Below are positions 1 to 64,000 of a stretch of DNA of 64,000 bases, in pieces. Position numbers and translations under genes: made by a program. Source of the DNA: Streptomyces zhihengii (lineage in GTDB: Bacteria > Actinomycetota > Actinomycetes > Streptomycetales > Streptomycetaceae); the NCBI RefSeq assembly GCF_016919245.1, contig NZ_JAFEJA010000001.1, positions 6,525,953 to 6,589,952 of the forward strand, given 5' to 3'. A model generated the notes under the pieces. The model saw nothing but the letters and a program-made list of their open reading frames with translations, searched no databases and was not told the origin of the DNA. Every line of letters begins with the position of its first letter. Position 1 is the stretch's first letter.

Positions 1-1061
1 GGCAGGACGGGGAGCTGCGGCAGCAGATGGCGCTGCATCGTCTCGGCGACCTTGAGCTGCCGCTGGTACAGGCGGGCGTTGTCCAGCGCCAGGCCCGCCC
101 GGCGGGTGAGGTCCTCCAGCAGCGGCAGGTCGGCCGGGGTGAAGGCGTCGCGGCGCTGCGAGCGGCCGAGGGTCAGGGCGCCGAGCATGTCCCGCAGGCC
201 CCGGATCGGCGCGATGGCCGCGGAGTGCATGCCCGTGACGGCGAACAGGCGCTGCTGCTCGACGGCGATGCCCGAGTCCGGCGGCCCCTGGTAGGTGGCC
301 GGACCGGCGAGCGTGGAGGCCGCGCCGCGCAGGGCGCGCGACAGCGGCATCGGGGACTCCGCCGGCACCGGGGGCATCGGCCCCTGGAGGTCGCTCCGCT
401 CGATCAGGATGCCGTCCTTGTGCTCCACCACCAGGACACGCCGCACCTCGTCGCGCTCGGTGAGGAGGTCGACCACCGCCCAGTCGGCCAGCCGCGGCAC
501 CGTCAGGGCCGCCAGCCGGTGCAGCGCCTCGTCCGCGTCCAGGGTGGACGTGAGCCGGGTGGTCGTCTCCGCGAGCAGCGACAGGCGGTCCAGTTCGGTG
601 AGCGGCGCCGCGTACCCGGCCCCGCCCGGGGGCGGGGCCTCCTGGGGCTGCTCGTACAGCAGTGCCAGGGCGCCGGTGGTGGCGGCGCCCGGTGCGCAGG
701 GGGTGACCAGCCAGGACAGCCGGATCAGCGTGCCGTCCCCGCGGGCGAACCACTCGGCGTCGCCGTGCACGGTCCCCTGGGTGAGCAGCGCCTTGCGCAT
801 CAGACAGCGGCTGCGCGGCAGCGCGTGCCCGTGCTCGTCCCGGTGCAGCAGGTCGTGGGAGTCCTGGCCGACGAGGGCGGCCGCGTCGTGGCGCAGCAGG
901 CGCAGGGCCGCGGTGTTGGCCGCCAGGATGCGGCCGTCGCCGTCGACCACCACGGCCGAGGCCGTCATGCTTTCCAGGCTCCGGCCCAGCAGGGCCGCCG
1001 AGAGCGCCCCCGCCCCGGACACCGGGAGGCCCGCCGTGCCCGGAACGGCCATATCGTCCAT
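1..1061 (-). CDS. PAS-GAF SpoIIE-type protein phosphatase, N-terminal part (runs off window)
   Basis: The first 353 codons of a minus-strand gene whose 3' end lies outside the window. The start is ATG at 1061, preceded by AGGAGGGAC. Residues 25-150 look like a PAS domain (AVVVDGDGRILAANTAAL), residues about 190-335 like a GAF domain (LTSTLDADEALHRL to LALDNARLYQR). The last visible residues, VAETMQRHLLPQL, are the linker that normally leads into a PP2C/SpoIIE phosphatase domain. Such proteins act on anti-anti-sigma factors in Streptomyces partner-switching. The PAS and GAF parts are visible; the phosphatase domain is inferred from the linker. Confidence 0.85.
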   Translation of the reverse strand, partial: MDDMAVPGTAGLPVSGAGALSAALLGRSLESMTASAVVVDGDGRILAANTAALRLLRHDAAALVGQDSHDLLHRDEHGHALPRSRCLMRKALLTQGTVHGDAEWFARGDGTLIRLSWLVTPCAPGAATTGALALLYEQPQEAPPPGGAGYAAPLTELDRLSLLAETTTRLTSTLDADEALHRLAALTVPRLADWAVVDLLTERDEVRRVLVVEHKDGILIERSDLQGPMPPVPAESPMPLSRALRGAASTLAGPATYQGPPDSGIAVEQQRLFAVTGMHSAAIAPIRGLRDMLGALTLGRSQRRDAFTPADLPLLEDLTRRAGLALDNARLYQRQLKVAETMQRHLLPQLPVL

Positions 1062-1170
1062 GTCCCTCCTCCGTCTGGACGCGCACCTCACTCTGGGTTC
1101 CCCGGCCGGGCCGTGGCAAGCCTCGAAGCCGCCCGATGTGCCCGGGCCCGCGCCGCCGCGGGCGTCCCGC

Positions 1171-1201
1171 TTGACCTTGACACCGTGCCAAGCCCTTCAC
1201 T
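1171..1201 (+). promoter_or_regulatory. MerR-type promoter with dyad in a 19-bp spacer
   Basis: TTGACC (1171-1176) and TTCACT (1196-1201) are separated by 19 bp. The spacer holds the near-perfect dyad CTTGACACCGTGCCAAG (1176-1192). Over-long spacers carrying a dyad are typical of promoters activated by MerR proteins, and a MerR gene is the second gene downstream, so autoregulation is likely. Confidence 0.55.
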
Positions 1202-1222
1202 GTCGGCGAGGAGGTGGTCCCC

Positions 1223-1960
1223 ATGACCCTGCCGACACCCGGCACCCAGGCCGTCCCGGACACGGACGCCCCGACCGTCCCGGACGGCGGCACCCCGGCC
1301 GTCCCGGTCACGGACACGACGGCGCGCGCCCGCCGGGGGCTGACGGACGACCGGGCCTCGGTGCGGCTGCGCGCCGCGATGGCCGTCGGCGCGTCCCCCG
1401 ACGAGGCGCTCGTCGCCACCCTGATCGCGCGCTGCGGAGCGGAACCCGACTTCCAGGTCCGCGAGGCCCTCACCTGGGCCCTCACCCGCCACTCCCCGTC
1501 CGCGACGCTCCCCGGGCTGCTCGGCGAACTCCGCTCGGAGCGGGCGCAGGCGCGGAGCCAGGCGCTCCACACCCTCTCCAAGATCGGGGACCGCCGGGCC
1601 TGGCCCGCCGTCACCCGGGCGCTGCTGTGCGACCCGGACGACGAGGTGGCGCGCAGCGCCTGGCGGGCGGCCGTCGTCCTGGTGCCCGGGGGCGAGGAGC
1701 CGGGGCTGGCCGTCGTGCTCTCCACCCAGCTCGGACGCGGCGAGCGGGAGACGCAGCTCAGCCTCAGCCGCGCGCTGACCGCGCTCGGCGAGGTGATCCT
1801 CCCCGTCCTGCGCGCTGCCATCATGGGAGCCGACCCTGGTGTGCGAGCGCACGCCATGGCTACCGAACGCCTGCTGCGCGATCCGGACGCCGGCTTCGGC
1901 TGGGCGATCGAGGAGGCGAAGCGGATCGTGGCCCTCGGCGGGAGCGGCCCGGAAGGGTGA
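1223..1960 (+). CDS. HEAT-repeat protein
   Basis: A 245-residue protein of tandem alpha-helical HEAT repeats (for example GDRRAWPAVTRALLCDPDDE, then ARSAWRAAVVLV). It has no signal peptide or membrane segment, so it is probably a cytoplasmic scaffold. The N-terminal 35 residues are rich in Pro, Thr and Asp and look disordered. ATG at 1223 is chosen over GTG at 1214 because GAGGAGGT lies just upstream of the ATG and overlaps the GTG. The gene ends 6 bp before a MerR regulator that itself carries HEAT repeats, so the two are very likely co-transcribed and may interact. The partner is unknown. Confidence 0.75.
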   Translation: MTLPTPGTQAVPDTDAPTVPDGGTPAVPVTDTTARARRGLTDDRASVRLRAAMAVGASPDEALVATLIARCGAEPDFQVREALTWALTRHSPSATLPGLLGELRSERAQARSQALHTLSKIGDRRAWPAVTRALLCDPDDEVARSAWRAAVVLVPGGEEPGLAVVLSTQLGRGERETQLSLSRALTALGEVILPVLRAAIMGADPGVRAHAMATERLLRDPDAGFGWAIEEAKRIVALGGSGPEG

Positions 1961-1966
1961 CGGACG

Positions 1967-2986
1967 GTGTTGATCGGTGAGGTGGCCCGGCGGTCCGGGG
2001 TCAGCGCCCGGATGCTTCGGCACTACGAGTCGCTGGGCCTCGTCCGGCCGTCCGACCGCAACGCCGCCGGCTACCGGGAGTACTCCGCCGACGACATCCG
2101 GCGGATCTTCCACATCGAGAGCCTGCGGTCGCTCGGGCTCTCGCTGCGCGACGTCGGGCGGGCGCTCGACGATCCCGGCTTCGCCCCCGGCGCACTCGTC
2201 GACGATCTCATCCGCGGCACCCGGGAGCGCATCGCGGCCGAGACGGAGCTGCTGACCCGGCTCTCCCGCATCGGCGCGACGGAGCCCGCCGGCTGGGAGG
2301 ACGTCCTGCGCACGGTGGCGCTCCTCCAGGCGCTGGGATCCGCCGGCGCGGGGAACCGGCAGCGCGCGGCGCTGTCGACGGCCGAGGAGGCCCCGGTGCC
2401 GGTGTCCGCGCTGGCCGAGGCGGCGCTGCGGGAGGCGGACCCGTACGTCGCCGGGGCCCTTCGGTGGGCGCTGGCGCGGGAGGGCGGAAGCGCGTCGGCG
2501 GCGCTGGCGGAGGGCCTCGCCTCACCGGTGGCCGCGGTGCGCGAGCGGGCCGTCCGGGCGCTCGCCGCGATGCCGGACGAGGCGGCGACCGCCCTGCTGC
2601 GGGAGGCCCTCGGCGGTCCCGACGACACGGTCCGCCCGATCGCGGCCCTGGCGCTCGGGGCCCGCGGGGCCACCGAAGCGGTCCCGGTGCTCGTGGAGCT
2701 GGTGGTGGCGGGGACCAACGACGTCGAAGCAGCCGACACACTGCACTCCCTGGCGACCTCGCCCGCGGCGGCGGACCGCGTCGCGGCCGCCCTCGTCCGG
2801 CGGCTCGACGGCCGCGCCGGCGACCCGGGGGCGCGCCGGCGGGTGGCGCAGGCGCTCGCGGACATCCCCGGCCCCTCGGCCGACCGCGCTCTGCGGGAGC
2901 TGGCGCGGGACGCGGACCGCGGGGTCGCCGTCACCGCGGAGTACGTCCTCGGCCGGCGCGACGCCCGGCGGGACGGCACCGCGTAG
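1967..2986 (+). CDS. MerR-family regulator fused to HEAT repeats
   Basis: 339 residues starting with GTG (MLIGEVARRSGVSARMLRHY). Residues 1-70 are a classic MerR winged helix. Residues about 70-110 form the usual dimerisation helix. From about 145 to the end come HEAT-like repeats of Ala/Arg/Glu-rich helices (ASPVAAVRERAVRALAAMP and similar) instead of a ligand-binding or Cys-rich effector domain. The gene sits 6 bp after another HEAT gene and behind a promoter with a MerR-type dyad. The HEAT part probably senses through a protein contact; this is inference. Confidence 0.85.
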   Translation: MLIGEVARRSGVSARMLRHYESLGLVRPSDRNAAGYREYSADDIRRIFHIESLRSLGLSLRDVGRALDDPGFAPGALVDDLIRGTRERIAAETELLTRLSRIGATEPAGWEDVLRTVALLQALGSAGAGNRQRAALSTAEEAPVPVSALAEAALREADPYVAGALRWALAREGGSASAALAEGLASPVAAVRERAVRALAAMPDEAATALLREALGGPDDTVRPIAALALGARGATEAVPVLVELVVAGTNDVEAADTLHSLATSPAAADRVAAALVRRLDGRAGDPGARRRVAQALADIPGPSADRALRELARDADRGVAVTAEYVLGRRDARRDGTA

Positions 2987-3023
2987 CCTCCGCCACACCG
3001 CCCGGACACCCCTGGCGCAGGAA

Positions 3024-3041
3024 AACTAACACCGCTAGTTT
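3024..3041. promoter_or_regulatory. Probable TetR operator upstream of the aldehyde dehydrogenase operon
   Basis: AACTAACACCGCTAGTTT is an inverted repeat (AAACTA/TAGTTT arms). Its reverse complement matches the palindrome at 15825-15842 between a TetR gene and an acyl-CoA dehydrogenase in 16 of 18 positions. The shared site suggests that the TetR at 15132-15797 controls both operons. Confidence 0.6.
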
Positions 3042-3077
3042 GGGGTGCGAGACGACCGCGACGCGTGGAGGAGTGCG

Positions 3078-4472
3078 ATGAAGGCCCACGACGGCATGTA
3101 CATCGGCGGCCGGTGGCGGCCCGCCATCGGCACGGACACCATCGCGGTGGTGAACCCCGCCGACGAGCAGGTCATCGGCGAGGTGCCCGCGGGCACGGCC
3201 GAGGACGTCGACGCGGCCGTGCGCGCCGCCCGCGAGGCGTTCCCCGGCTGGGCGGCCACCCCGCCCGCCGAGCGCGCCGCCCTGCTCGGCGCGCTGCGCG
3301 ACGAACTCGGCCGCAGGACCGAGGAGATCGCCGAGACCGTCACCGCCGAACTCGGCGCCCCGCCGGCCCTCGCGCTCGCCGTCCACGCCTCGCTGCCGGT
3401 CGTGGTCGCCGGGACCTACGCCGAACTCGCGGGCTCCTACGCCTTCGAGGAGAAGCTCGGCACTTCGACCGTGCTGCTGGAGCCGGTCGGCGTCGTCGGC
3501 GCGATCACGCCCTGGAACTACCCGCTCCACCAGATCGTCGCCAAGGTCGCCCCCGCGCTCGCCGCCGGCTGCACCGTCGTGCTCAAGCCCGCCGAGGACA
3601 CCCCGCTGACCGCCCAGCTCTTCGCCGAGGCGGTGGACGCGGCCGGCATCCCCGCCGGGGTCGTCAACCTCGTCACCGGACTCGGCCCGGTCGCCGGACA
3701 GGCGCTCGCCGAGCACGAGGGCGTCGACCTGGTGTCCTTCACCGGCTCCACCGCCGTCGGCAGCCGGATCGGCGCCGTCGCGGGCGCCGCGGTCAAGCGG
3801 GTGGCGCTGGAACTGGGCGGCAAGTCCGCCAACGTCATCCTGCCGGGCGCCGACCTCGCCAGGGCGGTCAACGTGGGCATCGCCAACGTGATGTCCAACT
3901 CCGGCCAGACGTGCAGCGCCTGGACCAGGATGCTCGTCCACCGGGACCACTACGACGAGGCGGTCGCGCTCGCGGAGGCCGCCGTCGCCAAGTACGTCCC
4001 CGGCGAGCGCGTCGGCCCGCTCGTCAACGCCAGGCAGCAGGAGCGGGTCCGCGGCTTCATCGAGCAGGGCGTCGCCGAGGGCGCCCGCCTCGTCGCCGGC
4101 GGCCCGGACGCCCCGCTGGAGACCGGCTACTACGTCCGGCCCACCGTCCTGGCCGACGTCACCCCGGGGATGACCGTCGCCCAGGAGGAGATCTTCGGCC
4201 CGGTCGTCTGCCTGATGCGGTACGAGGACGAGGACGACGCCGTCGCCATCGCCAACGGCACCGTCTACGGCCTGGCCGGCGCGGTGTGGGCGGCCGACGA
4301 TGCCGAGGCCGTCGCGTTCGCCCGCCGGATGGACACCGGGCAGGTCGACATCAACGGCGGCCGCTTCAACCCGCTGGCCCCCTTCGGCGGTTACAAGCGC
4401 TCCGGCGTCGGCCGGGAACTCGGCCCGCACGGTCTCGCCGAGTACCTCCAGACCAAGTCCCTCCAGTTCTGA
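3078..4472 (+). CDS. NAD(P)-dependent aldehyde dehydrogenase
   Basis: A 464-residue aldehyde dehydrogenase oxidising an aldehyde to a carboxylate. Family motifs are visible in order: the Asn-containing GAITPWNYPLHQ, the nucleotide-binding FTGSTAVG, the general-base LELGGKSAN and the catalytic Cys in SNSGQTCSAWTRM. ATG 3078 follows GTGGAGGAG; the reading frame is open further upstream, but that stretch contains the operator. The next gene, an alcohol dehydrogenase, starts 17 bp downstream, suggesting successive alcohol and aldehyde oxidation. The physiological substrate cannot be read from the sequence. Confidence 0.92.
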   Translation: MKAHDGMYIGGRWRPAIGTDTIAVVNPADEQVIGEVPAGTAEDVDAAVRAAREAFPGWAATPPAERAALLGALRDELGRRTEEIAETVTAELGAPPALALAVHASLPVVVAGTYAELAGSYAFEEKLGTSTVLLEPVGVVGAITPWNYPLHQIVAKVAPALAAGCTVVLKPAEDTPLTAQLFAEAVDAAGIPAGVVNLVTGLGPVAGQALAEHEGVDLVSFTGSTAVGSRIGAVAGAAVKRVALELGGKSANVILPGADLARAVNVGIANVMSNSGQTCSAWTRMLVHRDHYDEAVALAEAAVAKYVPGERVGPLVNARQQERVRGFIEQGVAEGARLVAGGPDAPLETGYYVRPTVLADVTPGMTVAQEEIFGPVVCLMRYEDEDDAVAIANGTVYGLAGAVWAADDAEAVAFARRMDTGQVDINGGRFNPLAPFGGYKRSGVGRELGPHGLAEYLQTKSLQF

Positions 4473-4489
4473 GCCGGGAGAACGCCACC

Positions 4490-5569
4490 GTGGTCCGCGC
4501 AGCAGTCCTGCCCTCCGTCGGATCTCCGCTGGAGATCACCGCCATCGACCTCCCCGACCCCGGCCCCGGTCAGGTCCGGATCAGGCTCACCGCCGCCGGG
4601 GTGTGCCACTCCGACCTGTCCCTGTCCGACGGCACCATGCGGCTGCCCGTCCCCGCCGTGCTCGGGCACGAGGGGGCCGGCACCGTCGTCTCCGTCGGCG
4701 AGGGCACAACCGGCCTCGCCCCCGGCGACGGCGTCGTCCTCAACTGGGCGCCCTCCTGCGGCGTCTGCCACCCCTGCTCCCTCGGCGAGGTGTGGCTCTG
4801 CAACGACGCCCTCACCGGCGCCGGCCGCGTCCACGCGGTGGCACAGGACGGCACGCGGCTCCACCCGGGCCTCAACGTCGCCGCCTTCGCCGAGGAGACC
4901 GTGGTCCCCGCGAACTGCGTGCTCCCCGTGCCCGACGGCATCCCGCTCGCCGACGCGGCCCTGCTCGGCTGCGCGGTCCTCACCGGCTACGGCGCCGTCC
5001 ACCACTCCGCCCGGGTGCGCGAGGGCGAGTCGGTCGCCGTCTTCGGCGTCGGCGGCGTGGGCCTCGCCACCCTCCAGGCCGCGCGGATCGCGGGCGCCGG
5101 GCAGATCGTCGCCGTCGACGTCTCGCCGGAGAAGGAGGGCCTGGCCCGCGCGGCCGGCGCGACCGACTACGTGGTCGCCTCCGACACCACCGCCCGCGAG
5201 ATCCGGAAGCTCACCGGCGGACACGGCGTCGACGTCGCCGTCGAGTGCGTCGGCCGCGCCGTGACCATCCGCACCGCCTGGGAGTCCTCCCGCCGCGGCG
5301 GCCGCACCACGGTCGTCGGCATCGGCGGCAAGGACCAGCAGGTCACCTTCAACGCCCTGGAGATCTTCCACTGGGGCCGCACCCTGTCCGGCTGCGTCTA
5401 CGGCAACTGCGACCCCGCCGCCGACCTCCCGGTCCTCGCCGCCCTCGTCCGCGACGGCTCCCTCGACCTGTCCGCGCTGGTGACGGACCGCATCACCCTG
5501 GAGGACATCCCGGCGGCCTTCGACGCGATGCGCGCGGGGAAGGGCGGCCGCGCCCTCGTGATGTTCTGA
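4490..5569 (+). CDS. Zinc-dependent medium-chain alcohol dehydrogenase
   Basis: 359 residues starting with GTG at 4490. The catalytic-zinc motifs GVCHSD and GHEGAG, a structural-zinc loop with four Cys (CGVCHPCSLGEVWLC) and a Rossmann GVGGVG turn mark a zinc medium-chain dehydrogenase. It resembles the subgroup that includes S-(hydroxymethyl)mycothiol dehydrogenase, encoded at 43179 in the same window, but is a separate paralogue. It lies 17 bp behind the aldehyde dehydrogenase, so the pair probably oxidises an alcohol in two steps. The substrate is unknown. Confidence 0.9.
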   Translation: MVRAAVLPSVGSPLEITAIDLPDPGPGQVRIRLTAAGVCHSDLSLSDGTMRLPVPAVLGHEGAGTVVSVGEGTTGLAPGDGVVLNWAPSCGVCHPCSLGEVWLCNDALTGAGRVHAVAQDGTRLHPGLNVAAFAEETVVPANCVLPVPDGIPLADAALLGCAVLTGYGAVHHSARVREGESVAVFGVGGVGLATLQAARIAGAGQIVAVDVSPEKEGLARAAGATDYVVASDTTAREIRKLTGGHGVDVAVECVGRAVTIRTAWESSRRGGRTTVVGIGGKDQQVTFNALEIFHWGRTLSGCVYGNCDPAADLPVLAALVRDGSLDLSALVTDRITLEDIPAAFDAMRAGKGGRALVMF

Positions 5570-5640
5570 CGCGCGTGCCGGGGGCCGGGCCCCTCGTGAC
5601 GCTCCGAAGCGCGCTGTTCCGGCGCGCTGTTCCGACGCGC

Positions 5641-5676
5641 GCGCCGGGGGCCGGGCCACCACCCGGCCCCCGGCGC
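5641..5676. terminator. Strong bidirectional hairpin
   Basis: GCGCCGGGGGCCGGG and its exact complement form a 15-bp stem around a 6-nt loop. It lies downstream of the alcohol dehydrogenase and just beyond the decayed minus-strand ATP-binding remnant, so it can terminate transcription from either side. Confidence 0.6.
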
Positions 5677-5688
5677 GGGTCGGCCCCC

Positions 5689-5787
5689 GTCCAGCTCGCA
5701 CCACACGGTCTCGCCGCCCGCCCGGCGCTCCGCGCCCCACCGCACGGCGAGCGCCTCCGGCAGGGCCAGACCGCGCCCCGACGGCAT
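5689..5787 (-). pseudogene. Remnant of an ATP-binding (HATPase) regulator
   Basis: Read on the minus strand, 33 codons give SGRGLALPEALAVRWG followed by ETVWCELD. This is the C-terminal G2/ATP-lid end of the small anti-sigma-like ATPases that usually sit divergently beside XRE-DUF397 pairs in Streptomyces. The N-terminal two thirds are absent, and the sequence abuts an XRE remnant at 5787. It is therefore a deletion relic. Confidence 0.6.
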
Positions 5788-5885
5788 ACGATCAGCTCAG
5801 GGCCGCCGCACTGTCCCCGGAGGCGTCCCTGGCCATGATCGACGCAGCGGCAGAGGACTACCGACATGGCAAGCGGCCGGATTGA
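5787..5885 (+). pseudogene. Remnant of an XRE-family (DUF5753-type) regulator
   Basis: An open stretch encodes YDQLRAAALSPEASLAMI and continues to a stop at 5883-5885, overlapping the DUF397 start at 5866. This is the usual C-terminus of the helix-turn-helix protein that precedes DUF397 genes. The DNA-binding and sensor parts are missing; the frame meets the opposite-strand ATPase remnant directly, marking the deletion point near 5787. Confidence 0.6.
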
Positions 5886-6081
5886 CCTGGACGCAGTCGC
5901 TTGGCGGACGAGCAGGTACAGCAACGGCGACGGCGGCGAGTGCGTCGAGGTCGCGGACGGTCTCCCCGGGCTCGTCCCCGTCAGGGACTCCACGCGGCCG
6001 GGCGGGCCCGTGGTGGTGGTCGGGGGTACGGCGCGGGCGGTGTTCGTCGGGGCGCTGGACGCCCCCGCCGCTACGGCCTGA
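5866..6081 (+). CDS. DUF397 domain protein
   Basis: A 71-residue DUF397 protein with the family core AWRTSRYSNGDGGECVEVA and the closing VRDSTRPGGPVVVV. These proteins pair with XRE regulators and are implicated in development and antibiotic control. Here the cognate XRE gene is reduced to its last 32 codons, so the gene is an orphan survivor. Its end overlaps the convergent gene at 6071 by 11 bp. Confidence 0.85.
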   Translation: MASGRIDLDAVAWRTSRYSNGDGGECVEVADGLPGLVPVRDSTRPGGPVVVVGGTARAVFVGALDAPAATA

Positions 6082-6526
6082 CGGAGCGGGCCAGCCACGG
6101 GGTGAGCCCGTTCAGGAGGATCAGCTCCTTGTAGGTCTCGTCGCCCGGCAGCGGCACCACCAGCCACTCGCCCACGGGGAAGAACCTGCCCTGCACATAG
6201 GCGAGCCCGCCGAAGACGGACCGCAGGAAGCCCGGCACCGAGTCGCGCGGGACGTCGTGGAACTCGACGTCCTCCACGCTCACCCTGGCGTCCCCGTCGG
6301 CGAAGAGCCGTACGGTGACGGCCGGTTGCCCGTTCAGCTCCACGAACGCCTCGTGCGGCAGCGAGCCGTCCGGGTCGGTGGTGGTGAACGCGTCGGCCGA
6401 CTCGCGGCGCGAGACCTGGTCGGTCCCGATGTCGTCGGTGACGACGAGCTCCCGGTCGAACTCCCGCGCGACCTCGCGGATCGCGGCGACGGCGGCCTCG
6501 GTCGTCGGCAGATGTGGGTGTGCCAT
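6071..6526 (-). CDS. Hypothetical protein, 151 residues
   Basis: An acidic soluble protein (MAHPHLPTTEAAVAAIREVA at the start) with alternating beta-like stretches such as PAVTVRLFADGDARVSVED and no signal peptide or membrane segment. I do not recognise its family. ATG at 6526 is preferred over ATG at 6532; neither has a strong ribosome site. It lies downstream of, and on the same strand as, the MATE exporter gene, with a GC hairpin between them, so membership of that operon is uncertain. Confidence 0.6.
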   Translation of the reverse strand: MAHPHLPTTEAAVAAIREVAREFDRELVVTDDIGTDQVSRRESADAFTTTDPDGSLPHEAFVELNGQPAVTVRLFADGDARVSVEDVEFHDVPRDSVPGFLRSVFGGLAYVQGRFFPVGEWLVVPLPGDETYKELILLNGLTPWLARSVRP

Positions 6527-6550
6527 GGGCACGATGATGCCCGCTCGGGG

Positions 6551-6575
6551 GCCGCCCGCCGGGACGCCGGGCGGC
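6551..6575. terminator. GC-rich hairpin after the MATE gene
   Basis: GCCGCCCG and CGGGCGGC form an 8-bp stem, 11 bp downstream of the MATE stop on the minus strand. It could end the left arm of the peptide locus. Confidence 0.35.
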
Positions 6576-6586
6576 GGCGCCGGAGG

Positions 6587-7900
6587 TCAGGTGGAGACGG
6601 CCGCCGCGGCGCTCCGGTCCGGCACCGGCGGCTCGCGTTCCGGCAGGGAGCGGTGGAGCAGCCACTCGTTGACCGCGCAGCCGAGCGCCACACCGCTGCA
6701 CGCCAGGACCGCGCTGTCCAGCAGGAGCCCCACGACGAACAGCGGCAGCGCCAGGGCGAACTCCTGGACGAGGCGGCCGCGCAGCACGGTGCCGAAGCGG
6801 CCGGCGGCCTTGTGCCGGCCCTCGGAGACCGCCGCGAGTACCCGGAACGGCAGCGCCACCGCCTGGCAGGCGATCAGCGCCCCGAGCCAGTGCGCGGCCT
6901 CGCCCCGCAGGCCGTACAGCCAGGCGCCGGGGCCGAAGGCGGCCACCAGCAGGGCGCCCGCGACGGCCGAGGAGATCAGCGCGAACCGGCGGCGCAGCGC
7001 CGCCCACTCCCGCGCGGACGCCTCGTCCGCCGCCGCGACCATGCCGGTGGCGTTGGCCAGCGCCCCCACCGGCAGCAGCATCGCGGCCACCAGGACCAGC
7101 CCGGCGGAGAAGCCCGCGAGCTGTCCGGACCAGGCGGCCCGTGCGGCCAGCAGGACGACCAGGACGAGTTCGAAGCCGAAGCGGGAGAGGGCGTTCAGCC
7201 ACTCCGTGGCCATGTTCCGCGCGGCCTGCCGCAGCCACCGCAGGATCTCGGCGGCCCGGGTGCGCACCGCCAGGTGGTCCCGCAGCAGCCACAGCGTGAC
7301 CACCCACTCCAGGACGGCGATGGCGCAGGTGGACGCGTACCCGCCCGCGAACCCGAGCCCGAGGCCGTACACGAACCACACGTCCAGCGCCGCGTTCAGC
7401 ACCACGGCGGCCGCGTACAGCCGCAGCAGGGGCCGCCCGCGCCGCAGCGCGAACAGCACCATGGCCCCCACGAACTGCGCCAGCCGGAACGGCGTGGCGA
7501 CCAGCAGCCAGAACAGCGCGGCTCCCGCGTGCTCCCGGACGGCCGGCGCGGCGATCAGGGCGTCGGCCACCCACGGCATCAGCACCAGCCCGAGCGCACC
7601 GATCACGGCGCCCAGCAGTGTCGCGCCGGCCAGCCCGCCCTGCACCGCGCGCCGGCGGGCGTGCGCGGTGGCGGCGCCCGCGACGAGCAGGCCCACCACG
7701 GGGCCCATGGCCATCGCGGTGAGCGAGTCCACCAGCAGCAGCCGTGCCGGAAGCGCGGCCGCGGCGACGGCCTCCTCGCCGAGCCGGCTGACGACCCACA
7801 GATCGGTCTGCGCGATCGTCTGGCCCATGACCGACGCGAGCATGATCGGTCCCATCAGGGACAGCACCCGGCGGCCGAGCGGGACGCCGGAGGCGTTCAC
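6587..7900 (-). CDS. MATE-like multidrug/peptide exporter
   Basis: 437 residues with about twelve hydrophobic segments and a MATE-like arrangement (SLMGPIMLASVMGQTIAQTD near the start, then the repeated half with RWLRQAARNMATEWLNAL). The GTG start at 7900 overlaps the stop of the preceding gene as GTGA, so translation is coupled to the MNIO operon. A reading frame continues upstream to 8320, but that part is antisense-like noise. In this context the natural role is export of the modified peptide. MATE versus another MOP-superfamily member is not certain. Confidence 0.8.
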   Translation of the reverse strand: MNASGVPLGRRVLSLMGPIMLASVMGQTIAQTDLWVVSRLGEEAVAAAALPARLLLVDSLTAMAMGPVVGLLVAGAATAHARRRAVQGGLAGATLLGAVIGALGLVLMPWVADALIAAPAVREHAGAALFWLLVATPFRLAQFVGAMVLFALRRGRPLLRLYAAAVVLNAALDVWFVYGLGLGFAGGYASTCAIAVLEWVVTLWLLRDHLAVRTRAAEILRWLRQAARNMATEWLNALSRFGFELVLVVLLAARAAWSGQLAGFSAGLVLVAAMLLPVGALANATGMVAAADEASAREWAALRRRFALISSAVAGALLVAAFGPGAWLYGLRGEAAHWLGALIACQAVALPFRVLAAVSEGRHKAAGRFGTVLRGRLVQEFALALPLFVVGLLLDSAVLACSGVALGCAVNEWLLHRSLPEREPPVPDRSAAAAVST

Positions 7901-8439
7901 CCCGTCCGCCACACGAACTCCCCGAAGTCGCCGCGGGGCGACAGGCACCAGCGCACCCCCTGCTCCGGTTCGAGCCCGGGGACACGGGCCAGCTTGACCC
8001 GGGCCCGGTCCAGCGGGCCCGCGCCCTTGACGCCGACCACCACCTTGGGGGCGAGCAGCGAACTGGTCAGCGCCAGCCCGCGCTCGCCGTACCCCGACGC
8101 GGCGAACCACCGCGCCGCCGCGGCGGCGAGCAGCTCGGTGTGGTCGGCCTCGTCGAGCGGCACCTCGCGCTCCGTGAGGTGGTCGAGGAAGTGCAGGTGC
8201 ATCCGCCAGTCCAGCACCCTGTCCCCGGCGTCGGCCCACTCCAGGAAGGCGTCGTACACCCGCACGGTGTCGCCCAGGCGGGCCGTGAGCGCGGGGACGC
8301 GGTCGAAGAGCTGGTGCCACCGGATGCGCAGGGCCTCCTGGGCGATCAGACGGGCCCGGCCGCCCGCCGGCAGCGCGTCACGCGCCGCTGGGCTGAGGTA
8401 CGCGTCCAGCAGCGCGGACGGCCGCACGTGCTCGCTCAA
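7897..8439 (-). CDS. Probable partner protein of the MNIO enzyme
   Basis: 180 residues, starting with TTG at 8439 behind GGAGAGCGG; ATG at 8466 is the alternative. It is helical at the N-terminus (LDAYLSPAARDAL, EALRIRWHQLFDRV) with a basic/beta C-terminus. It contains no enzyme motif that I recognise. MNIO enzymes of RiPP pathways (MbnB/MbnC, TglH/TglI) usually act with a separately encoded partner that binds the precursor. Its position directly behind the MNIO gene, with overlapping ends on both sides, fits that job. The function is inferred from position, not from a motif. Confidence 0.6.
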   Translation of the reverse strand: MSEHVRPSALLDAYLSPAARDALPAGGRARLIAQEALRIRWHQLFDRVPALTARLGDTVRVYDAFLEWADAGDRVLDWRMHLHFLDHLTEREVPLDEADHTELLAAAAARWFAASGYGERGLALTSSLLAPKVVVGVKGAGPLDRARVKLARVPGLEPEQGVRWCLSPRGDFGEFVWRTG

Positions 8440-9196
8440 TGTCCGCTCTCCATTCGTCCGGCACATGGTTGGCGTCCCGTTCGACCACCAGCGTGGCGTC
8501 CGGTCGCGCGTGCGCGGCCGCCCGGGTGAGCAGGTCGAGGGTGCGTGCGCTCAGTTCCACGTCGTGGCTGTCGATGATCAGCGAGGGGTCGACCGGGGAG
8601 GGGCGGTAGCCGGCCAGGTGGTACCGCCGCCCGACACCGGGCAGGGCCGGCCACGCGTCCGCGGGTTCGCCGGTGTTCAGCTCGGCGACGACGGCGTTGG
8701 AGAGGTCCAGCAGCACCTCGCACCCCGACCGCTCGACCAGTTCGGCGTACGCCTCGGCCTGCGGGCGGGCGCCGGGGGCCTTGGAGGGGAAGTTCTCCAG
8801 CGCCAGCGTGCAGCCCAGCCGCTCGCGCCACTCCCGCGCGCGGGTGACCACCGGCTCCCAGTCGCCGTAGTCGGCCTCGTGCGAGGTCGGCAGCGGACGT
8901 CCGCGGTGGACGAAGTGTGCGATGTGGTCGCTGACGTAGAGGAAGCCGCACTCGCGCTGCCAGCGGTCGACCAGCCCGGCGTAGAACTCCAGGCGCTCCG
9001 GCTCGGGGTCGAGGAAGCGCGACAGCATGATGTGGCAGCCCACCGGGAGATCGCCGATCACCTCCCGGAACGCCGCCGGATCGATGTGGGCGAAGCCGTC
9101 CACCAGGACCTCGACGAAGTCGACGTGGCCCGAGTCCCGCAGGGAGCAGGCCAGTTCGAGGGTCTCCGGTGAGGTGACGTTGACGCCGATCAGCAT
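8378..9196 (-). CDS. MNIO (DUF692-like) multinuclear iron oxidase, second copy
   Basis: 272 residues with a TIM-barrel pattern and conserved blocks matching the MNIO metal ligands: HIMLSR (His55), YVSDHIAHF (His91), LALENF (Glu134), LLDLSNAVVAELN (Asp164, Asn167), YHLAGY (His193) and IIDSHD (Asp209, His211). MNIO enzymes oxidise Cys, Asp or other side chains of ribosomal peptides using a mixed-valent iron cluster. ATG 9196 overlaps the upstream gene's stop by 7 bp. It differs strongly from the neighbouring MNIO-like gene, so it is not a recent duplicate. Confidence 0.78.
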   Translation of the reverse strand: MLIGVNVTSPETLELACSLRDSGHVDFVEVLVDGFAHIDPAAFREVIGDLPVGCHIMLSRFLDPEPERLEFYAGLVDRWQRECGFLYVSDHIAHFVHRGRPLPTSHEADYGDWEPVVTRAREWRERLGCTLALENFPSKAPGARPQAEAYAELVERSGCEVLLDLSNAVVAELNTGEPADAWPALPGVGRRYHLAGYRPSPVDPSLIIDSHDVELSARTLDLLTRAAAHARPDATLVVERDANHVPDEWRADIERARAAVRAAGRVPQPSGA

Positions 9197-10332
9197 GAGG
9201 CCAGTCTCTCCTTCGCGAAGCGGAGCAGGTCGTACTTGGCCACCACCACGCCGTCCCGCTCGGACACGGGGACCTCTTCGAGGCTGAGCACGATGCGCTT
9301 GCCCTGCTCCCGTACGTCGGCGACCCATGCGTCGAACAGCACGGCGTAGGGCAGTCCGCGCTGTTCGCTCGCCTCCGGGAGCTTGGGGATCCAGGTGCGG
9401 CACAGCTGGCGCAGATAGCCGCGGCAGTGCTCGGCGCCGTAGTCGTGGGGACCGCCGGGGACGCCGCCCGGCGCGGAGGCGCTCGCGGCGACGGCGGCGG
9501 CGCGGGCGAAGTCGGCGTAGTACAGGTCCTGCTGGTCGGTCCAGCGGGCGTCGGCGTGCTCGACCACGATCTGCACCGGGCGGTCATCGGGGAGCAGCCG
9601 CTGGTGCACCACGGTGTCCAGCAGGGCCCAGACGCCTTCGTGGACGGCCTCCGCATGGCCGTCGTGCAGGGTGCCGTCGCGGCCGGTGCGCACGCCGGAG
9701 AGATGCACTTCGGCGACCTCGCTCCAGGGCACGGCGCCGAGCAGAAGTTCCTCCGGCATATGGCAGTTGACCGCGTCGATGTACAGGTGGGCCAGATCGA
9801 CGATGAGTCCGGCTCCGGTGGTCTCGCAGATGCGTGAGACGCAGCGCCAGGTGTCGAGGATTCCGCGGGCGCCGGCGGAATAGCAGTTCGCGTTCTCGAT
9901 CCAGACCGGGAGCCCGGATTCGCGCCCGAGGCGGGTCAGGAAGCGGACGGCGCGGCTCTCCTCCTCCGCCGTCCCCGTGAAATGCGAGTGCAGTCCGAAG
10001 GAGCCGCCGCCGACGGCCCGGTCGCCGGTGACGTGCACGCCGACCGACACCGGGGCGGTCGTCCGGGCGGCTGCCTCGTCGAGGAGATGGCCCACGAAAG
10101 CGTCCTGCCGGGAATGGCTCTCGCAGATCGCCGTGCGGCTCAGATGCAAGGAGAAATCGGGAACGGCGGGTGCGTCGTCGAGCGATTCCCATCGCCGCCA
10201 CTCGGGAAATCCGAATTCGACATAGGGATTCCCGCCGTGCAGGGAAAGCCTGCGATCGGCATCGGGATGCAGGAGCCCGGGAGTAAAAGCACCACCGACG
10301 CGAATGTCTGCCGTACCGGCCAATCCGTTCAC
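9190..10332 (-). CDS. MNIO (DUF692-like) family protein, first copy
   Basis: 380 residues from GTG 10332 (behind AAGGGGCGG). Barrel blocks like those of DUF692 are seen: VSVGVHV (His100), VWIENANCY (Glu146), LIVDLAHLYIDAVN (Asp179, His182, Asn189), EVHLSG (His210), LHDGHAEAV (Asp224, His226) and IVVEHAD (Glu258). It is about 100 residues longer than the second MNIO, with a C-terminal extension ending KYDLLRFAKERLASC. It is the first enzyme after the 21-residue peptide gene. Family membership is less certain than for its neighbour because the ligand spacing differs. Confidence 0.68.
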   Translation of the reverse strand: MNGLAGTADIRVGGAFTPGLLHPDADRRLSLHGGNPYVEFGFPEWRRWESLDDAPAVPDFSLHLSRTAICESHSRQDAFVGHLLDEAAARTTAPVSVGVHVTGDRAVGGGSFGLHSHFTGTAEEESRAVRFLTRLGRESGLPVWIENANCYSAGARGILDTWRCVSRICETTGAGLIVDLAHLYIDAVNCHMPEELLLGAVPWSEVAEVHLSGVRTGRDGTLHDGHAEAVHEGVWALLDTVVHQRLLPDDRPVQIVVEHADARWTDQQDLYYADFARAAAVAASASAPGGVPGGPHDYGAEHCRGYLRQLCRTWIPKLPEASEQRGLPYAVLFDAWVADVREQGKRIVLSLEEVPVSERDGVVVAKYDLLRFAKERLASC

Positions 10333-10436
10333 GGAATCCGCCCCTTCACGCCGTAGTGCCGCCCGGTCATTCCCTCGGCATTCCGAAGAAATGGGAACGT
10401 GGATGCGCCGGTTGTGGCCGGCGCATCCCACACCCT

Positions 10437-10502
10437 TTAGCGGATGTAGTCGCCGCAGGTGAGAGCCTCGGCAACAACCTCGATCTCTTCAATGTCAATC
10501 AT
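10437..10502 (-). CDS. Candidate 21-residue RiPP precursor peptide
   Basis: A 22-codon frame starting ATG 10502 directly behind AAGGAGGTC, one of the best ribosome sites in the window. The peptide begins MIDIEEIE, is acidic, and ends TCGDYIR with a single Cys. An acidic leader with a Cys-containing tail fits the substrates of MNIO enzymes, two of which follow on the same strand. The codons use A/T at third positions more often than the neighbouring genes. The frame is open upstream to 10727, but the ribosome site decides for the short form. It is also conceivable that it is a leader peptide controlling the operon. Confidence 0.6.
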   Translation of the reverse strand: MIDIEEIEVVAEALTCGDYIR

Positions 10503-10538
10503 TACGACCTCCTTGGAGTGATCTTCTCGGGCGGCATC

Positions 10539-10568
10539 ACCATAGCTGAGGTGATCTGCCGCACACAA
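10539..10568 (-). promoter_or_regulatory. Possible promoter of the left arm
   Basis: Read on the minus strand, TTGTGT (10568-10563) and TATGGT (10544-10539) are 18 bp apart and would give a leader of about 30 nt before the 21-residue peptide. The region is visibly richer in A/T than its surroundings. Confidence 0.3.
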
Positions 10569-10723
10569 GGCATTCACAAAGAAGCTGAAGACGTATTTCT
10601 GGTATTGCCAAAATGGGCCAGTGGGGCGGAGGCGATACATCGGGCCATTCGCCCGCTCGTCTCTCCAGTCGGACTTTTCGGCCATGTGGACGCCGTGTAA
10701 AGCGGGCTGTTCGGTCGAAGTCG

Positions 10724-10743
10724 GCACGGGAGCGCTCCTGTGC
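10724..10743. promoter_or_regulatory. 20-bp inverted repeat, candidate operator
   Basis: GCACGGGAGCGCTCCTGTGC matches its reverse complement at 18 of 20 positions. It lies between the two divergent arms and could bind a regulator acting on either. No regulator gene is present in the locus itself. Confidence 0.35.
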
Positions 10744-10926
10744 GGTGTCCCGCGTCCGGAACCCGTGCGTGCCGCCCCCGGGCGTCAGCGCCCGGCCGCG
10801 CGTAGCGTGGAAGGAGAACGTCAACCGGAGCGGCACGCTCCGCGCCGAACCTCCGAGTCCGCGCCGCACGCCCGATTCCGGGCCGTACCGTGTCGCCCCT
10901 CCTCCGGACAGGAGGCCCGACTCACC

Positions 10927-11169
10927 ATGACCATGCCCCCGTTGACCGCGCACGCCGCCCTGGGCGGTGCCGCGGAGCACTACCGAAGGCCGGCCGCCGG
11001 ACCGGTGGCCACCGGGGGCCTGATCGTCCCCCAGGGCGACCAGGCCTGCATCAACATCCTCGTCGAATGCATGTCCTCCTGCCACGACGACAACTGCCAG
11101 TGCTACTGCGCGCACCTGGCGTCCGCGTGCGGTGGATGGCCCTCGCCGCCGTGCCACATGAGCGAGTAG
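10927..11169 (+). CDS. Candidate Cys-rich RiPP precursor, 80 residues
   Basis: ATG 10927 follows GGAGG at 10911. The first 40 residues are Ala/Gly/Pro-rich and free of Cys. The last 40 contain eight Cys (positions 41, 48, 52, 57, 59, 61, 68, 76), including NCQCYC, and end PSPPCHMSE. A plain leader followed by a Cys-dense tail is the layout of a modified-peptide precursor. There is no hydrophobic export signal. It starts the right arm and overlaps the PatA-like protease gene. Whether the tail carries thioethers, disulfides, azoles or MNIO-made groups cannot be told. Confidence 0.6.
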   Translation: MTMPPLTAHAALGGAAEHYRRPAAGPVATGGLIVPQGDQACINILVECMSSCHDDNCQCYCAHLASACGGWPSPPCHMSE

Positions 11170-12038
11170 CGCCGCAGGCCGGCCCCACCTGGCGGCAGGC
11201 CCTGCGGATCGACCCGCTCATGACACGGACGGACGGCAGCGGTGCCGTGCCCATCGGCGTCCTGGACGGCCCCGTGGCGGCGCTGCGGGCGGACCGGCTG
11301 GCCGCCGCGGTCGAACCGGTGCCCCGCGAGCCGGGTGCCGGGTCCGGACCGGTCCGGGACAGTGCGGCGCTGCGCCACGGCACGGCCGTGGCCGGTGTTC
11401 TGGGTGCCGCTCGCGGCAGCGGGGCGCCGGGGGTCTGCCCGGGGTGTCCGCTGCTCCTGCGCCCCGTGTTCACCGAGGACCGCTTCTGGACGTCCGCCTC
11501 CGAACTGGCCCGCGGCATCGACGAGTGCCGGCTGCGCGGCGCCCGGCTGATCAACGTCAGCGCGGCATTCGCCACCGCCACCGCCACCGCCACCGCGGCC
11601 GCGGCCTCGGCCGAGCTGACCGAGGCACTCGATCTGGCGGGCCGTCACGGAGTCGTCGTGGTCGCGGCGGGCGGGCAGCGGGGGCGCGTGGCGTCGTCGC
11701 CCCTCGTCTCGCACCCGGCCGTCCTGCCCGTCGTACCCGGTGACCTCGGCGGACAGCCCCTTCCCCGGGCGGACCTGAGCCCGTCCGCCGGACGGCGCGG
11801 GCTGCTCGCGCCCGGTGCGCCGCTCTCCTCCCTGGCACCGGACGGGGGACTCCGGGAATTCGGCGGGAGCAGTCTCGCCGCCGCACTGGTCACGGGCGCG
11901 CTCGCGCTCGTCTGGTCCCTCGCTCCCGGTCTGCCCTCCGCGCACCTGCTGTGGGCGGCACGCGGGGCGGGCCGCCCGCGACGCCGTCTGGTGCCGCCCC
12001 TGCTGGACGCCCACCGTCTCGTCGAGGAAGTGATCTGA
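11136..12038 (+). CDS. PatA-like subtilisin-family (S8) protease
   Basis: 300 residues. The S8 triad is present: Asp44 in IGVLDGPVAAL, His81 in LRHGTAVAGV and Ser246 in GGSSLAAALVTG. The order and wording of blocks (VLDGPV, ARGIDECRLRGARLINVS, GLLAPGA) closely follow PatA, the cyanobactin protease that removes precursor leaders. The oxyanion Asn block reads AAGGQRG, so Asn is replaced by Gln181. ATG 11136 lies inside the preceding gene; ATG 11220 is possible but would cut the conserved TWRQAL segment just before the core. There is no secretion signal, so it acts in the cytoplasm. Confidence 0.82.
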   Translation: MALAAVPHERVAPQAGPTWRQALRIDPLMTRTDGSGAVPIGVLDGPVAALRADRLAAAVEPVPREPGAGSGPVRDSAALRHGTAVAGVLGAARGSGAPGVCPGCPLLLRPVFTEDRFWTSASELARGIDECRLRGARLINVSAAFATATATATAAAASAELTEALDLAGRHGVVVVAAGGQRGRVASSPLVSHPAVLPVVPGDLGGQPLPRADLSPSAGRRGLLAPGAPLSSLAPDGGLREFGGSSLAAALVTGALALVWSLAPGLPSAHLLWAARGAGRPRRRLVPPLLDAHRLVEEVI

Positions 12039-12292
12039 TGCCCGGCACACCCGATCGGGACGGGCCGCCGCCCGGCGGCCGGCCGGACCCGCCGGCACCG
12101 GCACGCCACCGGGTCCGGCTGCCCGACTTCCTGGTGCAGCGGGAGACGGGCCTCGGGGACACCGTCTCCCGGGCCACCGCGTTCGCACGCATCCGCCCCT
12201 GCGGAGGGTGCCGGCGGCGGGCGGCGGCTCTCAACGGCTGGCTCAGCATCGCCCCCCGCGGGCGCCGGACGACAACACACGGAGAACCATGA
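12038..12292 (+). CDS. Small CxxC protein between the PatA-like and PatG-like genes
   Basis: 84 residues. The start ATG overlaps the protease stop by 1 bp (TGATG) and its own stop overlaps the next start (ATGA), so the three genes are translationally coupled. The N-terminus is Pro-rich; the C-terminal half has GLGDTVSRATAF, RPCGGCRRRAAALN and a final basic stretch. The CGGC pair could bind metal or be a modification site. I do not know a function; a second precursor or an adaptor are both possible. Confidence 0.6.
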   Translation: MPGTPDRDGPPPGGRPDPPAPARHRVRLPDFLVQRETGLGDTVSRATAFARIRPCGGCRRRAAALNGWLSIAPRGRRTTTHGEP

Positions 12293-13230
12293 ACGAGAAC
12301 GAGAACGTCCCCGTGCCCGAACCGGTCCTCCCGCCGACCGAGTCCGGCCCGGCCGGCCCGGCGGACGCGGTTGCCCCGGCCGCATCCCCCGCCGACCCGC
12401 CACCGGAGGTCTCCGGCGGATGCGGATGCGGATGCGGTGGTGCGGGCGGTCCGCGGGGCGCCGGCGGCCACGTGTACGCCGTCGGCCGGGTCGAGGCCCG
12501 CTTCCCCGACCTCGGGGTGGAGAAGGAGCTCGAACAGGCCGTCGGCAGGACGGACACGCGCGGCATGACCGACGGCCAGGCCGTCCACACGGTGCTGAAC
12601 GAACCGGCCAACCGCTATCTGGCACGTCAGATGTGCTGGGTGCTGACGATCGGGGGCATCGACGCCTATCTCCTCGTCCCGCGGGACAGCGCCGAGGTGG
12701 ACCTGCTCGTGGAGACCGTCCGCCCGACGCCCGGGGCCGGGGACGTCGACGTGGTGATCGGCACGCTCGGCGGCCTGGCGCCCCCCGACCGCTGCAACGG
12801 CCTCACCCTGCCGCAGGTCGGCTTCGAGCAGCTCTACTCCTTCGACACCGCGAGCTTCCTCGACCGGCTGCCGCCCCCGGACGGGATCGAGGACGACGCC
12901 TTCCGGGCGTCCGCCGAAGAGGTGCTGAGCAGGGTCACCGAACTGACGGACAACACCGGCTCGACGGACCGGCACCGCGCGGTCAACTACCTCGCGCTGC
13001 GCTATCCCCGGATCTACTCGGCCGCCGCCGCCCAGTACGCGAAGAACTGCGCGCTCACCGGCGTGGACACCTCCCGGTCGGAGGTCTCCCGGACCCGGAC
13101 GCTGATCGACGTGGTGTTCACCTACACCGACCGGACCACCAACGTGGCCGACCGGCTGGCGGCCCGCGTCGACGTCACCGGGATGTTCCCCTTCCTCGCC
13201 GCCCCGCTCTCGCCGTACTGCGCCCACTGA
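12289..13230 (+). CDS. Stand-alone PatG C-terminal-domain-like protein
   Basis: 313 residues. The first 60 are Pro/Ala-rich and contain CGCGCGG at 45-51. From residue 61 (HVYAVGRVEARFPDLG) to the end the text follows the poorly understood C-terminal domain of cyanobactin PatG proteins: the VLTIGGIDAYLLVP strand, RAVNYLALRYP, SRTRTLIDVVFTYTD and the closing ARVDVTGMFPF. In PatG this domain is fused to an S8 macrocyclase; here it is separate, with the protease encoded two genes upstream. Its biochemical role is unknown. Confidence 0.7.
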   Translation: MNENENVPVPEPVLPPTESGPAGPADAVAPAASPADPPPEVSGGCGCGCGGAGGPRGAGGHVYAVGRVEARFPDLGVEKELEQAVGRTDTRGMTDGQAVHTVLNEPANRYLARQMCWVLTIGGIDAYLLVPRDSAEVDLLVETVRPTPGAGDVDVVIGTLGGLAPPDRCNGLTLPQVGFEQLYSFDTASFLDRLPPPDGIEDDAFRASAEEVLSRVTELTDNTGSTDRHRAVNYLALRYPRIYSAAAAQYAKNCALTGVDTSRSEVSRTRTLIDVVFTYTDRTTNVADRLAARVDVTGMFPFLAAPLSPYCAH

Positions 13231-13282
13231 CGGCCGGTCCCCGCACTGCCGCGCGGCACCGGCCGGGACCGCCGCCGCCCGG

Positions 13283-14251
13283 TCAGCGCGAGGGCTCCCC
13301 GCGCCGGGAGGCCGCCTCGGCCCCCGCCTCGCCGCCCGTCCCGGCGGCCGCGGTCCGGGCCCGGGAGCGGGAGACGGCGACCCCCGCCAGGCAGAGCGCG
13401 CCGCCCGCCAGCGTGAGCGGTGCCGGGACCTCGTCCAGGGCGAGCCAGGACATCAGCACCACGAGAGCGGGGGCCGCGTACGTGGTCGCGCCCATCCGGC
13501 CCGCCGTCGTGCGCGCCAGCGCGTACGCCCAGGTCGTGAAGGCGAGGGCGGTCGGGAAGACGCCGAGGTAGACCATGTTGAGGGTCGCCGAGAGCGGCGC
13601 GTCGGACGCCTGCCCGACGAGCTGCCCCGCGAACGGCAGGCAGGCCACCGTGCCCACCAGGCAGCCGAAGGTCGTCACCTGGAGCGCGCTGGCGTGGGCC
13701 AGGGCGGGCTTCTGCGCCACCACACCGGCCGCGTAGCCCACGGCCGCCACCAGGCACAGCACCACGCCCAGGGTGGAGGAACCGCCCTCGCCGGACATGG
13801 ACAGGCCCACCACCACGGCGCCCGCGAAGGAGACCGCCATGCCCGCGACCAGCCGGGGCGGCAGCCCCTCGCCGAGCAGCCGGGCGCCGAGCAGCGCGAT
13901 CAGGATCGGTCCGATGTTGACGACCATCGCCGCCGTGCCCGCGTCGACCTGCTGCTCGCCCCAGTTGAGCACCACCATGTAGACGCCGAACCACAGCAGG
14001 CCCGACACCGCGATCCCCGGCCACGCGGCCCGCGGCGGCAGGCCCTCGCGGCGGATCAGCAGGACGCACCCCAGGGCGAGGGAGCCCGCGAGCAGCCGGC
14101 CGAGGGCGAGCGCGCCGGGGGAGTAGGCGTCGCCCGCGCTGCGGATGGACACGAAGGCCGAGGCCCACAGGACGACGGTCACGGCGGCGGCCGCGAGGGC
14201 GGGCCAGGCGGCCCGGGGCGAGTGCGGGAGGAGGTTCGGCTCGTTCGTCAT
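13283..14251 (-). CDS. EamA/DMT-superfamily transporter
   Basis: 322 residues with ten hydrophobic segments in two EamA repeats (LWASAFVSIRSAGDAYSPGA in the first; NMVYLGVFPTALAFTTWAYA in the second). Such proteins export or exchange small metabolites in the cytoplasmic membrane. The gene follows an ArsR-type regulator by 33 bp on the same strand, so it is probably its target. The last 30 residues are an Ala/Gly/Arg-rich cytoplasmic tail. Confidence 0.88.
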   Translation of the reverse strand: MTNEPNLLPHSPRAAWPALAAAAVTVVLWASAFVSIRSAGDAYSPGALALGRLLAGSLALGCVLLIRREGLPPRAAWPGIAVSGLLWFGVYMVVLNWGEQQVDAGTAAMVVNIGPILIALLGARLLGEGLPPRLVAGMAVSFAGAVVVGLSMSGEGGSSTLGVVLCLVAAVGYAAGVVAQKPALAHASALQVTTFGCLVGTVACLPFAGQLVGQASDAPLSATLNMVYLGVFPTALAFTTWAYALARTTAGRMGATTYAAPALVVLMSWLALDEVPAPLTLAGGALCLAGVAVSRSRARTAAAGTGGEAGAEAASRRGEPSR

Positions 14252-14283
14252 GCAGGGACCGTACGGCCGCGACGCTTCGGCGC

Positions 14284-14982
14284 TCACCGCAATTTCCCGG
14301 GCTCGATGCCGAGCAGCTCGTGCAGCGCCCGCTCGCCGTCCCCGGTGACCTTCACGGCCCGCTCCGAGCCGATCCGCACGCACCAGCCCGACTCCAGCGC
14401 GTGGGCGCACAGCCGGGCACCGGCGACCCCCGCGAGGTGGGGGCGGCGCTCGGTCCAGTCCAGGCAGCCGCGGGCCAGCGGCCGGCGCCCGGTGCGCGCG
14501 AGCGGGATGCCGGCCTCGCCGAACCAGGCGACGCCCCGCTCGGTGAGCGCGAAGCCGGAGTCCTGGGTGAGCAGCCCGCGCGCCGTCATGGCCGCGGCGA
14601 CGGTGATGCCGAGGCGCCCGGCGAGGTGGTCGTAGCAGGTGCGGCCCCGGGCCATGGCGTGGGCGGCGCTCGACTCGCGCAGGGAGCGCGGCCGGGGCGC
14701 CGCGCCCGGTGCGGCGTACGCGGCCAGCTCCTCGACCAGGTGCGCCACCCGGTCGTCGGCGAGGCGCACATAGCGGTGGCGCCCTTGGCGCTCCTCGGCG
14801 AGCAGACCCCCCGCGACCAGCTTGCCGAGGTGCTCGCTCGCGGTCGAGGGGGCGACCCCGCCGTGCCGCGCCAGCTCGCCGGCCGTCCAGGCGCGCCCGT
14901 CGAGCAGGGCCAGCGCGAACCCGGCGCGGGTCTCGTCGGCGAGCAGCGAGGCGAAGGCGGCGAGGTCCCGGGAGGAGGTCAT
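14284..14982 (-). CDS. ArsR-like winged-helix regulator
   Basis: 232 residues. Residues 5-85 form an ArsR winged helix (LADETRAGFALALLDGRAWT, ELARHGGVAPSTASEHLGKL, GRHRYVRLAD). The C-terminal 140 residues contain a second helix-rich domain (ARGRTCYDHLAGRLGITVA) seen in a common actinobacterial subgroup of drug- or metal-linked regulators. No Cys cluster typical of metal sensors is present. It is upstream of, and co-directional with, the EamA transporter. Confidence 0.85.
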   Translation of the reverse strand: MTSSRDLAAFASLLADETRAGFALALLDGRAWTAGELARHGGVAPSTASEHLGKLVAGGLLAEERQGRHRYVRLADDRVAHLVEELAAYAAPGAAPRPRSLRESSAAHAMARGRTCYDHLAGRLGITVAAAMTARGLLTQDSGFALTERGVAWFGEAGIPLARTGRRPLARGCLDWTERRPHLAGVAGARLCAHALESGWCVRIGSERAVKVTGDGERALHELLGIEPGKLR

Positions 14983-15034
14983 GCCCCCAGCATGCGGCAG
15001 CCATGTTTCGGCGACGGCCGAAGGGTCGCGGACG

Positions 15035-15103
15035 GAAGCGGGCCGTGTCGGGGTGCGTGACGGGAAGCGGGCCGTGTCGGGGGGCGTGACGGGAGGCGGG
15101 CCG
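15035..15103. repeat. 29-bp tandem repeat, 2.4 copies
   Basis: A unit beginning GAAGCGGGCCGTGTCGGG repeats at 15035, 15064 and (partly) 15093 with exact 29-bp spacing. It lies upstream of the ArsR-like gene and downstream of the TetR gene; both read on the minus strand. There is no visible coding role. Confidence 0.7.
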
Positions 15104-15131
15104 CACGGCCGCCCACGGGCCGGGGCGGCCC

Positions 15132-15797
15132 TCAGGAGCCCGAGACCGCCCAGTCGCGCCGGGCGCCCGACTCGTACTGCAGGGCCAGCCCGTCCAGCAG
15201 CGCGCGCAGCCCCGTCGCGAACGCCCCCTCGTCGACCTGCTCCTGGCGGTCGGCCAGCAGGTGGGCCTGGCCCAGGTGCGGGTAGTCGGCCGGGTCGTAG
15301 GCGTCCGCGTCGTCGACGAAGCCGCGGGCGAAGGAACCGAGCGCCGAGCCGGTGATGAAGTAGCGCATCAGCGCGCCGATGTACGTCGCCTGGGCGGGCG
15401 GCCAGCCCGCGCGGACCATGGCGCCGAAGACCGCGTCGGCGACCTTGAGGCCGGCGGGGCGGCGGCCCGGCCCCCTCGCCAGCACGGGGACGGTGTTGGG
15501 GTGGGCGCGCAGCGCGGAGCGGTAGGAGAGCGCCCAGTCGTGCAGCGCGGTGCGCCAGTCCCGCGGGTCGTCCTCGTCGAACATCGACAGGTCGACACGG
15601 GCGCTGACGGCGTCGGCCACGGCGTCCAGGATCTCGTCCTTGTTGCGGAAGTGGTTGTAGAGCGAGGGGCCGCTGACCCCCAGCTCGGCCGCGAGCCTGC
15701 GGGTGGAGACCGCGTCCAGCCCCTCCGCGTCGACGAGCGCGCCGGCCGCCTCGACGATGCGGTCACGGCTGAGGAGGGGCTTGCGCGGTCGGGCCAT
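15132..15797 (-). CDS. TetR-family regulator of acyl-CoA/aldehyde metabolism genes
   Basis: 221 residues with a TetR helix-turn-helix (TRRLAAELGVSGPSLYNHF) followed by a helical ligand-binding domain. ATG 15797 (MARPRKPL) has no ribosome site but lies close behind TACTAT, so a leaderless message is possible. It is divergent from an acyl-CoA dehydrogenase with a palindrome at 15825-15842 between them. The same palindrome recurs before the dehydrogenase operon at 3 kb, so the protein probably represses both; an acyl-CoA or aldehyde-derived ligand is inferred. Confidence 0.88.
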   Translation of the reverse strand: MARPRKPLLSRDRIVEAAGALVDAEGLDAVSTRRLAAELGVSGPSLYNHFRNKDEILDAVADAVSARVDLSMFDEDDPRDWRTALHDWALSYRSALRAHPNTVPVLARGPGRRPAGLKVADAVFGAMVRAGWPPAQATYIGALMRYFITGSALGSFARGFVDDADAYDPADYPHLGQAHLLADRQEQVDEGAFATGLRALLDGLALQYESGARRDWAVSGS

Positions 15798-15824
15798 GCG
15801 GCACATAGTAGGGCCTGGCAAAAT

Positions 15825-15842
15825 AAACTAGCAGTGGTAGTT
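15825..15842. promoter_or_regulatory. Probable TetR operator
   Basis: AAACTAGCAGTGGTAGTT lies between the divergent TetR and acyl-CoA dehydrogenase genes. It matches the reverse complement of 3024-3041 at 16 of 18 positions. Confidence 0.65.
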
Positions 15843-15860
15843 AAAGTGGGGTGCCCGCGT

Positions 15861-17012
15861 ATGAACCTGGAGCTCACCGAGGAGCAGACGGCCGTCCGCC
15901 GGCTCGCCGCGGACTTCGTCGCCCGTGAGATCGCCCCCCATGTCGTCGACTGGGACCGGGCCGAGAGCGTCGACCGCGGGATCGTGAAGAAGCTCGGCGC
16001 CGTCGGCTTCCTCGGCCTCACCGTCGACGAGGAGTACGGCGGCTCCGGCGGCGACCACCTCGCCTACTGCCTGGTCACCGAGGAGCTCGGCCGCGGCGAC
16101 TCCTCGGTGCGCGGCATCGTCTCCGTCTCCCTCGGGCTGGTCGCCAAGACCGTCGCCGCGTACGGCACCGAGGAGCAGAAGCGGGCCTGGCTGCCCCGGC
16201 TGACCTCGGGCGACGCCGTCGGCTGCTTCGGGCTCACCGAGCCGGGGACCGGCTCGGACGCGGGCAGCCTGGCCACCCGGGCCGTCCCCGACGGCGGCGA
16301 CTACGTCGTCAACGGCTCGAAGATGTTCATCACCAACGGGACCTGGGCCGATGTGGTGCTGCTGTTCGCCCGCACCAACGACACCCCCGGCCACCGGGGC
16401 GTCTCCGCCTTCCTCGTCCCGACCGACACCCCCGGGCTGACCCGCCGCACCATCCACGGCAAGCTCGGCCTGCGCGGCCAGGCCACCGCCGAACTGGTCC
16501 TCGAAGACGTGCGGATCCCCGCCTCCGCCATGCTCGGCCAGGAGGGCAGGGGCTTCTCCGTCGCCATGTCGGCGCTGGCCAAGGGCCGGATGTCGGTGGC
16601 GGCCGGCTGCGTCGGCATCGCCCAGGCCGCGCTGGACGCGGCGGTCGGGTACGCGGGGGAGCGCGAGCAGTTCGGCCGCCCCATCGCCCGGTACCAGCTC
16701 GTCCAGGAGCTGATCAGCGACATCGCGGTGGACGTCGACGCCGCCCGCCTGCTCACCTGGCGGGTGGCCGACCTCGTCGACCGGGGCGAGGAGTTCGCCA
16801 CGGCGGCCTCCAAGGCCAAGCTCTTCGCCTCCGAGGCGGCGGTGCGCGCGGCCAACAACGCCCTCCAGGTCTTCGGCGGATACGGCTACATCGACGAGTA
16901 CCCGGTCGGCAAGCTGCTCCGCGACGCCCGGGTGATGACCCTCTACGAGGGCACCAGCCAGATCCAGAAGCTGATCATCGGCCGTGCCCTCACGGGGGTC
17001 AGCGCCTTCTGA
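15861..17012 (+). CDS. Acyl-CoA dehydrogenase
   Basis: 383 residues, full length for the family. The FAD/substrate motifs CFGLTEPGTGSDAGS and FITNGTWADV, the subunit-contact REQFGRPIARYQ and the C-terminal block QVFGGYGYIDEYPVGKLLRD are present. The catalytic base is the Glu near residue 363 in MTLYEGTSQIQ. It catalyses alpha-beta desaturation of an acyl-CoA, passing electrons to ETF. It is divergent from a TetR gene and downstream of that regulator's likely operator. Short- or branched-chain substrates are likely, but chain length cannot be read. Confidence 0.93.
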   Translation: MNLELTEEQTAVRRLAADFVAREIAPHVVDWDRAESVDRGIVKKLGAVGFLGLTVDEEYGGSGGDHLAYCLVTEELGRGDSSVRGIVSVSLGLVAKTVAAYGTEEQKRAWLPRLTSGDAVGCFGLTEPGTGSDAGSLATRAVPDGGDYVVNGSKMFITNGTWADVVLLFARTNDTPGHRGVSAFLVPTDTPGLTRRTIHGKLGLRGQATAELVLEDVRIPASAMLGQEGRGFSVAMSALAKGRMSVAAGCVGIAQAALDAAVGYAGEREQFGRPIARYQLVQELISDIAVDVDAARLLTWRVADLVDRGEEFATAASKAKLFASEAAVRAANNALQVFGGYGYIDEYPVGKLLRDARVMTLYEGTSQIQKLIIGRALTGVSAF

Positions 17013-17127
17013 GCCCGGGGCGCCCCGGGCCCGCAGCGCGGGGCCGCGGCGCACGGGCGCCGGCCTGAGTACACGGATGAGTAGCAGCGCCCATGTGACG
17101 CCCGCCACGGCCCGCGATGCTGGGGCC

Positions 17128-17415
17128 ATGAGTGAGACACAGGTCAAGCAGCAGAACACCGCGGCCTACTACAGCCAGGCCGTGATCTCCTTCGCCGTCG
17201 CGCTCGGCGCCGTGGCCGTCGGGATCTACCACATGGACGCGGACGCCTGGGTGCGCGCCTTCCTCGCCGTCGCCGTGCTGTACCTGACGACATCGGCCTT
17301 CACGCTCGCCAAGGTGGTCCGGGACCGCCAGGAGGCCGGGCAGATCGTCAGCCGGGTCGACCAGGCCCGGCTGGAGAAGCTGCTGGCCGAGCACGACCCC
17401 TTCCAGAAGCTGTAG
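17128..17415 (+). CDS. YiaA/YiaB-like small inner-membrane protein
   Basis: 95 residues with two hydrophobic helices (SQAVISFAVALGAVAVGIY and VRAFLAVAVLYLTTSAFTLA) and a charged C-terminus (RLEKLLAEHDPFQKL). This is the pattern of YiaA/YiaB two-helix membrane proteins of unknown function. The frame is open upstream to 16984, but ATG 17128 is chosen because conserved members begin near MSETQVKQQN. Confidence 0.75.
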   Translation: MSETQVKQQNTAAYYSQAVISFAVALGAVAVGIYHMDADAWVRAFLAVAVLYLTTSAFTLAKVVRDRQEAGQIVSRVDQARLEKLLAEHDPFQKL

Positions 17416-17474
17416 GCACGCGCCGGGGGCCGCCCCGGCGCCCGGCGCGCCCGCACCCTCCCGCCGCGCGGCCC

Positions 17475-17488
17475 TAAGCGGGCGCTCA
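17475..17488. promoter_or_regulatory. Candidate TetR operator (TAAGCGGGCGCTCA)
   Basis: TAAGCGGGCGCTCA lies 45 bp upstream of the TetR gene start. It shares 11 of 14 positions with TAAGCGCTTGCTCA before the MaoC gene at 18878, suggesting that one regulator binds both. Confidence 0.5.
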
Positions 17489-17532
17489 TGCGCGGGGTAT
17501 GGTGTCGTCCTGTGCCAGGGAAGGGGCGAGTG

Positions 17533-18180
17533 ATGACTGCGGCGGACCAGACGGCGGCCGGCGAGGACGTGCCCGGCGAGGAGAAGCCGTGGGACCAGGT
17601 CACCCCGGAGGCGGCCAGGAAACTGCTCGTCGCCGCGGTCGAGGCGTTCGCCGAGCGCGGGTACCACGCGACCACCACGCGTGACATCGCCGGCCGGGCG
17701 GGCATGAGCCCCGCGGCCCTGTACATCCACTACAAGACCAAGGAAGAGCTGCTCCACCGGATCAGCCGCATCGGGCACGACAAGGCCCTCGACATCCTGA
17801 CGGCCGCCTACGACCGGCCCGGCACCCCGCGCGAGCGGCTCGCCGAGGCCGTGCGCTCCTTCGTGCGCTGGCACGCCGGGCGGCACACCACGGCCCGGGT
17901 GGTCCAGTACGAGCTGGACGCCCTCTCCGACGACCACCGCGCGGAGATCATCGAGCTGCGCCGCGAGAGCGACGCGGTGGTGCGCAGGCTGCTCGACGAG
18001 GGCGTCGCCGCCGGCGAGTTCACGGTGCCCGACGTGCCCGGCACCGCGGTCGCCATCCTCTCGCTCTGCATCGACGTGGCGCGCTGGTTCAACACCCAGG
18101 GACGCCGGACGCCCGACGAGGTCGGCGCGTTCTACGCCGACCTCGTGCTGCGCATGGTGGGAGCCCCGCAGGACCGCTGA
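17533..18180 (+). CDS. TetR-family regulator
   Basis: 215 residues. Its helix-turn-helix is TTRDIAGRAGMSPAALYIHY; the C-terminal ligand domain resembles acyl-CoA-responsive TetR proteins (VRSFVRWHAGRHTTARVVQYE). ATG 17533 is used; GTG 17530 is directly before it, and AAGGGG precedes both. It converges with the MaoC gene at 18350. A shared 14-bp motif upstream of both genes suggests that it represses itself and MaoC. Confidence 0.85.
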   Translation: MTAADQTAAGEDVPGEEKPWDQVTPEAARKLLVAAVEAFAERGYHATTTRDIAGRAGMSPAALYIHYKTKEELLHRISRIGHDKALDILTAAYDRPGTPRERLAEAVRSFVRWHAGRHTTARVVQYELDALSDDHRAEIIELRRESDAVVRRLLDEGVAAGEFTVPDVPGTAVAILSLCIDVARWFNTQGRRTPDEVGAFYADLVLRMVGAPQDR

Positions 18181-18241
18181 GCGGGTGCGCGCCGCCGGAG
18201 CCGGGCGGCTCCGGCGGCCGCGCGAGCGGGTCGACGGCCCG

Positions 18242-18348
18242 TGGAGCGGACCGCCGGTCCGGGGGAGCGGCTCACCGGCCCGGGAGCTGCTCACCGGTCC
18301 GGGAGTGGACCACCGGTCCGGGAGTGGACCGCCGGTCCGGGGGAGCGG
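18242..18348. repeat. Short tandem repeat of about 19-20 bp, five units
   Basis: Units of the form ACCGGTCCGGGAGTGGACC repeat with small variations between the convergent TetR and MaoC genes. Each unit contains the self-complementary ACCGGT. The array could act as a terminator; it shows no coding sense. Confidence 0.65.
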
Positions 18349-18349
18349 A

Positions 18350-18811
18350 TCAGAAGAAGTAGCGGGAGACCGACTCCGCCACGCACACCGGCTTGTCGCC
18401 GCCCTCGCGCTCGATCGTGACGAGGGCGGTCATCTGCACACCGCCGCCCGCCTCCTCGACCTCCTTCAGCACGGCCGTGGCGCGCAGCCGCGAGCCGACC
18501 GGGACGGGCGAGGGGAAACGCACCTTGTTGGTGCCGTAGTTGATGCCCATCTTCATGCCCTCGACCCGCAGCACCTGGGGCACCAGGACCGGCAGCAGCG
18601 ACAGCGTCAGATAGCCGTGGGCGATGGTCGTGCCGAAGGGGCCCTCGGCCGCCCGCCCGGCGTCCACGTGGATCCACTGGTGGTCGCCCGTCGCGTCGGC
18701 GAAGAGGTCGATCCGCTTCTGGTCGATCTCCAGCCAGTCGCTGTGCCCCAACTGCTCGCCCACGCCGGCGCGCAGCTCCTCGGGGGAGGTGAAGATCCTC
18801 GGTTCGGCCAT
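18350..18811 (-). CDS. MaoC-like (R)-specific enoyl-CoA hydratase
   Basis: 153 residues with a hot-dog fold pattern. The hydratase motif reads [16 protein letters not shown], supplying the catalytic Asp and His, followed by [18 protein letters not shown]. It hydrates trans-2-enoyl-CoA in fatty-acid or related metabolism. ATG 18811 is the first residue of the conserved region. Its upstream region carries a candidate TetR operator at 18878. It is divergent from soxR. Confidence 0.92.
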
Positions 18812-18877
18812 GTCCCTGGTCCCTGCCTCTCGCACTCTCGTAGCGCATGTCGCGACACATCTGTCCCAGACGATGTC

Positions 18878-18891
18878 TAAGCGCTTGCTCA
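18878..18891. promoter_or_regulatory. Candidate TetR operator (TAAGCGCTTGCTCA)
   Basis: TAAGCGCTTGCTCA contains the palindrome AAGCGCTT and lies 67 bp upstream of the MaoC start. It is similar to the motif upstream of the TetR gene at 17475. Confidence 0.55.
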
Positions 18892-18962
18892 GCATGCTCG
18901 GGCGGGGGCGCCCTGTCAACGGACGGCCCCGACGAGTCCGGCGCGGACGTAGGGTTCGCCGG

Positions 18963-19442
18963 GTGCCCCAGATTCCCGAGACGATCCACGAACTCACGGT
19001 CGGCCAGCTCGCCGCGCGCAGCGGCGCGGCCGTGTCCGCCCTGCACTTCTACGAGTCCAAGGGCCTCATCTCCAGCCGGCGCACCAGCGGCAACCAGCGG
19101 CGCTACAGCAGGGACACCCTGCGCCGCGTGGCGTTCGTCCGCGCGGCCCAGCGCGTCGGCATCCCGCTGGCCACCATCCGCGAGGCGCTCGCCGAACTGC
19201 CCGAGGAGCGCACGCCCGACCGCGAGGACTGGGCGCGGCTGTCCGAGGCGTGGCGGGGTGTGCTCGACGAGCGCATCCGGCAGCTCGGCAGGCTCCGGGA
19301 CCATCTCACCGACTGCATCGGCTGCGGCTGCCTCTCCCTGGAGACCTGTGTGCTCTCCAACCCGGACGACGTGTTCGGCGAACGGCTCACCGGCTCGCGC
19401 CTGCTGGGCGAACGCCGCAGGCCCGCGGGCGACTCCCGCTGA
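18963..19442 (+). CDS. soxR: SoxR redox-sensing MerR-family activator
   Basis: 159 residues. The N-terminal MerR winged helix ([20 protein letters not shown]) and the [2Fe-2S] Cys signature [12 protein letters not shown] (Cys118, 121, 123, 129) identify SoxR. In Streptomyces it senses redox-active metabolites such as actinorhodin rather than controlling soxS. GTG 18963 is the start in frame with the conserved region. It is divergent from the MaoC gene. A GC hairpin follows at 19451. Confidence 0.95.
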
Positions 19443-19450
19443 CCCGGGCA

Positions 19451-19485
19451 CGCGGGGGCCGGTCCCCGGAGGAACCGGCCCCGCG
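19451..19485. terminator. Hairpin between convergent soxR and RNA ligase
   Basis: CGCGGGGGCCGGT and ACCGGCCCCGCG form a 12-bp GC stem with one bulge around a short loop, just after the stops of two convergent genes. Confidence 0.6.
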
Positions 19486-19499
19486 CCGTGCCGTGGGCG

Positions 19500-20573
19500 T
19501 CACTCGTACTCGGTGCCGCCCTTGCGGGTCAGATACGCCGGGCTGACCGCCTTCGCGATGGCCCGCCCGCCGGTCACCGGGCTGTAGCGCTCGACCGCGG
19601 GGCGGATCACGACACCCTCCCGCAGATGCAGGGCCCGCCCCGAGACCGTCTCCGTGCCGGTGGCCAGCTCCAGCACCGTGGCGGCGTCGTACGGGCCCTC
19701 GTACAGCCGTGGCACCAGGGGGAGTTCACCGTCGAGCAGGGCGGCCGCGTCCAGCCAGCGGACCTGCCCGTCGATCTCCGCCGACACGTCGAACACGGCG
19801 TATCCGAGGCCCTCGGCGCTGCGGGCGTCCGCCCCGTACACGAGGTCCTGCACGCCCGCGCCGTACACCTCGCCGAAGATGCCCACCCGGCTCGCCCCGA
19901 GCGCGGCGGCGAGCCGCTCGGCGGCGGCGGGGACGCCGTGGCCCAGCACCGCGCGCCAGTAGAGGTTCGCCGGGTCCTCGGTGAGGGCGAGGCCCTTGGC
20001 GCCGAAGCCCTTCGAGGACACCCGCACGCTGCCGCCGTCCGCGGCCGAGTACGTCAGCAGGCAGGCCGAGCCGTGCAGCTTCTCGGTCAGCACCACCGGC
20101 TCGCCGGGCTCGAAGATGTCCGGGTAGCGCTGGAGGTTCTCGATGTCCACCCACCCCAGCAGCTCGGGGGCCGCCTCCACCGCGCCGCTCATCCCGACCG
20201 GGACGGGCGGCACCCACTTGGTGATCGCGAGCAGCTCAGCGAAGTCGGTGCCCTCCTCGGCCGCCCGGGCGAGGTCGACGTCCGCCACGGCGCGCGGCCG
20301 GCACACGATGCCCTGCGACAGCTCGCCGCGCAGCCGCACCGCCTTGACCCGGTTGCGGTCGCCGCCGGACAGCCTTCCCGTCAGGCCCAGTTCGTCGATC
20401 AGCGCCTCGGGGAGCACCGCCTGCTCCGGGATGTACAGCGCGACATCACCGGTGCGGTAGGCGCCCTTGGCGACGACGGCGCGGTAGAGGCCCACCTGGG
20501 CCAGCTCCAGCGCGTCGGCGTCGGGGTGTTCGTGCACGGTCAGCGTCTCGGCGGTGACGCGCAGCGTCGACAT
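19500..20573 (-). CDS. Rnl5/DRB0094-type ATP-dependent RNA ligase
   Basis: 357 residues. An N-terminal OB-like domain (1-120) precedes a nucleotidyltransferase domain whose motif I is VVLTEKLHGSA, with the adenylated Lys at 165. This is the arrangement and Lys position of the Deinococcus DRB0094 ligase, which seals 3'-OH/5'-phosphate RNA ends in nicked duplexes. Further family blocks are VSSKGFGAKGL and VGIFGEVYGAGVQDLVYG. ATG 20573 follows AAGGAG. It is probably a nucleic-acid repair enzyme. The zinc-ribbon gene upstream may be co-regulated, but a repeat-filled gap separates them. Confidence 0.9.
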   Translation of the reverse strand: MSTLRVTAETLTVHEHPDADALELAQVGLYRAVVAKGAYRTGDVALYIPEQAVLPEALIDELGLTGRLSGGDRNRVKAVRLRGELSQGIVCRPRAVADVDLARAAEEGTDFAELLAITKWVPPVPVGMSGAVEAAPELLGWVDIENLQRYPDIFEPGEPVVLTEKLHGSACLLTYSAADGGSVRVSSKGFGAKGLALTEDPANLYWRAVLGHGVPAAAERLAAALGASRVGIFGEVYGAGVQDLVYGADARSAEGLGYAVFDVSAEIDGQVRWLDAAALLDGELPLVPRLYEGPYDAATVLELATGTETVSGRALHLREGVVIRPAVERYSPVTGGRAIAKAVSPAYLTRKGGTEYE

Positions 20574-20794
20574 GTCGGGGACTCCTTGCTCGTGGCATCC
20601 GTCTCCCGACACTCTCGCGCGCCCGATTCCCGCTGGCCCACGGGATTTCCGCTCTGCTATGGGCGGGCGGACCCCGGCGCGGGGCCGTGCCGCCCGGCCC
20701 CGGGCCCCCGTGACCCGGGCCCCCGTACCCGGTTTCCCGCACCGGACCGGCCGGCCCCCGGACCGCCGGCCCGCGGACGCACCGCATCCGACGC

Positions 20795-20967
20795 ACGGCA
20801 CCCACCGGGCTCCGTACCCCGACCGGACCCACCGGGCTCCCGTACTCCGGCCGGCACCCGTATCCCGACCGGACCCGCCGGGCTCCTGTGCCCCGGCCGG
20901 ACCCGCCGGGCTCCCGTGCCCCGGCCGGACCCGCCGGGCTCCCGTACTCCGGCCGGACCCGCCGGCC
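20795..20967. repeat. 28-bp GC-rich tandem repeat array
   Basis: Three complete units beginning GGACCCGCCGGGCTCC lie at 20871, 20899 and 20927 with exact 28-bp spacing, plus a partial fourth and two degenerate units to the left. They fill part of the roughly 395-bp gap between the RNA-ligase gene and the zinc-ribbon gene; the rest of the gap (20574-20794) is similar GC-rich, low-complexity sequence with no gene I can support. Confidence 0.75.
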
Positions 20968-20968
20968 G

Positions 20969-21580
20969 TCAGGCCACCGACGCGAGTTCGCGGCGGCCCG
21001 CCCTGCGGGCCGCGGTCACGGCGTCCGCGGTCAGCACCGGCTCGGGGACCACGATCCCGCAGCCCTCGCAGACCGGGCCGGCCCACGGCTCGTCGTCGAG
21101 GTCCCGGCGCCACACGATGTGCGTTCCCCGGCACACCGGACAGGCCGACCCCGGTTCCTCGTCCAGCGCGCCGATGAGCCGGCGCAGCACCTCGCCCAGG
21201 GGCTGGGTGGGGTGGGCGTGCGGGATGTCGCACCGCGCGACCCCGTTCCCGCCCCGGCTCCTGCGGTGCCAGTCGTCGATGTGACCGGGCCGCCGCAGCC
21301 CTTCCTGCTTCTCCCGTTTGCGGCGGTCCGCGAAGTCCTCCTCGTACGCGAGCCACACCGCCCGCGCGTCCTCCAGTTCGTCGAGGGCGGCCATCAGCCG
21401 CGCCGGATCCGGATCCCGGTCCTCGGGCTCGATCCCGTGGCGGGCGCACAGGTGGTCCCAGGTGGCCCGGTGGCCGTACGGCGCGAACCTCTCCAGGCAC
21501 TTGCGCAGCGAATAGCGGCGCAGCGCCAGGTCGCATCGCGCGTCGCGCACCTGTCTCGCAAGACTCCGGAAACCTGCCAT
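20969..21580 (-). CDS. Hypothetical zinc-ribbon protein
   Basis: 203 residues from ATG 21580, behind GGAGGTG. Residues 1-110 are basic and helical (ATWDHLCARHGIEPEDRD). Residues about 150-180 contain two Cys pairs, ACPVCRG and CEGCG, a probable zinc ribbon. No catalytic motif is seen. A nucleic-acid-binding role is plausible from the ribbon and basic helices but unproven. It precedes the RNA ligase on the same strand. Confidence 0.65.
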   Translation of the reverse strand: MAGFRSLARQVRDARCDLALRRYSLRKCLERFAPYGHRATWDHLCARHGIEPEDRDPDPARLMAALDELEDARAVWLAYEEDFADRRKREKQEGLRRPGHIDDWHRRSRGGNGVARCDIPHAHPTQPLGEVLRRLIGALDEEPGSACPVCRGTHIVWRRDLDDEPWAGPVCEGCGIVVPEPVLTADAVTAARRAGRRELASVA

Positions 21581-21696
21581 CGTGTCGGCACCTCCGTCAC
21601 TCTCGTACATCGGCGTTGAGGAATGGACGTAGGAGTGCCCGTTTAGGCTCCATCGAAAATCGCCGGACGCCGATTCGTCCGGAACCTGTCGTCCGC

Positions 21697-23082
21697 TCAG
21701 CGCCCGACGCGGCCCGCCGCCAGCACCAGCCGGGCCAGTTCCTCGTGGCAGATGTCACTGTGGGCACCGGCCGGCGGGCCGCCGCGGCGCACCACCTGGG
21801 CCGCGTCCACGCTGACGCACCCGCTGCCCGGCAGCCCGTCGCGCAGCGCCTCGCCGAGGCTCATGCGCACCGCCCCCGGCACGGCCCGGATGCCCTCGGC
21901 GCCCATCGCGCGCCAGCGCGGGTCGTCGCCGGCCGCCGCGGGATCACCGGCGAGCCCGAAGGCCAGCGGGTAGAAGACGCCCAGCGCGCTGTCGTGCCGC
22001 GAGTACGACGCCACCACCGGGCCGTCCACCCGGTCCTGGAGCGCGGCGAGCGCGCCCCCGCCGCGCGGCGCGTGCGGCAGGCCGCAGGCGAAGGAGTAGT
22101 GGGACAGCGTGCCCTGGAGCAGCGTCAGCGACTTGACGTTGTGCGCCCCGTGCGGCAGCCCGCGGAGCGCGAAGGCCACCAGCCGGGCCCCGTGGCCGTG
22201 CCCGACCAGATGGACCCGCACGTCGGGCGCGGTCCGGGCCAGCCGCCCGAGCAGCGGGCCGAGCCCCAGCTCCCCGACGGTCCCGGCCCGGCGCTTCAGC
22301 GCGTAGTACGTGGTCTGCCGCAGCAGTTCCTTCGCGCCCCGCCACGGCCAGGGCACCACGGCGGGCACCATGACCGGCGGCCCGCCGGGCGGTGTGCCAG
22401 CCGCCGGACCCCGGGCACCGGGTATCGCCGCGCCCGGACCCCAGGCGCCGGGTATCGCCCCGCCGGGCGGGCCCCAGGCGTCCGGCGCCGGGCCGGCGTC
22501 CAGGGCCTCCGACAGCCGTCGGCACAGCGTCGGGACGCTCTCGTAGAGCACGGCGGGCGGCCCCTGCTCGTCCTGCGGCAGGTCCTCGGCGAAGCCCGAC
22601 TCCAGGCCGCCGGCCGGGACGGCCGCCAACTGCCGTGCCAGCGAGCCGAACTCCTCGAACGCCGCCCAGGAGGCCGGCTGCTCGTCGAGGAGCACCGCCA
22701 GCCGCCGCACCGCGGCGTGCCGGCCGGGGTGCAGCGCGGCCAGCCCGTCACGGGTCGCCCGGTCGAGGCCCGGCCCCGTCGGCTGCGCTCCCGGTGCGGG
22801 CGGCTCCACATCGGGGATCGACTCGTCCGTGAACCGCATCGACGGCCAGGCGACCGTCGCGCAGGCGAGCCGCGCCTGCGGGGTCTGGGCGACGAGTTTG
22901 CCGAACGGGGCGAAGAACGCCGTGTCCAGCGCCCGCGCCGTGGCGGGGGAGTTGTGCCACCCGTGCGCGAACAGGAGCAGATCGGTGACGCCCGGCTCCA
23001 CCAGGCCGTCGCACGGTCCGAGCGGATCGCCGTCCGCTCCGAAGACCGCCTCCCGGTACGGCTGCCCACCTGTGTCGGCCAT
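21697..23082 (-). CDS. Alpha/beta-hydrolase-fold protein lacking the nucleophile
   Basis: 461 residues with an alpha/beta-hydrolase outline: TDLLLFAHGWHNSP (HGW oxyanion region) and HLVGHGHGARLVAFAL, where the nucleophile elbow normally reads GHSxG. Here Gly replaces Ser, so standard esterase chemistry is unlikely. An insertion near residues 205-240 is a Gly/Pro/Ala repeat (GAIPGAWGPGAAIPG). There is no signal peptide. It may be a non-enzymatic binding protein or use another residue. ATG 23082 is the only good start. Confidence 0.7.
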   Translation of the reverse strand: MADTGGQPYREAVFGADGDPLGPCDGLVEPGVTDLLLFAHGWHNSPATARALDTAFFAPFGKLVAQTPQARLACATVAWPSMRFTDESIPDVEPPAPGAQPTGPGLDRATRDGLAALHPGRHAAVRRLAVLLDEQPASWAAFEEFGSLARQLAAVPAGGLESGFAEDLPQDEQGPPAVLYESVPTLCRRLSEALDAGPAPDAWGPPGGAIPGAWGPGAAIPGARGPAAGTPPGGPPVMVPAVVPWPWRGAKELLRQTTYYALKRRAGTVGELGLGPLLGRLARTAPDVRVHLVGHGHGARLVAFALRGLPHGAHNVKSLTLLQGTLSHYSFACGLPHAPRGGGALAALQDRVDGPVVASYSRHDSALGVFYPLAFGLAGDPAAAGDDPRWRAMGAEGIRAVPGAVRMSLGEALRDGLPGSGCVSVDAAQVVRRGGPPAGAHSDICHEELARLVLAAGRVGR

Positions 23083-23152
23083 GGCGCCCCTCCCCTTGTC
23101 CCCTCACCCCAGCATCCTGCGCAAGGGAGGAAACAGCCATACCCGCGGAGGA

Positions 23153-24484
23153 TCAGAGACGTTCGGCCGCCCGGACCTCATGCAGATGGATGAGGACGTC
23201 GTACGACGTGAGCAGGCGCACCTGCTCGGGCTCGTCCGGCCAGGCATTGCCGATGTCCCAGGTGGGACGGGCGACTCCCAGCCACTGGCGGGCCGTCCGC
23301 GGGGCCGTGCGCAGATCGGCGTACCAGTCGTGCGCGGCGACCCGTTCCAGGGTGTGCTCGGCCCGGCCGGGGCCGGGCGCCGGGACGGAGAAGGTGCCGA
23401 GCCGCTCCCCGGGGTCCGTCAGGTCCAGGGCGTTGAACGACCCCCGGCCGAAGGTGAAGCCGACGCTCACATAGGAGTCGCCGATCAGGTCCCGCAGGAA
23501 CGCGCCCTGCACCTTGGGATAGTTCTCGGGGTCGGTGGTCTCGTAGCGGACGTGACCGTTGTGGGCGGAGAGCAGCATCCGGTGCCCGGTGTGCCGCTGC
23601 CACCAGACGGTGTTCTCGGCCATCATCCGGTCCCGGTGGCGCATGGCCGCGCCGACCTGTGCCGGGTCCTCGAAGTCGAAGGCGAACTCGGCGCCCGTCT
23701 GCGCGATGGCGCGGGCGTGCTGGAGGACCCAGGCGCGCCGCTCGCGGTCCGGTCCGGGCCGCTGCCGCTCCAGCAGCGCGAGGGCGGCCCGCACGTCGGC
23801 GGCCATGGCCCGGCGCTCGGCGAGCGGCCGCCGCATCGAGCGCTCGATGGTCTCCCGGACCCCGCCGGCCGGCCGGGACGCCGCGTAGAGCCGCTCGAAC
23901 TCGGGGAGCAGCCGGGGATGGCGGGCCGCCACGTAGGAGGTGACCTCGTCGAACAGCCGCGGCCCCGCGTAGGCGATGTCGTTGCCCATGAACTGCACCG
24001 GCCGGTCGGGGTGCCGGACGTTGTGCCGCCGCATCCACTCCAGGAGGTCCAGGTACTCGCGGGTGTGCCAGATCAGGTACGACTCCTGGAACTCCTCGCG
24101 CATGATCGTGCGGGGATCGCCCTCGCCGCGCAGCACGTACGCGTTCAGCCGCAGCCCCGCGCTCCAGTTGGCCTCCAGGGCGTACGTGGTGAAGTCCTCG
24201 TGCTCGACGAGGTGCCGGAACAGCCGGTGCTTGGTGGTGAAGAACTCGGACGAGCCGTGGGTCGCCTCGCCGACGCCCACGACGGTGGCCGAGCCCGCCA
24301 TGGCGGCCAGTGGACGCAGGTCGGAGAGCGGCTCGGCGTGCCGGGCGAGGGCGCGCACCGGGTCGTCGGTCTGCTGCTGCGCCCGCGCGGGCGCCATCAG
24401 GGCGATGGCGGCCAGTGCCGCGAGGAACAGCACGGCGTGCCGGAGCAGGGGATGCCTTCTGAGGTCTCGCAGCCGGGGGCGCAT
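23153..24484 (-). CDS. Secreted erythromycin-esterase-like protein
   Basis: 443 residues. A hydrophobic signal (HAVLFLAALAAIALMAPARA) is followed by the EreA-type fold: VVGVGEATHGSSEFFTTKHR supplies the conserved Glu/His pair, then FMGNDIAYAGP and LLSAHNGHVRYE. Ere enzymes open macrolide lactones; most chromosomal Streptomyces relatives have no proven substrate. ATG 24484 is preceded by GGAGGG. Export suggests an extracellular or cell-wall target rather than self-resistance inside the cell. Confidence 0.82.
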   Translation of the reverse strand: MRPRLRDLRRHPLLRHAVLFLAALAAIALMAPARAQQQTDDPVRALARHAEPLSDLRPLAAMAGSATVVGVGEATHGSSEFFTTKHRLFRHLVEHEDFTTYALEANWSAGLRLNAYVLRGEGDPRTIMREEFQESYLIWHTREYLDLLEWMRRHNVRHPDRPVQFMGNDIAYAGPRLFDEVTSYVAARHPRLLPEFERLYAASRPAGGVRETIERSMRRPLAERRAMAADVRAALALLERQRPGPDRERRAWVLQHARAIAQTGAEFAFDFEDPAQVGAAMRHRDRMMAENTVWWQRHTGHRMLLSAHNGHVRYETTDPENYPKVQGAFLRDLIGDSYVSVGFTFGRGSFNALDLTDPGERLGTFSVPAPGPGRAEHTLERVAAHDWYADLRTAPRTARQWLGVARPTWDIGNAWPDEPEQVRLLTSYDVLIHLHEVRAAERL

Positions 24485-24580
24485 GGCCCCCACCCTCCCC
24501 GCGCGCCCGGGGGCGGGGCCAGGGTGCGGCCACCCGGAGCGGGGGTGGGGACAGCCTCACCCCCGCCCGGGCCGGCCGGG

Positions 24581-25825
24581 TCAGTAGCGCAGATACCTCC
24601 TGCGCACGGCGCGGAACGCGGCCAGATCGGCCGCCCAGGCCCCGACGACCTCGTCGGTGTCCGCGCCGGCGTCGATCAGCGTGCGCACCGAGGTGGTGCC
24701 GGTGAGCTTGTCGATCCAGTTGTCCGGCCGCCAGGCGAATCCGCTCCAGCTCGCCTTGGCCGTCACCAGCAGCCCGATGCCGGCGCGCACCGGGTCGAAG
24801 GACGCGCGGTCGTGCACGTGCACCTGGACGCCGCCCACGGTCCTGCCCTGGAACTTGGAGAACGTGGGCGCGAAGTAGGCCTCGCGGAAGCGGACTCCGG
24901 GCAGTTCCAGCGCGTTCGCCGCCTCGGCCCAGTGCCGGTCGACGCCCTCGGCGCCCAGCAGTTCGAACGGCCGGGTGGTGCCGCGCCCCTCGGAGAGGTT
25001 GGTGCCCTCGAAGAGGCAGGTGCCGGAGTAGACGACGGCGGTCTCCGGGGTGGGCATGTTGGGGCTCGGCGGCACCCAGGGCAGCCCGGTCTCGTCGAAG
25101 AAGTCGGTGCGCCGCCAGCCCTTCATGGTGACCACGGACAGGTCCACCGGCTGCGTCAGGAACTCGCCGTTGAACAGCAGCGCCAGCTCGGCGACGGTCA
25201 TGCCGTGCGCCTGCGCGATGGGCTCCCGGCCGACGAAGGTGGCGAACCGCTTGTCGAGGACCGGGCCGAGGGCGGCCCGCCCGGTCACCGGGTTCGGCCG
25301 GTCCAGCACCACGAACCGCTTGCCGGCCAGCGCGGCGGCCTCCATGCAGTCGAACAGCGTCCAGATGTAGGTGTAGAAGCGGGCGCCGGCGTCCTGGATG
25401 TCGAAGACGACGGTGTCCACGCCCGAGGCGGTGAAGACGTCCGCCAGCGGCCGGCCGCTCTTCAGGTACGTGTCGTAGACCGGCAGTCCGGTGGCCGGGT
25501 CGTCGTAGCGGCCCTCGGAGCCGCCGGCCTGCGCGGTGCCGCGGAACCCGTGCTCGGGGCCGAAGACCGCGATCAGGTCCACCCGCTCGTCGGCGTGCAT
25601 CACGTCCACGATGTGGCGCACGTCGCGGGTGATGCCCGTCGGGTTGGTCACCACCCCGACGCGCTCGCCCGCCAGGGCCGCGTAGCCGTCCGCCGCGAGC
25701 CGCTCGAATCCCGTGCGCACCGCGCGGCCCCGGTCGCCGTGGGCGGCGGCGGTCGGGGCGGCGGCCGCGAGGGCCCCCACCGCACCGCCGCCCGCGGCCA
25801 GCAAACCCCGTCTGGACAGGCTCAT
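24581..25825 (-). CDS. namZ: NamZ-type exo-beta-N-acetylmuramidase (DUF1343), Tat-exported
   Basis: 414 residues. The N-terminus SLSRRGLLAAGGGAVGAL is a twin-arginine signal. The DUF1343 blocks follow: VGVVTNPTGITRD, AVFGPEHGFRG, GLPVYDTY, VVFDIQDAGARFYTYIWTL, WVPPSPNMPTPETAVVYSGT and FEGTNLSEGRGTTRPFE. Family members release MurNAc from the non-reducing end of peptidoglycan fragments. ATG 25825 follows GGAGG. It probably works in cell-wall turnover outside the membrane. Confidence 0.9.
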   Translation of the reverse strand: MSLSRRGLLAAGGGAVGALAAAAPTAAAHGDRGRAVRTGFERLAADGYAALAGERVGVVTNPTGITRDVRHIVDVMHADERVDLIAVFGPEHGFRGTAQAGGSEGRYDDPATGLPVYDTYLKSGRPLADVFTASGVDTVVFDIQDAGARFYTYIWTLFDCMEAAALAGKRFVVLDRPNPVTGRAALGPVLDKRFATFVGREPIAQAHGMTVAELALLFNGEFLTQPVDLSVVTMKGWRRTDFFDETGLPWVPPSPNMPTPETAVVYSGTCLFEGTNLSEGRGTTRPFELLGAEGVDRHWAEAANALELPGVRFREAYFAPTFSKFQGRTVGGVQVHVHDRASFDPVRAGIGLLVTAKASWSGFAWRPDNWIDKLTGTTSVRTLIDAGADTDEVVGAWAADLAAFRAVRRRYLRY

Positions 25826-25933
25826 CGGGCTACCTCCGTGATCGCCGTCTGTCATGGCCACGCAGGCTAGCGCTCCTGACGCCCGCCGGGAACGACCTCG
25901 GCGGCACCCGTGTGCCCGACCCCTTCCCCCGGC

Positions 25934-25952
25934 ACATACCGACCGGTTAGTC
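25934..25952. promoter_or_regulatory. Probable operator of the TetR at 28453
   Basis: ACATACCGACCGGTTAGTC lies 39 bp before the SDR start. It matches the reverse complement of 34101-34119, upstream of the kinase/acyl-CoA dehydrogenase operon, at 16 of 19 positions. Confidence 0.65.
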
Positions 25953-25990
25953 TGCCCGCAGAGCCGAGGACCTGCGAAGGGCGGAGTGTG

Positions 25991-26755
25991 ATGAGTACGG
26001 TGCGGGGCGCGGGAGTTGTGGTCACGGGCGCGGGCGGCGGCATAGGCGCCGCGCTCGCCCGGCGGTTCGCCGCCGAGGGCGCCCGGGTCGTGGTCAACGA
26101 CATCGACGCCGCCAAGGCCGAGGCCGTCGCCGCCGACGTCGGCGGCACCGCCGTCCCCGGCGACGCCTCCGGCATCGTGGAAGCCGCCCGCGAGGCGCTC
26201 GGCGGCACCGTCGACGTCTACTGCGCCAACGCCGGCCTGGGCTCCGGCGGGGACGCCTTCGCCGACGAGGACGTGTGGGCCGCCGCCTGGGACGTCAACG
26301 TCATGGCGCACGTCCGCGCGAGCCGCGCCCTGCTCCCCGACTGGCTGGAGCGCGGCAGCGGGACCTTCGTCTCCACCGTCTCCGCCGCCGGACTGCTGAC
26401 CATGATCGGCGCCGCCCCGTACAGCGTCACCAAGCACGGCGCCCTCGCCTACGCCGAGTGGCTCTCCCTCACCTACCGCCACCGCGGCCTCAAGGTCCAC
26501 GCCATCTGCCCCCAGGGCGTGCGCACCGACATGCTCGCCGCCACCGGATCGGCCGGCGACATCGTCCTGAAGCCCACCGCGATCGAGCCCGAGGACGTCG
26601 CCGACGCCCTCTTCGACGCGATGGCCGAGGACCGCTTCCTGGTCCTGCCGCACCCCGAGGTGGCGGGCTACTACCGGGCCAGGGCCGCCGAGACGGACAA
26701 GTGGCTCGGCGGCATGAACCACCTCCAGCGCAAGTGGGAGGAGGTCTCCCGGTGA
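25991..26755 (+). CDS. Short-chain dehydrogenase/reductase
   Basis: 254 residues. The cofactor motif is TGAGGGIG, the NAG-like block CANAGLG, and the catalytic Ser/Tyr/Lys lie in STVSAAG and YSVTKHG. The conserved Asp after the second strand (NDID) favours NAD(H). Its stop overlaps the next start (GTGA), so it is coupled to an acyl-CoA ligase. Given the linked kinase and acyl-CoA dehydrogenase it could interconvert 4-keto and 4-hydroxy acyl-CoA; this is inference. Confidence 0.9.
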   Translation: MSTVRGAGVVVTGAGGGIGAALARRFAAEGARVVVNDIDAAKAEAVAADVGGTAVPGDASGIVEAAREALGGTVDVYCANAGLGSGGDAFADEDVWAAAWDVNVMAHVRASRALLPDWLERGSGTFVSTVSAAGLLTMIGAAPYSVTKHGALAYAEWLSLTYRHRGLKVHAICPQGVRTDMLAATGSAGDIVLKPTAIEPEDVADALFDAMAEDRFLVLPHPEVAGYYRARAAETDKWLGGMNHLQRKWEEVSR

Positions 26756-28404
26756 GCTCCGTCTACGCCGCGCGCCCCTGGCTCGGCCGCCTGAGCGAGG
26801 CCCAGCGCGCCCCCGTCGACCCGCCCCCGAGCGTGCTGGGCGCCTTCCGCGCCGCCGCCGCCCGCGCCCCCGGCAGGACCGCGCTCGCCTACTTCGACGG
26901 CCGCCTCACCTACGGGGAGACCGACACGCTCTCCGACTCCGTCGCCGGGCACCTCGCCGCCCGCGGCATCGCCCCCGGCGACCGGGTCGCGCTCATGCTC
27001 CAGAACACCCCGCACTTCGTGATCGCCCTGCTCGGCGCGTGGAAGGCCGGCGCCACCGTCGTCCCGCTGAACCCGATGTACAAGAGCGGCGAGGTCTCCC
27101 ACGTCCTCGCCGACGCCGGGGCCGCGGCCCTCGTCTGCTCCGACCGGGCCTGGGAGGCGTATCTGCGCGACTGCGCCGCCGCCTCCCCGGTGCGCGTCGT
27201 CCTCACCGCCTGCGAACTCGACCTCCAGACCCGCGGCGACACCCGGGTCCTCGGCTTCGCCCGCGAGACGCCCGCCGCCGACGCCGACGACCTGCTCGAC
27301 GCCGCCCGCGGCGGCCTGCCCGCACCCGGAGTCCCCGAGCCCGCCGCCGGCGACACGGCCCTCATCAGCTACACCTCCGGCACCAGCGGCACCCCCAAGG
27401 GCGCGATGAACCCGCACGGCGCCCTCGCCTACAACGCCGAACGCCAGCGCACCGGCCACCCCGTGCCCGAGGGCGCCTGCTACTACGCGCTCGCGCCGCT
27501 GTTCCACATCACCGGCATGGTCTGCCAGCTCGCCGCCTGCTTCGCGAACGCCGGCACCCTCGCGCTCACCTACCGCTTCGACGCCGGGGTCGTCCTCGAC
27601 GCCTTCGCCGAGCACCGGCCCGCCTACACCGTCGGCCCCTCCACCGCCTTCATGGCGCTGGCCGCCCACCCGGCCGTCACCCCGGACCACTTCGCCTCCT
27701 TCGCCGTGATCTCCTCGGGCGGCGCGCCGCTGCCGCCCGCGCTGGTCGAGGGCTTCCGCGAGCGCTTCGGCCCCTACATCCGCAACGGCTACGGCCTCAC
27801 CGAGTGCACCGCGCCCTGCGCCGCCGTGCCCCCGGAGCACGAGGCCCCGGTCGACCCCGCCTCCGGCACGCTCTCCGTCGGCGTCCCCGGCCCCGACACG
27901 ATCGTGCGCATCCTCGACGAGCTGGGCGACGAGGTCCCCCTCGGCGAGCAGGGCGAGATCGCCGTCCGCGGACCGCAGGTCGTCCCCGGCTACTGGGGAC
28001 TGCCCGAGGCGAGCGCCCAGGCCTTCCCCGGCGGCGAACTGCGCACCGGCGACATCGGGTTCATGGACACCGACGGCTGGCTGTACGTCGTCGACCGCAA
28101 GAAGGACATGATCAACGCCTCCGGCTTCAAGGTGTGGCCGCGCGAGGTGGAGGACGTCCTGTACACCCACCCCGCCGTGCGGGAGGCGGCCGTCGTCGGC
28201 GTGCCCGACGCCTACCGGGGCGAGACGGTCCGGGCCTACGTCAGCCTGCGCCCCGGCGCGGAGGTGGCGCCCGGCGAGCTCTCCGCCTACTGCGAGCAGC
28301 GGCTCGCGGCGTACAAGTACCCCCGTGACGTGACGGTCCTGCCGGAACTCCCGAAGACCACGAGTGGGAAGATCCTCAGGCGGGAACTGCGTTCGCAAGC
28401 GTAG
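26752..28404 (+). CDS. Acyl-CoA synthetase (FadD-like, AMP-forming)
   Basis: 550 residues from GTG 26752. It has the adenylate-forming P-loop YTSGTSGTPKGAM, the adenine motif NGYGLTECTAP, the RTGDIGFMD block and the C-terminal Lys in PKTTSGKILRREL. It activates a carboxylic acid to the acyl-CoA using ATP. It lies between an SDR and a TetR regulator in one operon, behind the operator at 25934. Chain length is unknown; a short hydroxy- or keto-acid would fit the linked genes. Confidence 0.92.
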   Translation: MSSVYAARPWLGRLSEAQRAPVDPPPSVLGAFRAAAARAPGRTALAYFDGRLTYGETDTLSDSVAGHLAARGIAPGDRVALMLQNTPHFVIALLGAWKAGATVVPLNPMYKSGEVSHVLADAGAAALVCSDRAWEAYLRDCAAASPVRVVLTACELDLQTRGDTRVLGFARETPAADADDLLDAARGGLPAPGVPEPAAGDTALISYTSGTSGTPKGAMNPHGALAYNAERQRTGHPVPEGACYYALAPLFHITGMVCQLAACFANAGTLALTYRFDAGVVLDAFAEHRPAYTVGPSTAFMALAAHPAVTPDHFASFAVISSGGAPLPPALVEGFRERFGPYIRNGYGLTECTAPCAAVPPEHEAPVDPASGTLSVGVPGPDTIVRILDELGDEVPLGEQGEIAVRGPQVVPGYWGLPEASAQAFPGGELRTGDIGFMDTDGWLYVVDRKKDMINASGFKVWPREVEDVLYTHPAVREAAVVGVPDAYRGETVRAYVSLRPGAEVAPGELSAYCEQRLAAYKYPRDVTVLPELPKTTSGKILRRELRSQA

Positions 28405-28452
28405 AGACCGGCCCGGCACCAGAGGAAATCAAGACGAAAGGCGGGTGGCGCG

Positions 28453-29046
28453 ATGGCCAGGACCACGGACGGGGAGGGGACCCCCGTACCGCAGAGACTG
28501 CTGGCCACCGCCACCCGCCTGTTCGCGGAGCAGGGGTACGACCGCACCTCGGTCCAGGAGATCGTGGAGAAGGCCGGCGTCACCAAGGGCGCCCTCTACC
28601 ACTACTTCGGCTCCAAGGAGGACCTCCTCCAGGAGGTCTACGCCCGCGTCCTGCGCGTCCAGCAGGAACGCCTCGACGCCTACGCGGACGCCGACGAACC
28701 GATCGAGGACCGGCTGCGGGGCGCCGCGGCCGACGTCGTCGTCACCACCATCGACAACCTCGACGACGCGGCGATCTTCTTCCGCTCCATGCACCACCTG
28801 AGCCCCGAGAAGCACAAGCAGGTCCGCGCCGAGCGCCGCCGCTACCACGAGCGCTTCCGGGCCCTGGTGGAGGAGGGGCAGCGCAGCGGCGTCTTCTCCA
28901 CGGCCACCCCCGCCGACCTCGTCGTCGACTACCACTTCGGCTCGGTCCACCACCTCTCGACGTGGTACCGCCCCGACGGCCCCCTCACCAAGCAGCAGGT
29001 CGCCGACCACCTCGCCGACCTCCTCCTGCGCGCGCTGCGCCCGTAG
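28453..29046 (+). CDS. TetR-family regulator of the SDR/FadD and APH/ACAD operons
   Basis: 197 residues. The helix-turn-helix is SVQEIVEKAGVTKGALYHYF; the C-terminal part (FRSMHHLSPEKHKQVRAER) is typical of acyl-CoA-sensing TetR proteins. It is the third gene of the operon and so probably autoregulated through the site at 25934. The matching site at 34101 suggests that it also controls the minus-strand operon at 31805-34047. Confidence 0.88.
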   Translation: MARTTDGEGTPVPQRLLATATRLFAEQGYDRTSVQEIVEKAGVTKGALYHYFGSKEDLLQEVYARVLRVQQERLDAYADADEPIEDRLRGAAADVVVTTIDNLDDAAIFFRSMHHLSPEKHKQVRAERRRYHERFRALVEEGQRSGVFSTATPADLVVDYHFGSVHHLSTWYRPDGPLTKQQVADHLADLLLRALRP

Positions 29047-29183
29047 GGCGCAGCGCGGAAGTCCCTCCTGGCCCGCGTCCCTCCTGGCCCGCGGGCGGAC
29101 GGAGCTGCTTCGGCAGCACGCCCCGGACCGGCCGCGGCCGCCCAGCGGTGGCCCGGTCCGCCCGGCCGGGCCACGCTGGATTC

Positions 29184-29333
29184 ATGGCCACCCGCCTGCC
29201 GGCGCTGTGGAGCACGGCCTACGGCTCCACCCCCCACCGGCTCCGCCGGGCCCTCGCCCGGGCCGCGCTCCGCGTCGCGCGCTTCGCCCGCGAGCTGGCC
29301 CTGGCGGACCACACACCGGGCGGCGGGTACTGA
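29184..29333 (+). CDS. Possible small basic protein, 49 residues
   Basis: ATG 29184 opens a frame encoding a basic helix (RLRRALARAALRVARFAREL) and ending HTPGGGY. There is no good ribosome site and no family that I recognise. It may be a real small gene or chance. Confidence 0.25.
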   Translation: MATRLPALWSTAYGSTPHRLRRALARAALRVARFARELALADHTPGGGY

Positions 29334-29362
29334 CCCGAGGGCTCACCGCGGGCCATCCGCCT

Positions 29363-29400
29363 CCGCGTACAACCCTCGCGCCCGCGTACAACCCTCGCGC
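29363..29400. repeat. 19-bp direct duplication
   Basis: CCGCGTACAACCCTCGCGC occurs twice back to back, between the small possible gene and the FG-GAP gene. Confidence 0.7.
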
Positions 29401-29458
29401 CCGCCCGGAGGTCTGATCCTGCGCGCGCAGCGTGCGCGCCCGGTCTCCTGGGGGAAAT

Positions 29459-31675
29459 GTGCCTCGCACCCGTACGGCCCGGCGGCTCGCCGCGGCCGTC
29501 TCCACCGTCCTCGCCGTCACGCTCGGAGCCGGCGGCATGAGCGCCCCGGCCCTGGCCGCGTCCCCCGTGTCCGCGGTCGCCGCGCCGGCGGAGGCGGGGG
29601 CGCGCGCCACGGCCGACGAGGGCGTGTCGCCGTTCCCCGCCGGCTTCAGGCTCACCGGGGCGACCGCGACGGGGTACCTGGTCAGGTCCGAGACGTCACT
29701 GGAGCACCGCTGGGTCAGCGCCGCGGACGGCGAGCACACGACCCTGGCGTCCTCCTCGGCGGCCAACGCCACAGGCATCGGGGACCTGGTGGTGGACCGC
29801 GCGCCGAACGCGGCCGTGCTGCGCGACATGGCCGCCGGCACCCAACTGCTGCGTGTGGCCTTCCCCGTGGGCTCGGGCATCTCCTACGCGGGTGGGGCGG
29901 GCCGGACGATCTTCACCACCGTCGTCGACGAGGGCGGCCGGACCGTCCTGCGCGGGCACGGCGTGGACGGCGTGGTCACCCCGCTCACCGGGCTGCCCGC
30001 CGGCGCCACCGCGATCGCCGTCGGCGCCGCCACCCCGGAACACGCCCTCGTCACCTTCACCGCGGCGTCGGGGGAGCGCACCTGGGGCTTCGTGGACCTG
30101 GCCGCGTCCACCGTCTCCGTCCACGGGCCGATTCCCCCGGCGGGCCTCAAGGGGGACGTGGCCGTCTCCCGCACCCACCTCGCCTGGGTCGAGGAGGAGG
30201 GCTCGAAGGGATCGGTGGTCGTCGTGACCCGCGCCACCGGAACGACCCAGCGGATCCCGCTCGGCGCCTCGGCGTACGGCGTCGAGATCGGTTTGGCCGG
30301 CGACTGGCTGACCTACGGCGAGCGCGGCGGGCACACCTCCGGGACCCCGGACCCGATGCACGCGCTGACCGCGCGCCACCTGACGAACGGGACCGTCCGC
30401 CGGCTGCTCGACCACGTGAACTCGGCGGCCACGGGCCCCGACGGCTCCCTGTACGTGCGCGGCGGCACGGTGGCGAAGGGCGAGGGCGTCTACCGCGTCG
30501 CGCCGCCGGCGGCCGGCGGGGCCCCGTCCGCGGAACTCGTGGCGACGACGGGCGAGTCCACGGCGCTCAGCCTGCGCGGCCACGACATCGGGTCCGTGAT
30601 CGACCTCGACGCACCGCACGGGCAGCGCGCGCTGACCTGGCGGCTGTCACGTCACAACGCGGACCTCACGGGGACGCTGCGGCACGTGCGCACCGGGAAG
30701 ACCATGCGCTTCTCCGTCACCCACCCGTACACGCCCGACTACACCTTCCCGTGGCAGGGCGACCTGGGCTTCGACGAAAGGGTGTCCGCCTACAACGGCG
30801 AGTACACCTGGGAGTTCACCGCCCGTCCGCTGAACGGCATCGGCCCCGACCTGAAGGCGTCCGGCCGCTTCACCGTCACGCGCGCCCCCTCCGCGCACGA
30901 CTTCACGGACAACGGCGCCCCCGACCTCCTCGCCCGGGACGCCGGCGGCCGGCTCTGGCGGCTCGACACCGACTACTGGGCCTACGCCGACCAGCTCGAC
31001 GGCACGGACCGGGCGCTCGTCGGCGGCGGATGGAACACCTACGACCTGATCGAGTCCGCCGGGGACCTCGCCGGGGCACGCACCGACGACCTGGTGGCCC
31101 GGGACCGCTCGGGCGTGCTGTGGCTGTACCTCGGCAAGGGCGACGGCACCTTCACCGCCCGCACCCGGGTCGGCGGCGGCTGGGGCGGCTACACCTCCGT
31201 CGCCGCGGGCGGCGACCTCACCGGCGACGGCCGCGCCGACCTCGTCGCGTCCGACGCGTCCGGTGTCCTGTGGCTCCACCGGGGCACCGGCGACCGGAGC
31301 GCGCCGTTCGCCGCCCGCACCCGGGTCGGCGGCGGCTGGGGGATCTACGACAGCCTCACCCTGGCGGGCGACCTGGCCGGGGCGAAGGCCGGCGACCTGC
31401 TGGCCCGGGACCACTCGGGCGTGCTCTGGCTGTACCTCGGCAAGGGGGACGGCACCTTCACCGCCCGGACCCGGGTCGGCGGCGGCTGGGGAGCGATGCC
31501 GCAGCTCGTCGCCATCGGCGACGCCGACCGCGACGGACGGGCGGACCTGCTGACCGTCGGCTCGGACGGCCTCAAGTGGCTGTACAAGGGCACCGGCGAC
31601 CGCGCCGTGCCCTTCCGGCAGCGCAGCCTCGCCAACCTGGTCCTCCCGGAGTGGGACGGCAACCACCTGGTCTGA
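29459..31675 (+). CDS. Secreted FG-GAP/VCBS repeat protein
   Basis: 738 residues from GTG 29459 (GGGGGA upstream). A Sec signal (RLAAAVSTVLAVTLGAGG) ends near ALAA. Residues about 40-480 look like a beta-propeller or similar all-beta region without motifs I know. From about residue 485 come four FG-GAP/VCBS-like repeats with DNGAPDLLARDAGGRLW, TGDGRADLVASDASGVLW and similar Asp-rich calcium loops, each followed by TRVGGGWG. The protein is extracellular; carbohydrate or surface binding is typical for such repeats. The function is unknown. Confidence 0.85.
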   Translation: MPRTRTARRLAAAVSTVLAVTLGAGGMSAPALAASPVSAVAAPAEAGARATADEGVSPFPAGFRLTGATATGYLVRSETSLEHRWVSAADGEHTTLASSSAANATGIGDLVVDRAPNAAVLRDMAAGTQLLRVAFPVGSGISYAGGAGRTIFTTVVDEGGRTVLRGHGVDGVVTPLTGLPAGATAIAVGAATPEHALVTFTAASGERTWGFVDLAASTVSVHGPIPPAGLKGDVAVSRTHLAWVEEEGSKGSVVVVTRATGTTQRIPLGASAYGVEIGLAGDWLTYGERGGHTSGTPDPMHALTARHLTNGTVRRLLDHVNSAATGPDGSLYVRGGTVAKGEGVYRVAPPAAGGAPSAELVATTGESTALSLRGHDIGSVIDLDAPHGQRALTWRLSRHNADLTGTLRHVRTGKTMRFSVTHPYTPDYTFPWQGDLGFDERVSAYNGEYTWEFTARPLNGIGPDLKASGRFTVTRAPSAHDFTDNGAPDLLARDAGGRLWRLDTDYWAYADQLDGTDRALVGGGWNTYDLIESAGDLAGARTDDLVARDRSGVLWLYLGKGDGTFTARTRVGGGWGGYTSVAAGGDLTGDGRADLVASDASGVLWLHRGTGDRSAPFAARTRVGGGWGIYDSLTLAGDLAGAKAGDLLARDHSGVLWLYLGKGDGTFTARTRVGGGWGAMPQLVAIGDADRDGRADLLTVGSDGLKWLYKGTGDRAVPFRQRSLANLVLPEWDGNHLV

Positions 31676-31681
31676 GCCGGC

Positions 31682-31740
31682 GCGCGACGGACGGACGCGC
31701 TCGGACGGAGGCGCGCGACGGACGGACGCGCTCGGACGGA
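31682..31740. repeat. 31-bp tandem duplication of a GACGGACG-rich unit
   Basis: GCGCGACGGACGGACGCGCT and the following bases repeat at 31682 and 31713. GACGGAC-type short repeats continue to 31790. They lie between convergent genes and probably arose by slippage. Confidence 0.65.
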
Positions 31741-31804
31741 CGCGCGGAGGGGCAGACGGACGCGCGGACGGACGGACCGCGTCCGCCCGTCCGCGCAGAG
31801 GGCC

Positions 31805-33019
31805 TCAGAGGTAGCGCTTCAGCTCCCGGCGGGCCAGGGAGCGCTGGTGCACCTCGTCGGGGCCGTCCGCCAGCTTCAGGGTGCGGGCCGACGCCCACAG
31901 CTCCGCCAGCGGGAAGTCCTGGCTGACGCCGCCCGCGCCGTGCACCTGGACCGCCTTGTCGAGGATGTCCACCACGGCACGCGGCGTCGCGATCTTGATG
32001 GCCTGGATCTCGGTGTGCGCCCCGCGGTTGCCCACGGTGTCCATCAGCCAGGCGGTCTTCAGCACCAGCAGCCGGAGCTGCTCCACGGTGACCCGGGCGT
32101 CGGCGATCCAGTTCTGGACCACGCCCTGCTGGGCGAGCGCCTTGCCGAACGCCTCACGGGAGACCGCGCGCCGGCACATCAGCTCGATCGCCCGCTCGGC
32201 CATGCCGATCAGGCGCATGCAGTGGTGGATGCGGCCGGGCCCGAGGCGGGCCTGGGCGATGGCGAAGCCGCCGCCCTCCTCGCCGATCAGGTTGGAGGCG
32301 GGGACCCGGGCGTCGGTGAAGACGACCTCGGCGTGGCCGCCGTGGGAGTGGTCCTCGTAGCCGTACACCTGCATCGCGCGCCGGATCTCGACGCCCGGGG
32401 TGTCGCGCGGCACCAGGATCATCGACTGCTGGCGCCGGATGTCCTCGCCGTCCGGGTCGGTCTTGCCCATCACGATGAAGATCTCGCACTTGGGGTTCAT
32501 CGCCCCGGAGATGTACCACTTGCGGCCGTTGACGACGTAGTCGTCGCCGTCCCGGTCGATCCGGGTGCGGATGTTCGTCGCGTCGGAGGAGGCGACCTCC
32601 GGCTCGGTCATCGCGAAGGCGGAACGGATCTCCCCGGCGAGCAGCGGCTCCAGCCACTGCTTCTTCTGCTCCGCGCTGCCGAACTGCGACAGCACCTCCA
32701 TGTTCCCGGTGTCCGGGGCGGCGCAGTTCAGCGCGGTGGGCGCGAGATGGGGGCTGCGGCCGGTGATCTCGGCGAGCGGCGCGTACTGGAGGTTGGTCAG
32801 ACCGGCGCCGTACTCGGAGTCGGGGAGGAAGAGGTTCCACAGGCCCTGCCTGCGGGCCTCCGCCTTGAGCTCCTCGACGATCGCGGGGGTGTCCCACGGG
32901 GAGGCGAGACGGGCGCGCTGCTCGTGCTCGATCTCCTCGGCCGGGTGGACGTGCTCGTCCATGAAGGCCAGCAGCCGGGCGCGGAGTTCCTCGGTGCGGG
33001 CGTCGAATGCGAAGTCCAT
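31805..33019 (-). CDS. Acyl-CoA dehydrogenase, ACAD10/11 type
   Basis: 404 residues. FAD-contact motifs FAMTEPEVASSDATN and KWYISGAMNPKCEIF, then LGPGRIHHCMRLIGMAERA, and the C-terminal VHGAGGVSQDFPLAELWA. The wording fits the ACAD10/11-like clade rather than classic medium-chain enzymes; in that clade the partner kinase is fused or adjacent. Here the kinase gene is 8 bp upstream. Together they could convert a phosphorylated 4-hydroxyacyl-CoA to an enoyl-CoA. ATG 33019. Confidence 0.9.
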   Translation of the reverse strand: MDFAFDARTEELRARLLAFMDEHVHPAEEIEHEQRARLASPWDTPAIVEELKAEARRQGLWNLFLPDSEYGAGLTNLQYAPLAEITGRSPHLAPTALNCAAPDTGNMEVLSQFGSAEQKKQWLEPLLAGEIRSAFAMTEPEVASSDATNIRTRIDRDGDDYVVNGRKWYISGAMNPKCEIFIVMGKTDPDGEDIRRQQSMILVPRDTPGVEIRRAMQVYGYEDHSHGGHAEVVFTDARVPASNLIGEEGGGFAIAQARLGPGRIHHCMRLIGMAERAIELMCRRAVSREAFGKALAQQGVVQNWIADARVTVEQLRLLVLKTAWLMDTVGNRGAHTEIQAIKIATPRAVVDILDKAVQVHGAGGVSQDFPLAELWASARTLKLADGPDEVHQRSLARRELKRYL

Positions 33020-33027
33020 GGGGGCGC

Positions 33028-34047
33028 TCAGCCTTCCTGGAGGGTGGTGAGACCGTGCTCGATGAAGACGGGGACGAGATCGCCGATCCGGTCGAAGCCG
33101 GCGCCGACGGTCTGGCCGAGGGTGTAGCGGTAGTGGATGCCCTCCAGGATCACGGCGAGCTTGAACCAGGCGAAGGCGGTGTACCAGGAGATCGCGGACG
33201 CGTCCCGGCCGGAGCGGGCGGCGTACCGCTCGATCAGTTCGGCCGGGGCGGGGTGTCCGAGGGCGCCCGCGGTGGTGCTGATGGGAGAGCCGGGCAGTTC
33301 GAGCCGGCGGCTGTACATCACCAGCAGACCGAGGTCGGTCAGCGGGTCGCCGAGGGTCGACATCTCCCAGTCGAGCACCGCCTTGATGCGGTCGTCCTCG
33401 CCGATGAGCACGTTGTCGAGGCGGTAGTCGCCGTGCACCACGGTGGGCGCGGGGGAGACGGGCAGCTCGCGCCCGAGCGCCGCGTGCAGCTCGTCGATGC
33501 CGGCCAGCTCCCGGCCGCGCGAGGCGGCGAGCTGCTTGCCCCAGCGGCGGAGCTGCCGGTCGAGGAAGCCCTCCGGCCGGCCGAAGTCCCCGAGGCCGAC
33601 GGCCTCCGGATCGACGGCGTGCAGGTCGACGAGGGTGTCGACGAGACCGAGCACCGCCTCCCGGGTGCGCTCCGGGCCGAGCGGGGCCAGCTCCTCGGCG
33701 GTGCGGTACGGGGTGCCCTCGACGAACTCCATGACGTAGAACGGCGCCCCCAGCACGGAGTCGTCCTCGCACAGCAGCACAGGCTCCGGCACCGGCACGG
33801 CGGTCCCGGCGAGCGCGCTGATGACCCGGTGCTCGCGCTTCATGTCGTGCGCGGTCGCGAGGACATGTCCCAGCGGCGGGCGCCGGACGACCCACCGGTT
33901 CGTCCCGTCGGTGACGGCGTAGGTGAGGTTGGAGCGGCCGCCCTGGATGAGCCGCGCGCTGAGCGGTCCGCTCACCAGCCCCGGTCGTTCGCGGTCGAGA
34001 TGGCCGCGCAACTGCTCGGGGTCGAGGCCCTGTGGGGCTGGGCTCAT
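33028..34047 (-). CDS. APH-family phosphotransferase, likely hydroxyacyl-CoA kinase
   Basis: 339 residues. The aminoglycoside-phosphotransferase fold shows a nucleotide loop (LIQGGRSNLTYAV), the Lys/Arg region WVVRRPP, catalytic loop VVHGDYRLDNVLI and metal motif VLDWEMSTLGDP. It is 8 bp upstream of the acyl-CoA dehydrogenase, and human ACAD10/11 carry the same two domains fused. LvaA of Pseudomonas is such a kinase acting on 4-hydroxyvaleryl-CoA. ATG 34047 follows GGAGGTG. An antibiotic-resistance role is unlikely here. Confidence 0.88.
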   Translation of the reverse strand: MSPAPQGLDPEQLRGHLDRERPGLVSGPLSARLIQGGRSNLTYAVTDGTNRWVVRRPPLGHVLATAHDMKREHRVISALAGTAVPVPEPVLLCEDDSVLGAPFYVMEFVEGTPYRTAEELAPLGPERTREAVLGLVDTLVDLHAVDPEAVGLGDFGRPEGFLDRQLRRWGKQLAASRGRELAGIDELHAALGRELPVSPAPTVVHGDYRLDNVLIGEDDRIKAVLDWEMSTLGDPLTDLGLLVMYSRRLELPGSPISTTAGALGHPAPAELIERYAARSGRDASAISWYTAFAWFKLAVILEGIHYRYTLGQTVGAGFDRIGDLVPVFIEHGLTTLQEG

Positions 34048-34100
34048 GGGGGGCACCTCCGGGGGCGGTTCCGGTCGTCGGTCCTGGACGCGACCATGAT

Positions 34101-34119
34101 GACCGACCAGTCGGTATGT
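34101..34119. promoter_or_regulatory. Probable TetR operator before the kinase gene
   Basis: Contains ACCGACCAGTCGGT, a perfect 6-bp-arm palindrome, 55 bp upstream of the kinase start. Its reverse complement matches 25934-25952 at 16 of 19 positions. Confidence 0.68.
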
Positions 34120-34161
34120 CGTCCAGCCCGTGAACCGCACCGGGAACGCACATCACAGGGA

Positions 34162-34202
34162 GGGCCGGACGGCGCCGCCCCGGGAGGGGCGCCGTCCGGC
34201 CC
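34162..34202. terminator. Hairpin after the MBL-fold gene
   Basis: GGGCCGGACGGCGCC and its exact complement form a 15-bp stem with an 11-nt loop, 17 bp downstream of the minus-strand MBL-fold gene. Confidence 0.65.
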
Positions 34203-34218
34203 GTGTGCGCGGCCGCCG

Positions 34219-35133
34219 TCAGGCGTGGCAGGCGATCGGGGTGCCGCCGTTCATCAGGGTCATGTCGCCGACGACCGCCGCCATGTCCAGCGGCGAGCCC
34301 TCGGGAAGCCCCGCCAGCTCCGCGTAGGCGCGGTGCACGTTCGCCACCAGGCGCTCGCTCTCCCGGAGCTCGGCGAACTCGCCGAGCTCCGCCGCCATGG
34401 CCGTCTCCAGCGGAGTGCGCCCTGCGGCGTGACCCCGCTCGGCGAGTTCGGCCACGAAGAGGAGGTAGCGCTCCGTCGCGTCGTACGCCGACGGGTCCGT
34501 CACCGGCCCGTGGCCGGGCACCACGATCTCCGCGTCGAGCGAGCGCAGCACGCCGAGCGCCCGCAGCGAACCGCTGAGCGAACCCGCCATCAGGAACGGC
34601 GTCCCGCCGGCGAAGATCAGGTCACCGGTGAGGACGATGCCCTCGGACGGCAGATGCACGACCGTGTCGCCGAGGGTGTGGGCGGCACCGCCCGGATGCA
34701 GGAGACGCACCTCGCTGCCGCCCGCGTGCAGCGTCATCCGGTCGTTGTAGGTCACGTCCGGCGGGGTTATCCGCACGTCCCCGAAGTCTGTTTCCGGCCA
34801 CAGCGCGTGCAGCTGCCTCCCGGCGGACAGCACTTCCTCGCGGCATGCGTCGTGACCGGCGATCACCGCCTCCGGCAGGAAGACGCCGTTGCCGTACGTG
34901 TGGTCGCCGTGGTGATGGGTGTTGACGACGATGCGCGGCGGCGGGGCGCCGGTGCCGGTGAGCGCCGCCAGGAGGGCGCGCGCACGGTGCTCCGTGGCGG
35001 CGGTGTCGACGAGCAGGGTGGATTCCCCGTCGCTGACGAACCCGGCGTTGTTCAGGCACCAGCCGCCGTCCGGCTGGACGTAGGCGTGCACGTTCGGCGT
35101 CAGCCGGACGAGGTACGGATCCGTGGCAGGCAC
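34219..35133 (-). CDS. Metallo-beta-lactamase-fold hydrolase
   Basis: 304 residues from GTG 35133 (AGGGGGA upstream). The zinc motif is NTHHHGDHTYGN (residues 72-82), with later ligands in LLHPGGAAHTLGD and LTGDLIFAGG and the closing VVPGHGPV. This is the general hydrolase branch of the MBL fold, cytoplasmic because no signal is seen. The substrate is unknown. It is upstream of the APH/ACAD operon on the same strand, but a terminator and an operator separate them. Confidence 0.85.
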   Translation of the reverse strand: MPATDPYLVRLTPNVHAYVQPDGGWCLNNAGFVSDGESTLLVDTAATEHRARALLAALTGTGAPPPRIVVNTHHHGDHTYGNGVFLPEAVIAGHDACREEVLSAGRQLHALWPETDFGDVRITPPDVTYNDRMTLHAGGSEVRLLHPGGAAHTLGDTVVHLPSEGIVLTGDLIFAGGTPFLMAGSLSGSLRALGVLRSLDAEIVVPGHGPVTDPSAYDATERYLLFVAELAERGHAAGRTPLETAMAAELGEFAELRESERLVANVHRAYAELAGLPEGSPLDMAAVVGDMTLMNGGTPIACHA

Positions 35134-35360
35134 TGTGGTCCCCCTGACGGGCAGCTCCGGTCGATTCCAGGCCCGGTGCAACGGGCGCTCAGAGCCTGCC
35201 AGTTGCCGCGGTCAGGAGGAAATCGGCGCGGCGGTCACGGGTGGCCGCCACCCGGCGGGGGCGCCGTTCGCGCGCGCGTGCGGCCCGGGGGGCCGGGGGC
35301 CGGCCCGGAGGCCGGTGCCGGCGTCCACGTGTCGTCCCGGAGGCCGTTGCCGGGGGACCG

Positions 35361-35657
35361 TCAGTGGTCGTCCCAGTGCCCGTCGTGCGGGGCGTGGCGG
35401 TGACCGTCGTGGACGTAGTCGACGTGGTCGCCGTGCGCGACGGCCGGGTGGCCGCAGCCGTCGCCGTGCTGGTGGGCGTGACCGCTGTGCGAGACGTGCT
35501 CACCGGCCTCGCACTCGTCCCAGTGCCCGTCGTGGGCGCGGTGGAGGTGCCCGTCGTGGGCGTAGTCGAGATGGTCGCCGTGGCGGATCTCGGTGTGGCC
35601 GCAGGTGGGGCCGTGGGCGTGGGAGTGGCCGGTGTGCTCGTGGTGCAGGACGGTCAT
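35361..35657 (-). CDS. His-rich metal-binding protein with internal duplication
   Basis: 98 residues, roughly one third His, with Asp, Gly and Cys. Two copies of a 30-residue unit are clear: CGHTEIRHGDHLDYAHDGH and CGHPAVAHGDHVDYVHDGH, each followed by HDGHWD. No signal or membrane segment is seen. The protein probably stores or buffers zinc, nickel or a similar metal in the cytoplasm. ATG 35657 follows GAGGTGAGC. A palindrome at 35679 overlaps the promoter region and may be a metalloregulator site. Confidence 0.82.
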   Translation of the reverse strand: MTVLHHEHTGHSHAHGPTCGHTEIRHGDHLDYAHDGHLHRAHDGHWDECEAGEHVSHSGHAHQHGDGCGHPAVAHGDHVDYVHDGHRHAPHDGHWDDH

Positions 35658-35678
35658 GGCGCTCACCTCGTGATGGAC

Positions 35679-35697
35679 ATGCGGACAAATGCCGCAT
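35679..35697. promoter_or_regulatory. Palindrome upstream of the His-rich gene
   Basis: ATGCGG-ACAAATG-CCGCAT has 6-bp perfect arms and lies 22 bp upstream of the start. Its position suits a metal-responsive repressor, but the motif does not match a site I can name. Confidence 0.45.
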
Positions 35698-35799
35698 TCC
35701 AGGCTAGTGGGCTCATCGTCGACCGCCGGGGCGCCGGACCGGGCCACCGGGAAAGGCTGATGATCGCACCGCGTCGCCGTGCGGGCGGCGCCCCGCCGT

Positions 35800-35907
35800 C
35801 ACACCACGATGGCGACGGCGGACCCTCACACCACGATGGCGACGGCGGACCCTCACACCACGATGGCGACGGCGGACCCTCACACCACGATGGCGACGGC
35901 GAACGCC
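35800..35907. repeat. 27-bp tandem repeat across the stop of a DUF202 gene, four copies
   Basis: CACACCACGATGGCGACGGC plus seven bases repeats at 35800, 35827, 35854 and 35881 with almost no change. The rightmost copy is the last codons and stop of the minus-strand DUF202 gene; the others are its in-frame copies beyond the stop, each with its own stop. Uniform 27-bp period and lack of spacers exclude a CRISPR array. Confidence 0.85.
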
Positions 35908-36197
35908 GCCAGCACCAGGGTGCAGACCACCGCCGCCACCGCACCGCCCGTGGTGAGGGCGGCGGGCCGCGCGGCGGCCATCGCCAGCATCCGCCGGTTG
36001 GCCACGGAGGCGAACCCCAGCAGCGCCAGCACGCACATCCCCATCGCGAGCACATCCGTCCAGACCGGCTCCCCGCCGGCCACCTGCCGCACGGCGAGCA
36101 CGGCCACCACCGTCCAGCTCAGCACGGTGCGACGCCAGGCCAGCCTGGTCCGCTCGGGCTGGAGACCCGGATCGCGCTCCGGCGGGGACGCCGTCAC
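35880..36197 (-). CDS. DUF202 small membrane protein
   Basis: 105 residues, GTG start at 36197. It begins with a conserved cytoplasmic stretch (LQPERTRLAWRRTVLSW) and has three hydrophobic helices. This is the DUF202 pattern, of unknown function, often in pairs. It lies 58 bp after a second DUF202 gene on the same strand. Its 3' end has been copied three extra times downstream (27-bp repeat). Confidence 0.8.
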   Translation of the reverse strand: MTASPPERDPGLQPERTRLAWRRTVLSWTVVAVLAVRQVAGGEPVWTDVLAMGMCVLALLGFASVANRRMLAMAAARPAALTTGGAVAAVVCTLVLAAFAVAIVV

Positions 36198-36255
36198 CCG
36201 TCGCCCCGCCGTGCCGCGGACCGCCGCCGGGCCGGGGCAGGCCCCGTCCCGGCCG

Positions 36256-36645
36256 TCATACGTCGCCCCAGGCCACGACCAGCACCATCGCGACCGCCAC
36301 CACCGCCACCAGCACGGCCAGCAGCGCGGGGAAGCGCGACACCGGCAGGTCCTCGCCCCGGCGCATGGCGCGCTCGCACCGCACCCAGTGGTTCACGGCG
36401 CGCACCGCGCACGCCGCCCCCGTGCCGATCAGCGCGAGCGCCAGCCCGGCGCGGACGCCCCACCGGAGATCGGGCAGGAACTGGTCGACGGCGAAACCGC
36501 CGCCGATCAGGGCGAGCGCGGTGCGGATCCAGGCGAGGAAGGTCCGTTCGTTGGCGAGCGAGAACCGGTAGTCAGGGGTCTCGCCCTCGTCCCGGATGCG
36601 GGCCGGCGCGAACCACAGCCGCAGGCTCTGCACGAAATCGCTCAC
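36256..36645 (-). CDS. DUF202/YidH-like membrane protein
   Basis: 129 residues from GTG 36645 (GTG 36654 possible). The conserved LANERTFLAWIRTALALIGGG precedes three hydrophobic helices, as in YidH. It forms a pair with the following DUF202 gene. Function unknown; the two may form a hetero-oligomer in the membrane. Confidence 0.82.
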   Translation of the reverse strand: MSDFVQSLRLWFAPARIRDEGETPDYRFSLANERTFLAWIRTALALIGGGFAVDQFLPDLRWGVRAGLALALIGTGAACAVRAVNHWVRCERAMRRGEDLPVSRFPALLAVLVAVVAVAMVLVVAWGDV

Positions 36646-36754
36646 GCAGCGCACCCTACCCGCGGGTCCGGCCGCCGCCTCGTGCCGGGGCGCTCATGCG
36701 TCCCCGCCCTCCTGCGGGGGGTGCGGCCGCCCCTTGCCGCCCCCGGCGCCTGCG

Positions 36755-37885
36755 TCACTCCGCCGCGCGCGCGAGCAGGCGGCGGTACGCCTCCAGCCCG
36801 TCGGGCACCCACTCCCACTCGTCCAGGCGCGCCGACAGTTCCGCCCCGTCGAGGAAGGAGTGCCAGGCGACCTCCTCGGGCTGCGGCTGCACGGGCAGGG
36901 TGCAGCGGACCTCGTAGACCCGCGACCACCAGCTCCGCGCGGGGTCGCCGCCGCCGTCGTAGAGGAAGCCGAACAGCGGGGTGGGCGCGGGGAGTCCGCT
37001 GACCCCGAGCTCCTCCTCGGCCTCCCGCAGCGCCGCGTCGTCGTAGCTCTCGCCCGCGCCGACGACCCCGCCGACGAACATGTCGTACAGGGAGGGGAAG
37101 ACCAGCTTGCCGGGGGTGCGCCGGTGCACGAAGACCCGGTCCTGGGCGTCCCGGGCGAGGACGAACACGCAGCGGTGCCGCAGCCCGCGCGCGTACGCCT
37201 CGGCGCGCGGGGCCCGGCCGATCACCCGGTCGTGCTCGTCCACGATGTCGAGCACCTCCGCCGCGGACGCCGCGGCGGCGTCGTCCGCCCCCGGTACGTC
37301 CGCCCCGTGCGCTCCGGCACCGGATCCGGCCCCGCCCGCGCCGCCGGCCGCCGTGCCGGAGCCCCTGGCGGAATCGGCCCCCGGGCCCGGCCCCACCACG
37401 GCGCCCGTGCCGGACACACCGGTGCCGGCGCCGGCCCCCGTGCCGGAAACGTCCCCCGCCCCGTCCAGCCGCTCCACCACGCGGAACCGCTCCGCCACCA
37501 CCATCGTGCTGTCGTCCACGGTGAACTCCGGGTCGCCGAGCGCCTCGCGCATCTCCTCGGAGTGCCAGAAGCGTTCGTGGCCCGCCCGCCACTCGGCCAC
37601 CGAGGCGTACCCCTCGCCCTCGTCCAGGGCGTGGCACAGATCGACCTCGCCGAGCGGGAGCACCCGCACCTCGGTCACCTCCAGCACGGCGACCTCGCGC
37701 CCCGCCGAGTCGATCAGCGCCGAGCGCTCCCCGACCGGGGGCAGTTCCTCCGCCTCCGCCTCGTACTCGGCGAGCAGCCCGGTCGTCGAGACCTTCTCCC
37801 CGCCGAGCACCGCGGCCACGAGCCGGTCGCGCAGCGGTCCGGGGAAGGCCAGCAGATACGGCTTGAGCGCTTCACGGTTCTCCAT
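36755..37885 (-). CDS. ASCH-NUDIX fusion protein
   Basis: 376 residues. Residues 1-145 form an ASCH domain (GEKVSTTGLLAEYEAEAEEL, EVRVLPLGEVDLCHALDEGEG), a probable RNA- or nucleotide-binding fold. Residues about 145-210 are a Gly/Ala/Thr low-complexity linker (SGTGAGAGTGVSGTG). Residues 210-376 are a NUDIX hydrolase with box GAGESYDDAALREAEEELGV, including the metal-binding REAEEE. It probably cleaves a nucleoside-diphosphate-linked substrate. The two domains are usually separate genes. Confidence 0.85.
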   Translation of the reverse strand: MENREALKPYLLAFPGPLRDRLVAAVLGGEKVSTTGLLAEYEAEAEELPPVGERSALIDSAGREVAVLEVTEVRVLPLGEVDLCHALDEGEGYASVAEWRAGHERFWHSEEMREALGDPEFTVDDSTMVVAERFRVVERLDGAGDVSGTGAGAGTGVSGTGAVVGPGPGADSARGSGTAAGGAGGAGSGAGAHGADVPGADDAAAASAAEVLDIVDEHDRVIGRAPRAEAYARGLRHRCVFVLARDAQDRVFVHRRTPGKLVFPSLYDMFVGGVVGAGESYDDAALREAEEELGVSGLPAPTPLFGFLYDGGGDPARSWWSRVYEVRCTLPVQPQPEEVAWHSFLDGAELSARLDEWEWVPDGLEAYRRLLARAAE

Positions 37886-37939
37886 GCAGCCGCATTCTGG
37901 CAGCCCGGCGCCCCGCGGACGGGCGCGTGCCCCGGGGGC

Positions 37940-38299
37940 TCAGCCGTCGGAGTAGCTGAAGTCGCCCACGGTCCAGGCGCCGACGTCCCCGATCGGGACG
38001 CGGTACATCCCGCCGGTCTCCGGGATCCCCACGGTGCCCTGGAGGATCCGGGCGACATGGAAGTGCAGATGCGTCGGCGGGCCGTCGTGCGGTGCCGAGG
38101 CGGTGAAGACGCCGGCGAACTCGCCGAGGCGCTCCGAGTCCGCGAGGACCTCGGACACCCGCTGGCGCCACACGGCCTCGGGTGCCAGCCGGCCGGTGAT
38201 GACGGCGCCGTGGGTGACCACGGTCAGGGACATCTGATTGCTGTGTCCGGACTCGACCCTGGCGGCGATGTCGACGAGCAGCTCATCGGGTTTGGCCAT
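37940..38299 (-). CDS. Hypothetical protein, 119 residues
   Basis: Begins MAKPDELLVDIAARVESGHS and has a beta-rich middle (QMSLTVVTHGAVITGRL) and a His-containing segment (THLHFHVARILQGTVGIPE). No signal peptide or catalytic motif. I do not recognise the family. It is 54 bp upstream of the ASCH-NUDIX gene on the same strand and may share its transcript. Confidence 0.7.
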   Translation of the reverse strand: MAKPDELLVDIAARVESGHSNQMSLTVVTHGAVITGRLAPEAVWRQRVSEVLADSERLGEFAGVFTASAPHDGPPTHLHFHVARILQGTVGIPETGGMYRVPIGDVGAWTVGDFSYSDG

Positions 38300-38386
38300 G
38301 GGGCCGATCCTATGCACCCGGCGGCGTGTGCCCCAGGCCCGCGGCGGCGGTGGCGCGAACGCAGCGCCCCCTGGGCGCACGGCGAA

Positions 38387-38426
38387 GGGCCGGTCCCGGA
38401 CGGGTCTCCCCGTCCGGGACCGGCCC
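38387..38426. terminator. 18-bp perfect hairpin after gntP
   Basis: GGGCCGGTCCCGGACGGG and its exact complement around a 4-nt TCTC loop, 33 bp downstream of the gntP stop. It most likely ends the gntK-gntP transcript. Confidence 0.75.
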
Positions 38427-38458
38427 CTGGTCCCTCGCCCAGCCGTCCGTCCGGGCGG

Positions 38459-39856
38459 CTACAGCACCAGCGAGAGCAGCAGGACGAACACGATGCCGAC
38501 GACCGAGATGATGGTCTCCATCACCGACCAGGTCTTGATCGTCTGGCCGACGCTCATGCCGAAGTACTCCTTCACCAGCCAGAAGCCGGCGTCGTTGACA
38601 TGGCTGAAGAAGAGCGAGCCCGCACCGATCGCGAGCACCAGCAGGGCGGCGTGCGAGGTGGACATGTCGGCCGCCAGCGGCGCGACGAGTCCGGCGGCGG
38701 AGATCGTCGCCACCGTCGCGGAGCCGGTCGCGAGCCGGATCGCCACGGCGATCAGCCAGGCGAGCAGCAGCGTCGGGATGGCCCAGTTCTCGGAGAAGTC
38801 CAGGATCATCTGGCCGACGCCGATGTCGATCAGGGTCTGCTTGAAGCCGCCGCCGGCGCCGACGATGAGCAGCACACCGGCGATCGGGGCGAGCGACTTC
38901 TCGACGGTGGTGGAGAGGCGGTCCTTGGTGAACCCGGCGGCACGGCCGAGGGTGAACAGGCCGACTATCACGGCGGCGAGCAGGGCGATCAGCGGCGAGC
39001 CGATGACGTCGGTGACGCGCTGGACGCCGTTCTCCGGGTTGTCGACGACGATGTCCACGAGGGCCTTGGCCATCATCAGGACGACCGGCAGCAGCACGGT
39101 GGCGACGGTCGCGCCGAAGCTCGGGCGCTTCTCCAGCTCGTCGGAGGCGCGCTGGGGGATCATCTTCTCCGGCGCCGGGATGTCGACCCAGCGGGCGGCG
39201 TACTTGGAGAAGAGCGGGCCCGCGATGATCACCGTGGGCACGGCGACGACGAGGCCGAGCGCCAGCGTGACACCGAGGTTGGCGCCGATGGCGTCGATCG
39301 CCACCAGCGGGCCGGGGTGCGGCGGGATGAGGCCGTGCATCACGGAGAGGCCGGCGAGCGCCGGGATGCCGATGCGCATCAGCGAGTAGTTGCCGCGCTT
39401 GGCGACCATCAGCACGACCGGGATCAGCAGCACGATGCCGACCTCGAAGAAGAGCGGCAGACCGATGATCGAGGCGATGAGCACCATCGCCCACGGCATG
39501 GCGCGGCCACTGGCCTTGGCGAGGATCGTGTCGACGATCTGGTCGGCGCCGCCGGAGTCGGCGAGCAGCTTGCCCAGGATCGCGCCGAGGGCGATCAGCA
39601 CACCGACACCGGCGACGGTGGCGCCGAGGCCCGCGGTGAACGAGGTGATCGCCTTGTCGAGCGGCGCGCCGGCGAACGCGCCGAGTGCGAGCGACCCGAT
39701 GGTGAGGGCGAGGAAGGCGTGCAGCTTGAACCTGGTGATGAGCACGACGATGACGGCGATGCCCGCCAGGACGGCGAAGCCGAGCTGCGCGTTGCCCGCC
39801 GAGGTGATCGGCTCGACGGCGTCCGCTGCCAGCGTCTCGACGCTGAGACTGGTCAC
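38459..39856 (-). CDS. gntP: Gluconate:H+ symporter
   Basis: 465 residues with about twelve to fourteen membrane segments. GntP-family blocks include GLPLFFEVGIVLLIPV, HGLIPPHPGPLVAI and SHVNDAGFWLVKEYFG. It imports gluconate or related sugar acids with protons. It starts 9 bp after gntK, so the two form an operon, probably repressed by the divergent GntR at 40617. Confidence 0.93.
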   Translation of the reverse strand: MTSLSVETLAADAVEPITSAGNAQLGFAVLAGIAVIVVLITRFKLHAFLALTIGSLALGAFAGAPLDKAITSFTAGLGATVAGVGVLIALGAILGKLLADSGGADQIVDTILAKASGRAMPWAMVLIASIIGLPLFFEVGIVLLIPVVLMVAKRGNYSLMRIGIPALAGLSVMHGLIPPHPGPLVAIDAIGANLGVTLALGLVVAVPTVIIAGPLFSKYAARWVDIPAPEKMIPQRASDELEKRPSFGATVATVLLPVVLMMAKALVDIVVDNPENGVQRVTDVIGSPLIALLAAVIVGLFTLGRAAGFTKDRLSTTVEKSLAPIAGVLLIVGAGGGFKQTLIDIGVGQMILDFSENWAIPTLLLAWLIAVAIRLATGSATVATISAAGLVAPLAADMSTSHAALLVLAIGAGSLFFSHVNDAGFWLVKEYFGMSVGQTIKTWSVMETIISVVGIVFVLLLSLVL

Positions 39857-39865
39857 GGTGGGTCC

Positions 39866-40387
39866 TTAGTCTTCGGGGAGGTCTTCGAGCCCGCGCAGCG
39901 CGGCGACGGCCCGTCGGGTGATCTCTTCTGGGGTGCCGGACACGTCGACGGCGACGCCCGCCTCGTCATCCTCCAGGGGCTGGAGGGTGGCGAACTGGGA
40001 GTCCAGCAGCGCGGTGGGCATGAAGTGGCCCTTGCGCCCCGTCATCCGCTGCTCGATGAGCTCGCGGCTGCCGGTGAGGTGGAGGAAGACGGCGTCGGGC
40101 GCGGAGGCCCGCAGCCGGTCGCGGTACTCGCGCTTGAGCGCGGAGCTGGAGACGACTCCGCCCCGGCCCGCCCTGCCGTGCGCCCATGAGCCGATCGCGT
40201 CGAGCCAGGGGCGGCGGTCCTCGTCGTCCAGCGGGGTGCCGGCCGACATCTTGGCGATGTTGGCCGGGGGGTGGAAGTCGTCGCCCTCGGCGTAGGGAAC
40301 GCCCAGTGCGGCGGCGAGCAGGGGACCGACGGTGGTCTTGCCGGTTCCTGCCACGCCCATCACCACAACGACGTGGGGGGTGCTCAT
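39866..40387 (-). CDS. gntK: Gluconokinase
   Basis: 173 residues. P-loop GVAGTGKTT, the substrate motif EGDDFHPPANIAKMSAG, and SSSALKREYRD and GRKGHFMPTALLDSQF mark the thermoresistant GntK family. It phosphorylates gluconate to 6-phosphogluconate for the pentose phosphate pathway. It is the first gene of the operon with gntP. The intergenic region to gntR holds a GT-N3-AC operator. Confidence 0.95.
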   Translation of the reverse strand: MSTPHVVVVMGVAGTGKTTVGPLLAAALGVPYAEGDDFHPPANIAKMSAGTPLDDEDRRPWLDAIGSWAHGRAGRGGVVSSSALKREYRDRLRASAPDAVFLHLTGSRELIEQRMTGRKGHFMPTALLDSQFATLQPLEDDEAGVAVDVSGTPEEITRRAVAALRGLEDLPED

Positions 40388-40451
40388 CACGTGCCTCGCT
40401 GTCCGTCTTCGTCGACTCACGACATCGGTCCGTCGCGCTACTGAAACCCAT

Positions 40452-40464
40452 TAGGTACGACTTA
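40452..40464. promoter_or_regulatory. Candidate FadR/GntR-type operator
   Basis: TAGGTACGACTTA contains the GT-N3-AC core of FadR-subfamily sites and lies in the A/T-rich part of the gntK-gntR divergent region. Confidence 0.4.
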
Positions 40465-40616
40465 TTCAAGAGGTTGAGACATAAACGTCATACTTTTTGT
40501 TCCCGGGTGCCGCCGTCCGCCCCGCCGGAGGTGTCCGCGCCCGGGACCGCGCCCGGGCGCGTCCCCCGCGCCTTCCCCGCGGCGGCGGCGTGACCCCCGC
40601 CCCGTACGCTTTGTCC

Positions 40617-41318
40617 ATGACCACAGATGGCCGAGGGCTCCACACCCACGTGCTCGACACCCTCGGTCTCGCCATCGCGGCCGGCGAGTATCCGCCGGGC
40701 AGTGTGCTGCGCACCGACGAGGTCGCCCAGCGCTTCGACGTCTCGCGCACCGTCGTGCGGGAGGTGGTCCGGGTGCTGGAGTCGATGCACCTCGTGGAGT
40801 CCCGCCGCCGGGTCGGGGTGACCGTCCGGCCCGCCGACGAGTGGAACGTCTACGACCCGCGCGTCATCCGCTGGCGCCTCGCGGGCACCGACCGGCCCCG
40901 GCAGCTCCGCTCGCTGACCGTGCTGCGGTCCGCGATCGAACCGGTCGCCGCCTCGCTCGCCGCCGTCCACGCCACCCCCGAGCAGTGCGCCGCCCTCACC
41001 GAGTGCGCGCTGGGCATGGTCGCCACCTCGCGCGGCCAGCAGCTCGAGGGCTATCTGAAGCACGACATCGCCTTCCACCGCATCGTGCTGTGCGCCTCGG
41101 GCAACGAGATGTTCGCCCGGCTCGGCGACGTCGTCGCCGAGGTGCTCGCCGGCCGCACCCATCACCACGTGATGTTCGAGGACCCCGACCCGGCCGCCGT
41201 CACCCTCCATGTGCAGGTCGCCGAAGCCGTTCGCGAAGGCGACGCCGCGCGGGCGGAACGGCTCACCCGGGAGATCGCCGTCGGGGCCCTGGAAGAGCTG
41301 GACGTCCTCGCTCCCTGA
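40617..41318 (+). CDS. GntR-family (FadR-type) regulator of gluconate genes
   Basis: 233 residues. The winged helix is RTDEVAQRFDVSRTVVREVV; the C-terminal FCD domain supplies metal-binding His/Asp (KHDIAFHRIVL, TLHVQVAEAV). Divergence from gntK-gntP implies control of gluconate use, with gluconate or 6-phosphogluconate as likely effector. ATG 40617. Downstream is a 242-bp gap with no gene. Confidence 0.9.
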   Translation: MTTDGRGLHTHVLDTLGLAIAAGEYPPGSVLRTDEVAQRFDVSRTVVREVVRVLESMHLVESRRRVGVTVRPADEWNVYDPRVIRWRLAGTDRPRQLRSLTVLRSAIEPVAASLAAVHATPEQCAALTECALGMVATSRGQQLEGYLKHDIAFHRIVLCASGNEMFARLGDVVAEVLAGRTHHHVMFEDPDPAAVTLHVQVAEAVREGDAARAERLTREIAVGALEELDVLAP

Positions 41319-41560
41319 GCGGCCGGGGGGCCGCCCCGCACCGTGCGGCCTTTCAACACCCTGCTGAAACCTCTGAAATTCCTCAGATGTCTACCTGGGT
41401 GAGGTTGCTCACTGCCAAAATCCCAGGGTTGCCTCGACGATGAGGCCCGGGCCGACGTGCCCCTGGGCCACACCGCGGCGACCACCCTCCGCCGCCGGGA
41501 AGGCCGCCGGCGGACGGCCGGGTACCGCACATCCCCCCTCACGAAGGCGAACATCCCTCT

Positions 41561-43015
41561 ATGAGCGACCGCACCATGGCTGCGGCCGGCACCTCCGCCG
41601 CCACCACGGGCACCCCCCACACCGATGCCGGAGACGCCGGGTACCGCAAGGACCTCAAGTCGCGGCACATCAACATGATCGCCATCGGCGGTGCCATCGG
41701 CACCGGACTCTTCCTCGGGGCGGGCGGCCGCATGGCCGAGGCCGGCCCCTCGCTGTTCATCGCCTACGCGGTCTGCGGCGTCTTCGCCTTCTTCGTCGTC
41801 CGCGCCCTCGGCGAGCTGGTCCTGTACCGCCCCTCGTCCGGCGCTTTCGTCAGCTACGCCCGTGAGTTCATGGGGGAGAAGGGCGCCTACACCGCGGGCT
41901 GGCTCTACTTCCTCAACTGGTCGACCACCGCCATCGCCGACATCACCGCCGCGGCCACCTACGCCCACTTCTGGGCCATGTTCAGCGACGTCCCCCAGTG
42001 GGTCCTCGCCCTGATCGCGCTCGCGGTGGTGCTGGCCGCCAACCTCATCTCGGTGAAGTACTTCGGCGAGATGGAGTTCTGGTTCGCGATCGTCAAGGTG
42101 GCGGCCCTGGTCGTCTTCATGCTGATCGGCATCTTCCTGATCGTCACCTCCCACGACATCGGCGGCCACACCCCGGGCCTCGCCACCATCGGCGACAACG
42201 GCGGCGTCTTCCCCAGCGGCGTCATGCCGATGCTGCTGCTGATCCAGGGCGTCGTCTTCGCCTACGCCTCCGTCGAGCTGTGCGGCGTCGCCGCCGGCGA
42301 GACCGAGAACCCCGGCAAGATCATGCCGAAGGCGATCAACTCGATCATGTGGCGCGTCGGCCTGTTCTACGTCGGCTCGGTCGTCCTGCTCGCCCTGCTG
42401 CTCCCGTACACCGCGTACACCGGCGACGAGAGCCCCTTCGTCACCGTCTTCGACCGCCTCGGCGTCCCGGGCGCGGCCGGTGTGATGAACCTCGTCGTGC
42501 TCACCGCGGCGCTCTCCAGCCTGAACTCGGGCCTCTACTCCACCGGCCGCATCCTGCGCTCGATGTCGGTGGCCGGCTCGGCGCCCCGCTTCACCGGGGT
42601 GATGAACCGGGGCGGCGTCCCCTACGGCGGCATCCTGCTGACCGCGGGCTTCGGTGTCCTCGGTGTCGTCCTCAACTACGTCATGCCGGGCGAGGCCTTC
42701 GAGCTGGTGCTCAACTTCGCCTCGGTCGGCATCATCGGCACCTGGGCCATGATCATGGTCTGCTCGCTGCTGTTCTGGAACCGCTCGCAGGACGGCCGGG
42801 TCACCCGCCCCGGATACCGGCTCCCCTGGGCCCCGTACACCCAGATCGTGACCCTGTTCTTCCTCGGTTCCGTCCTCGTCCTGATGTGGATGGACGGCGG
42901 CATCAGCCGCACCACCGTCAACTGCCTGCCGCTCATCGCCGCCGCCCTCGTCGGCGGCTGGTTCCTGGTGCGCGGCCGGGTCCGCGCCGTCGCCGCCGGC
43001 CGCACCAGCCCCTGA
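41561..43015 (+). CDS. Amino-acid permease (APC family)
   Basis: 484 residues, twelve membrane segments. The N-terminal signature SRHINMIAIGGAIGTGLFLG and VELCGVAAGETENPGKIMPKA are typical of AAT-type permeases; the wording is closest to the asparagine/GABA/proline branch, but specificity cannot be fixed. ATG 41561. The 240 bp upstream contain no gene; a strong terminator follows at 43058. Confidence 0.9.
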   Translation: MSDRTMAAAGTSAATTGTPHTDAGDAGYRKDLKSRHINMIAIGGAIGTGLFLGAGGRMAEAGPSLFIAYAVCGVFAFFVVRALGELVLYRPSSGAFVSYAREFMGEKGAYTAGWLYFLNWSTTAIADITAAATYAHFWAMFSDVPQWVLALIALAVVLAANLISVKYFGEMEFWFAIVKVAALVVFMLIGIFLIVTSHDIGGHTPGLATIGDNGGVFPSGVMPMLLLIQGVVFAYASVELCGVAAGETENPGKIMPKAINSIMWRVGLFYVGSVVLLALLLPYTAYTGDESPFVTVFDRLGVPGAAGVMNLVVLTAALSSLNSGLYSTGRILRSMSVAGSAPRFTGVMNRGGVPYGGILLTAGFGVLGVVLNYVMPGEAFELVLNFASVGIIGTWAMIMVCSLLFWNRSQDGRVTRPGYRLPWAPYTQIVTLFFLGSVLVLMWMDGGISRTTVNCLPLIAAALVGGWFLVRGRVRAVAAGRTSP

Positions 43016-43057
43016 CCGGGCCGCGCCGGCCGCCCCGAGCCCCCCACGGCCCCCCAC

Positions 43058-43096
43058 CCGGAGCCCCGCGGGTCCCTGCGACCCGCGGGGCTCCGG
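43058..43096. terminator. 16-bp perfect hairpin after the permease
   Basis: CCGGAGCCCCGCGGGT and its exact complement around a 7-nt loop, between the permease and mscR. Confidence 0.75.
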
Positions 43097-43178
43097 CCTG
43101 TGCGGGGCGGCGCGGCACGCGCCCTGAACAGGTCATAGTGTGGAGCCACATCACGTGTGACGAAGGGCAGGTTCTGCG

Positions 43179-44264
43179 ATGCCGCAGCAGGTGAACGGTG
43201 TGATCGCACCCGGGAGGAACGAGCCGGTACGGGTGGAGACCATCACCATCCCCGACCCGGGACCGGGGGAGGCGGTGGTGGCGATCCAGGCGTGCGGCGT
43301 GTGCCACACCGACCTGCACTACAAGCAGGGCGGGATCAACGACGAGTTCCCCTTCCTCCTCGGCCACGAGGCCGCCGGAGTCGTGGAGTCCGTCGGCGAG
43401 GGCGTCACCGAGGTTGCCCCGGGCGACTTCGTGATCCTCAACTGGCGCGCCGTCTGCGGCCGCTGCCGCGCCTGTCGCCGCGGACGCCCCTGGTACTGCT
43501 TCGACACCCACAACGCCAAGCAGAGGATGACCCTCGCCGACGGCACCGAGCTGTCGCCCGCCCTCGGTATCGGCGCCTTCGCCGAGAAGACCCTCGTCGC
43601 CGCGGGCCAGTGCACCAAGGTCGACCCGGCCGTCTCCCCGGCCGTCGCCGGACTGCTCGGCTGCGGCGTCATGGCCGGCATCGGGGCCGCCGTCAACACC
43701 GGTGAGGTCGGCCGCGGCGACACCGTCGCCGTCATCGGCTGCGGCGGAGTCGGCGACGCGGCCGTCGTGGGCGCCCGCCTCGCCGGGGCCGCGAAGATCA
43801 TCGCCGTCGACATCGACGACCGCAAGCTGGAGACCGCCCGCTCGATGGGCGCCACCCACACCGTCAACTCCCGCTCCACCGACGCCGTCGAGGCCGTGCG
43901 CGAGCTCACCGGCGGCTTCGGCGCCGACGTCGTCATCGAGGCCGTCGGCCGTCCCGAGACGTACGCCCAGGCGTTCTACGCCCGCGATCTCGCCGGCACC
44001 GTGGTCCTGGTCGGCGTGCCCACGCCCGACATGAAGCTGGAACTGCCCCTGCTGGACGTCTTCGGCCGCGGCGGCTCCCTGAAGTCCTCCTGGTACGGCG
44101 ACTGCCTGCCCTCCCGCGACTTCCCGATGCTGATCGACCTGCACCAGCAGGGCCGCATCGACCTCGGCGCCTTCGTCACCGAGACCATCGGCCTCGGCGA
44201 TGTCGAGAAGGCGTTCGCGCGGATGCACGAGGGCGACGTGCTGCGTTCGGTGGTGGTCCTGTGA
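43179..44264 (+). CDS. mscR: S-(hydroxymethyl)mycothiol dehydrogenase (formaldehyde detoxification)
   Basis: 361 residues. Zinc motifs [11 protein letters not shown] and [10 protein letters not shown], the structural-zinc loop [15 protein letters not shown], and the Rossmann turn GCGGVG. The start [18 protein letters not shown] and the motif NWRAVCGRC are characteristic of the mycothiol-dependent formaldehyde dehydrogenase. It is followed, with GTGA overlap, by an MBL-fold hydrolase, the usual partner. It oxidises the formaldehyde-mycothiol adduct with NAD. Confidence 0.92.
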
Positions 44265-44890
44265 CCGCCCGCGTCGACCACCTGGTCACCTCCGGCACCT
44301 TCTCCCTCGACGGCGGCACCTGGGACGTCGACAACAACGTCTGGATCGTCGGCGACGACACCGAGGCGATCGTCGTCGACGCCGCCCACGACGCCGACGC
44401 GATCCTCGCCGCCCTCGGCGGGCGCACCCTGCGCGCGATCGTCTGCACCCACGCGCACAACGACCACATCGACGCCGCCCCGGCCCTCGCCGCGGCGACC
44501 GGCGCCCCCGTCCTGCTCCACCCGGACGACCTGCCGCTGTGGAAGCAGACCCACCCCGACCGGGCCCCCGACGGCGAACTCGCCGACGGGCAGACGATCA
44601 CCGTCGCCGGCACCGCGCTGACCGTGCTGCACACCCCCGGCCACGCGCCCGGCGCCGTCTGCCTCCACGCCCCGGAGCTCGGCACCGTCTTCACCGGCGA
44701 CACCCTCTTCCAGGGCGGCCCCGGCGCGACCGGACGGTCCTTCTCCCACTTCCCGACCATCGTCGAGTCGATCCGCGAGCGGCTGCTCACCCTCCCGCCC
44801 GAGACCGTCGTGCGCACCGGTCACGGCGACTCCACCACCGTCGGCGACGAGGCGCTGCACGTTCAGGAGTGGCTCGACCGCGGCCACTGA
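44261..44890 (+). CDS. MBL-fold hydrolase, likely S-formylmycothiol hydrolase
   Basis: 209 residues from the GTG overlapping mscR. Glyoxalase-II-like zinc motif THAHNDHID (His64, His66, Asp68, His69), later [12 protein letters not shown] and [10 protein letters not shown], and the terminal RTGHGDSTT. Coupling to mscR suggests that it hydrolyses S-formylmycothiol to formate. Its 3' end overlaps the convergent pseudouridine-synthase gene by 28 bp. Confidence 0.85.
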
Positions 44891-45801
44891 TCCAGCGAGC
44901 GCCGGCTGGTGAACCGGCGCTCCTCCCCGGTGACGGGGTCGGTGAACTCCAGTGCCCGCGCCAGCAGTTGCAGCGGACGCCCGAAGTCCTCCGGCCCCTC
45001 GTCCCGCACCACCGGGTACAGCGGGTCGCCCAGGATCGGCAGGCCGAGGGCGTTCATGTGCACCCGCAGCTGATGGGTCCGGCCGGTACGCGGCAGCAGC
45101 CGGTACCGGCCGGTCCCCTCCCGCACCCCGGCGAGCTCCACCCGGCTCTCGCTGTTCGGCTCGCCCGGCACCTCGTACGCGGCGAGCACCCCCCGCTCCT
45201 TCACGATCCGGCTGCGCACGGTGCGCGGCAGCGCCACGTCCGGATCGTGCGCGGCGAGCGCCTCGTACTCCTTGCGCACCGCCCGGTCGCGGAACATCGT
45301 CTGATACGCCCCCCGGTCCGCGGGCCGCACCACGAACAGCACCAGGCCGGCCGTGAGCCGGTCCAGCCGGTGCGCCGGCTGGAGCAGCGGCAGCCCGAGG
45401 TCCCTCCGCAGCCGCGCCAGCGCGGTGTCGGTGACATGGCTGCCCCGGGGCATCGTGGCGAGGAAGTGCGGCTTGTCCGCGACCACCAGCCGCTCGTCGC
45501 GGAAGACGACTCCGACGGTGAACGGCACCGGCTCCTCCGGCGGGAAGTCCCGGTGGAACCAGAGGGTCCGTCCCGCCGTGTACGGCTCGGCGCCGCCCAC
45601 CGGCCCGTCCCGGTCGACGAAGCGCCCCGCCGCGAGCATCGCGTCCACCCGCTCCGTCCCGATCGCCCGGCCGTAGCGCGCCACCAGGTGGTCGCGGACG
45701 GTCGGCCAGGCCCCGGACGGATCCTCGGGCAGCCGCACCCGCGCCGGGTCGATGCCGTCGCGCTGGGGCAGCGGCGCGGGGGTGGTGTGTCGTCGCCTCA
45801 C
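44863..45801 (-). CDS. RluA-family pseudouridine synthase
   Basis: 312 residues from GTG 45801. The catalytic Asp lies in AHRLDRLTAGLVLF; LLPRTGRTHQLRVHMNALG is the second family block, followed by PILGDPLYP. It isomerises uridine in rRNA or tRNA; which position cannot be told. The N-terminus is Arg/Pro-rich without a clear S4 domain. The frame extends upstream to 45852, but the conserved part does not need it. Confidence 0.9.
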   Translation of the reverse strand: MRRRHTTPAPLPQRDGIDPARVRLPEDPSGAWPTVRDHLVARYGRAIGTERVDAMLAAGRFVDRDGPVGGAEPYTAGRTLWFHRDFPPEEPVPFTVGVVFRDERLVVADKPHFLATMPRGSHVTDTALARLRRDLGLPLLQPAHRLDRLTAGLVLFVVRPADRGAYQTMFRDRAVRKEYEALAAHDPDVALPRTVRSRIVKERGVLAAYEVPGEPNSESRVELAGVREGTGRYRLLPRTGRTHQLRVHMNALGLPILGDPLYPVVRDEGPEDFGRPLQLLARALEFTDPVTGEERRFTSRRSLDQWPRSSHS

Positions 45802-45891
45802 CGACGGGACTCTACGGCCCCGTGACGGCACGGACCGCGCCCCGGGCCCCACAGCGGGCCCGGGGCGCGGCCCGGTCGGCGGGCGCCGGAA

Positions 45892-47193
45892 TCAGTCGAC
45901 GTAGGTGATGTCCGACTCGCGGTAGAGGCAGTTGGTGCTGTCGGGCCCACTGCCGATCTTGCTGGGCTCACCGCTGGTGGTGCCCTTGTACTTCGTGCAG
46001 ATCTCGATGTCCCGGCCGGCGTCGTCGTACACGGTGACACCGCTCAGGCGCGCGGTGTCGCCGTAGTTGGTGTTGATGCCGACGAGCGAGTCGGCCGGGG
46101 CCGTCAGCCAGACGTTCTGCACCTGGATGTGCCGGGCGTACTGCGTGGAGCAGTTGCCGCAGGAGCGGACCAGCTTGCCGATGTCGTCGGCCTGGAAGTT
46201 CTTGACCACCAGGGTGCCGGCGCCGTTGTGCTGGAACACCTTGTCGGAGGCGAGCCTGGCGCCGCCGCCGTCGACCGTGCGCAGCAGCGAGGCGGAGCTG
46301 CCGCGGAAGGTGGCCGCGTCCTCGCCCACGTCCTCCCACCAGACGTTCTTGAGCGTGCAGGTGCCCTTGCAGTGGACGCCGTCCGCGGCGGGCGAGCCGA
46401 GGATCACGTTCTGCAGGGTGGCGCCGTCGGCCAGCTCGAACAGGGCGGGCAGGTCCTCGCTCTGGCCGTCGTCGCCGAGGTCGCCGGTGCCGTAGTAGCG
46501 CTTCATGTTGCCGTCGAGGGTGCCGGAGACGGCGATGGTCGAGCCCACGGCCTGCTGGCCGTTGGCGGAGGGCCAGGCCGGCCGGTCGCCCGGGTTCGTC
46601 GGCGGCGGCGTGGTGGGCGGCGGGGTCGTGGGCGGCGGCGTGGAACCGGCGGGGGTGAAGGTCCAGTGCTTGCTCTTCACCGAGTCGCAGGAGTTCTGCT
46701 GGATCAGGGCGCCGGACGCCGTCGAGCTGTCCTTGACGTTGAGGCACTTGCCGCCGTTGCCGTTGACGACCTGGAAGCCGCTGCCGGTCTCGGTCAGCTT
46801 CCACACCTGCGTCGCGGCGCCGGAGCAGGACTGCTGCTCGACGGGCTTGCCCGCGCTGGTGGACGCGTCCCGTACGCCGGCGCACCTGCCGCTGTGGGCG
46901 GCGGTCAGCGTGTAGCCGCCGCCGGACGCGGCGAGCGTGAAGGTCTGCTCGGCGGCGCCGTTGCACGACGACTGGGCGAGCTGGACGCCGCTGCCGGTCG
47001 AGGCGCCCGGCACCTGGAGACACAGTCCGCTGCCGGCGTTCTTCAGGCTGTACGAGCCCGGTGCGGGGGCGGCGGACGCCGAGGTGGCGGTCGCCAGGGC
47101 CGCGATGCCCACGGCGATGACCGAGCCGGCTGTGGCGAAAACGGCCGCTGTGCGGCCCCTCACCCTTCTGACATGCTTGTTCTTCGTGCGCAC
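45892..47193 (-). CDS. Secreted pectate lyase (PL3) with ricin-B lectin domain
   Basis: 433 residues from GTG 47193 (AGGAAAGGA upstream). A signal peptide (AGSVIAVGIAALATATSASA) is followed by a ricin-B-type lectin domain with three QXW-like repeats (residues about 45-170), a PTTPPP linker, and a PL3 pectate lyase catalytic domain with AADGVHCKGTCTLKNVWWED. It cleaves pectin outside the cell. An array of GTTCT/AGAAC half-sites around 47292-47338 lies upstream. Confidence 0.93.
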   Translation of the reverse strand: MRTKNKHVRRVRGRTAAVFATAGSVIAVGIAALATATSASAAPAPGSYSLKNAGSGLCLQVPGASTGSGVQLAQSSCNGAAEQTFTLAASGGGYTLTAAHSGRCAGVRDASTSAGKPVEQQSCSGAATQVWKLTETGSGFQVVNGNGGKCLNVKDSSTASGALIQQNSCDSVKSKHWTFTPAGSTPPPTTPPPTTPPPTNPGDRPAWPSANGQQAVGSTIAVSGTLDGNMKRYYGTGDLGDDGQSEDLPALFELADGATLQNVILGSPAADGVHCKGTCTLKNVWWEDVGEDAATFRGSSASLLRTVDGGGARLASDKVFQHNGAGTLVVKNFQADDIGKLVRSCGNCSTQYARHIQVQNVWLTAPADSLVGINTNYGDTARLSGVTVYDDAGRDIEICTKYKGTTSGEPSKIGSGPDSTNCLYRESDITYVD

Positions 47194-47291
47194 AAGGATT
47201 CCTTTCCTCACCTGCGGCTTCGTGGCAGGCGTCGGCGGGGGTGCTGGTGCGGTGCGGTGGCGATGCCGCAGCCCAACGCGCGAGGAACCAT

Positions 47292-47338
47292 GGTTCTGGA
47301 CTGCGTTCTCATATATGAACATCGCAGAACGTAGAACC
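47292..47338. promoter_or_regulatory. Nested palindromes upstream of the pectate lyase
   Basis: GGTTCT (47292) and AGAACC (47333) flank CTGCG/CGCAG arms and a central CATATATG. TTCT/AGAAC half-sites occur five times. The layout suits an IclR- or LacI-type regulator of pectin genes; the regulator is not in the window. Confidence 0.45.
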
Positions 47339-47381
47339 ACCGCGGTCCCGGGTCAAGGGCCGCGGCAGGGGCAACGAAAAA

Positions 47382-47407
47382 ATCCCCACAGCCGAAGCTG
47401 TGGGGAT
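47382..47407 (-). terminator. Intrinsic terminator of tRNA-Leu
   Basis: On the minus strand, ATCCCCACAGC-TTCG-GCTGTGGGGAT is an 11-bp stem with a UUCG loop, followed by six T. It starts 5 bp after the tRNA. Confidence 0.9.
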
Positions 47408-47412
47408 CTCTC

Positions 47413-47500
47413 TGGTGTCCGAGGGGGGACTTGAACCCCCACGCCCGATAAAGGGCACTAGCACCTCAAGCTAGCGCGTCTGCCATTCCGCCACCCGGAC
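47413..47500 (-). tRNA. tRNA-Leu (anticodon GAG), CCA encoded
   Basis: The minus strand reads a class II tRNA: acceptor GTCCGGG pairs with CTCGGAC, the anticodon stem CTAGC/GCTAG encloses TTGAGGT with anticodon GAG, and a variable arm and GGTTCAAGTCC T-loop follow. Discriminator A and CCA are encoded. An intrinsic terminator follows. Confidence 0.96.
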
Positions 47501-47688
47501 AAGGTGTCTGTCTCGCGGCCCCGGGCCGTTCCGACGTGGAAAACCATAGCAAACATTCGGCCCTGCCCGATCACACCCCCGGCCGCCGTGAACACCGTGC
47601 GACGACCGGGAGCCGCCCTTGGGGAACCGGCGGCGATGGCGAGAGGATGGCGGCAGGACCACCAGCAGCGACATCGGGAGGAATCAGC

Positions 47689-49014
47689 GTGAGCGAGTCC
47701 CATGCGACCAGGACCGTCTCCGGGGAGGACGAGGTCGTCGACCTCTGCAGCGAGCTGATCCGGATCGACACCAGCAACTACGGCGACCACTCGGGCCCCG
47801 GCGAGCGCGCCGCGGCCGAGTACGTCGCCGAGAAGCTCGCCGAGGTGGGCCTCGAACCCCGGATCATCGAGTCCCACAAGGGCCGTGCCTCCACCGTGGC
47901 CCGCATCGAGGGCGAGGACCCCTCCCGGCCGGCGCTGCTCATCCACGGGCACACGGACGTCGTCCCGGCCAACGCCGAGGACTGGACCCACCACCCGTTC
48001 TCCGGCGAGATCGCCGACGGCTGCGTGTGGGGCCGCGGCGCGGTGGACATGAAGGACATGGACGCGATGACCCTCGCCGTCGTCCGCGACCGGCTGCGCA
48101 GCGGCCGCAAGCCCCCGCGCGACATCGTGCTCGCCTTCCTCGCGGACGAGGAGGCCGGCGGCACCTACGGCGCCCGGTACCTCGTCGACAAGCACCCCGA
48201 CCTCTTCGAGGGCGTGACCGAGGCCATCGGCGAGGTCGGCGGATTCTCCTTCACCGTCAACGAGAACCTGCGCCTGTACCTGGTCGAGACCGCCCAGAAG
48301 GGCATGCACTGGATGCGGCTGACGGTCGAGGGCACCGCCGGCCACGGCTCGATGACCAACAACGACAACGCGATCACCGAGCTGTGCGAGGCCGTCGGCC
48401 GCCTCGGCCGGCACACCTGGCCGGTCCGGGTCACCAAGACCGTGCGCTCGTTCCTCGACGAGCTCTCCGACGCCCTCGGCACCCCGCTCGACCCCGAGGA
48501 CATGGACGCCACCCTCGCCAAGCTCGGCGGCATCGCCAAGATGGTCGGCGCGACCCTGCGCAACTCCGCCGCCCCCACCATGCTCGGCGCCGGCTACAAG
48601 GTGAACGTCATCCCCGGCCAGGCCACCGCCCACGTCGACGGCCGCTTCCTGCCCGGCTACGAGCAGGAGTTCCTGGCCGACCTGGACCGGCTGCTCGGCC
48701 CCCGGGTCAAGCGCGAGGACGTCCACGGCGACAAGGCGCTGGAGACGAGCTTCGACGGCGCGCTGGTCGACGCCATGCAGAGCGCCCTCAAGGCCGAGGA
48801 CCCCATCGCCCGGGCCGTCCCGTACATGCTCTCCGGCGGCACCGACGCCAAGTCCTTCGACGACCTCGGCATCCGCTGCTTCGGCTTCGCGCCGCTCAAG
48901 CTGCCCCCGGAGCTGGACTTCGCGGGCATGTTCCACGGCGTGGACGAGCGCGTCCCGGTCGACGGGCTGACCTTCGGGGTGCGGGTCCTCGACCGCTTCA
49001 TCGACCAGTGCTGA
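47689..49014 (+). CDS. M20-family metallopeptidase/dipeptidase
   Basis: 441 residues from GTG 47689 behind GGGAGGA. Zinc-ligand motifs LIHGHTDVVPA, GRGAVDMKDMDAM and LADEEAGGTYGA, the dimerisation-domain GTAGHGSM, and a late SGGTDAKSFDDLG supply the family set. It is cytoplasmic (no signal) and probably hydrolyses small peptides or N-acyl amino acids. It lies just upstream of the chaplin genes, an arrangement I recall from other Streptomyces. Confidence 0.92.
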   Translation: MSESHATRTVSGEDEVVDLCSELIRIDTSNYGDHSGPGERAAAEYVAEKLAEVGLEPRIIESHKGRASTVARIEGEDPSRPALLIHGHTDVVPANAEDWTHHPFSGEIADGCVWGRGAVDMKDMDAMTLAVVRDRLRSGRKPPRDIVLAFLADEEAGGTYGARYLVDKHPDLFEGVTEAIGEVGGFSFTVNENLRLYLVETAQKGMHWMRLTVEGTAGHGSMTNNDNAITELCEAVGRLGRHTWPVRVTKTVRSFLDELSDALGTPLDPEDMDATLAKLGGIAKMVGATLRNSAAPTMLGAGYKVNVIPGQATAHVDGRFLPGYEQEFLADLDRLLGPRVKREDVHGDKALETSFDGALVDAMQSALKAEDPIARAVPYMLSGGTDAKSFDDLGIRCFGFAPLKLPPELDFAGMFHGVDERVPVDGLTFGVRVLDRFIDQC

Positions 49015-49178
49015 TCCGCCGGGCACCGGGGACGGGCTCAGCCGACGCCAATCGACCGTCTGTCCCCGTCCCACCGGAAAGAGTGAATGGGGGTTTCGCC
49101 TCGTAGCCCCCGTGCGCCCTCCTCGTTACAGGTGGTGCGGTCCGCGGCTGGGACCGCTTGTGCCAACTAGGAGGAATA

Positions 49179-49412
49179 ATGATCAAGAAGGTCGTCGCTG
49201 CTGCGGCTGCCACCGGTGGTCTGGTGCTCGCTGGCGCGGGTGTGGCCATGGCCGACGCCGGCGCCCAGGGTGCCGCTGTCGGTTCCCCCGGCGTGCTCTC
49301 GGGCAACGTCGTCCAGGCGCCGATCCACATCCCGGTGAACGTGTGCGGCAACACGGTCAACGTGATCGGCCTGCTGAACCCCGCCTTCGGCAACACCTGC
49401 GTCAACGCCTGA
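49179..49412 (+). CDS. chpH: Short chaplin (ChpH-like)
   Basis: 77 residues. A signal peptide ending near VAMADA is followed by one chaplin domain: SPGVLSGNVVQAPIHIPVNV, then CGNTVNVIGLLNPAFGNTC with two Cys. Short chaplins assemble into the amyloid-like rodlet film that makes aerial hyphae hydrophobic. ATG 49179 follows AGGAGGAAT. The long chaplin follows; sigma-BldN control is known for relatives, but I did not identify a site. Confidence 0.92.
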   Translation: MIKKVVAAAAATGGLVLAGAGVAMADAGAQGAAVGSPGVLSGNVVQAPIHIPVNVCGNTVNVIGLLNPAFGNTCVNA

Positions 49413-49566
49413 CGTTCATGTGACGTGCCGACCCGGTCCCCAGGGACCGGGTCGGACATCCGGGCGGTTCCGGAGTGCGTGCCATGCACTCCGGGGCCGC
49501 CCGGTTCTTCCTTTCCCCGGGCAGTGGACCGGGGCAACCTGACAGCTGGAAGGCAGGGCATCACAC

Positions 49567-50343
49567 ATGCGACAGGTCACGCGGAAGGGCCTGATCTCCG
49601 TTGCGGCGGCAGGCGGGGTCATCGCGCTCGGCGGGGGGTACGCACAGGCGGACTCGGTGGCGGCCGGCGGAGCGTCCAACTCCCCGGGCGTACTGTCCGG
49701 GAACTCGGTCCAGGCGCCCGTCCACGTCCCCGTGAACGCCTGCGGCAACACCGTGGACGTCGTGGGACTCCTCAACCCGGCCATGGGCAACTCGTGTGCC
49801 AACGTGTCCGCTCCGGGCGGCGGCTCGCACGGCGGGGGCGGTTCGCACGGCGGCGGCTCGGGCGGCGGCGGTTCGCACGGGGGCGGTTCGCACGGCGGCG
49901 GTGGCGGCCAGGGCGGCGGTTCGCACGCCGGGGGCGGCTCGCACGCGGGCGGCGGCACCAGCAACTCGCCGGGCGTCGGCTCGGGCAACAACGTGCAGGC
50001 CCCGGTCGACGTGCCGGTCAACGCCTGCGGGAACAGCATCACCATCGGCGGGCTGCTCAACCCCTCGTTCGGCAACGACTGCGCGAACGCCCCCGAGGTC
50101 CCGGAGACCCCCGTGACCCCGGAGACACCGCAGACGCCGAAGCCCGAGCAGCCGCGGACGCCGCACACCCCGGGCGCCTCGCAGGAGCCGAACACCCCCG
50201 GCGCCCAGACGGTCACGCCGCCCAAGGGCGACGAGCAGCTCGCGGAGACCGGCATGGGCGCGCTCGACGTCCTCGCCCCGGCGGGCGTCGGCATGCTCCT
50301 GGCCGGTGCGGTGCTCTACCGCCGGGCGCGCGCGGCCGCGTAG
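49567..50343 (+). CDS. chpC: Long chaplin with sortase signal (ChpC-like)
   Basis: 258 residues. A signal peptide, two chaplin domains (SNSPGVLSGNSVQAPVHVPV and SNSPGVGSGNNVQAPVDVPV, each followed by CGN...LLNP), a Gly/Ser/His linker between them, a Pro/Thr-rich stalk, and a C-terminal LAETG sortase motif before a hydrophobic helix and RRARAAA. It is covalently anchored to the wall and thought to nucleate short-chaplin assembly. Start ATG 49567. Confidence 0.95.
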   Translation: MRQVTRKGLISVAAAGGVIALGGGYAQADSVAAGGASNSPGVLSGNSVQAPVHVPVNACGNTVDVVGLLNPAMGNSCANVSAPGGGSHGGGGSHGGGSGGGGSHGGGSHGGGGGQGGGSHAGGGSHAGGGTSNSPGVGSGNNVQAPVDVPVNACGNSITIGGLLNPSFGNDCANAPEVPETPVTPETPQTPKPEQPRTPHTPGASQEPNTPGAQTVTPPKGDEQLAETGMGALDVLAPAGVGMLLAGAVLYRRARAAA

Positions 50344-50386
50344 CCGGGCCCCCTCGCACGCCGACCGGAGCGTGACGGCGTGCGTA

Positions 50387-50429
50387 CGCCGGGGAGCGGA
50401 TCCCTCGACGAGGGGTCCGCTCCCCGGCG
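50387..50429. terminator. Hairpin between chpC and the DUF5703 gene
   Basis: CGCCGGGGAGCGGA and its complement TCCGCTCCCCGGCG enclose a small inner stem (CCCTC/GAGGG). It serves both convergent genes. Confidence 0.65.
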
Positions 50430-50437
50430 GTCGGCGA

Positions 50438-50626
50438 TCACCAGGTGGCGCGTACCTGGCGGATGATCCGCCGGCGCAGACGCACCCGGCGGCTTCCGTC
50501 CCGGTGCAGCGTCAGTCGGTCCAACTCCCAGTGTCCGTACTCGGCGTGGTCGGTCAGCAGTCGTGTCGCCTCCTTGCGGGAGACCCCGCGCGGTACGTAC
50601 ACGTCGACAAATTCGTATTCCGGCAT
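50438..50626 (-). CDS. DUF5703 small protein
   Basis: 62 residues (MPEYEFVDVYVPRGVSRKEA to the basic end RRRIIRQVRATW). It matches a small conserved actinobacterial family, here called DUF5703 from recall. Function unknown; basic C-terminus and beta/alpha pattern. It is divergent from the gene at 50674. Confidence 0.8.
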   Translation of the reverse strand: MPEYEFVDVYVPRGVSRKEATRLLTDHAEYGHWELDRLTLHRDGSRRVRLRRRIIRQVRATW

Positions 50627-50673
50627 CGCATCTATTGTGCGGGCACCGGCCCGGTACGGATAGCGTCTGCACT

Positions 50674-51333
50674 ATGTCTGATGCTGCGCAGCCCACCGCT
50701 GCCGAGGTACGTGCCGCCGCCGAGGCGGTCAAAGCCGCACTGGACCGTCACCTGGCGGCGGTCGAGAACCGCTCGGGCGAGGACGACCCGGCCGTCTACG
50801 AGGCCTTCAACGCCCTCGCCACGGCGGCCGAGGCCTACGACGAGAGGCTCTACGACCGCTACGACGAGGTGACCCCCTTCGAGATCCCGGGCGCGGACGA
50901 CTCGCTGCCGCCGTACGCGGGGCCCGAGGAACCGAACGCCCTCAGCGTGCTGATCCGGCGCGACTACGCGGTGGTCGAACCGCAGCGGCTGCTCGCCCAG
51001 ACGCAGCGCATCGCCGACCTCGACCGGGGCGCGCAGGAGCTCCCCGGGAGTGCGCCGGTGGTGGGAGCCAGCGTGCACGCGGCGCTCGGTGTCCTCTTCG
51101 GGGAGTACGAACCGGACGAGATCGCCTCCCGGCACAAGGAGTTCGGCCTGGAGGAGGGCGACTCCACGCTCTGGGTCGCCGCCGCCGACGAGCTGCCCGA
51201 GCCGGGGGAGTGGCTGAGCATGCCGTTCGACCAGGCCGACCCCCAGCGCGTGGTCTGCCGGTTCGACGTCAGCTCCGTCTTCGACGAGGACGACCTCGGG
51301 GACTTCGAGGAGACCGGCGACCTGGAGGAGTGA
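50674..51333 (+). CDS. Conserved hypothetical acidic protein
   Basis: 219 residues. Residues 5-70 are helical (AAAEAVKAALDRHLAAVENR), the rest mixed and very acidic, ending in an EDDLGDFEETGDLEE tail. Highly conserved in my memory of Streptomyces near the chaplins, but without an assigned function. ATG 50674 is only about 20 bp from a possible -10 region, so the transcript leader is short. Confidence 0.8.
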   Translation: MSDAAQPTAAEVRAAAEAVKAALDRHLAAVENRSGEDDPAVYEAFNALATAAEAYDERLYDRYDEVTPFEIPGADDSLPPYAGPEEPNALSVLIRRDYAVVEPQRLLAQTQRIADLDRGAQELPGSAPVVGASVHAALGVLFGEYEPDEIASRHKEFGLEEGDSTLWVAAADELPEPGEWLSMPFDQADPQRVVCRFDVSSVFDEDDLGDFEETGDLEE

Positions 51334-51501
51334 CCCGGGGCGGCGCCCCGCCGCCGGGTGGGTGCCGTACCCGGCGCCGCCGGGCGGGACGGGCCCCGGG
51401 CGGCCAGGGCCCCGGTGGGGGCGGCGTCACGCCGCCCGCACCGGGGCCGCGGCGTGTGCGGCCCGGCCCGGGGCCCGTGGCGTGTGCGGGGCCCCGGGGG
51501 C

Positions 51502-54000
51502 TCACTCCGTGCCGGCCAGCAGCCCTTCCAGCAGCCCGCGCAGCCGGGTGGTGCGCGGCTCGCCCGGGACCTCGGCCACGGCGCGGGGGAGCGCCTGGTC
51601 GACACCGTGGACGACCGAGACGTGGCGCTCGCCCCGGCCGAAGGCCGTGTACACCCAGGGCCTGCTCAGCCCCTGCGCGGCGTCGCCGGGCAGCACCACG
51701 ACGACCGCGGGCCACCGCGCCCCGGCGGCCTGGTGGGCCGTCAGCGCCCAGCCGTGGCGCACCGCGGACTCCACGCGCGCCCGGGGCACCACCGTCGCGG
51801 TGCCGTCGCAGTCCAGGTGGAGGCCGTCGGCACCGGCGGACACCACCGTGCCCGTGACCGTCCGGCCGAGCCCCTGCGCGTAGGCGACCCGGTCGCCCGG
51901 GTCGAAGCCGCCGAAGCGGCCGGGGCCCGGATTGAGCCGCTGCTTCAGGGCCGCGTTGAGCGCCCGGGTGCCGGCGGAGCCGCCGTGCCCGACGGTGATC
52001 ACCTGCGTCTGCCCGGCGGGTACGCCGATGGCCCGGGGCACCGAGTCGGCCACGAGCTGCACCGCCCGGTGCACCGCCTCCCCGGCGTCCCGCACCGGCA
52101 CGATCACGATCTCCTTGCCGGGCGCCTCGACCTGGTTCAGCTCCCCGATGCCGATGCCGGAGACCAGCTCCCCGAGAGGGCCCGGGTCCGGTGTCCGGGA
52201 GGCGACCTGCGGGCACACCCGGGCGGCGAGCAGATCCCCGAGCACCTGGCCGGCGCCCGCGGACGGCAGCACACCCGGGTCGCCGCCGAGCACCAGACGG
52301 CTGCCGTCCGGCATCGACTCGACCAGCACGGCGGCCGTCTCCACGTCGAGCTGCGGGGCGTCCAGCACCACCAGCAGATCCAGGGCGAACGCCCCGTCCT
52401 CGTCGCGGCCCGGCCCGGCCGAGCCGTCCAGCAGCGACGCGACGGTGACGGCCCCCGCCCCGGCGCCGAGCCTGCGGATCCCGTCGGCGCCGTGCACGGC
52501 CAGCAGGGCGCGCACACCGCGCGCCCGGGCACCGGCCACCAGGGCGGCTGGCTCGGCGCGTGCCGCCTCGCCGCCGGTGTGCAGCACGACCCCGTTCGCG
52601 CCGGCGGCCCGCACCAGCTCGGTGCCCTCCCACTCGGCGGGCGCGCACGTCCGGATCAGCCGGGCCAGGCCCTCGGCGAGGCTCTCCTCGGCCATCGCGT
52701 ACCGGTCGAGCCCCAGCAGCACCGTCACCGGCCCCACGTCCTCCCCGGCGCCTTCCCCGTCGTCCCCGCCTTCCGCGGCCTCCTCCAGTCCTTCCTGGAA
52801 CACGAGCGCGACGCCCGACTCGACCGCCTGCTGCACGGCCTTGTCCGGGTCGGGCACCTGCCGTTCGGCGAGCGCCGCGCGCACGGCGGACGCGTCCTGC
52901 GCGGTGTGGCCGCGGAGCGCGGCCCGCTCCAGGACCCAGCCCACCAGCGCCGCCGCCCGCCGCTCGTCGTCGGGCCCGCACGCGGCCCCCAGCAGCGCCC
53001 GCGCGAACCCGTCCGCCTGCTCGGGCCGCACGCCCGGCACGGCGAGAAGCTGCCACGGGTCCTCGGCGAGCCGCTCCCCGGCCGCCTCCCCGAGCACCTC
53101 GACCACCTGCCCGGCGAGCGCCCCGGGCGCCCCGCCCCGTTCGAGGACCGCACGCACCGCGTCCACCGTCTCCGCAGCCGCCTCCCGGTCCGGTGCGGGG
53201 GCCGCCACCGCCCTGACGGGGGCGGGTGCGGGAACCGGATCGGGGCGGCGGGGCACGGCCGGGGCCTCGTCGAAGTACGCGGTCGCCGGCGCCCCGCCCT
53301 CGACGGCCCGCACGGCGGCCAGCAGATCGGCGGCCGTCCCGCTGAGCCCGGCCCCACTCGCGACCGGCCCGCCCCGCTCTGCCTTCCGCCGCTCGATCCG
53401 CGCCCTCAACTCCCGCTGCGCCGCGAGCTCGGCCTCCGCCTCACTGACCCCACCCTCCTGCGCGCCGTCGGCGGCTGCGCCGGCCTCGGAGCCTGCCTCG
53501 GCCTCGGGGCGCTCGCCGCCGTCGGCCGGTGCGGTGTCCGTGCCGGCCTCATCCTCTGCGGCGGCTGGGGCTTCCGCCGCGCCTGCCTGTCCCGCCGCCT
53601 GGGAGGCGTCGCCCTCGGCCTCGCCCGCCTGCGTGGCGTCAGCCGACGCGTCGGGCTCGGGCCCGCCCGCCTCGGAGGCGGAGCCTGCCTCGGGCTGCTC
53701 GCCGCCGTCGGCCGGTGTGGTGTCCGTGCCGGCCTCATCCTCTGCGGCGGCTGGGGCTTCCGCCGCGCCTGCCTGTCCCGCCGCCTGGGAGGCGTCGCCC
53801 TCGGCCTCGCCCGCCTGCGTGGCGTCAGCCGACGCGTCGGCCCCGGGCCCCACCTCGGCGGCCTCGCCCTCAAGACCGCCCGCCCGGGCAACCCCCGCCT
53901 CACTCGTCCCGCCGCCTCCGGCGGCCTCCCCCGTGGCGGGGTCCTCGGGGGGCGAGTCGGGGGAGGGGCCGGAGAGGGGGCCCGGGGTGCGCGCGGTCAC
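51502..54000 (-). CDS. RecD-like helicase-fold protein with degenerate ATPase motifs
   Basis: 832 residues from the GTG overlapping the upstream stop. Residues 1-200 are an acidic Ala/Glu/Pro-rich region with a near-exact internal duplication. From about 240 there is a helix-hairpin-helix region (PWQLLAVPGVRPEQADGF) and then a RecD2-like core. The Walker A block reads VVLHTGGEAAR, without GKT; Walker B reads VVLDAPQLD, without DE; LVLGGDPGVLPSAGAGQVLGD and YTAFGRGERHVSVV are retained. ATP hydrolysis is therefore doubtful; it may be a DNA-binding scaffold. Operon with the aldo/keto reductase upstream. Confidence 0.82.
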   Translation of the reverse strand: MTARTPGPLSGPSPDSPPEDPATGEAAGGGGTSEAGVARAGGLEGEAAEVGPGADASADATQAGEAEGDASQAAGQAGAAEAPAAAEDEAGTDTTPADGGEQPEAGSASEAGGPEPDASADATQAGEAEGDASQAAGQAGAAEAPAAAEDEAGTDTAPADGGERPEAEAGSEAGAAADGAQEGGVSEAEAELAAQRELRARIERRKAERGGPVASGAGLSGTAADLLAAVRAVEGGAPATAYFDEAPAVPRRPDPVPAPAPVRAVAAPAPDREAAAETVDAVRAVLERGGAPGALAGQVVEVLGEAAGERLAEDPWQLLAVPGVRPEQADGFARALLGAACGPDDERRAAALVGWVLERAALRGHTAQDASAVRAALAERQVPDPDKAVQQAVESGVALVFQEGLEEAAEGGDDGEGAGEDVGPVTVLLGLDRYAMAEESLAEGLARLIRTCAPAEWEGTELVRAAGANGVVLHTGGEAARAEPAALVAGARARGVRALLAVHGADGIRRLGAGAGAVTVASLLDGSAGPGRDEDGAFALDLLVVLDAPQLDVETAAVLVESMPDGSRLVLGGDPGVLPSAGAGQVLGDLLAARVCPQVASRTPDPGPLGELVSGIGIGELNQVEAPGKEIVIVPVRDAGEAVHRAVQLVADSVPRAIGVPAGQTQVITVGHGGSAGTRALNAALKQRLNPGPGRFGGFDPGDRVAYAQGLGRTVTGTVVSAGADGLHLDCDGTATVVPRARVESAVRHGWALTAHQAAGARWPAVVVVLPGDAAQGLSRPWVYTAFGRGERHVSVVHGVDQALPRAVAEVPGEPRTTRLRGLLEGLLAGTE
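53512..53840. repeat. Near-identical 143-bp repeat, period 186 bp, inside the RecD-like gene
   Basis: 53512-53654 recurs at 53698-53840 with one mismatch. It encodes the acidic DASADATQAGEAEGDASQAA-type segment twice. The near identity suggests a recent duplication within the N-terminal low-complexity region. Confidence 0.8.
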
Positions 54001-54980
54001 AGCGTGCTCCAGTCCTGGTCGGGATAGCGGTGCACGGGCGCCGAGACATCGTCCAGCGCCCGGCAGATCTCGTCAGGAAGACTAAGGGCCTCCACCGACA
54101 ACGCCGCCATGAGCTGCTTCGCGTTGCGCGCGCCGACGATCGGCGCCACCACCCCCGGCCGGTCGCGCACCCATGCGAGCGCCACCTCCAGCGGGGTGGT
54201 CGCCAGACCGTCCGCCGCCGTCGCCAGGGCGTCCACGATCCGGCTCGCGTCCTCGTCGAGGTACGGCTCGACGAACGGCGCCATGTGGTCCGACGCCCCG
54301 CGCGACCCGGTCGGCACACCCGAGCGGTACTTGCCGGTCAGCACACCCCGGCCCAGCGGGGAGGACGGCAGCAGCCCCACCCCGAGGTCCAGCGCCGCGG
54401 GCAGCACCTCGCGCTCGATGCCCCGCTGGAGCAGCGAGTACTCCATCTGCGTGCTCGCCAGCCGGGTCCGTACGCCCGGTGCCGCGAGCTGCCAGGTGGC
54501 CGCCTTGGCCAGCTGCCAGCCGCAGAAGTTCGACACGCCGGCGTACCGCGCCCGCCCGCTGGAGACCGCGATGTCGAGCGCCTGGAGCGTCTCGTCGAGC
54601 GGCGTGTCCGGATCGAAGGCGTGGACCTGCCACAGGTCCACGTGGTCGGTGCCGAGCCGCGCCAGCGAGGCGTCCAGCGCGGCAAGCAGATGCCCGCGCG
54701 AGCCGTCGAAGCGGCGGTCCGGGTGGGCCACGCTGCCGGCCTTGGTCGCGATGACGAGGTCCCGCCGGGGCACCAGCCGCTCCACGAGCTGGCCGAGCAC
54801 GTACTCGGCCTCCCCGCCGCCGTAGACGTCGGCGGTGTCGACGAGGGTCCCGCCCGCCTCCCAGAACGCCTTCAACTGCTCGGCAGCGTCGTGTTCGTCG
54901 GTGTCCCGGCCCCAGGTGAGGGTGCCGAGCCCGATCCGGGACACGCGCAGGCCGGTACGGCCGAGATGCCTCTGCTCCAT
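53997..54980 (-). CDS. Aldo/keto reductase
   Basis: 327 residues from ATG 54980. The AKR tetrad appears in LVDTADVYGGGEAE (Asp, Tyr), DLVIATKAGS (Lys) and DLWQVHAFDPD (His). NADPH-binding PIVGARNAKQLMAAL is near the C-terminus. It reduces an unidentified carbonyl. Its stop overlaps the start of the RecD-like gene by 4 bp, an odd pairing. Confidence 0.9.
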   Translation of the reverse strand: MEQRHLGRTGLRVSRIGLGTLTWGRDTDEHDAAEQLKAFWEAGGTLVDTADVYGGGEAEYVLGQLVERLVPRRDLVIATKAGSVAHPDRRFDGSRGHLLAALDASLARLGTDHVDLWQVHAFDPDTPLDETLQALDIAVSSGRARYAGVSNFCGWQLAKAATWQLAAPGVRTRLASTQMEYSLLQRGIEREVLPAALDLGVGLLPSSPLGRGVLTGKYRSGVPTGSRGASDHMAPFVEPYLDEDASRIVDALATAADGLATTPLEVALAWVRDRPGVVAPIVGARNAKQLMAALSVEALSLPDEICRALDDVSAPVHRYPDQDWSTL

Positions 54981-55083
54981 GGGCGCTGAGATTACTGGCC
55001 AGGGGCATACGCGGAGAGAGGCTGTGGACAACCTTCCCCTGCCGCTCGCGGCGCCCGGACGCTAGAGTCGCCGGAAAGGAACG

Positions 55084-55097
55084 TTACTGATCAGTAA
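55084..55097. promoter_or_regulatory. Perfect 14-bp palindrome before the LLM oxidoreductase gene
   Basis: TTACTGATCAGTAA is fully self-complementary and ends 12 bp before the start codon, so a bound repressor would block translation initiation sites or transcription. No adjacent regulator gene is present. Confidence 0.55.
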
Positions 55098-55109
55098 GAG
55101 GGAGCGCTC

Positions 55110-56159
55110 ATGCGGCTCGGCATCAACCTCGGTTACTGGGGTGCGGGGATGGACGGCGACAACCTCGCCGTCGCGCAGGAGGCCGACAGGCTCGGCTACG
55201 ACGTCTGCTGGGCCGCGGAGGCGTACGGCTCCGACGCGCCCACCGTGCTCAGCTGGGTCGCCGCCCAGACCGAGCGGATCGACGTCGGCTCCGCGATCCT
55301 CCAGATCCCCGCGCGTCAGCCGGCCATGACGGCCATGACCGCGGCCACGCTCGACTCGCTGTCCGGCGGCCGTTTCCGCCTCGGCCTCGGCGTGTCCGGC
55401 CCCCAGGTCTCCGAGGGCTGGTACGGGGTCAAGTTCGACAAGCCCCTCGCCCGCACCCGCGAGTACGTGGAGATCGTCCGCAAGGCGATGACCCGCGAGC
55501 GGCTGTCCTACGAGGGCGAGCACTGGACGCTGCCGCTCCCCGACGGCCCCGGCAAGCCGGTCAAGCTCACCGTGCACCCGCAGCGCGAGCACATCCCGCT
55601 CTACATCGCGGCCATCGGGCCGAAGAACCTCGAACAGACCGGTGAGATCGCCGACGGCGCCCTGCTGATCTTCCCCTCCGCCGACCACCTGGAGGAGACC
55701 GCGATCCGCCACATCCGCGCGGGCCGCGAGAAGGCCGGCCTGACGATGGACGGCTTCGACGTCTGCCCGACCCTGCCGCTCGCCGTCGGCGACGACGTCG
55801 CCGGTCTCGCCGACATGTTCCGCCCGTACACCGCGCTGTACGTGGGCGGCATGGGCAGCCGCAAGCAGAACTTCTACAACCAGCTCGCCCAGCGCATGGG
55901 GTACGAGAAGGAGGCCGCCGAGATCCAGGACAAGTACCTGTCCGGCGACAAGGCGGGCGCCGCCGCGGCCGTCCCGCACCAGCTCATCGACCAGACCGCG
56001 CTGCTCGGGCCGGTGGCCCGGATCGCCGACCGGATGACGGCCTACGCGGCGGCCGGGGTCACGACCCTGACCCTCGCCCCGGCCGGCTTCACCCTCGACG
56101 AGCGGCTGGCGGCCCTGCGCGCCGGCACCGAGGCGATGGAGCTCGCGGGCCTCGCCTGA
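55110..56159 (+). CDS. LLM-class F420-dependent oxidoreductase
   Basis: 349 residues. A TIM-barrel luciferase-like pattern with MRLGINLGYWGAGMDGD at the start, VSGPQVSEGWYGVKFDKPL and ADGALLIFPSADHLEET. The wording is typical of F420-binding members (actinobacterial cofactor). The substrate is unknown. ATG 55110. A perfect palindrome lies immediately upstream. Confidence 0.88.
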   Translation: MRLGINLGYWGAGMDGDNLAVAQEADRLGYDVCWAAEAYGSDAPTVLSWVAAQTERIDVGSAILQIPARQPAMTAMTAATLDSLSGGRFRLGLGVSGPQVSEGWYGVKFDKPLARTREYVEIVRKAMTRERLSYEGEHWTLPLPDGPGKPVKLTVHPQREHIPLYIAAIGPKNLEQTGEIADGALLIFPSADHLEETAIRHIRAGREKAGLTMDGFDVCPTLPLAVGDDVAGLADMFRPYTALYVGGMGSRKQNFYNQLAQRMGYEKEAAEIQDKYLSGDKAGAAAAVPHQLIDQTALLGPVARIADRMTAYAAAGVTTLTLAPAGFTLDERLAALRAGTEAMELAGLA

Positions 56160-56372
56160 GCGCGGAAAGCTCTGCGGCCGTGGTGGGGGCTCGGGGGTCT
56201 TCCCCGCCACGGCCGTCACCCCGTACAACGCGTGAGGCGGCCATCGGTCACTCCCCGGCCACCACCGGACACATCCCCCGTTCGGGTGAGCCGTTCCCCC
56301 TCCCGTGTTGCCCCCCGGGGCGTCCCGCATTTGACTCGTTGGCGGCGGACGCCCTGTGAGGAGGTGGCAGAG

Positions 56373-57158
56373 ATGCTCTCGGCACGCAGTCTTTTCCAGG
56401 AGATCATCGACAGCGACGACAGCTACCGGCTGTTCTGCTCGATCGCGGCCAGCGGCGAGGCCCAGGGCGGCTGGGAGAACGCCCGCATCGCCGCCCTCGT
56501 GCCCGGGAGCATGCGGGGTCTCGTCCCCAAGATCACACGGCACGGCGCCGACGAGGACAAGCACGGGCGGATCTTCAACGGTCTGCTGCGCAAGCGGCAC
56601 CTCGACCCCGTCCCCGTCCCGCCGGAGACCGACTACACGATGCTCCTGGAGCGGGAGGGCATCGGACTCGCGCACGACAAGCTGCGCGGCGACGAGCCCC
56701 TCACCGAGGAGGACATCGTCGTCTACCTGTCCCACAGCCGGGTCACCGAGCAGCGGGCCGCCGACCAGATGGACATGCTGGTCACCTACTTCGGCGACCA
56801 CCCCGAGGTCGGCAACGCGATCCGGCAGATCTCCGGCGACGAGGACAACCACCTGGCCTACTGCCACGAGGAGTTGCTCCGGCTCGCCGCCGAGGGGCAC
56901 GGCCGCACCATCCAGCGGGTGCTGCGCGAGAGCGCCCTCGCCGAGATCCGGGTCTACCGCGACGTCAGCCTCGCCGTCATGAGCCACATGGGACGGCTGC
57001 TGCACTGGCCGAAGGCCAAGTCAGCCGTCCTGGCCGCCGGCATCCACGCGATGTACGCGTACGAGCGGTTCGGCGGCTGGCACCGCATGGTCTCCCTCAC
57101 CATGCCCGAGCGCCGCGGCGCGCTCGACGGGCCGCCCACCCCCGCCCCCGCGCTCTGA
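56373..57158 (+). CDS. Ferritin-like domain protein
   Basis: 261 residues, all helical. Two pairs of Glu/His motifs suggest a di-metal site: RHGADEDKHGRIF and SGDEDNHLAYCHEEL. It is probably a diiron-type oxidoreductase or metal-binding protein. ATG 56373 follows GAGGAGG. The 213 bp upstream (56160-56372) contain no gene I can support. Convergent with corA. Confidence 0.8.
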   Translation: MLSARSLFQEIIDSDDSYRLFCSIAASGEAQGGWENARIAALVPGSMRGLVPKITRHGADEDKHGRIFNGLLRKRHLDPVPVPPETDYTMLLEREGIGLAHDKLRGDEPLTEEDIVVYLSHSRVTEQRAADQMDMLVTYFGDHPEVGNAIRQISGDEDNHLAYCHEELLRLAAEGHGRTIQRVLRESALAEIRVYRDVSLAVMSHMGRLLHWPKAKSAVLAAGIHAMYAYERFGGWHRMVSLTMPERRGALDGPPTPAPAL

Positions 57159-57195
57159 CGGCGGTGACCCCGCCCGGCTCCGGGCACCGCGGCGG

Positions 57196-58188
57196 TCACA
57201 GCCAGCCGCGGTGCTTGAACAGCCGGTACAGCCCCACCACGGCGCCGGCCATCAGCAGCACCACCGCCGGATAGGCCCACGGCCACCGCAGCTCCGGCAT
57301 GTGCTCGAAGTTCATCCCGTAGACGCCCGCGACCATCGTGGGCACCGCGGCCATCGCCGCCCAGGCCGAGATCTTGCGCATGTCGTCGTTCTGCCGCACC
57401 CCGGTCTGGGCGAGATGGGCGGACAGGATGTCCGAGACCAGCCGGTCGAGCCCCTCCACCTGCTCGTTCGCCCGGGTCAGATGGTCGCTCACGTCCCGGA
57501 AGAACGGCTGCGAGTGCTCGTGCACGAACGGCACCCCGGTGCCCGTGAGCCGGGCCATCGGCGCGGCCAGCGGACCGGCCGCCCGGCGGAACTCCAGCAC
57601 CTGCCGCTTGAAGGTGTAGATCCGGGCTGCCATGTTCCTGGTGTCCCGCGCCCCCGGCGCGAACACCTCCGTCTCCATCTCCTCCAGGTCCACCTGGAGT
57701 TCGGCGGCGATCTCGATGTAGTGGTCGACCACCGCGTCGCTGATCGCGTACAGCACGGACGTCGGGCCGTGGCGCAGCACCGCGGGCTCCGCCTCCAGGC
57801 GCTGCCGCACGTCGTGCAGCGGGGCCCCCACGCCGTGGCGCACGGTCACGACGAACGAGTCGCCTATGAAGACCATCAGTTCACCGGCGCTGACGGTGTC
57901 GCTGCGCGGCTCGTAGACCACCGGCTTGAGCACCACGAAGAGCGAGTCGTCGTAGACCTCCAGCTTGGGCCGCTGGTGGGCCTTCAGGGCGTCCTCGACC
58001 GCGAGGGGGTGCAGCCCGAACTCCTCGGAGACGTGCGCGAACTCGTCCTCGGTCGGCTCGTGCAGCCCGATCCAGAGGAACGCGTCACCCGACGCCCGGG
58101 CCTGGCCGAGGGCGTCCGAGAAGTCCGACGGGCCCTCGGTGCGGCGCCCGTCGCGGTAGATGGCACAGTCCACGATCACGGCCAGCAT
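57196..58188 (-). CDS. corA: CorA-family magnesium transporter
   Basis: 330 residues. A large cytoplasmic N-terminal part (LWIGLHEPTEDEFAHV) and two C-terminal membrane helices with the YGMNFEHMPEL signature at the pore mouth. It imports Mg2+ (or Co2+). The ATG at 58188 is preceded by CAGGGAAG. Divergent from the conservon, with a homopolymer tract between them. Confidence 0.93.
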   Translation of the reverse strand: MLAVIVDCAIYRDGRRTEGPSDFSDALGQARASGDAFLWIGLHEPTEDEFAHVSEEFGLHPLAVEDALKAHQRPKLEVYDDSLFVVLKPVVYEPRSDTVSAGELMVFIGDSFVVTVRHGVGAPLHDVRQRLEAEPAVLRHGPTSVLYAISDAVVDHYIEIAAELQVDLEEMETEVFAPGARDTRNMAARIYTFKRQVLEFRRAAGPLAAPMARLTGTGVPFVHEHSQPFFRDVSDHLTRANEQVEGLDRLVSDILSAHLAQTGVRQNDDMRKISAWAAMAAVPTMVAGVYGMNFEHMPELRWPWAYPAVVLLMAGAVVGLYRLFKHRGWL

Positions 58189-58224
58189 CTTCCCTGAGGT
58201 CAGGGCGCCCACACCACCCGTCGC

Positions 58225-58259
58225 GGGGGGGGGGGCCGGGCGCCCCCCCCCCCCCCCCC
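58225..58259. repeat. G11 and C17 homopolymer tracts
   Basis: Eleven G, then CCGGGCG, then seventeen C, located between corA and cvnA. They can pair as a hairpin. Such tracts are either hypervariable or a place where sequencing is unreliable. Confidence 0.8.
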
Positions 58260-58389
58260 GCGCCTCCTTGTGTTTTCGGCCGCCGACATCGCGCCACCGG
58301 CTCGCCCCGGCGTCAACAGCCCGTCTCTGACCGGGATATGCTCCCGCCCGTCGTCATATGATCTTTCCCGTTCGATTCTGAGGATGCTG

Positions 58390-59874
58390 ATGGTTCGACA
58401 GGGAACGTCGACCGGAAGTCCGCGGCCGAGGTCCGGCCTCGTGTGGCAACTGCCCGTTGCCGCGACCGTCGCCGCCGCGATCGTGGCCGTCTTCCTGGTC
58501 TCCGCATCGGCCCGCACGCCCGTCGTGATCGTCTCCGCGGTGACCGTGGTCGCCGTCGGTCTGGCCTGCGCGGAGGTGGTGCGGCGCGGCCAGGTGATCG
58601 CCGAGCTCCGCGACCGGCTCGCCGCGCAGGAGGCGGAGAACGCCCGCCAGTCGGCCGAGACCAGCCGTCTCGCCGGCGAACTGCTGCCCCATGTGGTGGG
58701 TGAACTCCGCAAGGGCGCCTTCCCCGAGGACGTGCTCGCCTCGCTCGACGTCTCGGCCGAGCACCGCGCGGTGCTGCGCTCCGTGGTCGACGCGGTGAGC
58801 GCCGAGGAGGACCTGCGCGGATCCGCGCAGCGCGCCTTCGTGAACATCGCCCGCCGCGTGCAGGCCATCGTCCACCAGCAGGCCCAGGAGCTGCGGGAGA
58901 TGGAGGACCGGCACGGCCGGACCCCCGAGGTCTTCGGCGACCTGCTGCGCATCGACCACGGCACCGCGCTGATCGGCCGGCTGGCCGACTCCATCGCCGT
59001 GCTCGGCGGCGCGCGCCCCGGGCGCCAGTGGAGCAAGTCCGTCCCGCTGTACAGCGTCATGCGCGGCGCGATGTCCCGCATCATCGACTACCAGCGCGTC
59101 GAGCTGCACACCGTGTCGGAGGTGGCCGTCGTCGGCTCCGCCGTCGAGCCGCTCATCCACGCCCTGTCGGAGCTGCTGGACAACGCCACCCGCTACTCGC
59201 CGCCGCAGACCCGGGTCCATCTCACCGCGGTGGACGTCCAGTCGGGCATCGCCATCGAGATCGAGGACGGCGGCGTCAGCATGAGCGAGGAGGCCCGCCA
59301 GCGGGCCGAGCGGATGCTCCGCCAGGCCCAGCAGGGCATCGACGTCAACGACCTGGGCGAGACCCCCCGCCTGGGCCTCGCGGTGGTCGGCCGGCTGGCG
59401 CAGGCGTACGGCTTCCAGGTCTCGCTGCGCTCGTCCGCCTACGGCGGCGTGCGTGCCGTCCTCGTCGTGCCGCAGGACCTGATCACCACCTCCGCGTCGG
59501 CCACCGGTCTGGCGCACGGCATCGGCACGGCGTCCGGCCCCCGGGCCACCGGTTCCGCCCCCGCCCCGGCCCCCCTGCCGCCCCGGGCGCCCGCCCCCGC
59601 GCGGCCGCAGCGGGAGGCCACGGGCCCGAGCCAGCCACTCCCCCGGGACGAGGAGGCACTCACGGTGACGGAGCGGACGGCGGGCGGGCTGCCCCAGCGG
59701 CGCCGCAAGTCACGTGTCAGTGCCCCTGCCGAAGCATTCGCAGCCCACCCGACCGCACCGGAGCCCGAGCCGGAAGCCGAACCGGCGGTGCAGCCCGGCA
59801 TGTGGCTCGCCGCCTTCCAGAACGGCCTGTCCGGTGACACCTCCAAGACGAACAACGGAAACGAGCAGCCATGA
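58390..59874 (+). CDS. cvnA: Conservon sensor-like histidine kinase/ATPase (CvnA)
   Basis: 494 residues. Two N-terminal membrane helices (LPVAATVAAAIVAVFLVSAS and VVIVSAVTVVAVGLACAEVV), a long helical linker, then a HATPase domain with ELLDNATRYSPPQTRVHL (N box) and GLAVVGRLAQAYGFQVSL (G box). The last 130 residues are Pro/Ala-rich. CvnA proteins act as receptor-like ATPases above a small GTPase module. Its stop overlaps cvnB (ATGA). ATG 58390 is preferred over 58384 for the GAGG site. Confidence 0.93.
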   Translation: MVRQGTSTGSPRPRSGLVWQLPVAATVAAAIVAVFLVSASARTPVVIVSAVTVVAVGLACAEVVRRGQVIAELRDRLAAQEAENARQSAETSRLAGELLPHVVGELRKGAFPEDVLASLDVSAEHRAVLRSVVDAVSAEEDLRGSAQRAFVNIARRVQAIVHQQAQELREMEDRHGRTPEVFGDLLRIDHGTALIGRLADSIAVLGGARPGRQWSKSVPLYSVMRGAMSRIIDYQRVELHTVSEVAVVGSAVEPLIHALSELLDNATRYSPPQTRVHLTAVDVQSGIAIEIEDGGVSMSEEARQRAERMLRQAQQGIDVNDLGETPRLGLAVVGRLAQAYGFQVSLRSSAYGGVRAVLVVPQDLITTSASATGLAHGIGTASGPRATGSAPAPAPLPPRAPAPARPQREATGPSQPLPRDEEALTVTERTAGGLPQRRRKSRVSAPAEAFAAHPTAPEPEPEAEPAVQPGMWLAAFQNGLSGDTSKTNNGNEQP

Positions 59875-60287
59875 TTCAGCGGCAGTCCCACCAGACCAAC
59901 ATGGACTGGATGCTCAAGGACCTGGCAGAGGGCGTACCGCAGACCCGGAACGTCGTCGTCCTTTCCGCCGACGGACTGCGGATGGCGCAGTACGGCTCGG
60001 ACACCGACACCGCGGACCGGCTGGCCGCCGCCTGTGCGGGCCTGCAGAGCCTGGCGGGCGCCGTGGCCGCGGAACTCCCGCACGGTGACGGCCAGATGCG
60101 CCTCGTGGTGATCGAGATGAACGGCGGCTTCTTCTATCTGATGGCGGCCGGCGCGGGTGCCTACCTCGCCGTGCTCGCCGACGAGGGCGTCGACGCGGGG
60201 CTGATGGGCCAGCGCATGCGGGACCTCGTACTGCGGATCGGAGAGCACCTGAGCACGCCGCCGCGGCATGAAGGACCGACCGCGTGA
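59871..60287 (+). CDS. cvnB: Conservon roadblock/LC7 protein (CvnB)
   Basis: 138 residues. A roadblock/LC7 fold with MDWMLKDLAEGVPQTRNVVV and the conserved DGLRMAQYGS. It acts as a regulator of the small GTPase. Overlaps cvnA and cvnC by 4 bp each. Confidence 0.94.
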   Translation: MIQRQSHQTNMDWMLKDLAEGVPQTRNVVVLSADGLRMAQYGSDTDTADRLAAACAGLQSLAGAVAAELPHGDGQMRLVVIEMNGGFFYLMAAGAGAYLAVLADEGVDAGLMGQRMRDLVLRIGEHLSTPPRHEGPTA

Positions 60288-60643
60288 GCGACGCGGGCGC
60301 GGACTGGGAGGACGCCAGCCCGGAACGTCTGTACGTGATTACGGGCGGCCGGAGCGGCTCCTCCTCGCCCACCGCCTTAGACCTGGTCACCCTCATCGTG
60401 GCCAGGTCGGGGCCCAAGCCCGGAATGCAGCCGGAGCACGCGGCGATCATCAGGATCTGCCAGGCGCCGTTGTCGGTGGCCGAGATCTCCGCCTATCTGA
60501 GCCTGCCGGTGAGTGTGGTCACCGTGCTGCTCAGCGACCTGTTGGCCGACGACAAGGTGCTGGCCCGTGCACCCGTCCGCGCGGCCGTACTCCCCGACCG
60601 CGCTTTGATTGAGGCAGTGATCGATGGACTTCGAAAGCTCTGA
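60284..60643 (+). CDS. cvnC: Conservon DUF742 protein (CvnC)
   Basis: 119 residues from GTG 60284. Contains the DUF742 marks LYVITGGRSGS and PLSVAEISAYLSLPVSVVTVLL, a winged-helix-like fold. Third gene of the conservon; overlaps cvnD by 20 bp. Confidence 0.94.
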   Translation: MSDAGADWEDASPERLYVITGGRSGSSSPTALDLVTLIVARSGPKPGMQPEHAAIIRICQAPLSVAEISAYLSLPVSVVTVLLSDLLADDKVLARAPVRAAVLPDRALIEAVIDGLRKL

Positions 60644-61241
60644 GCAGGCTCTTGGGCCGCGGAGCGAGGATGTGCTGCCGGCGACCGCGACGGCCGCCGT
60701 CAAGGTGGTCATCGTGGGCGGCTTCGGCGTCGGCAAGACGACCCTGGTCGGCTCGGTGAGCGAGATCAGGCCCCTGACGACCGAGGAGACGATGACCCAG
60801 GCCGGGGTCGGCGTCGACGACACGGCGGGCGTGGAGCGCAAGACCTCGACGACCGTCGCGATGGACTTCGGACGCATCAGCATCAACGAGGAGCTGGTGC
60901 TCTACCTGTTCGGCACCCCGGGCCAGGAGCGCTTCTGGTTCCTGTGGCGCGGCCTGTTCGAGGGCGCGCTGGGCGCCGTCGTGCTGGTCGACACCCGCCG
61001 GCTGGAGGTCAGTTTCGACGTGATCGGCCGACTGGAGGAGCGGGGGGTGCCCTTCGTGGTGGCCGTCAACTCCTTCCCGGAGGCGCCCGCCTACCCGGTG
61101 GACGAGCTGCGGGGGGCGCTCGACCTGCCGGCGAACGTGCCGATCGTGCTGTGCGACGCGCGTTCGCGGGCGTCCAGCCGGGACGTGCTGATGGCGCTGA
61201 TGCGGTATCTCCAGACGCTGGCGAGCGCCCACCAGGGCTGA
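60624..61241 (+). CDS. cvnD: Conservon small GTPase (CvnD)
   Basis: 205 residues. P-loop GGFGVGKTTLVG, switch region TTEETMTQAG, G3 GTPGQERFWFLW and a VAVNSFP base-recognition region. It is an ATP/GTP-binding MglA-like switch. Last gene of the coupled set; a strong hairpin follows at 61253. Confidence 0.95.
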   Translation: MDFESSEQALGPRSEDVLPATATAAVKVVIVGGFGVGKTTLVGSVSEIRPLTTEETMTQAGVGVDDTAGVERKTSTTVAMDFGRISINEELVLYLFGTPGQERFWFLWRGLFEGALGAVVLVDTRRLEVSFDVIGRLEERGVPFVVAVNSFPEAPAYPVDELRGALDLPANVPIVLCDARSRASSRDVLMALMRYLQTLASAHQG

Positions 61242-61252
61242 AGCTCACCACA

Positions 61253-61315
61253 GCGGGCGGCATGGCCGGAATCCCTTGGTGCTCCAGGCAAGGATTCCGG
61301 CCAATTGCCGCCCGC
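61253..61315. terminator. Long hairpin after cvnD
   Basis: GCGGGCGGCA and GGCCGGAATCC pair with GGATTCCGGCC and TGCCGCCCGC around a loop. The stem is long and lies 12 bp after cvnD, so it can separate cvnD from the terpene synthase gene or attenuate read-through. Confidence 0.65.
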
Positions 61316-61345
61316 TTCGTGCTGTTCTGCCGGGGGATCGTCCTA

Positions 61346-61374
61346 TTGGATCGGCCAAGATGGCTGAGTACGAT
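61346..61374 (+). promoter_or_regulatory. Candidate promoter of the terpene synthase-P450 pair
   Basis: TTGGAT (61346) and TACGAT (61369) are separated by exactly 17 bp, after the cvnD hairpin and about 87 bp before the likely start of the terpene synthase. Confidence 0.5.
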
Positions 61375-61460
61375 GCGCAATAGTTGATCACTCTGTGGTG
61401 CACGTTGCGCATGTGACAACGCTGTTGACGCGACGCACCCGCATCGAGAGGCAGGCCGCC

Positions 61461-62570
61461 GTGACCCCCGAGACGGGCCCCACCATCCCGCCGATCTTCA
61501 CGCCCATACCGCCGGCCATCCACCCACGGCACGCGGACATCGATGTCCAGACCGCGGCGTGGGCGGAGACCTTCCGCATCGGCTCGGACGGGCTGCGCGC
61601 CAAGCTCGTGGTCCAGGACATCGGCACCTTCTCGGCGCGGATCCTGCCCGAGGGGCGCGAGGAGGTCGTCTCCCTCCTCGCCGACTTCGTGCTGTGGCTG
61701 TTCGGCGTCGACGACGGCCACTGCGAGGAGGGCGAACTGGGGCACCGGCCCGGCGACCTGGCGGGGCTGCTGCACCGCCTGATCCGCGTGGCGCAGAACC
61801 CCGAGGCGCCGATGATGACGGAGGACCCGCTCGCCGCCGGACTGCGCGACCTGCGTCTGCGCGTCGACCGCTACGGCACCGCCGGGCAGACCGCCCGCTG
61901 GATCGACGCCCTGCGCGAGTACTTCTTCTCCGTGGTCTGGGAGGCCGCCCACCGCCGCGCGGGCACCGTGCCCGACCTCAACGACTACACCCTGATGCGG
62001 CTGTACGACGGGGCGACCTCGGTGGTGCTGCCGATGCTGGAGATGGGCCACGGCTACGAGCTCCAGCCGCACGAGCGCGACCGCACCGCGGTGCGCGCCG
62101 CCGCCGAGATGGCCTCGTTCATCATCACCTGGGACAACGACATCTTCTCCCACCACAAGGAGCGCCGGTCCTCCGGCTACTACCTCAACGCCCTGCGCGT
62201 GCTGGAGGAGGAGGGCCTGTCCCCGAAGAAGGCGCTGCGGACCGCGATCGCCCAGCGCGACCGGGTGATGTGCCTCTACGTACGGCTGGCGGAGCAGCTC
62301 TCCCGCGAGGGCAGCCCGCAGTTGCGCCGGTACCTCGCGAGCCTGTCCAGCTTCATCCGCGGCGCCCAGGACTGGGGCATCACCTCGGTGCGCTACACCA
62401 CGCCGGACGACCCGGCGAACCTGCCGCCGGTCTTCAGCGACGCCCCGACCGACGGCCGTCACGAGCCCCTCGGGATACCGGCGGTCGACTGGTGGTGGGA
62501 CCTGGTGCCCGCGCCCGACGCCGATCCGGCCGCCTGCGCCGCCCCCGCCGCGGCACGTGCCGCCCTGTAA
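61461..62570 (+). CDS. Class I terpene synthase
   Basis: 369 residues from GTG 61461 (in-frame GTG 61395 possible). The metal motifs are FGVDDGHCEE (aspartate-rich) and NDIFSHHKE (NSE triad), with a C-terminal WGITSVRYT replacing the usual RY pair. It cyclises a prenyl diphosphate, probably a C15 substrate, inferred from size and neighbours. A P450 gene follows at 31 bp, suggesting that the terpene is oxidised. In some conservons a terpene cyclase is associated; its product here is unknown. Confidence 0.9.
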   Translation: MTPETGPTIPPIFTPIPPAIHPRHADIDVQTAAWAETFRIGSDGLRAKLVVQDIGTFSARILPEGREEVVSLLADFVLWLFGVDDGHCEEGELGHRPGDLAGLLHRLIRVAQNPEAPMMTEDPLAAGLRDLRLRVDRYGTAGQTARWIDALREYFFSVVWEAAHRRAGTVPDLNDYTLMRLYDGATSVVLPMLEMGHGYELQPHERDRTAVRAAAEMASFIITWDNDIFSHHKERRSSGYYLNALRVLEEEGLSPKKALRTAIAQRDRVMCLYVRLAEQLSREGSPQLRRYLASLSSFIRGAQDWGITSVRYTTPDDPANLPPVFSDAPTDGRHEPLGIPAVDWWWDLVPAPDADPAACAAPAAARAAL

Positions 62571-62600
62571 CCCCTCCACCCCAGCGGAAAGGATTCTCCC

Positions 62601-63962
62601 GTGACCCTCGCCGGAACTCCCGCGGCCGACCTGCGATCGGTGCCCGTGGCACCGGGAGGCATCCCCCTCCTCGGCCACGCGCTCAGCCTCTGGCGCGAGC
62701 CCCTCGGCTTCCTGAGGTCGCTGCGCGACTCCGGCGACCTGGTGCGCGTCAACCTGGGCACGCTGCCGATGTACGTCGCCACCTCGGCCGAGCTCGTCCA
62801 CGAGGTGACGGTGCGCCAGGCGCGCAGCTTCGAGAAGGGCCGCTTCTTCGACCGGCTGCGCCCGCTCGCGGGCAACGGCCTCGCGAACTCCGACGGGGAG
62901 GTGCACCGCAGGCACCGGCGGCTGATCCAGCCGATGTTCCACCCGCAGCGCATCGCCCAGTACACCGGGGCGATGAGCGACAACGCCCGGGCGCTGGCGG
63001 ACTCCTGGACACCGGGGCAGACCGTCGAACTGGAGGCGGTGATGGCCCAGTACTCCATCGAGACCCTCGCCACCACGCTGTTCTCCACCGACCTGGGCCG
63101 GCCCGCGGTGGTGGCGGTCCGCGAGAACCTGCCGGTCGTCCTGAAGAACCTGCTGATGCGGGCGGCCTCGCCGCGGTTCCTCGACCGCTTCCCGATCCGG
63201 GCCAACCGCGACTTCGACGCGGCGGCCACGACCCTGCGCAAGGTCATCGACGAGGTCGTCGCCGAGACCCGCCGCTCGGGGTCCGGCGGGCAGGGCGACC
63301 TGCTGTCGGTCCTGCTGGAGGCCAGGGACGGCGAGACCGGCGACGCCCTCTCCGACGTCGAGGTCAGGGACGAGCTGAGCACCATCCTCTTCGCCGGCGC
63401 CGAGACCACGGCCGCGACCCTGTCCTGGACGTTCCACGAGCTCGCCGGGAGCCCCGAGGTCGAGGCGGCGCTGGTCGCCGAGATCAAGGACGTCGTGGGC
63501 GACCGCCCCGTCTCCGTCGAGGACGTGCCCCGTCTGGAGGGCGTGCGCCGGGTCCTCGACGAGGTGATCCGGCTGCACGGCGTCACCATGCTGATGCGCC
63601 GCACCACCGCGGAGGTGGAACTCGGCGGCTATCGGCTGCCCCCCGGCACCGAGGTGGGCTTCAGCCTCTACGCCCTGCACCGCGACCCCGGGGTGTACGC
63701 GGACGCCGACCGCTTCGACCCGGACCGCTGGCTGCCCGAGCGGCGCGGGGAGATCGCGCGCACCGCCTACGTCCCGTTCGGCGCGGGCAACCGCAAGTGC
63801 ATCGGTGACGCGTTCGTGTACACCGAGGCGACGATCGCGCTGGCCACGATCCTGTCCCGCTGGTCGCTGCGCCCGGCCCCCGGCCACGTCCCGAAGGAGG
63901 TCGCCTCGGCGGTGGCCCACGCGGACCTGATGCCGATGGTGGTGACCCCCAGGGACGCCTGA
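62601..63962 (+). CDS. Cytochrome P450
   Basis: 453 residues from GTG 62601. I-helix AGAETTAATL, ExxR in DEVIRLHGVTMLMRR, and the heme-binding FGAGNRKCIG with the Cys ligand. It resembles terpene-oxidising P450s. Downstream of the terpene synthase by 30 bp, probably co-transcribed, and equivalent in position to the conservon-associated P450 (RarE/CvnE). It needs ferredoxin partners encoded elsewhere. Confidence 0.94.
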   Translation: MTLAGTPAADLRSVPVAPGGIPLLGHALSLWREPLGFLRSLRDSGDLVRVNLGTLPMYVATSAELVHEVTVRQARSFEKGRFFDRLRPLAGNGLANSDGEVHRRHRRLIQPMFHPQRIAQYTGAMSDNARALADSWTPGQTVELEAVMAQYSIETLATTLFSTDLGRPAVVAVRENLPVVLKNLLMRAASPRFLDRFPIRANRDFDAAATTLRKVIDEVVAETRRSGSGGQGDLLSVLLEARDGETGDALSDVEVRDELSTILFAGAETTAATLSWTFHELAGSPEVEAALVAEIKDVVGDRPVSVEDVPRLEGVRRVLDEVIRLHGVTMLMRRTTAEVELGGYRLPPGTEVGFSLYALHRDPGVYADADRFDPDRWLPERRGEIARTAYVPFGAGNRKCIGDAFVYTEATIALATILSRWSLRPAPGHVPKEVASAVAHADLMPMVVTPRDA

Positions 63963-64000
63963 CCCCCGCCGCGCGGGGCCCGGCGCCGTGGGGCCCGGCG

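Follow-up and report, generated by a model that had tools for sequence, protein, structure and literature searches.

A methanobactin-like operon and an S8/PatG_C cassette, very probably independent of each other, on one genomic island of Streptomyces zhihengii

Results

Gene content and boundaries of the island

The window analysed here is a 64,000-nucleotide stretch of the Streptomyces zhihengii genome. Within it, a genomic island of approximately 7.8 kb (5570..13330) is flanked by genes for an alcohol dehydrogenase and an EamA transporter. Its content was missing between the flanking genes of all 12 relatives fetched, and the gaps between the flank matches measured 140-240 bp in six of them. 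Bracketing of the island by repeats was considered and dropped, as no listed repeat pair has one copy at each end. Within the left end, at 5557-5657, a direct repeat of 35 nt (89%) was observed.

The island holds two divergent arms, one on the minus strand (6587-10502) and one on the plus strand (10927-13230). An earlier note had named nine genes here, and all nine are open and lie where it placed them. Open reading frames and profiles also bear out its description of both arms as sets of overlapping genes, the left encoding a 21-residue peptide, two MNIO proteins, a partner protein and a MATE exporter, and the right encoding an 8-Cys peptide, an S8 protease, a CxxC protein and a PatG C-terminal-like protein. 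Its family calls (MNIO, PatG C-terminal, and S8 of the PatA kind) were upheld by profile search.

The left arm has the gene order of a methanobactin-like operon

By profiles, the left arm reads mbnA-X-B-C-M on the minus strand. The mbnA-like gene (10437..10502) encodes a 21-aa precursor, MIDIEEIEVVAEALTCGDYIR, with a single Cys (Cys16), which we compared with VcMbnA as given in PMC8888699. Directly after it lies a stem-loop (10385..10440, minus strand), detected by folding against shuffles and present also in Streptomyces sp. SM10 (L009) and in L010 and L011, which between them represent S. katrae ISP-5550 and Kitasatospora MAP5-34, with z = -5.6, -5.0, -2.4 and -4.2 for the window, L009, L010 and L011, respectively; 5 of 200 shuffles of L010 folded as well as the native sequence. 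Next come MNIO1, in the place of MbnX/MovX (9190..10332; 380 aa from a GTG start set by alignment with L009; PF05114, 5e-18), and the MbnB-like MNIO2 (8378..9196; PF05114, 4e-21; TIGR04159, 8e-65; PDB 7tcr, 7e-47), the two genes overlapping by 7 nt. They are followed by an MbnC-like partner (7897..8439, with its start uncertain between 8427, 8439 and 8466; TIGR04160, 1e-17; PDB 7fc0_F, 1e-9) and an MbnM-like MATE exporter (6587..7900; NF045578, 6e-52). The order A-X-B-C-M was found in four of four actinobacterial loci, the window included, and the L011 stretch ends inside the MATE gene.

MbnB, MbnC and MbnM are the best NCBIfam matches of the respective proteins. Their bit scores (218.9, 63.9 and 177.1) do not reach the equivalog cut-offs (325, 185 and 285), so the product of the left arm may not be a true methanobactin. 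Among the three species with PDB entries (OB3b, Rugamonas and Vibrio caribbenthicus), the structures of groups I and III were nearer to MbnB (7e-47 and 3e-46) than that of the group V Vibrio (4e-36), and the same held for MbnC (1e-9 and 3e-8 against 0.64). The Fe ligands and general-base Asp of VcMbnB, as named by Dou et al. (PMC8888699), match columns H, H, E, D, N, H, D, E and D here, which are invariant in 13 MbnB-like proteins including that of the window and were matched by motif rather than on structure. Streptomyces sp. NPDC053728 and NBC_00096 (P0001, P0002) also have MbnB proteins.

The precursor differs at a presumed MovX target and MNIO1 stays constrained

Of the 21 codons of the peptide ORF, three differ synonymously from SM10 and none changes an amino acid; in addition, two tandem homologues of the peptide are present in S. 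katrae and likewise in Kitasatospora. Together these observations show that it is no chance ORF. The precursor of the window ends in TCGDYIR, those of S. katrae and Kitasatospora in TCGSYNKG, and Vibrio MbnA in TCGAFNK, according to PMC8888699, with mass losses of 2 or 4 Da reported for VcMbnA. A TCG-x-aromatic core is common to all of them. Ile20 of the window and SM10 aligns with an Asn in L010, L011 and Vibrio. MovX is described, in the accessible parts of PMC12452194, PMC12257519 and PMC12636315, as the second MNIO of Vibrio methanobactin-like clusters, with an extra C-terminal winged helix-turn-helix domain, and from those passages on MovX we infer that the Asn of TCGAFNK would be its target.

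MNIO1 consists of an MNIO domain and a C-terminal domain of approximately 90 residues. It differs from its SM10 counterpart at 17, 11 and 70 sites in codon positions 1, 2 and 3, a pattern showing that it stays constrained between the two strains. Most metal-site positions are kept, with His in place of an Asn ligand and one Glu one column off in the alignment. The full-length model was poor (pLDDT 56.6); nonetheless, a fold search ranked MNIO structures first, and the C-terminal domain gave no PDB match by fold. A search of 396 Actinomycetota genomes returned MNIO1 in its own genome only. None of 147 plasmid records covered 80% of the protein, and the matches listed were partial hits to generic MNIOs. 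New in the left arm is a precursor in which the presumed MovX-target Asn is Ile, while the second MNIO remains constrained.

The right arm is a peptide, protease, CxxC and PatG_D/PatG_C cassette

The first gene of the right arm (10927..11169, plus strand) encodes an 80-aa, 8-Cys precursor-like peptide with a diverged PGF leader (MTMPPLTAHA) and a GGLIVPQG stretch ahead of its Cys-rich part. It is overlapped by the gene for an S8 protease, whose start is uncertain (11130..12038; PF00082, 3e-13; TIGR03895, 2e-19) and whose D, H and S triad is present by motif. The best NCBIfam match of this protease was mycosin TIGR03921 (1e-21, 77.5 bits, far below its cut-off), and against TIGR03895 (PatA/PatG) it scored 69.6 bits, not reaching the cut-off of 421. 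An 84-aa CxxC protein with RLPDF, GLGD and CGGC motifs (12038..12292) and a stand-alone PatG_D plus PatG_C protein of 313 aa (12289..13230; PF18065, 6e-28; PF18047, 1e-27) complete the arm, both PatG domains exceeding the Pfam gathering scores. The S8 and CxxC genes overlap by 1 nt (TGATG), and the CxxC and PatG_C genes by 4 nt (ATGA).

Beyond this strain, the cassette is found in further Streptomyces and on plasmids of rhizobia. Homologues of the 8-Cys peptide were found in 4 of 20 fetched PatG_C loci (L065, L067, L069 and L072), directly preceding the S8 gene in the first three. Among 17 fetched Streptomyces loci with the same PatG type, 16 have the S8 gene, 15 the CxxC gene and 13 a Cys-rich peptide, the peptides having been chosen by hand from ORF lists. 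A second small protein carries the same R(L/I)PGF motif as the leader. Also new is the family to which the arm probably belongs, which is RiPP-like, lacks an annotation and has a PGF-type leader; no mention of the PGFTAE motif was found in the open-access literature.

The two arms occur without each other

The left module forms a discrete minus-strand block (6472..10714), which is all that Streptomyces sp. SM10 shares with the island (90% DNA identity, 4251 aligned columns). No right-arm homologue was found in the 8.7 kb upstream of the SM10 peptide gene, SM10 being the sole left-arm carrier with upstream sequence long enough to show that an adjacent right arm is missing. PatG_C was found in none of the three left-arm genomes (SM10, L010 and L011; completeness unstated), in a search whose controls gave no match either.

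PatG_C is present in 33 of 392 Streptomyces genomes, and 32 of these 33 have the right arm without the left. When MbnB was searched against the 392 genomes, it matched only the genome of the window (G000), plus four generic MNIOs at 31-36% identity. Some MNIO occurs in 30 of the 33, on the contig of PatG_C in 14 and on other contigs only in 16; the latter are drafts, some with contigs of only ~5 kb, so MNIO and PatG_C could still conceivably be close there. The earlier note had proposed checking for co-occurrence of PatG-C and MNIO genes, and across the 33 genomes an MNIO adjoins PatG_C solely in G000, the next distances being ~40 kb (G104) and 127 kb (G307). At E 0.01, no homologues of MbnB, MNIO1 or MbnC were found in the 20 right-arm stretches (4-17 kb), except for one weak partial MbnB match in L071 (E 0.006), and L068 also contains a MATE gene (25%, 5e-10). 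Since the left arm occurs without the right in SM10 and the right without the left in nearly all PatG_C-bearing genomes, the arms are independent. The earlier note had named separate occurrence of its two arms in most genomes as grounds for giving up its idea, and this check turned out against one combined pathway.

The spacer between the arms is 424 nt long, and the SM10-shared block ends inside it, at 10714, so that the left module has an upstream region of its own. On this ground we rejected the idea that the arms conserve a common control region, and adjacent but separate control regions fit better. The suggestion in the earlier note of two pathways sharing a control region thus survives in its first part and fits less well in its second. 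No sigma-70-type promoter or terminator pattern was found in 10330-11000.

Discussion

Our analyses make it very probable that the island holds, head to head, two modules for peptide products that are independent of each other, and the apparent MNIO/PatG hybrid pathway is a juxtaposition of two gene sets. As for chemistry, export and copper binding, we infer the following steps. In the left module, MbnC would bind the precursor MbnA via its leader, MbnB and MbnC would turn Cys16 in the TCG core into an oxazolone-thioamide by oxidation, and MNIO1, in place of MovX, would modify the C-terminal tail of the precursor, with the MATE protein exporting a product that is probably a copper binder. In the right module, the S8 protease would cleave the Cys-rich peptide with its N-terminal PGF-type leader, probably close to the GG..VPQ stretch, and the PatG_D/PatG_C and CxxC proteins may serve as accessory or docking factors.

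The earlier note had also offered one combined pathway, in which the MNIO enzymes and the PatA/PatG-like proteins jointly act on both peptides as a two-part substrate. Adjacent, divergent arms on one island would suit such a pathway; nevertheless, it is extremely unlikely, because either arm is found without the other, the SM10-shared block stops inside the spacer, and the right-arm stretches yielded no left-arm enzyme homologue beyond the weak L071 match. A looser coupling in this strain is conceivable from the shared island, and the right-arm S8 protease could, for example, cut the leader off the MbnA peptide, given that the left module encodes no protease (none was seen within 6472-10714). 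We regard this coupling as improbable, though less so than a joint pathway, since SM10 retains the same 21-aa peptide with no PatG_C found in its genome and the MbnA peptide has no PGF-type leader.

Within the two-module arrangement, the chemistry of each arm is less settled. There is a nearly even chance that MNIO1 is not MovX-like and instead oxidises another residue (Asp18, Tyr19 or Cys16) or has a novel way of trimming the tail. The Ile20 of both the window and SM10, and the constraint on an enzyme that keeps most metal-site positions though its presumed target residue has changed, point in this direction, whereas MNIO1 occupies the operon position that the extra gene has in group V and, like MovX as described, bears an additional C-terminal domain, albeit with a fold that has no PDB match here. 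For the right arm, it is possible, if rather doubtful, that the product is a secreted, disulphide-rich peptide (bacteriocin-like or signalling) that is activated by proteolysis and undergoes no chemical modification. Consistent with this, outside the cassette itself each gene family recurs in at most 3 of 23 stretches compared (the window, L009, L010 and 20 PatG_C loci, by a simple gene call that missed some genes). The conserved N-terminal leader motif, the stand-alone PatG domains and the second small R(L/I)PGF protein speak against it and suggest leader-guided processing. We tentatively entertain, at somewhat less than even likelihood, a joint reading in which MNIO1 acts on Ile20/Asp18 rather than Asn and the right arm represents an undescribed RiPP-like class, whose PGF(T/A)xE leader would guide S8, CxxC and PatG_D/PatG_C to a Cys-rich core. 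If true, MNIO1 would catalyse a new reaction for this enzyme family, and nature would supply a before/after pair for it, S. katrae versus the window strain and SM10.

Separating the modules removes the false lead of a hybrid pathway and leaves two tractable systems. Most known methanobactin-like operons come from Gram-negative bacteria. The present operon is compact, Gram-positive and equipped with two MNIOs, and its presumed target residue has changed naturally, which makes it convenient for testing how MNIO specificity shifts. To our knowledge, the PatG C-terminal domains have no assigned role, and the right arm is a minimal separable set (peptide, protease, CxxC and PatG_D/PatG_C) for studying them.

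Comparison with known systems

With methanobactin operons (TIGR04159/TIGR04160/NF045578), the left module shares the MbnB-, MbnC- and MbnM-like order, the overlapping MbnB and MbnC genes and a tiny Cys-containing precursor. It differs in scoring below the equivalog cut-offs, in having only one Cys and an extra MNIO between A and B, and in that no TonB-dependent importer was found among the island genes scanned. No Streptomyces is named in the accessible part of the survey by Kenney & Rosenzweig (2013), which describes group V operons (Vibrio, Photorhabdus) as having one Cys in the precursor and an additional gene separating mbnA from mbnB. The window likewise has a single-Cys precursor, with the TCG core of Vibrio, and an extra DUF692-like gene at this position; unlike group V, its MbnB and MbnC lie closer to groups I/III in the three-species comparison, and Ile replaces the Asn of the TCGxxNK tail. 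The std cluster of PMC13174530 is, as far as its accessible part indicates, a different MNIO pathway.

The right module shares with cyanobactin PatA/PatG (TIGR03895, PF18047, PF18065) an S8 protease domain and the PatG_D and PatG_C domains. In contrast, its domains are on separate short proteins and its precursor is Cys-rich with a PGF-type leader; the peptide gave no profile match to a PatE-like precursor, and no heterocyclase was found among the island genes scanned.

No mention of S. katrae together with methanobactin was found in the open-access literature; we assume, with some uncertainty, that its operon may be included in methanobactin reviews. The left module has orthologous A-X-B-C-M operons in S. 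katrae ISP-5550 and Kitasatospora MAP5-34. Their X, B and C proteins, and the Kitasatospora MATE protein, are 59-68% identical to those of the window, and these operons differ from it in encoding two tandem precursors with the TCGSYNKG ending instead of one with TCGDYIR.

Two gene sets adjoin at a variable site

The earlier note proposed that tandem MNIO enzymes and split PatA/PatG proteins might form a single pathway. This hybrid was rejected, because each arm is found without the other, and the apparent MNIO/PatG combination is a juxtaposition. DNA common to the window and Streptomyces SM10 (6472–10714, 90%) ends at 10714, so the boundary falls within the spacer between the minus-strand methanobactin-like operon (6587–10502, left arm) and the plus-strand S8/CxxC/PatG cassette (10927–13230, right arm). 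No right-arm homologue was found within 8.7 kb upstream of the SM10 peptide gene. Furthermore, PatG_C was detected in none of the three genomes of SM10, Kitasatospora MAP5-34, and S. katrae ISP-5550, where the search controls also lacked a match; the family query was that found positive in the search of 392 Streptomyces genomes. CxxC matches at E values of 0.002–0.009 elsewhere in the SM10 and Kitasatospora loci look like chance.

PatG_C was present in 33 of the 392 Streptomyces genomes, and an MbnB query of the 392 recovered only the S. zhihengii genome, besides four generic MNIOs (31–36% identity). An MNIO of some kind occurred in 30 of the 33 PatG_C genomes, three having none. The co-occurrence raised in the earlier note amounted to adjacency in the S. 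zhihengii genome only: MNIO and PatG_C shared a contig in 14 genomes, with the next distances approximately 40 kb and 127 kb (Streptomyces genomes G104 and G307, respectively) and the rest farther. They lay on separate contigs, some of them short, in 16 genomes, and nearness is therefore incompletely excluded there. The S. zhihengii genome has a third, generic MNIO gene (G000:C1:1804123–1804920, 3e-78), and generic MNIOs of similar score existed in 29 of the 33 searched PatG_C genomes, this one counted.

A DNA search with 4490–15806 as the query found matches in 55 of 61 genomes (S. zhihengii and relatives). The flanks of the island holding both arms (to approximately 5570, alcohol dehydrogenase side; from approximately 13330, EamA transporter side) adjoin each other in other genomes. 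The island interior had no match at this site in any of 12 fetched relatives, and the gap between flanks was only 140–240 bp in six and 1.6–1.75 kb in three, whereas in two different genes fill 10.9 kb; the last (L106) has other genes at the site and lacks the initial part of the right flank match. Both arms therefore sit in a variable site. Loci L104 and L105 are named examples of this alcohol dehydrogenase/EamA site. The left end of the island carries a DUF397 gene (5866–6081; PF04149, 1.6e-15), upstream of which lies what looks like a regulator tail in a different frame, and a gene for a 151-aa protein (6071–6526), mostly outside the SM10-shared block, with no match in Pfam or NCBIfam. DNA resembling 6071–6526 (70–77%) was seen at other sites in several relatives.

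A cassette built around stand-alone PatG domains

The plus-strand genes, placed like those of the minus strand by reading the sequence, encode an 80-aa peptide with eight Cys (10927–11169), an S8 protease (11130–12038), an 84-aa CxxC protein (12038–12292), and a PatG-C-like protein (12289–13230). The gene overlaps claimed in the first reading of both arms are real, as is the PatG C-terminal assignment by profile search (PatG_C, 5.7e-28; PatG_D, 1.1e-27). The S8 protein, whose PatA-like label also holds by profile, matches PatA/PatG TIGR03895 at 69.6 bits and mycosin TIGR03921 slightly better (77.5 bits), both far below cut-off.

Twenty stretches around PatG_C matches were fetched, short open frames being preferred, and 17 contained a relative of the PatG protein encoded in the window; L063, L071, and L073, with PatG_C by Pfam and no match to that protein, were left out of counts. 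Among the 17 loci, 16 have an S8 gene (not L060) and 15 a CxxC gene (not L057 or L072; 1.5 kb away in L058). Thirteen have a Cys-rich peptide, hand-picked from small-ORF lists, whose N-terminus is related; none was found in L057–L060. Many of these peptides start with MRIPGF, MSIPGF, or similar, of which the window's MTMPPLTAHA is a diverged form. For the seven peptides scanned (the window's and six others), no NCBIfam or Pfam model came up to its cut-off. Tandem pairs of different peptide genes were observed in single cassettes of L054 (7421–7813), L061 (1428–1830), L062 (7369–7939), and L118.

Nineteen CxxC proteins (the window, the 15 loci, and plasmid loci L116–L118) all conserve P-x-F, GLG, a Thr, and both Cys, and most have R(L/I)PGF, the motif of the Cys-rich peptide leaders. 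In the S8 alignment, what we take by motif to be the catalytic D, H, and S are kept in 19/19 and the presumed oxyanion Asn in 17/19, the window having Gln.

Five plasmid records matched the window's PatG protein: Streptomyces NBC_01568, adjoining a Tn3 transposase; S. xanthophaeus, with a CxxC gene and no S8 gene in the stretch; Mesorhizobium B2-1-1, which has S8 and CxxC genes plus a pair of PGF-leader peptides; Sinorhizobium mexicanum, where an S8 gene is present; and Photobacterium GJ3, an unannotated record matching at 26% identity. The two Mesorhizobium peptide genes (L118, 5790–6050 and 6217–6522) are missing from that record's incomplete gene table.

The cassette would release a Cys-rich peptide by proteolysis, which is its most likely product. 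Its interest lies in an unannotated, RiPP-like family.

A methanobactin-like operon with a second MNIO

On the minus strand, a 21-aa mbnA-like peptide (10437–10502) and MNIO1 (9190–10332) are followed by MNIO2 (8378–9196), a partner protein (7897–8439), and a MATE exporter (6587–7900). By NCBIfam these last three match MbnB (TIGR04159; 8e-65, 218.9 bits), MbnC (TIGR04160; 1e-17, 63.9 bits), and MbnM (NF045578; 6e-52, 177.1 bits), each below its equivalog cut-off (325, 185, and 285, respectively). By profile, the MNIO calls of the earlier note were upheld. Sequence matches to PDB entries agree with this naming, both for MNIO2 (MbnB of M. trichosporium 7tcr, 7e-47; Rugamonas 7fc0, 3e-46; Vibrio 7dz9, 4e-36) and for the partner (MbnC of Rugamonas, 1e-9; M. 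trichosporium, 3e-8; Vibrio, 0.64). The MbnB iron ligands and general base given by Dou et al. (PMC8888699) correspond by motif to columns that do not vary across 13 MbnB-like proteins, the window's among them. At E 0.001, a protein search with MNIO2 returned 47 relatives; Streptomyces sp. NPDC053728 (94%) and NBC_00096 (68%) have the nearest, and one is from Nonomuraea (41%).

An MbnB-alignment scan of named genomes gave 15 loci, three of them actinobacterial (SM10, L009; Kitasatospora MAP5-34, L010; S. katrae, L011). All three share the order peptide, MNIO1, MbnB, MbnC, MATE, L011 stopping within the MATE gene. The SM10 precursor is identical to the window's, with three synonymous codon changes and no others, and Kitasatospora and S. 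katrae each carry the precursor MIDIQDIEVMAEALTCGSYNKG in two tandem copies. A strong stem-loop (10385–10440, minus strand) lies directly 3' of mbnA in the window, and each of the three other loci has one there too, that of L010 standing out least from shuffled sequences. Its position, not its sequence, is conserved in S. katrae and Kitasatospora, and it may be an attenuator.

The operon would make a modified, exported, Cys-derived chelator; a methanobactin-type product is most likely, and we infer its chemistry, copper binding, and export. Its interest lies in the altered precursor tail residue opposite a second MNIO.

Among the closest described systems are the group V clusters of Vibrio and Photorhabdus. 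Vibrio MbnA ends in TCGAFNK with a single Cys (Dou et al., PMC8888699), and group V operons combine a single-Cys precursor with an adjoining extra gene of weak DUF692 similarity (Kenney and Rosenzweig, PMC3621798). A clear MbnC was not seen in group V operons in the latter account, whereas Dou et al. crystallised Vibrio MbnC. The second MNIO of Vibrio clusters, MovX, targets a C-terminal Asn and has a winged-helix domain, according to an MNIO survey (PMC12452194). MNIO1 occupies the same operon place as the MovX described there and has an extra domain, C-terminal and of approximately 90 residues (9193–9459, minus strand), which was modelled confidently from four sequences (pLDDT 92.5) and had no match among PDB structures. 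The tail Asn of S. katrae, Kitasatospora, and Vibrio is Ile in the window and SM10; nevertheless, MNIO1 is, judging from its 17, 11, and 70 differences from SM10 at codon positions 1, 2, and 3, a constrained gene.
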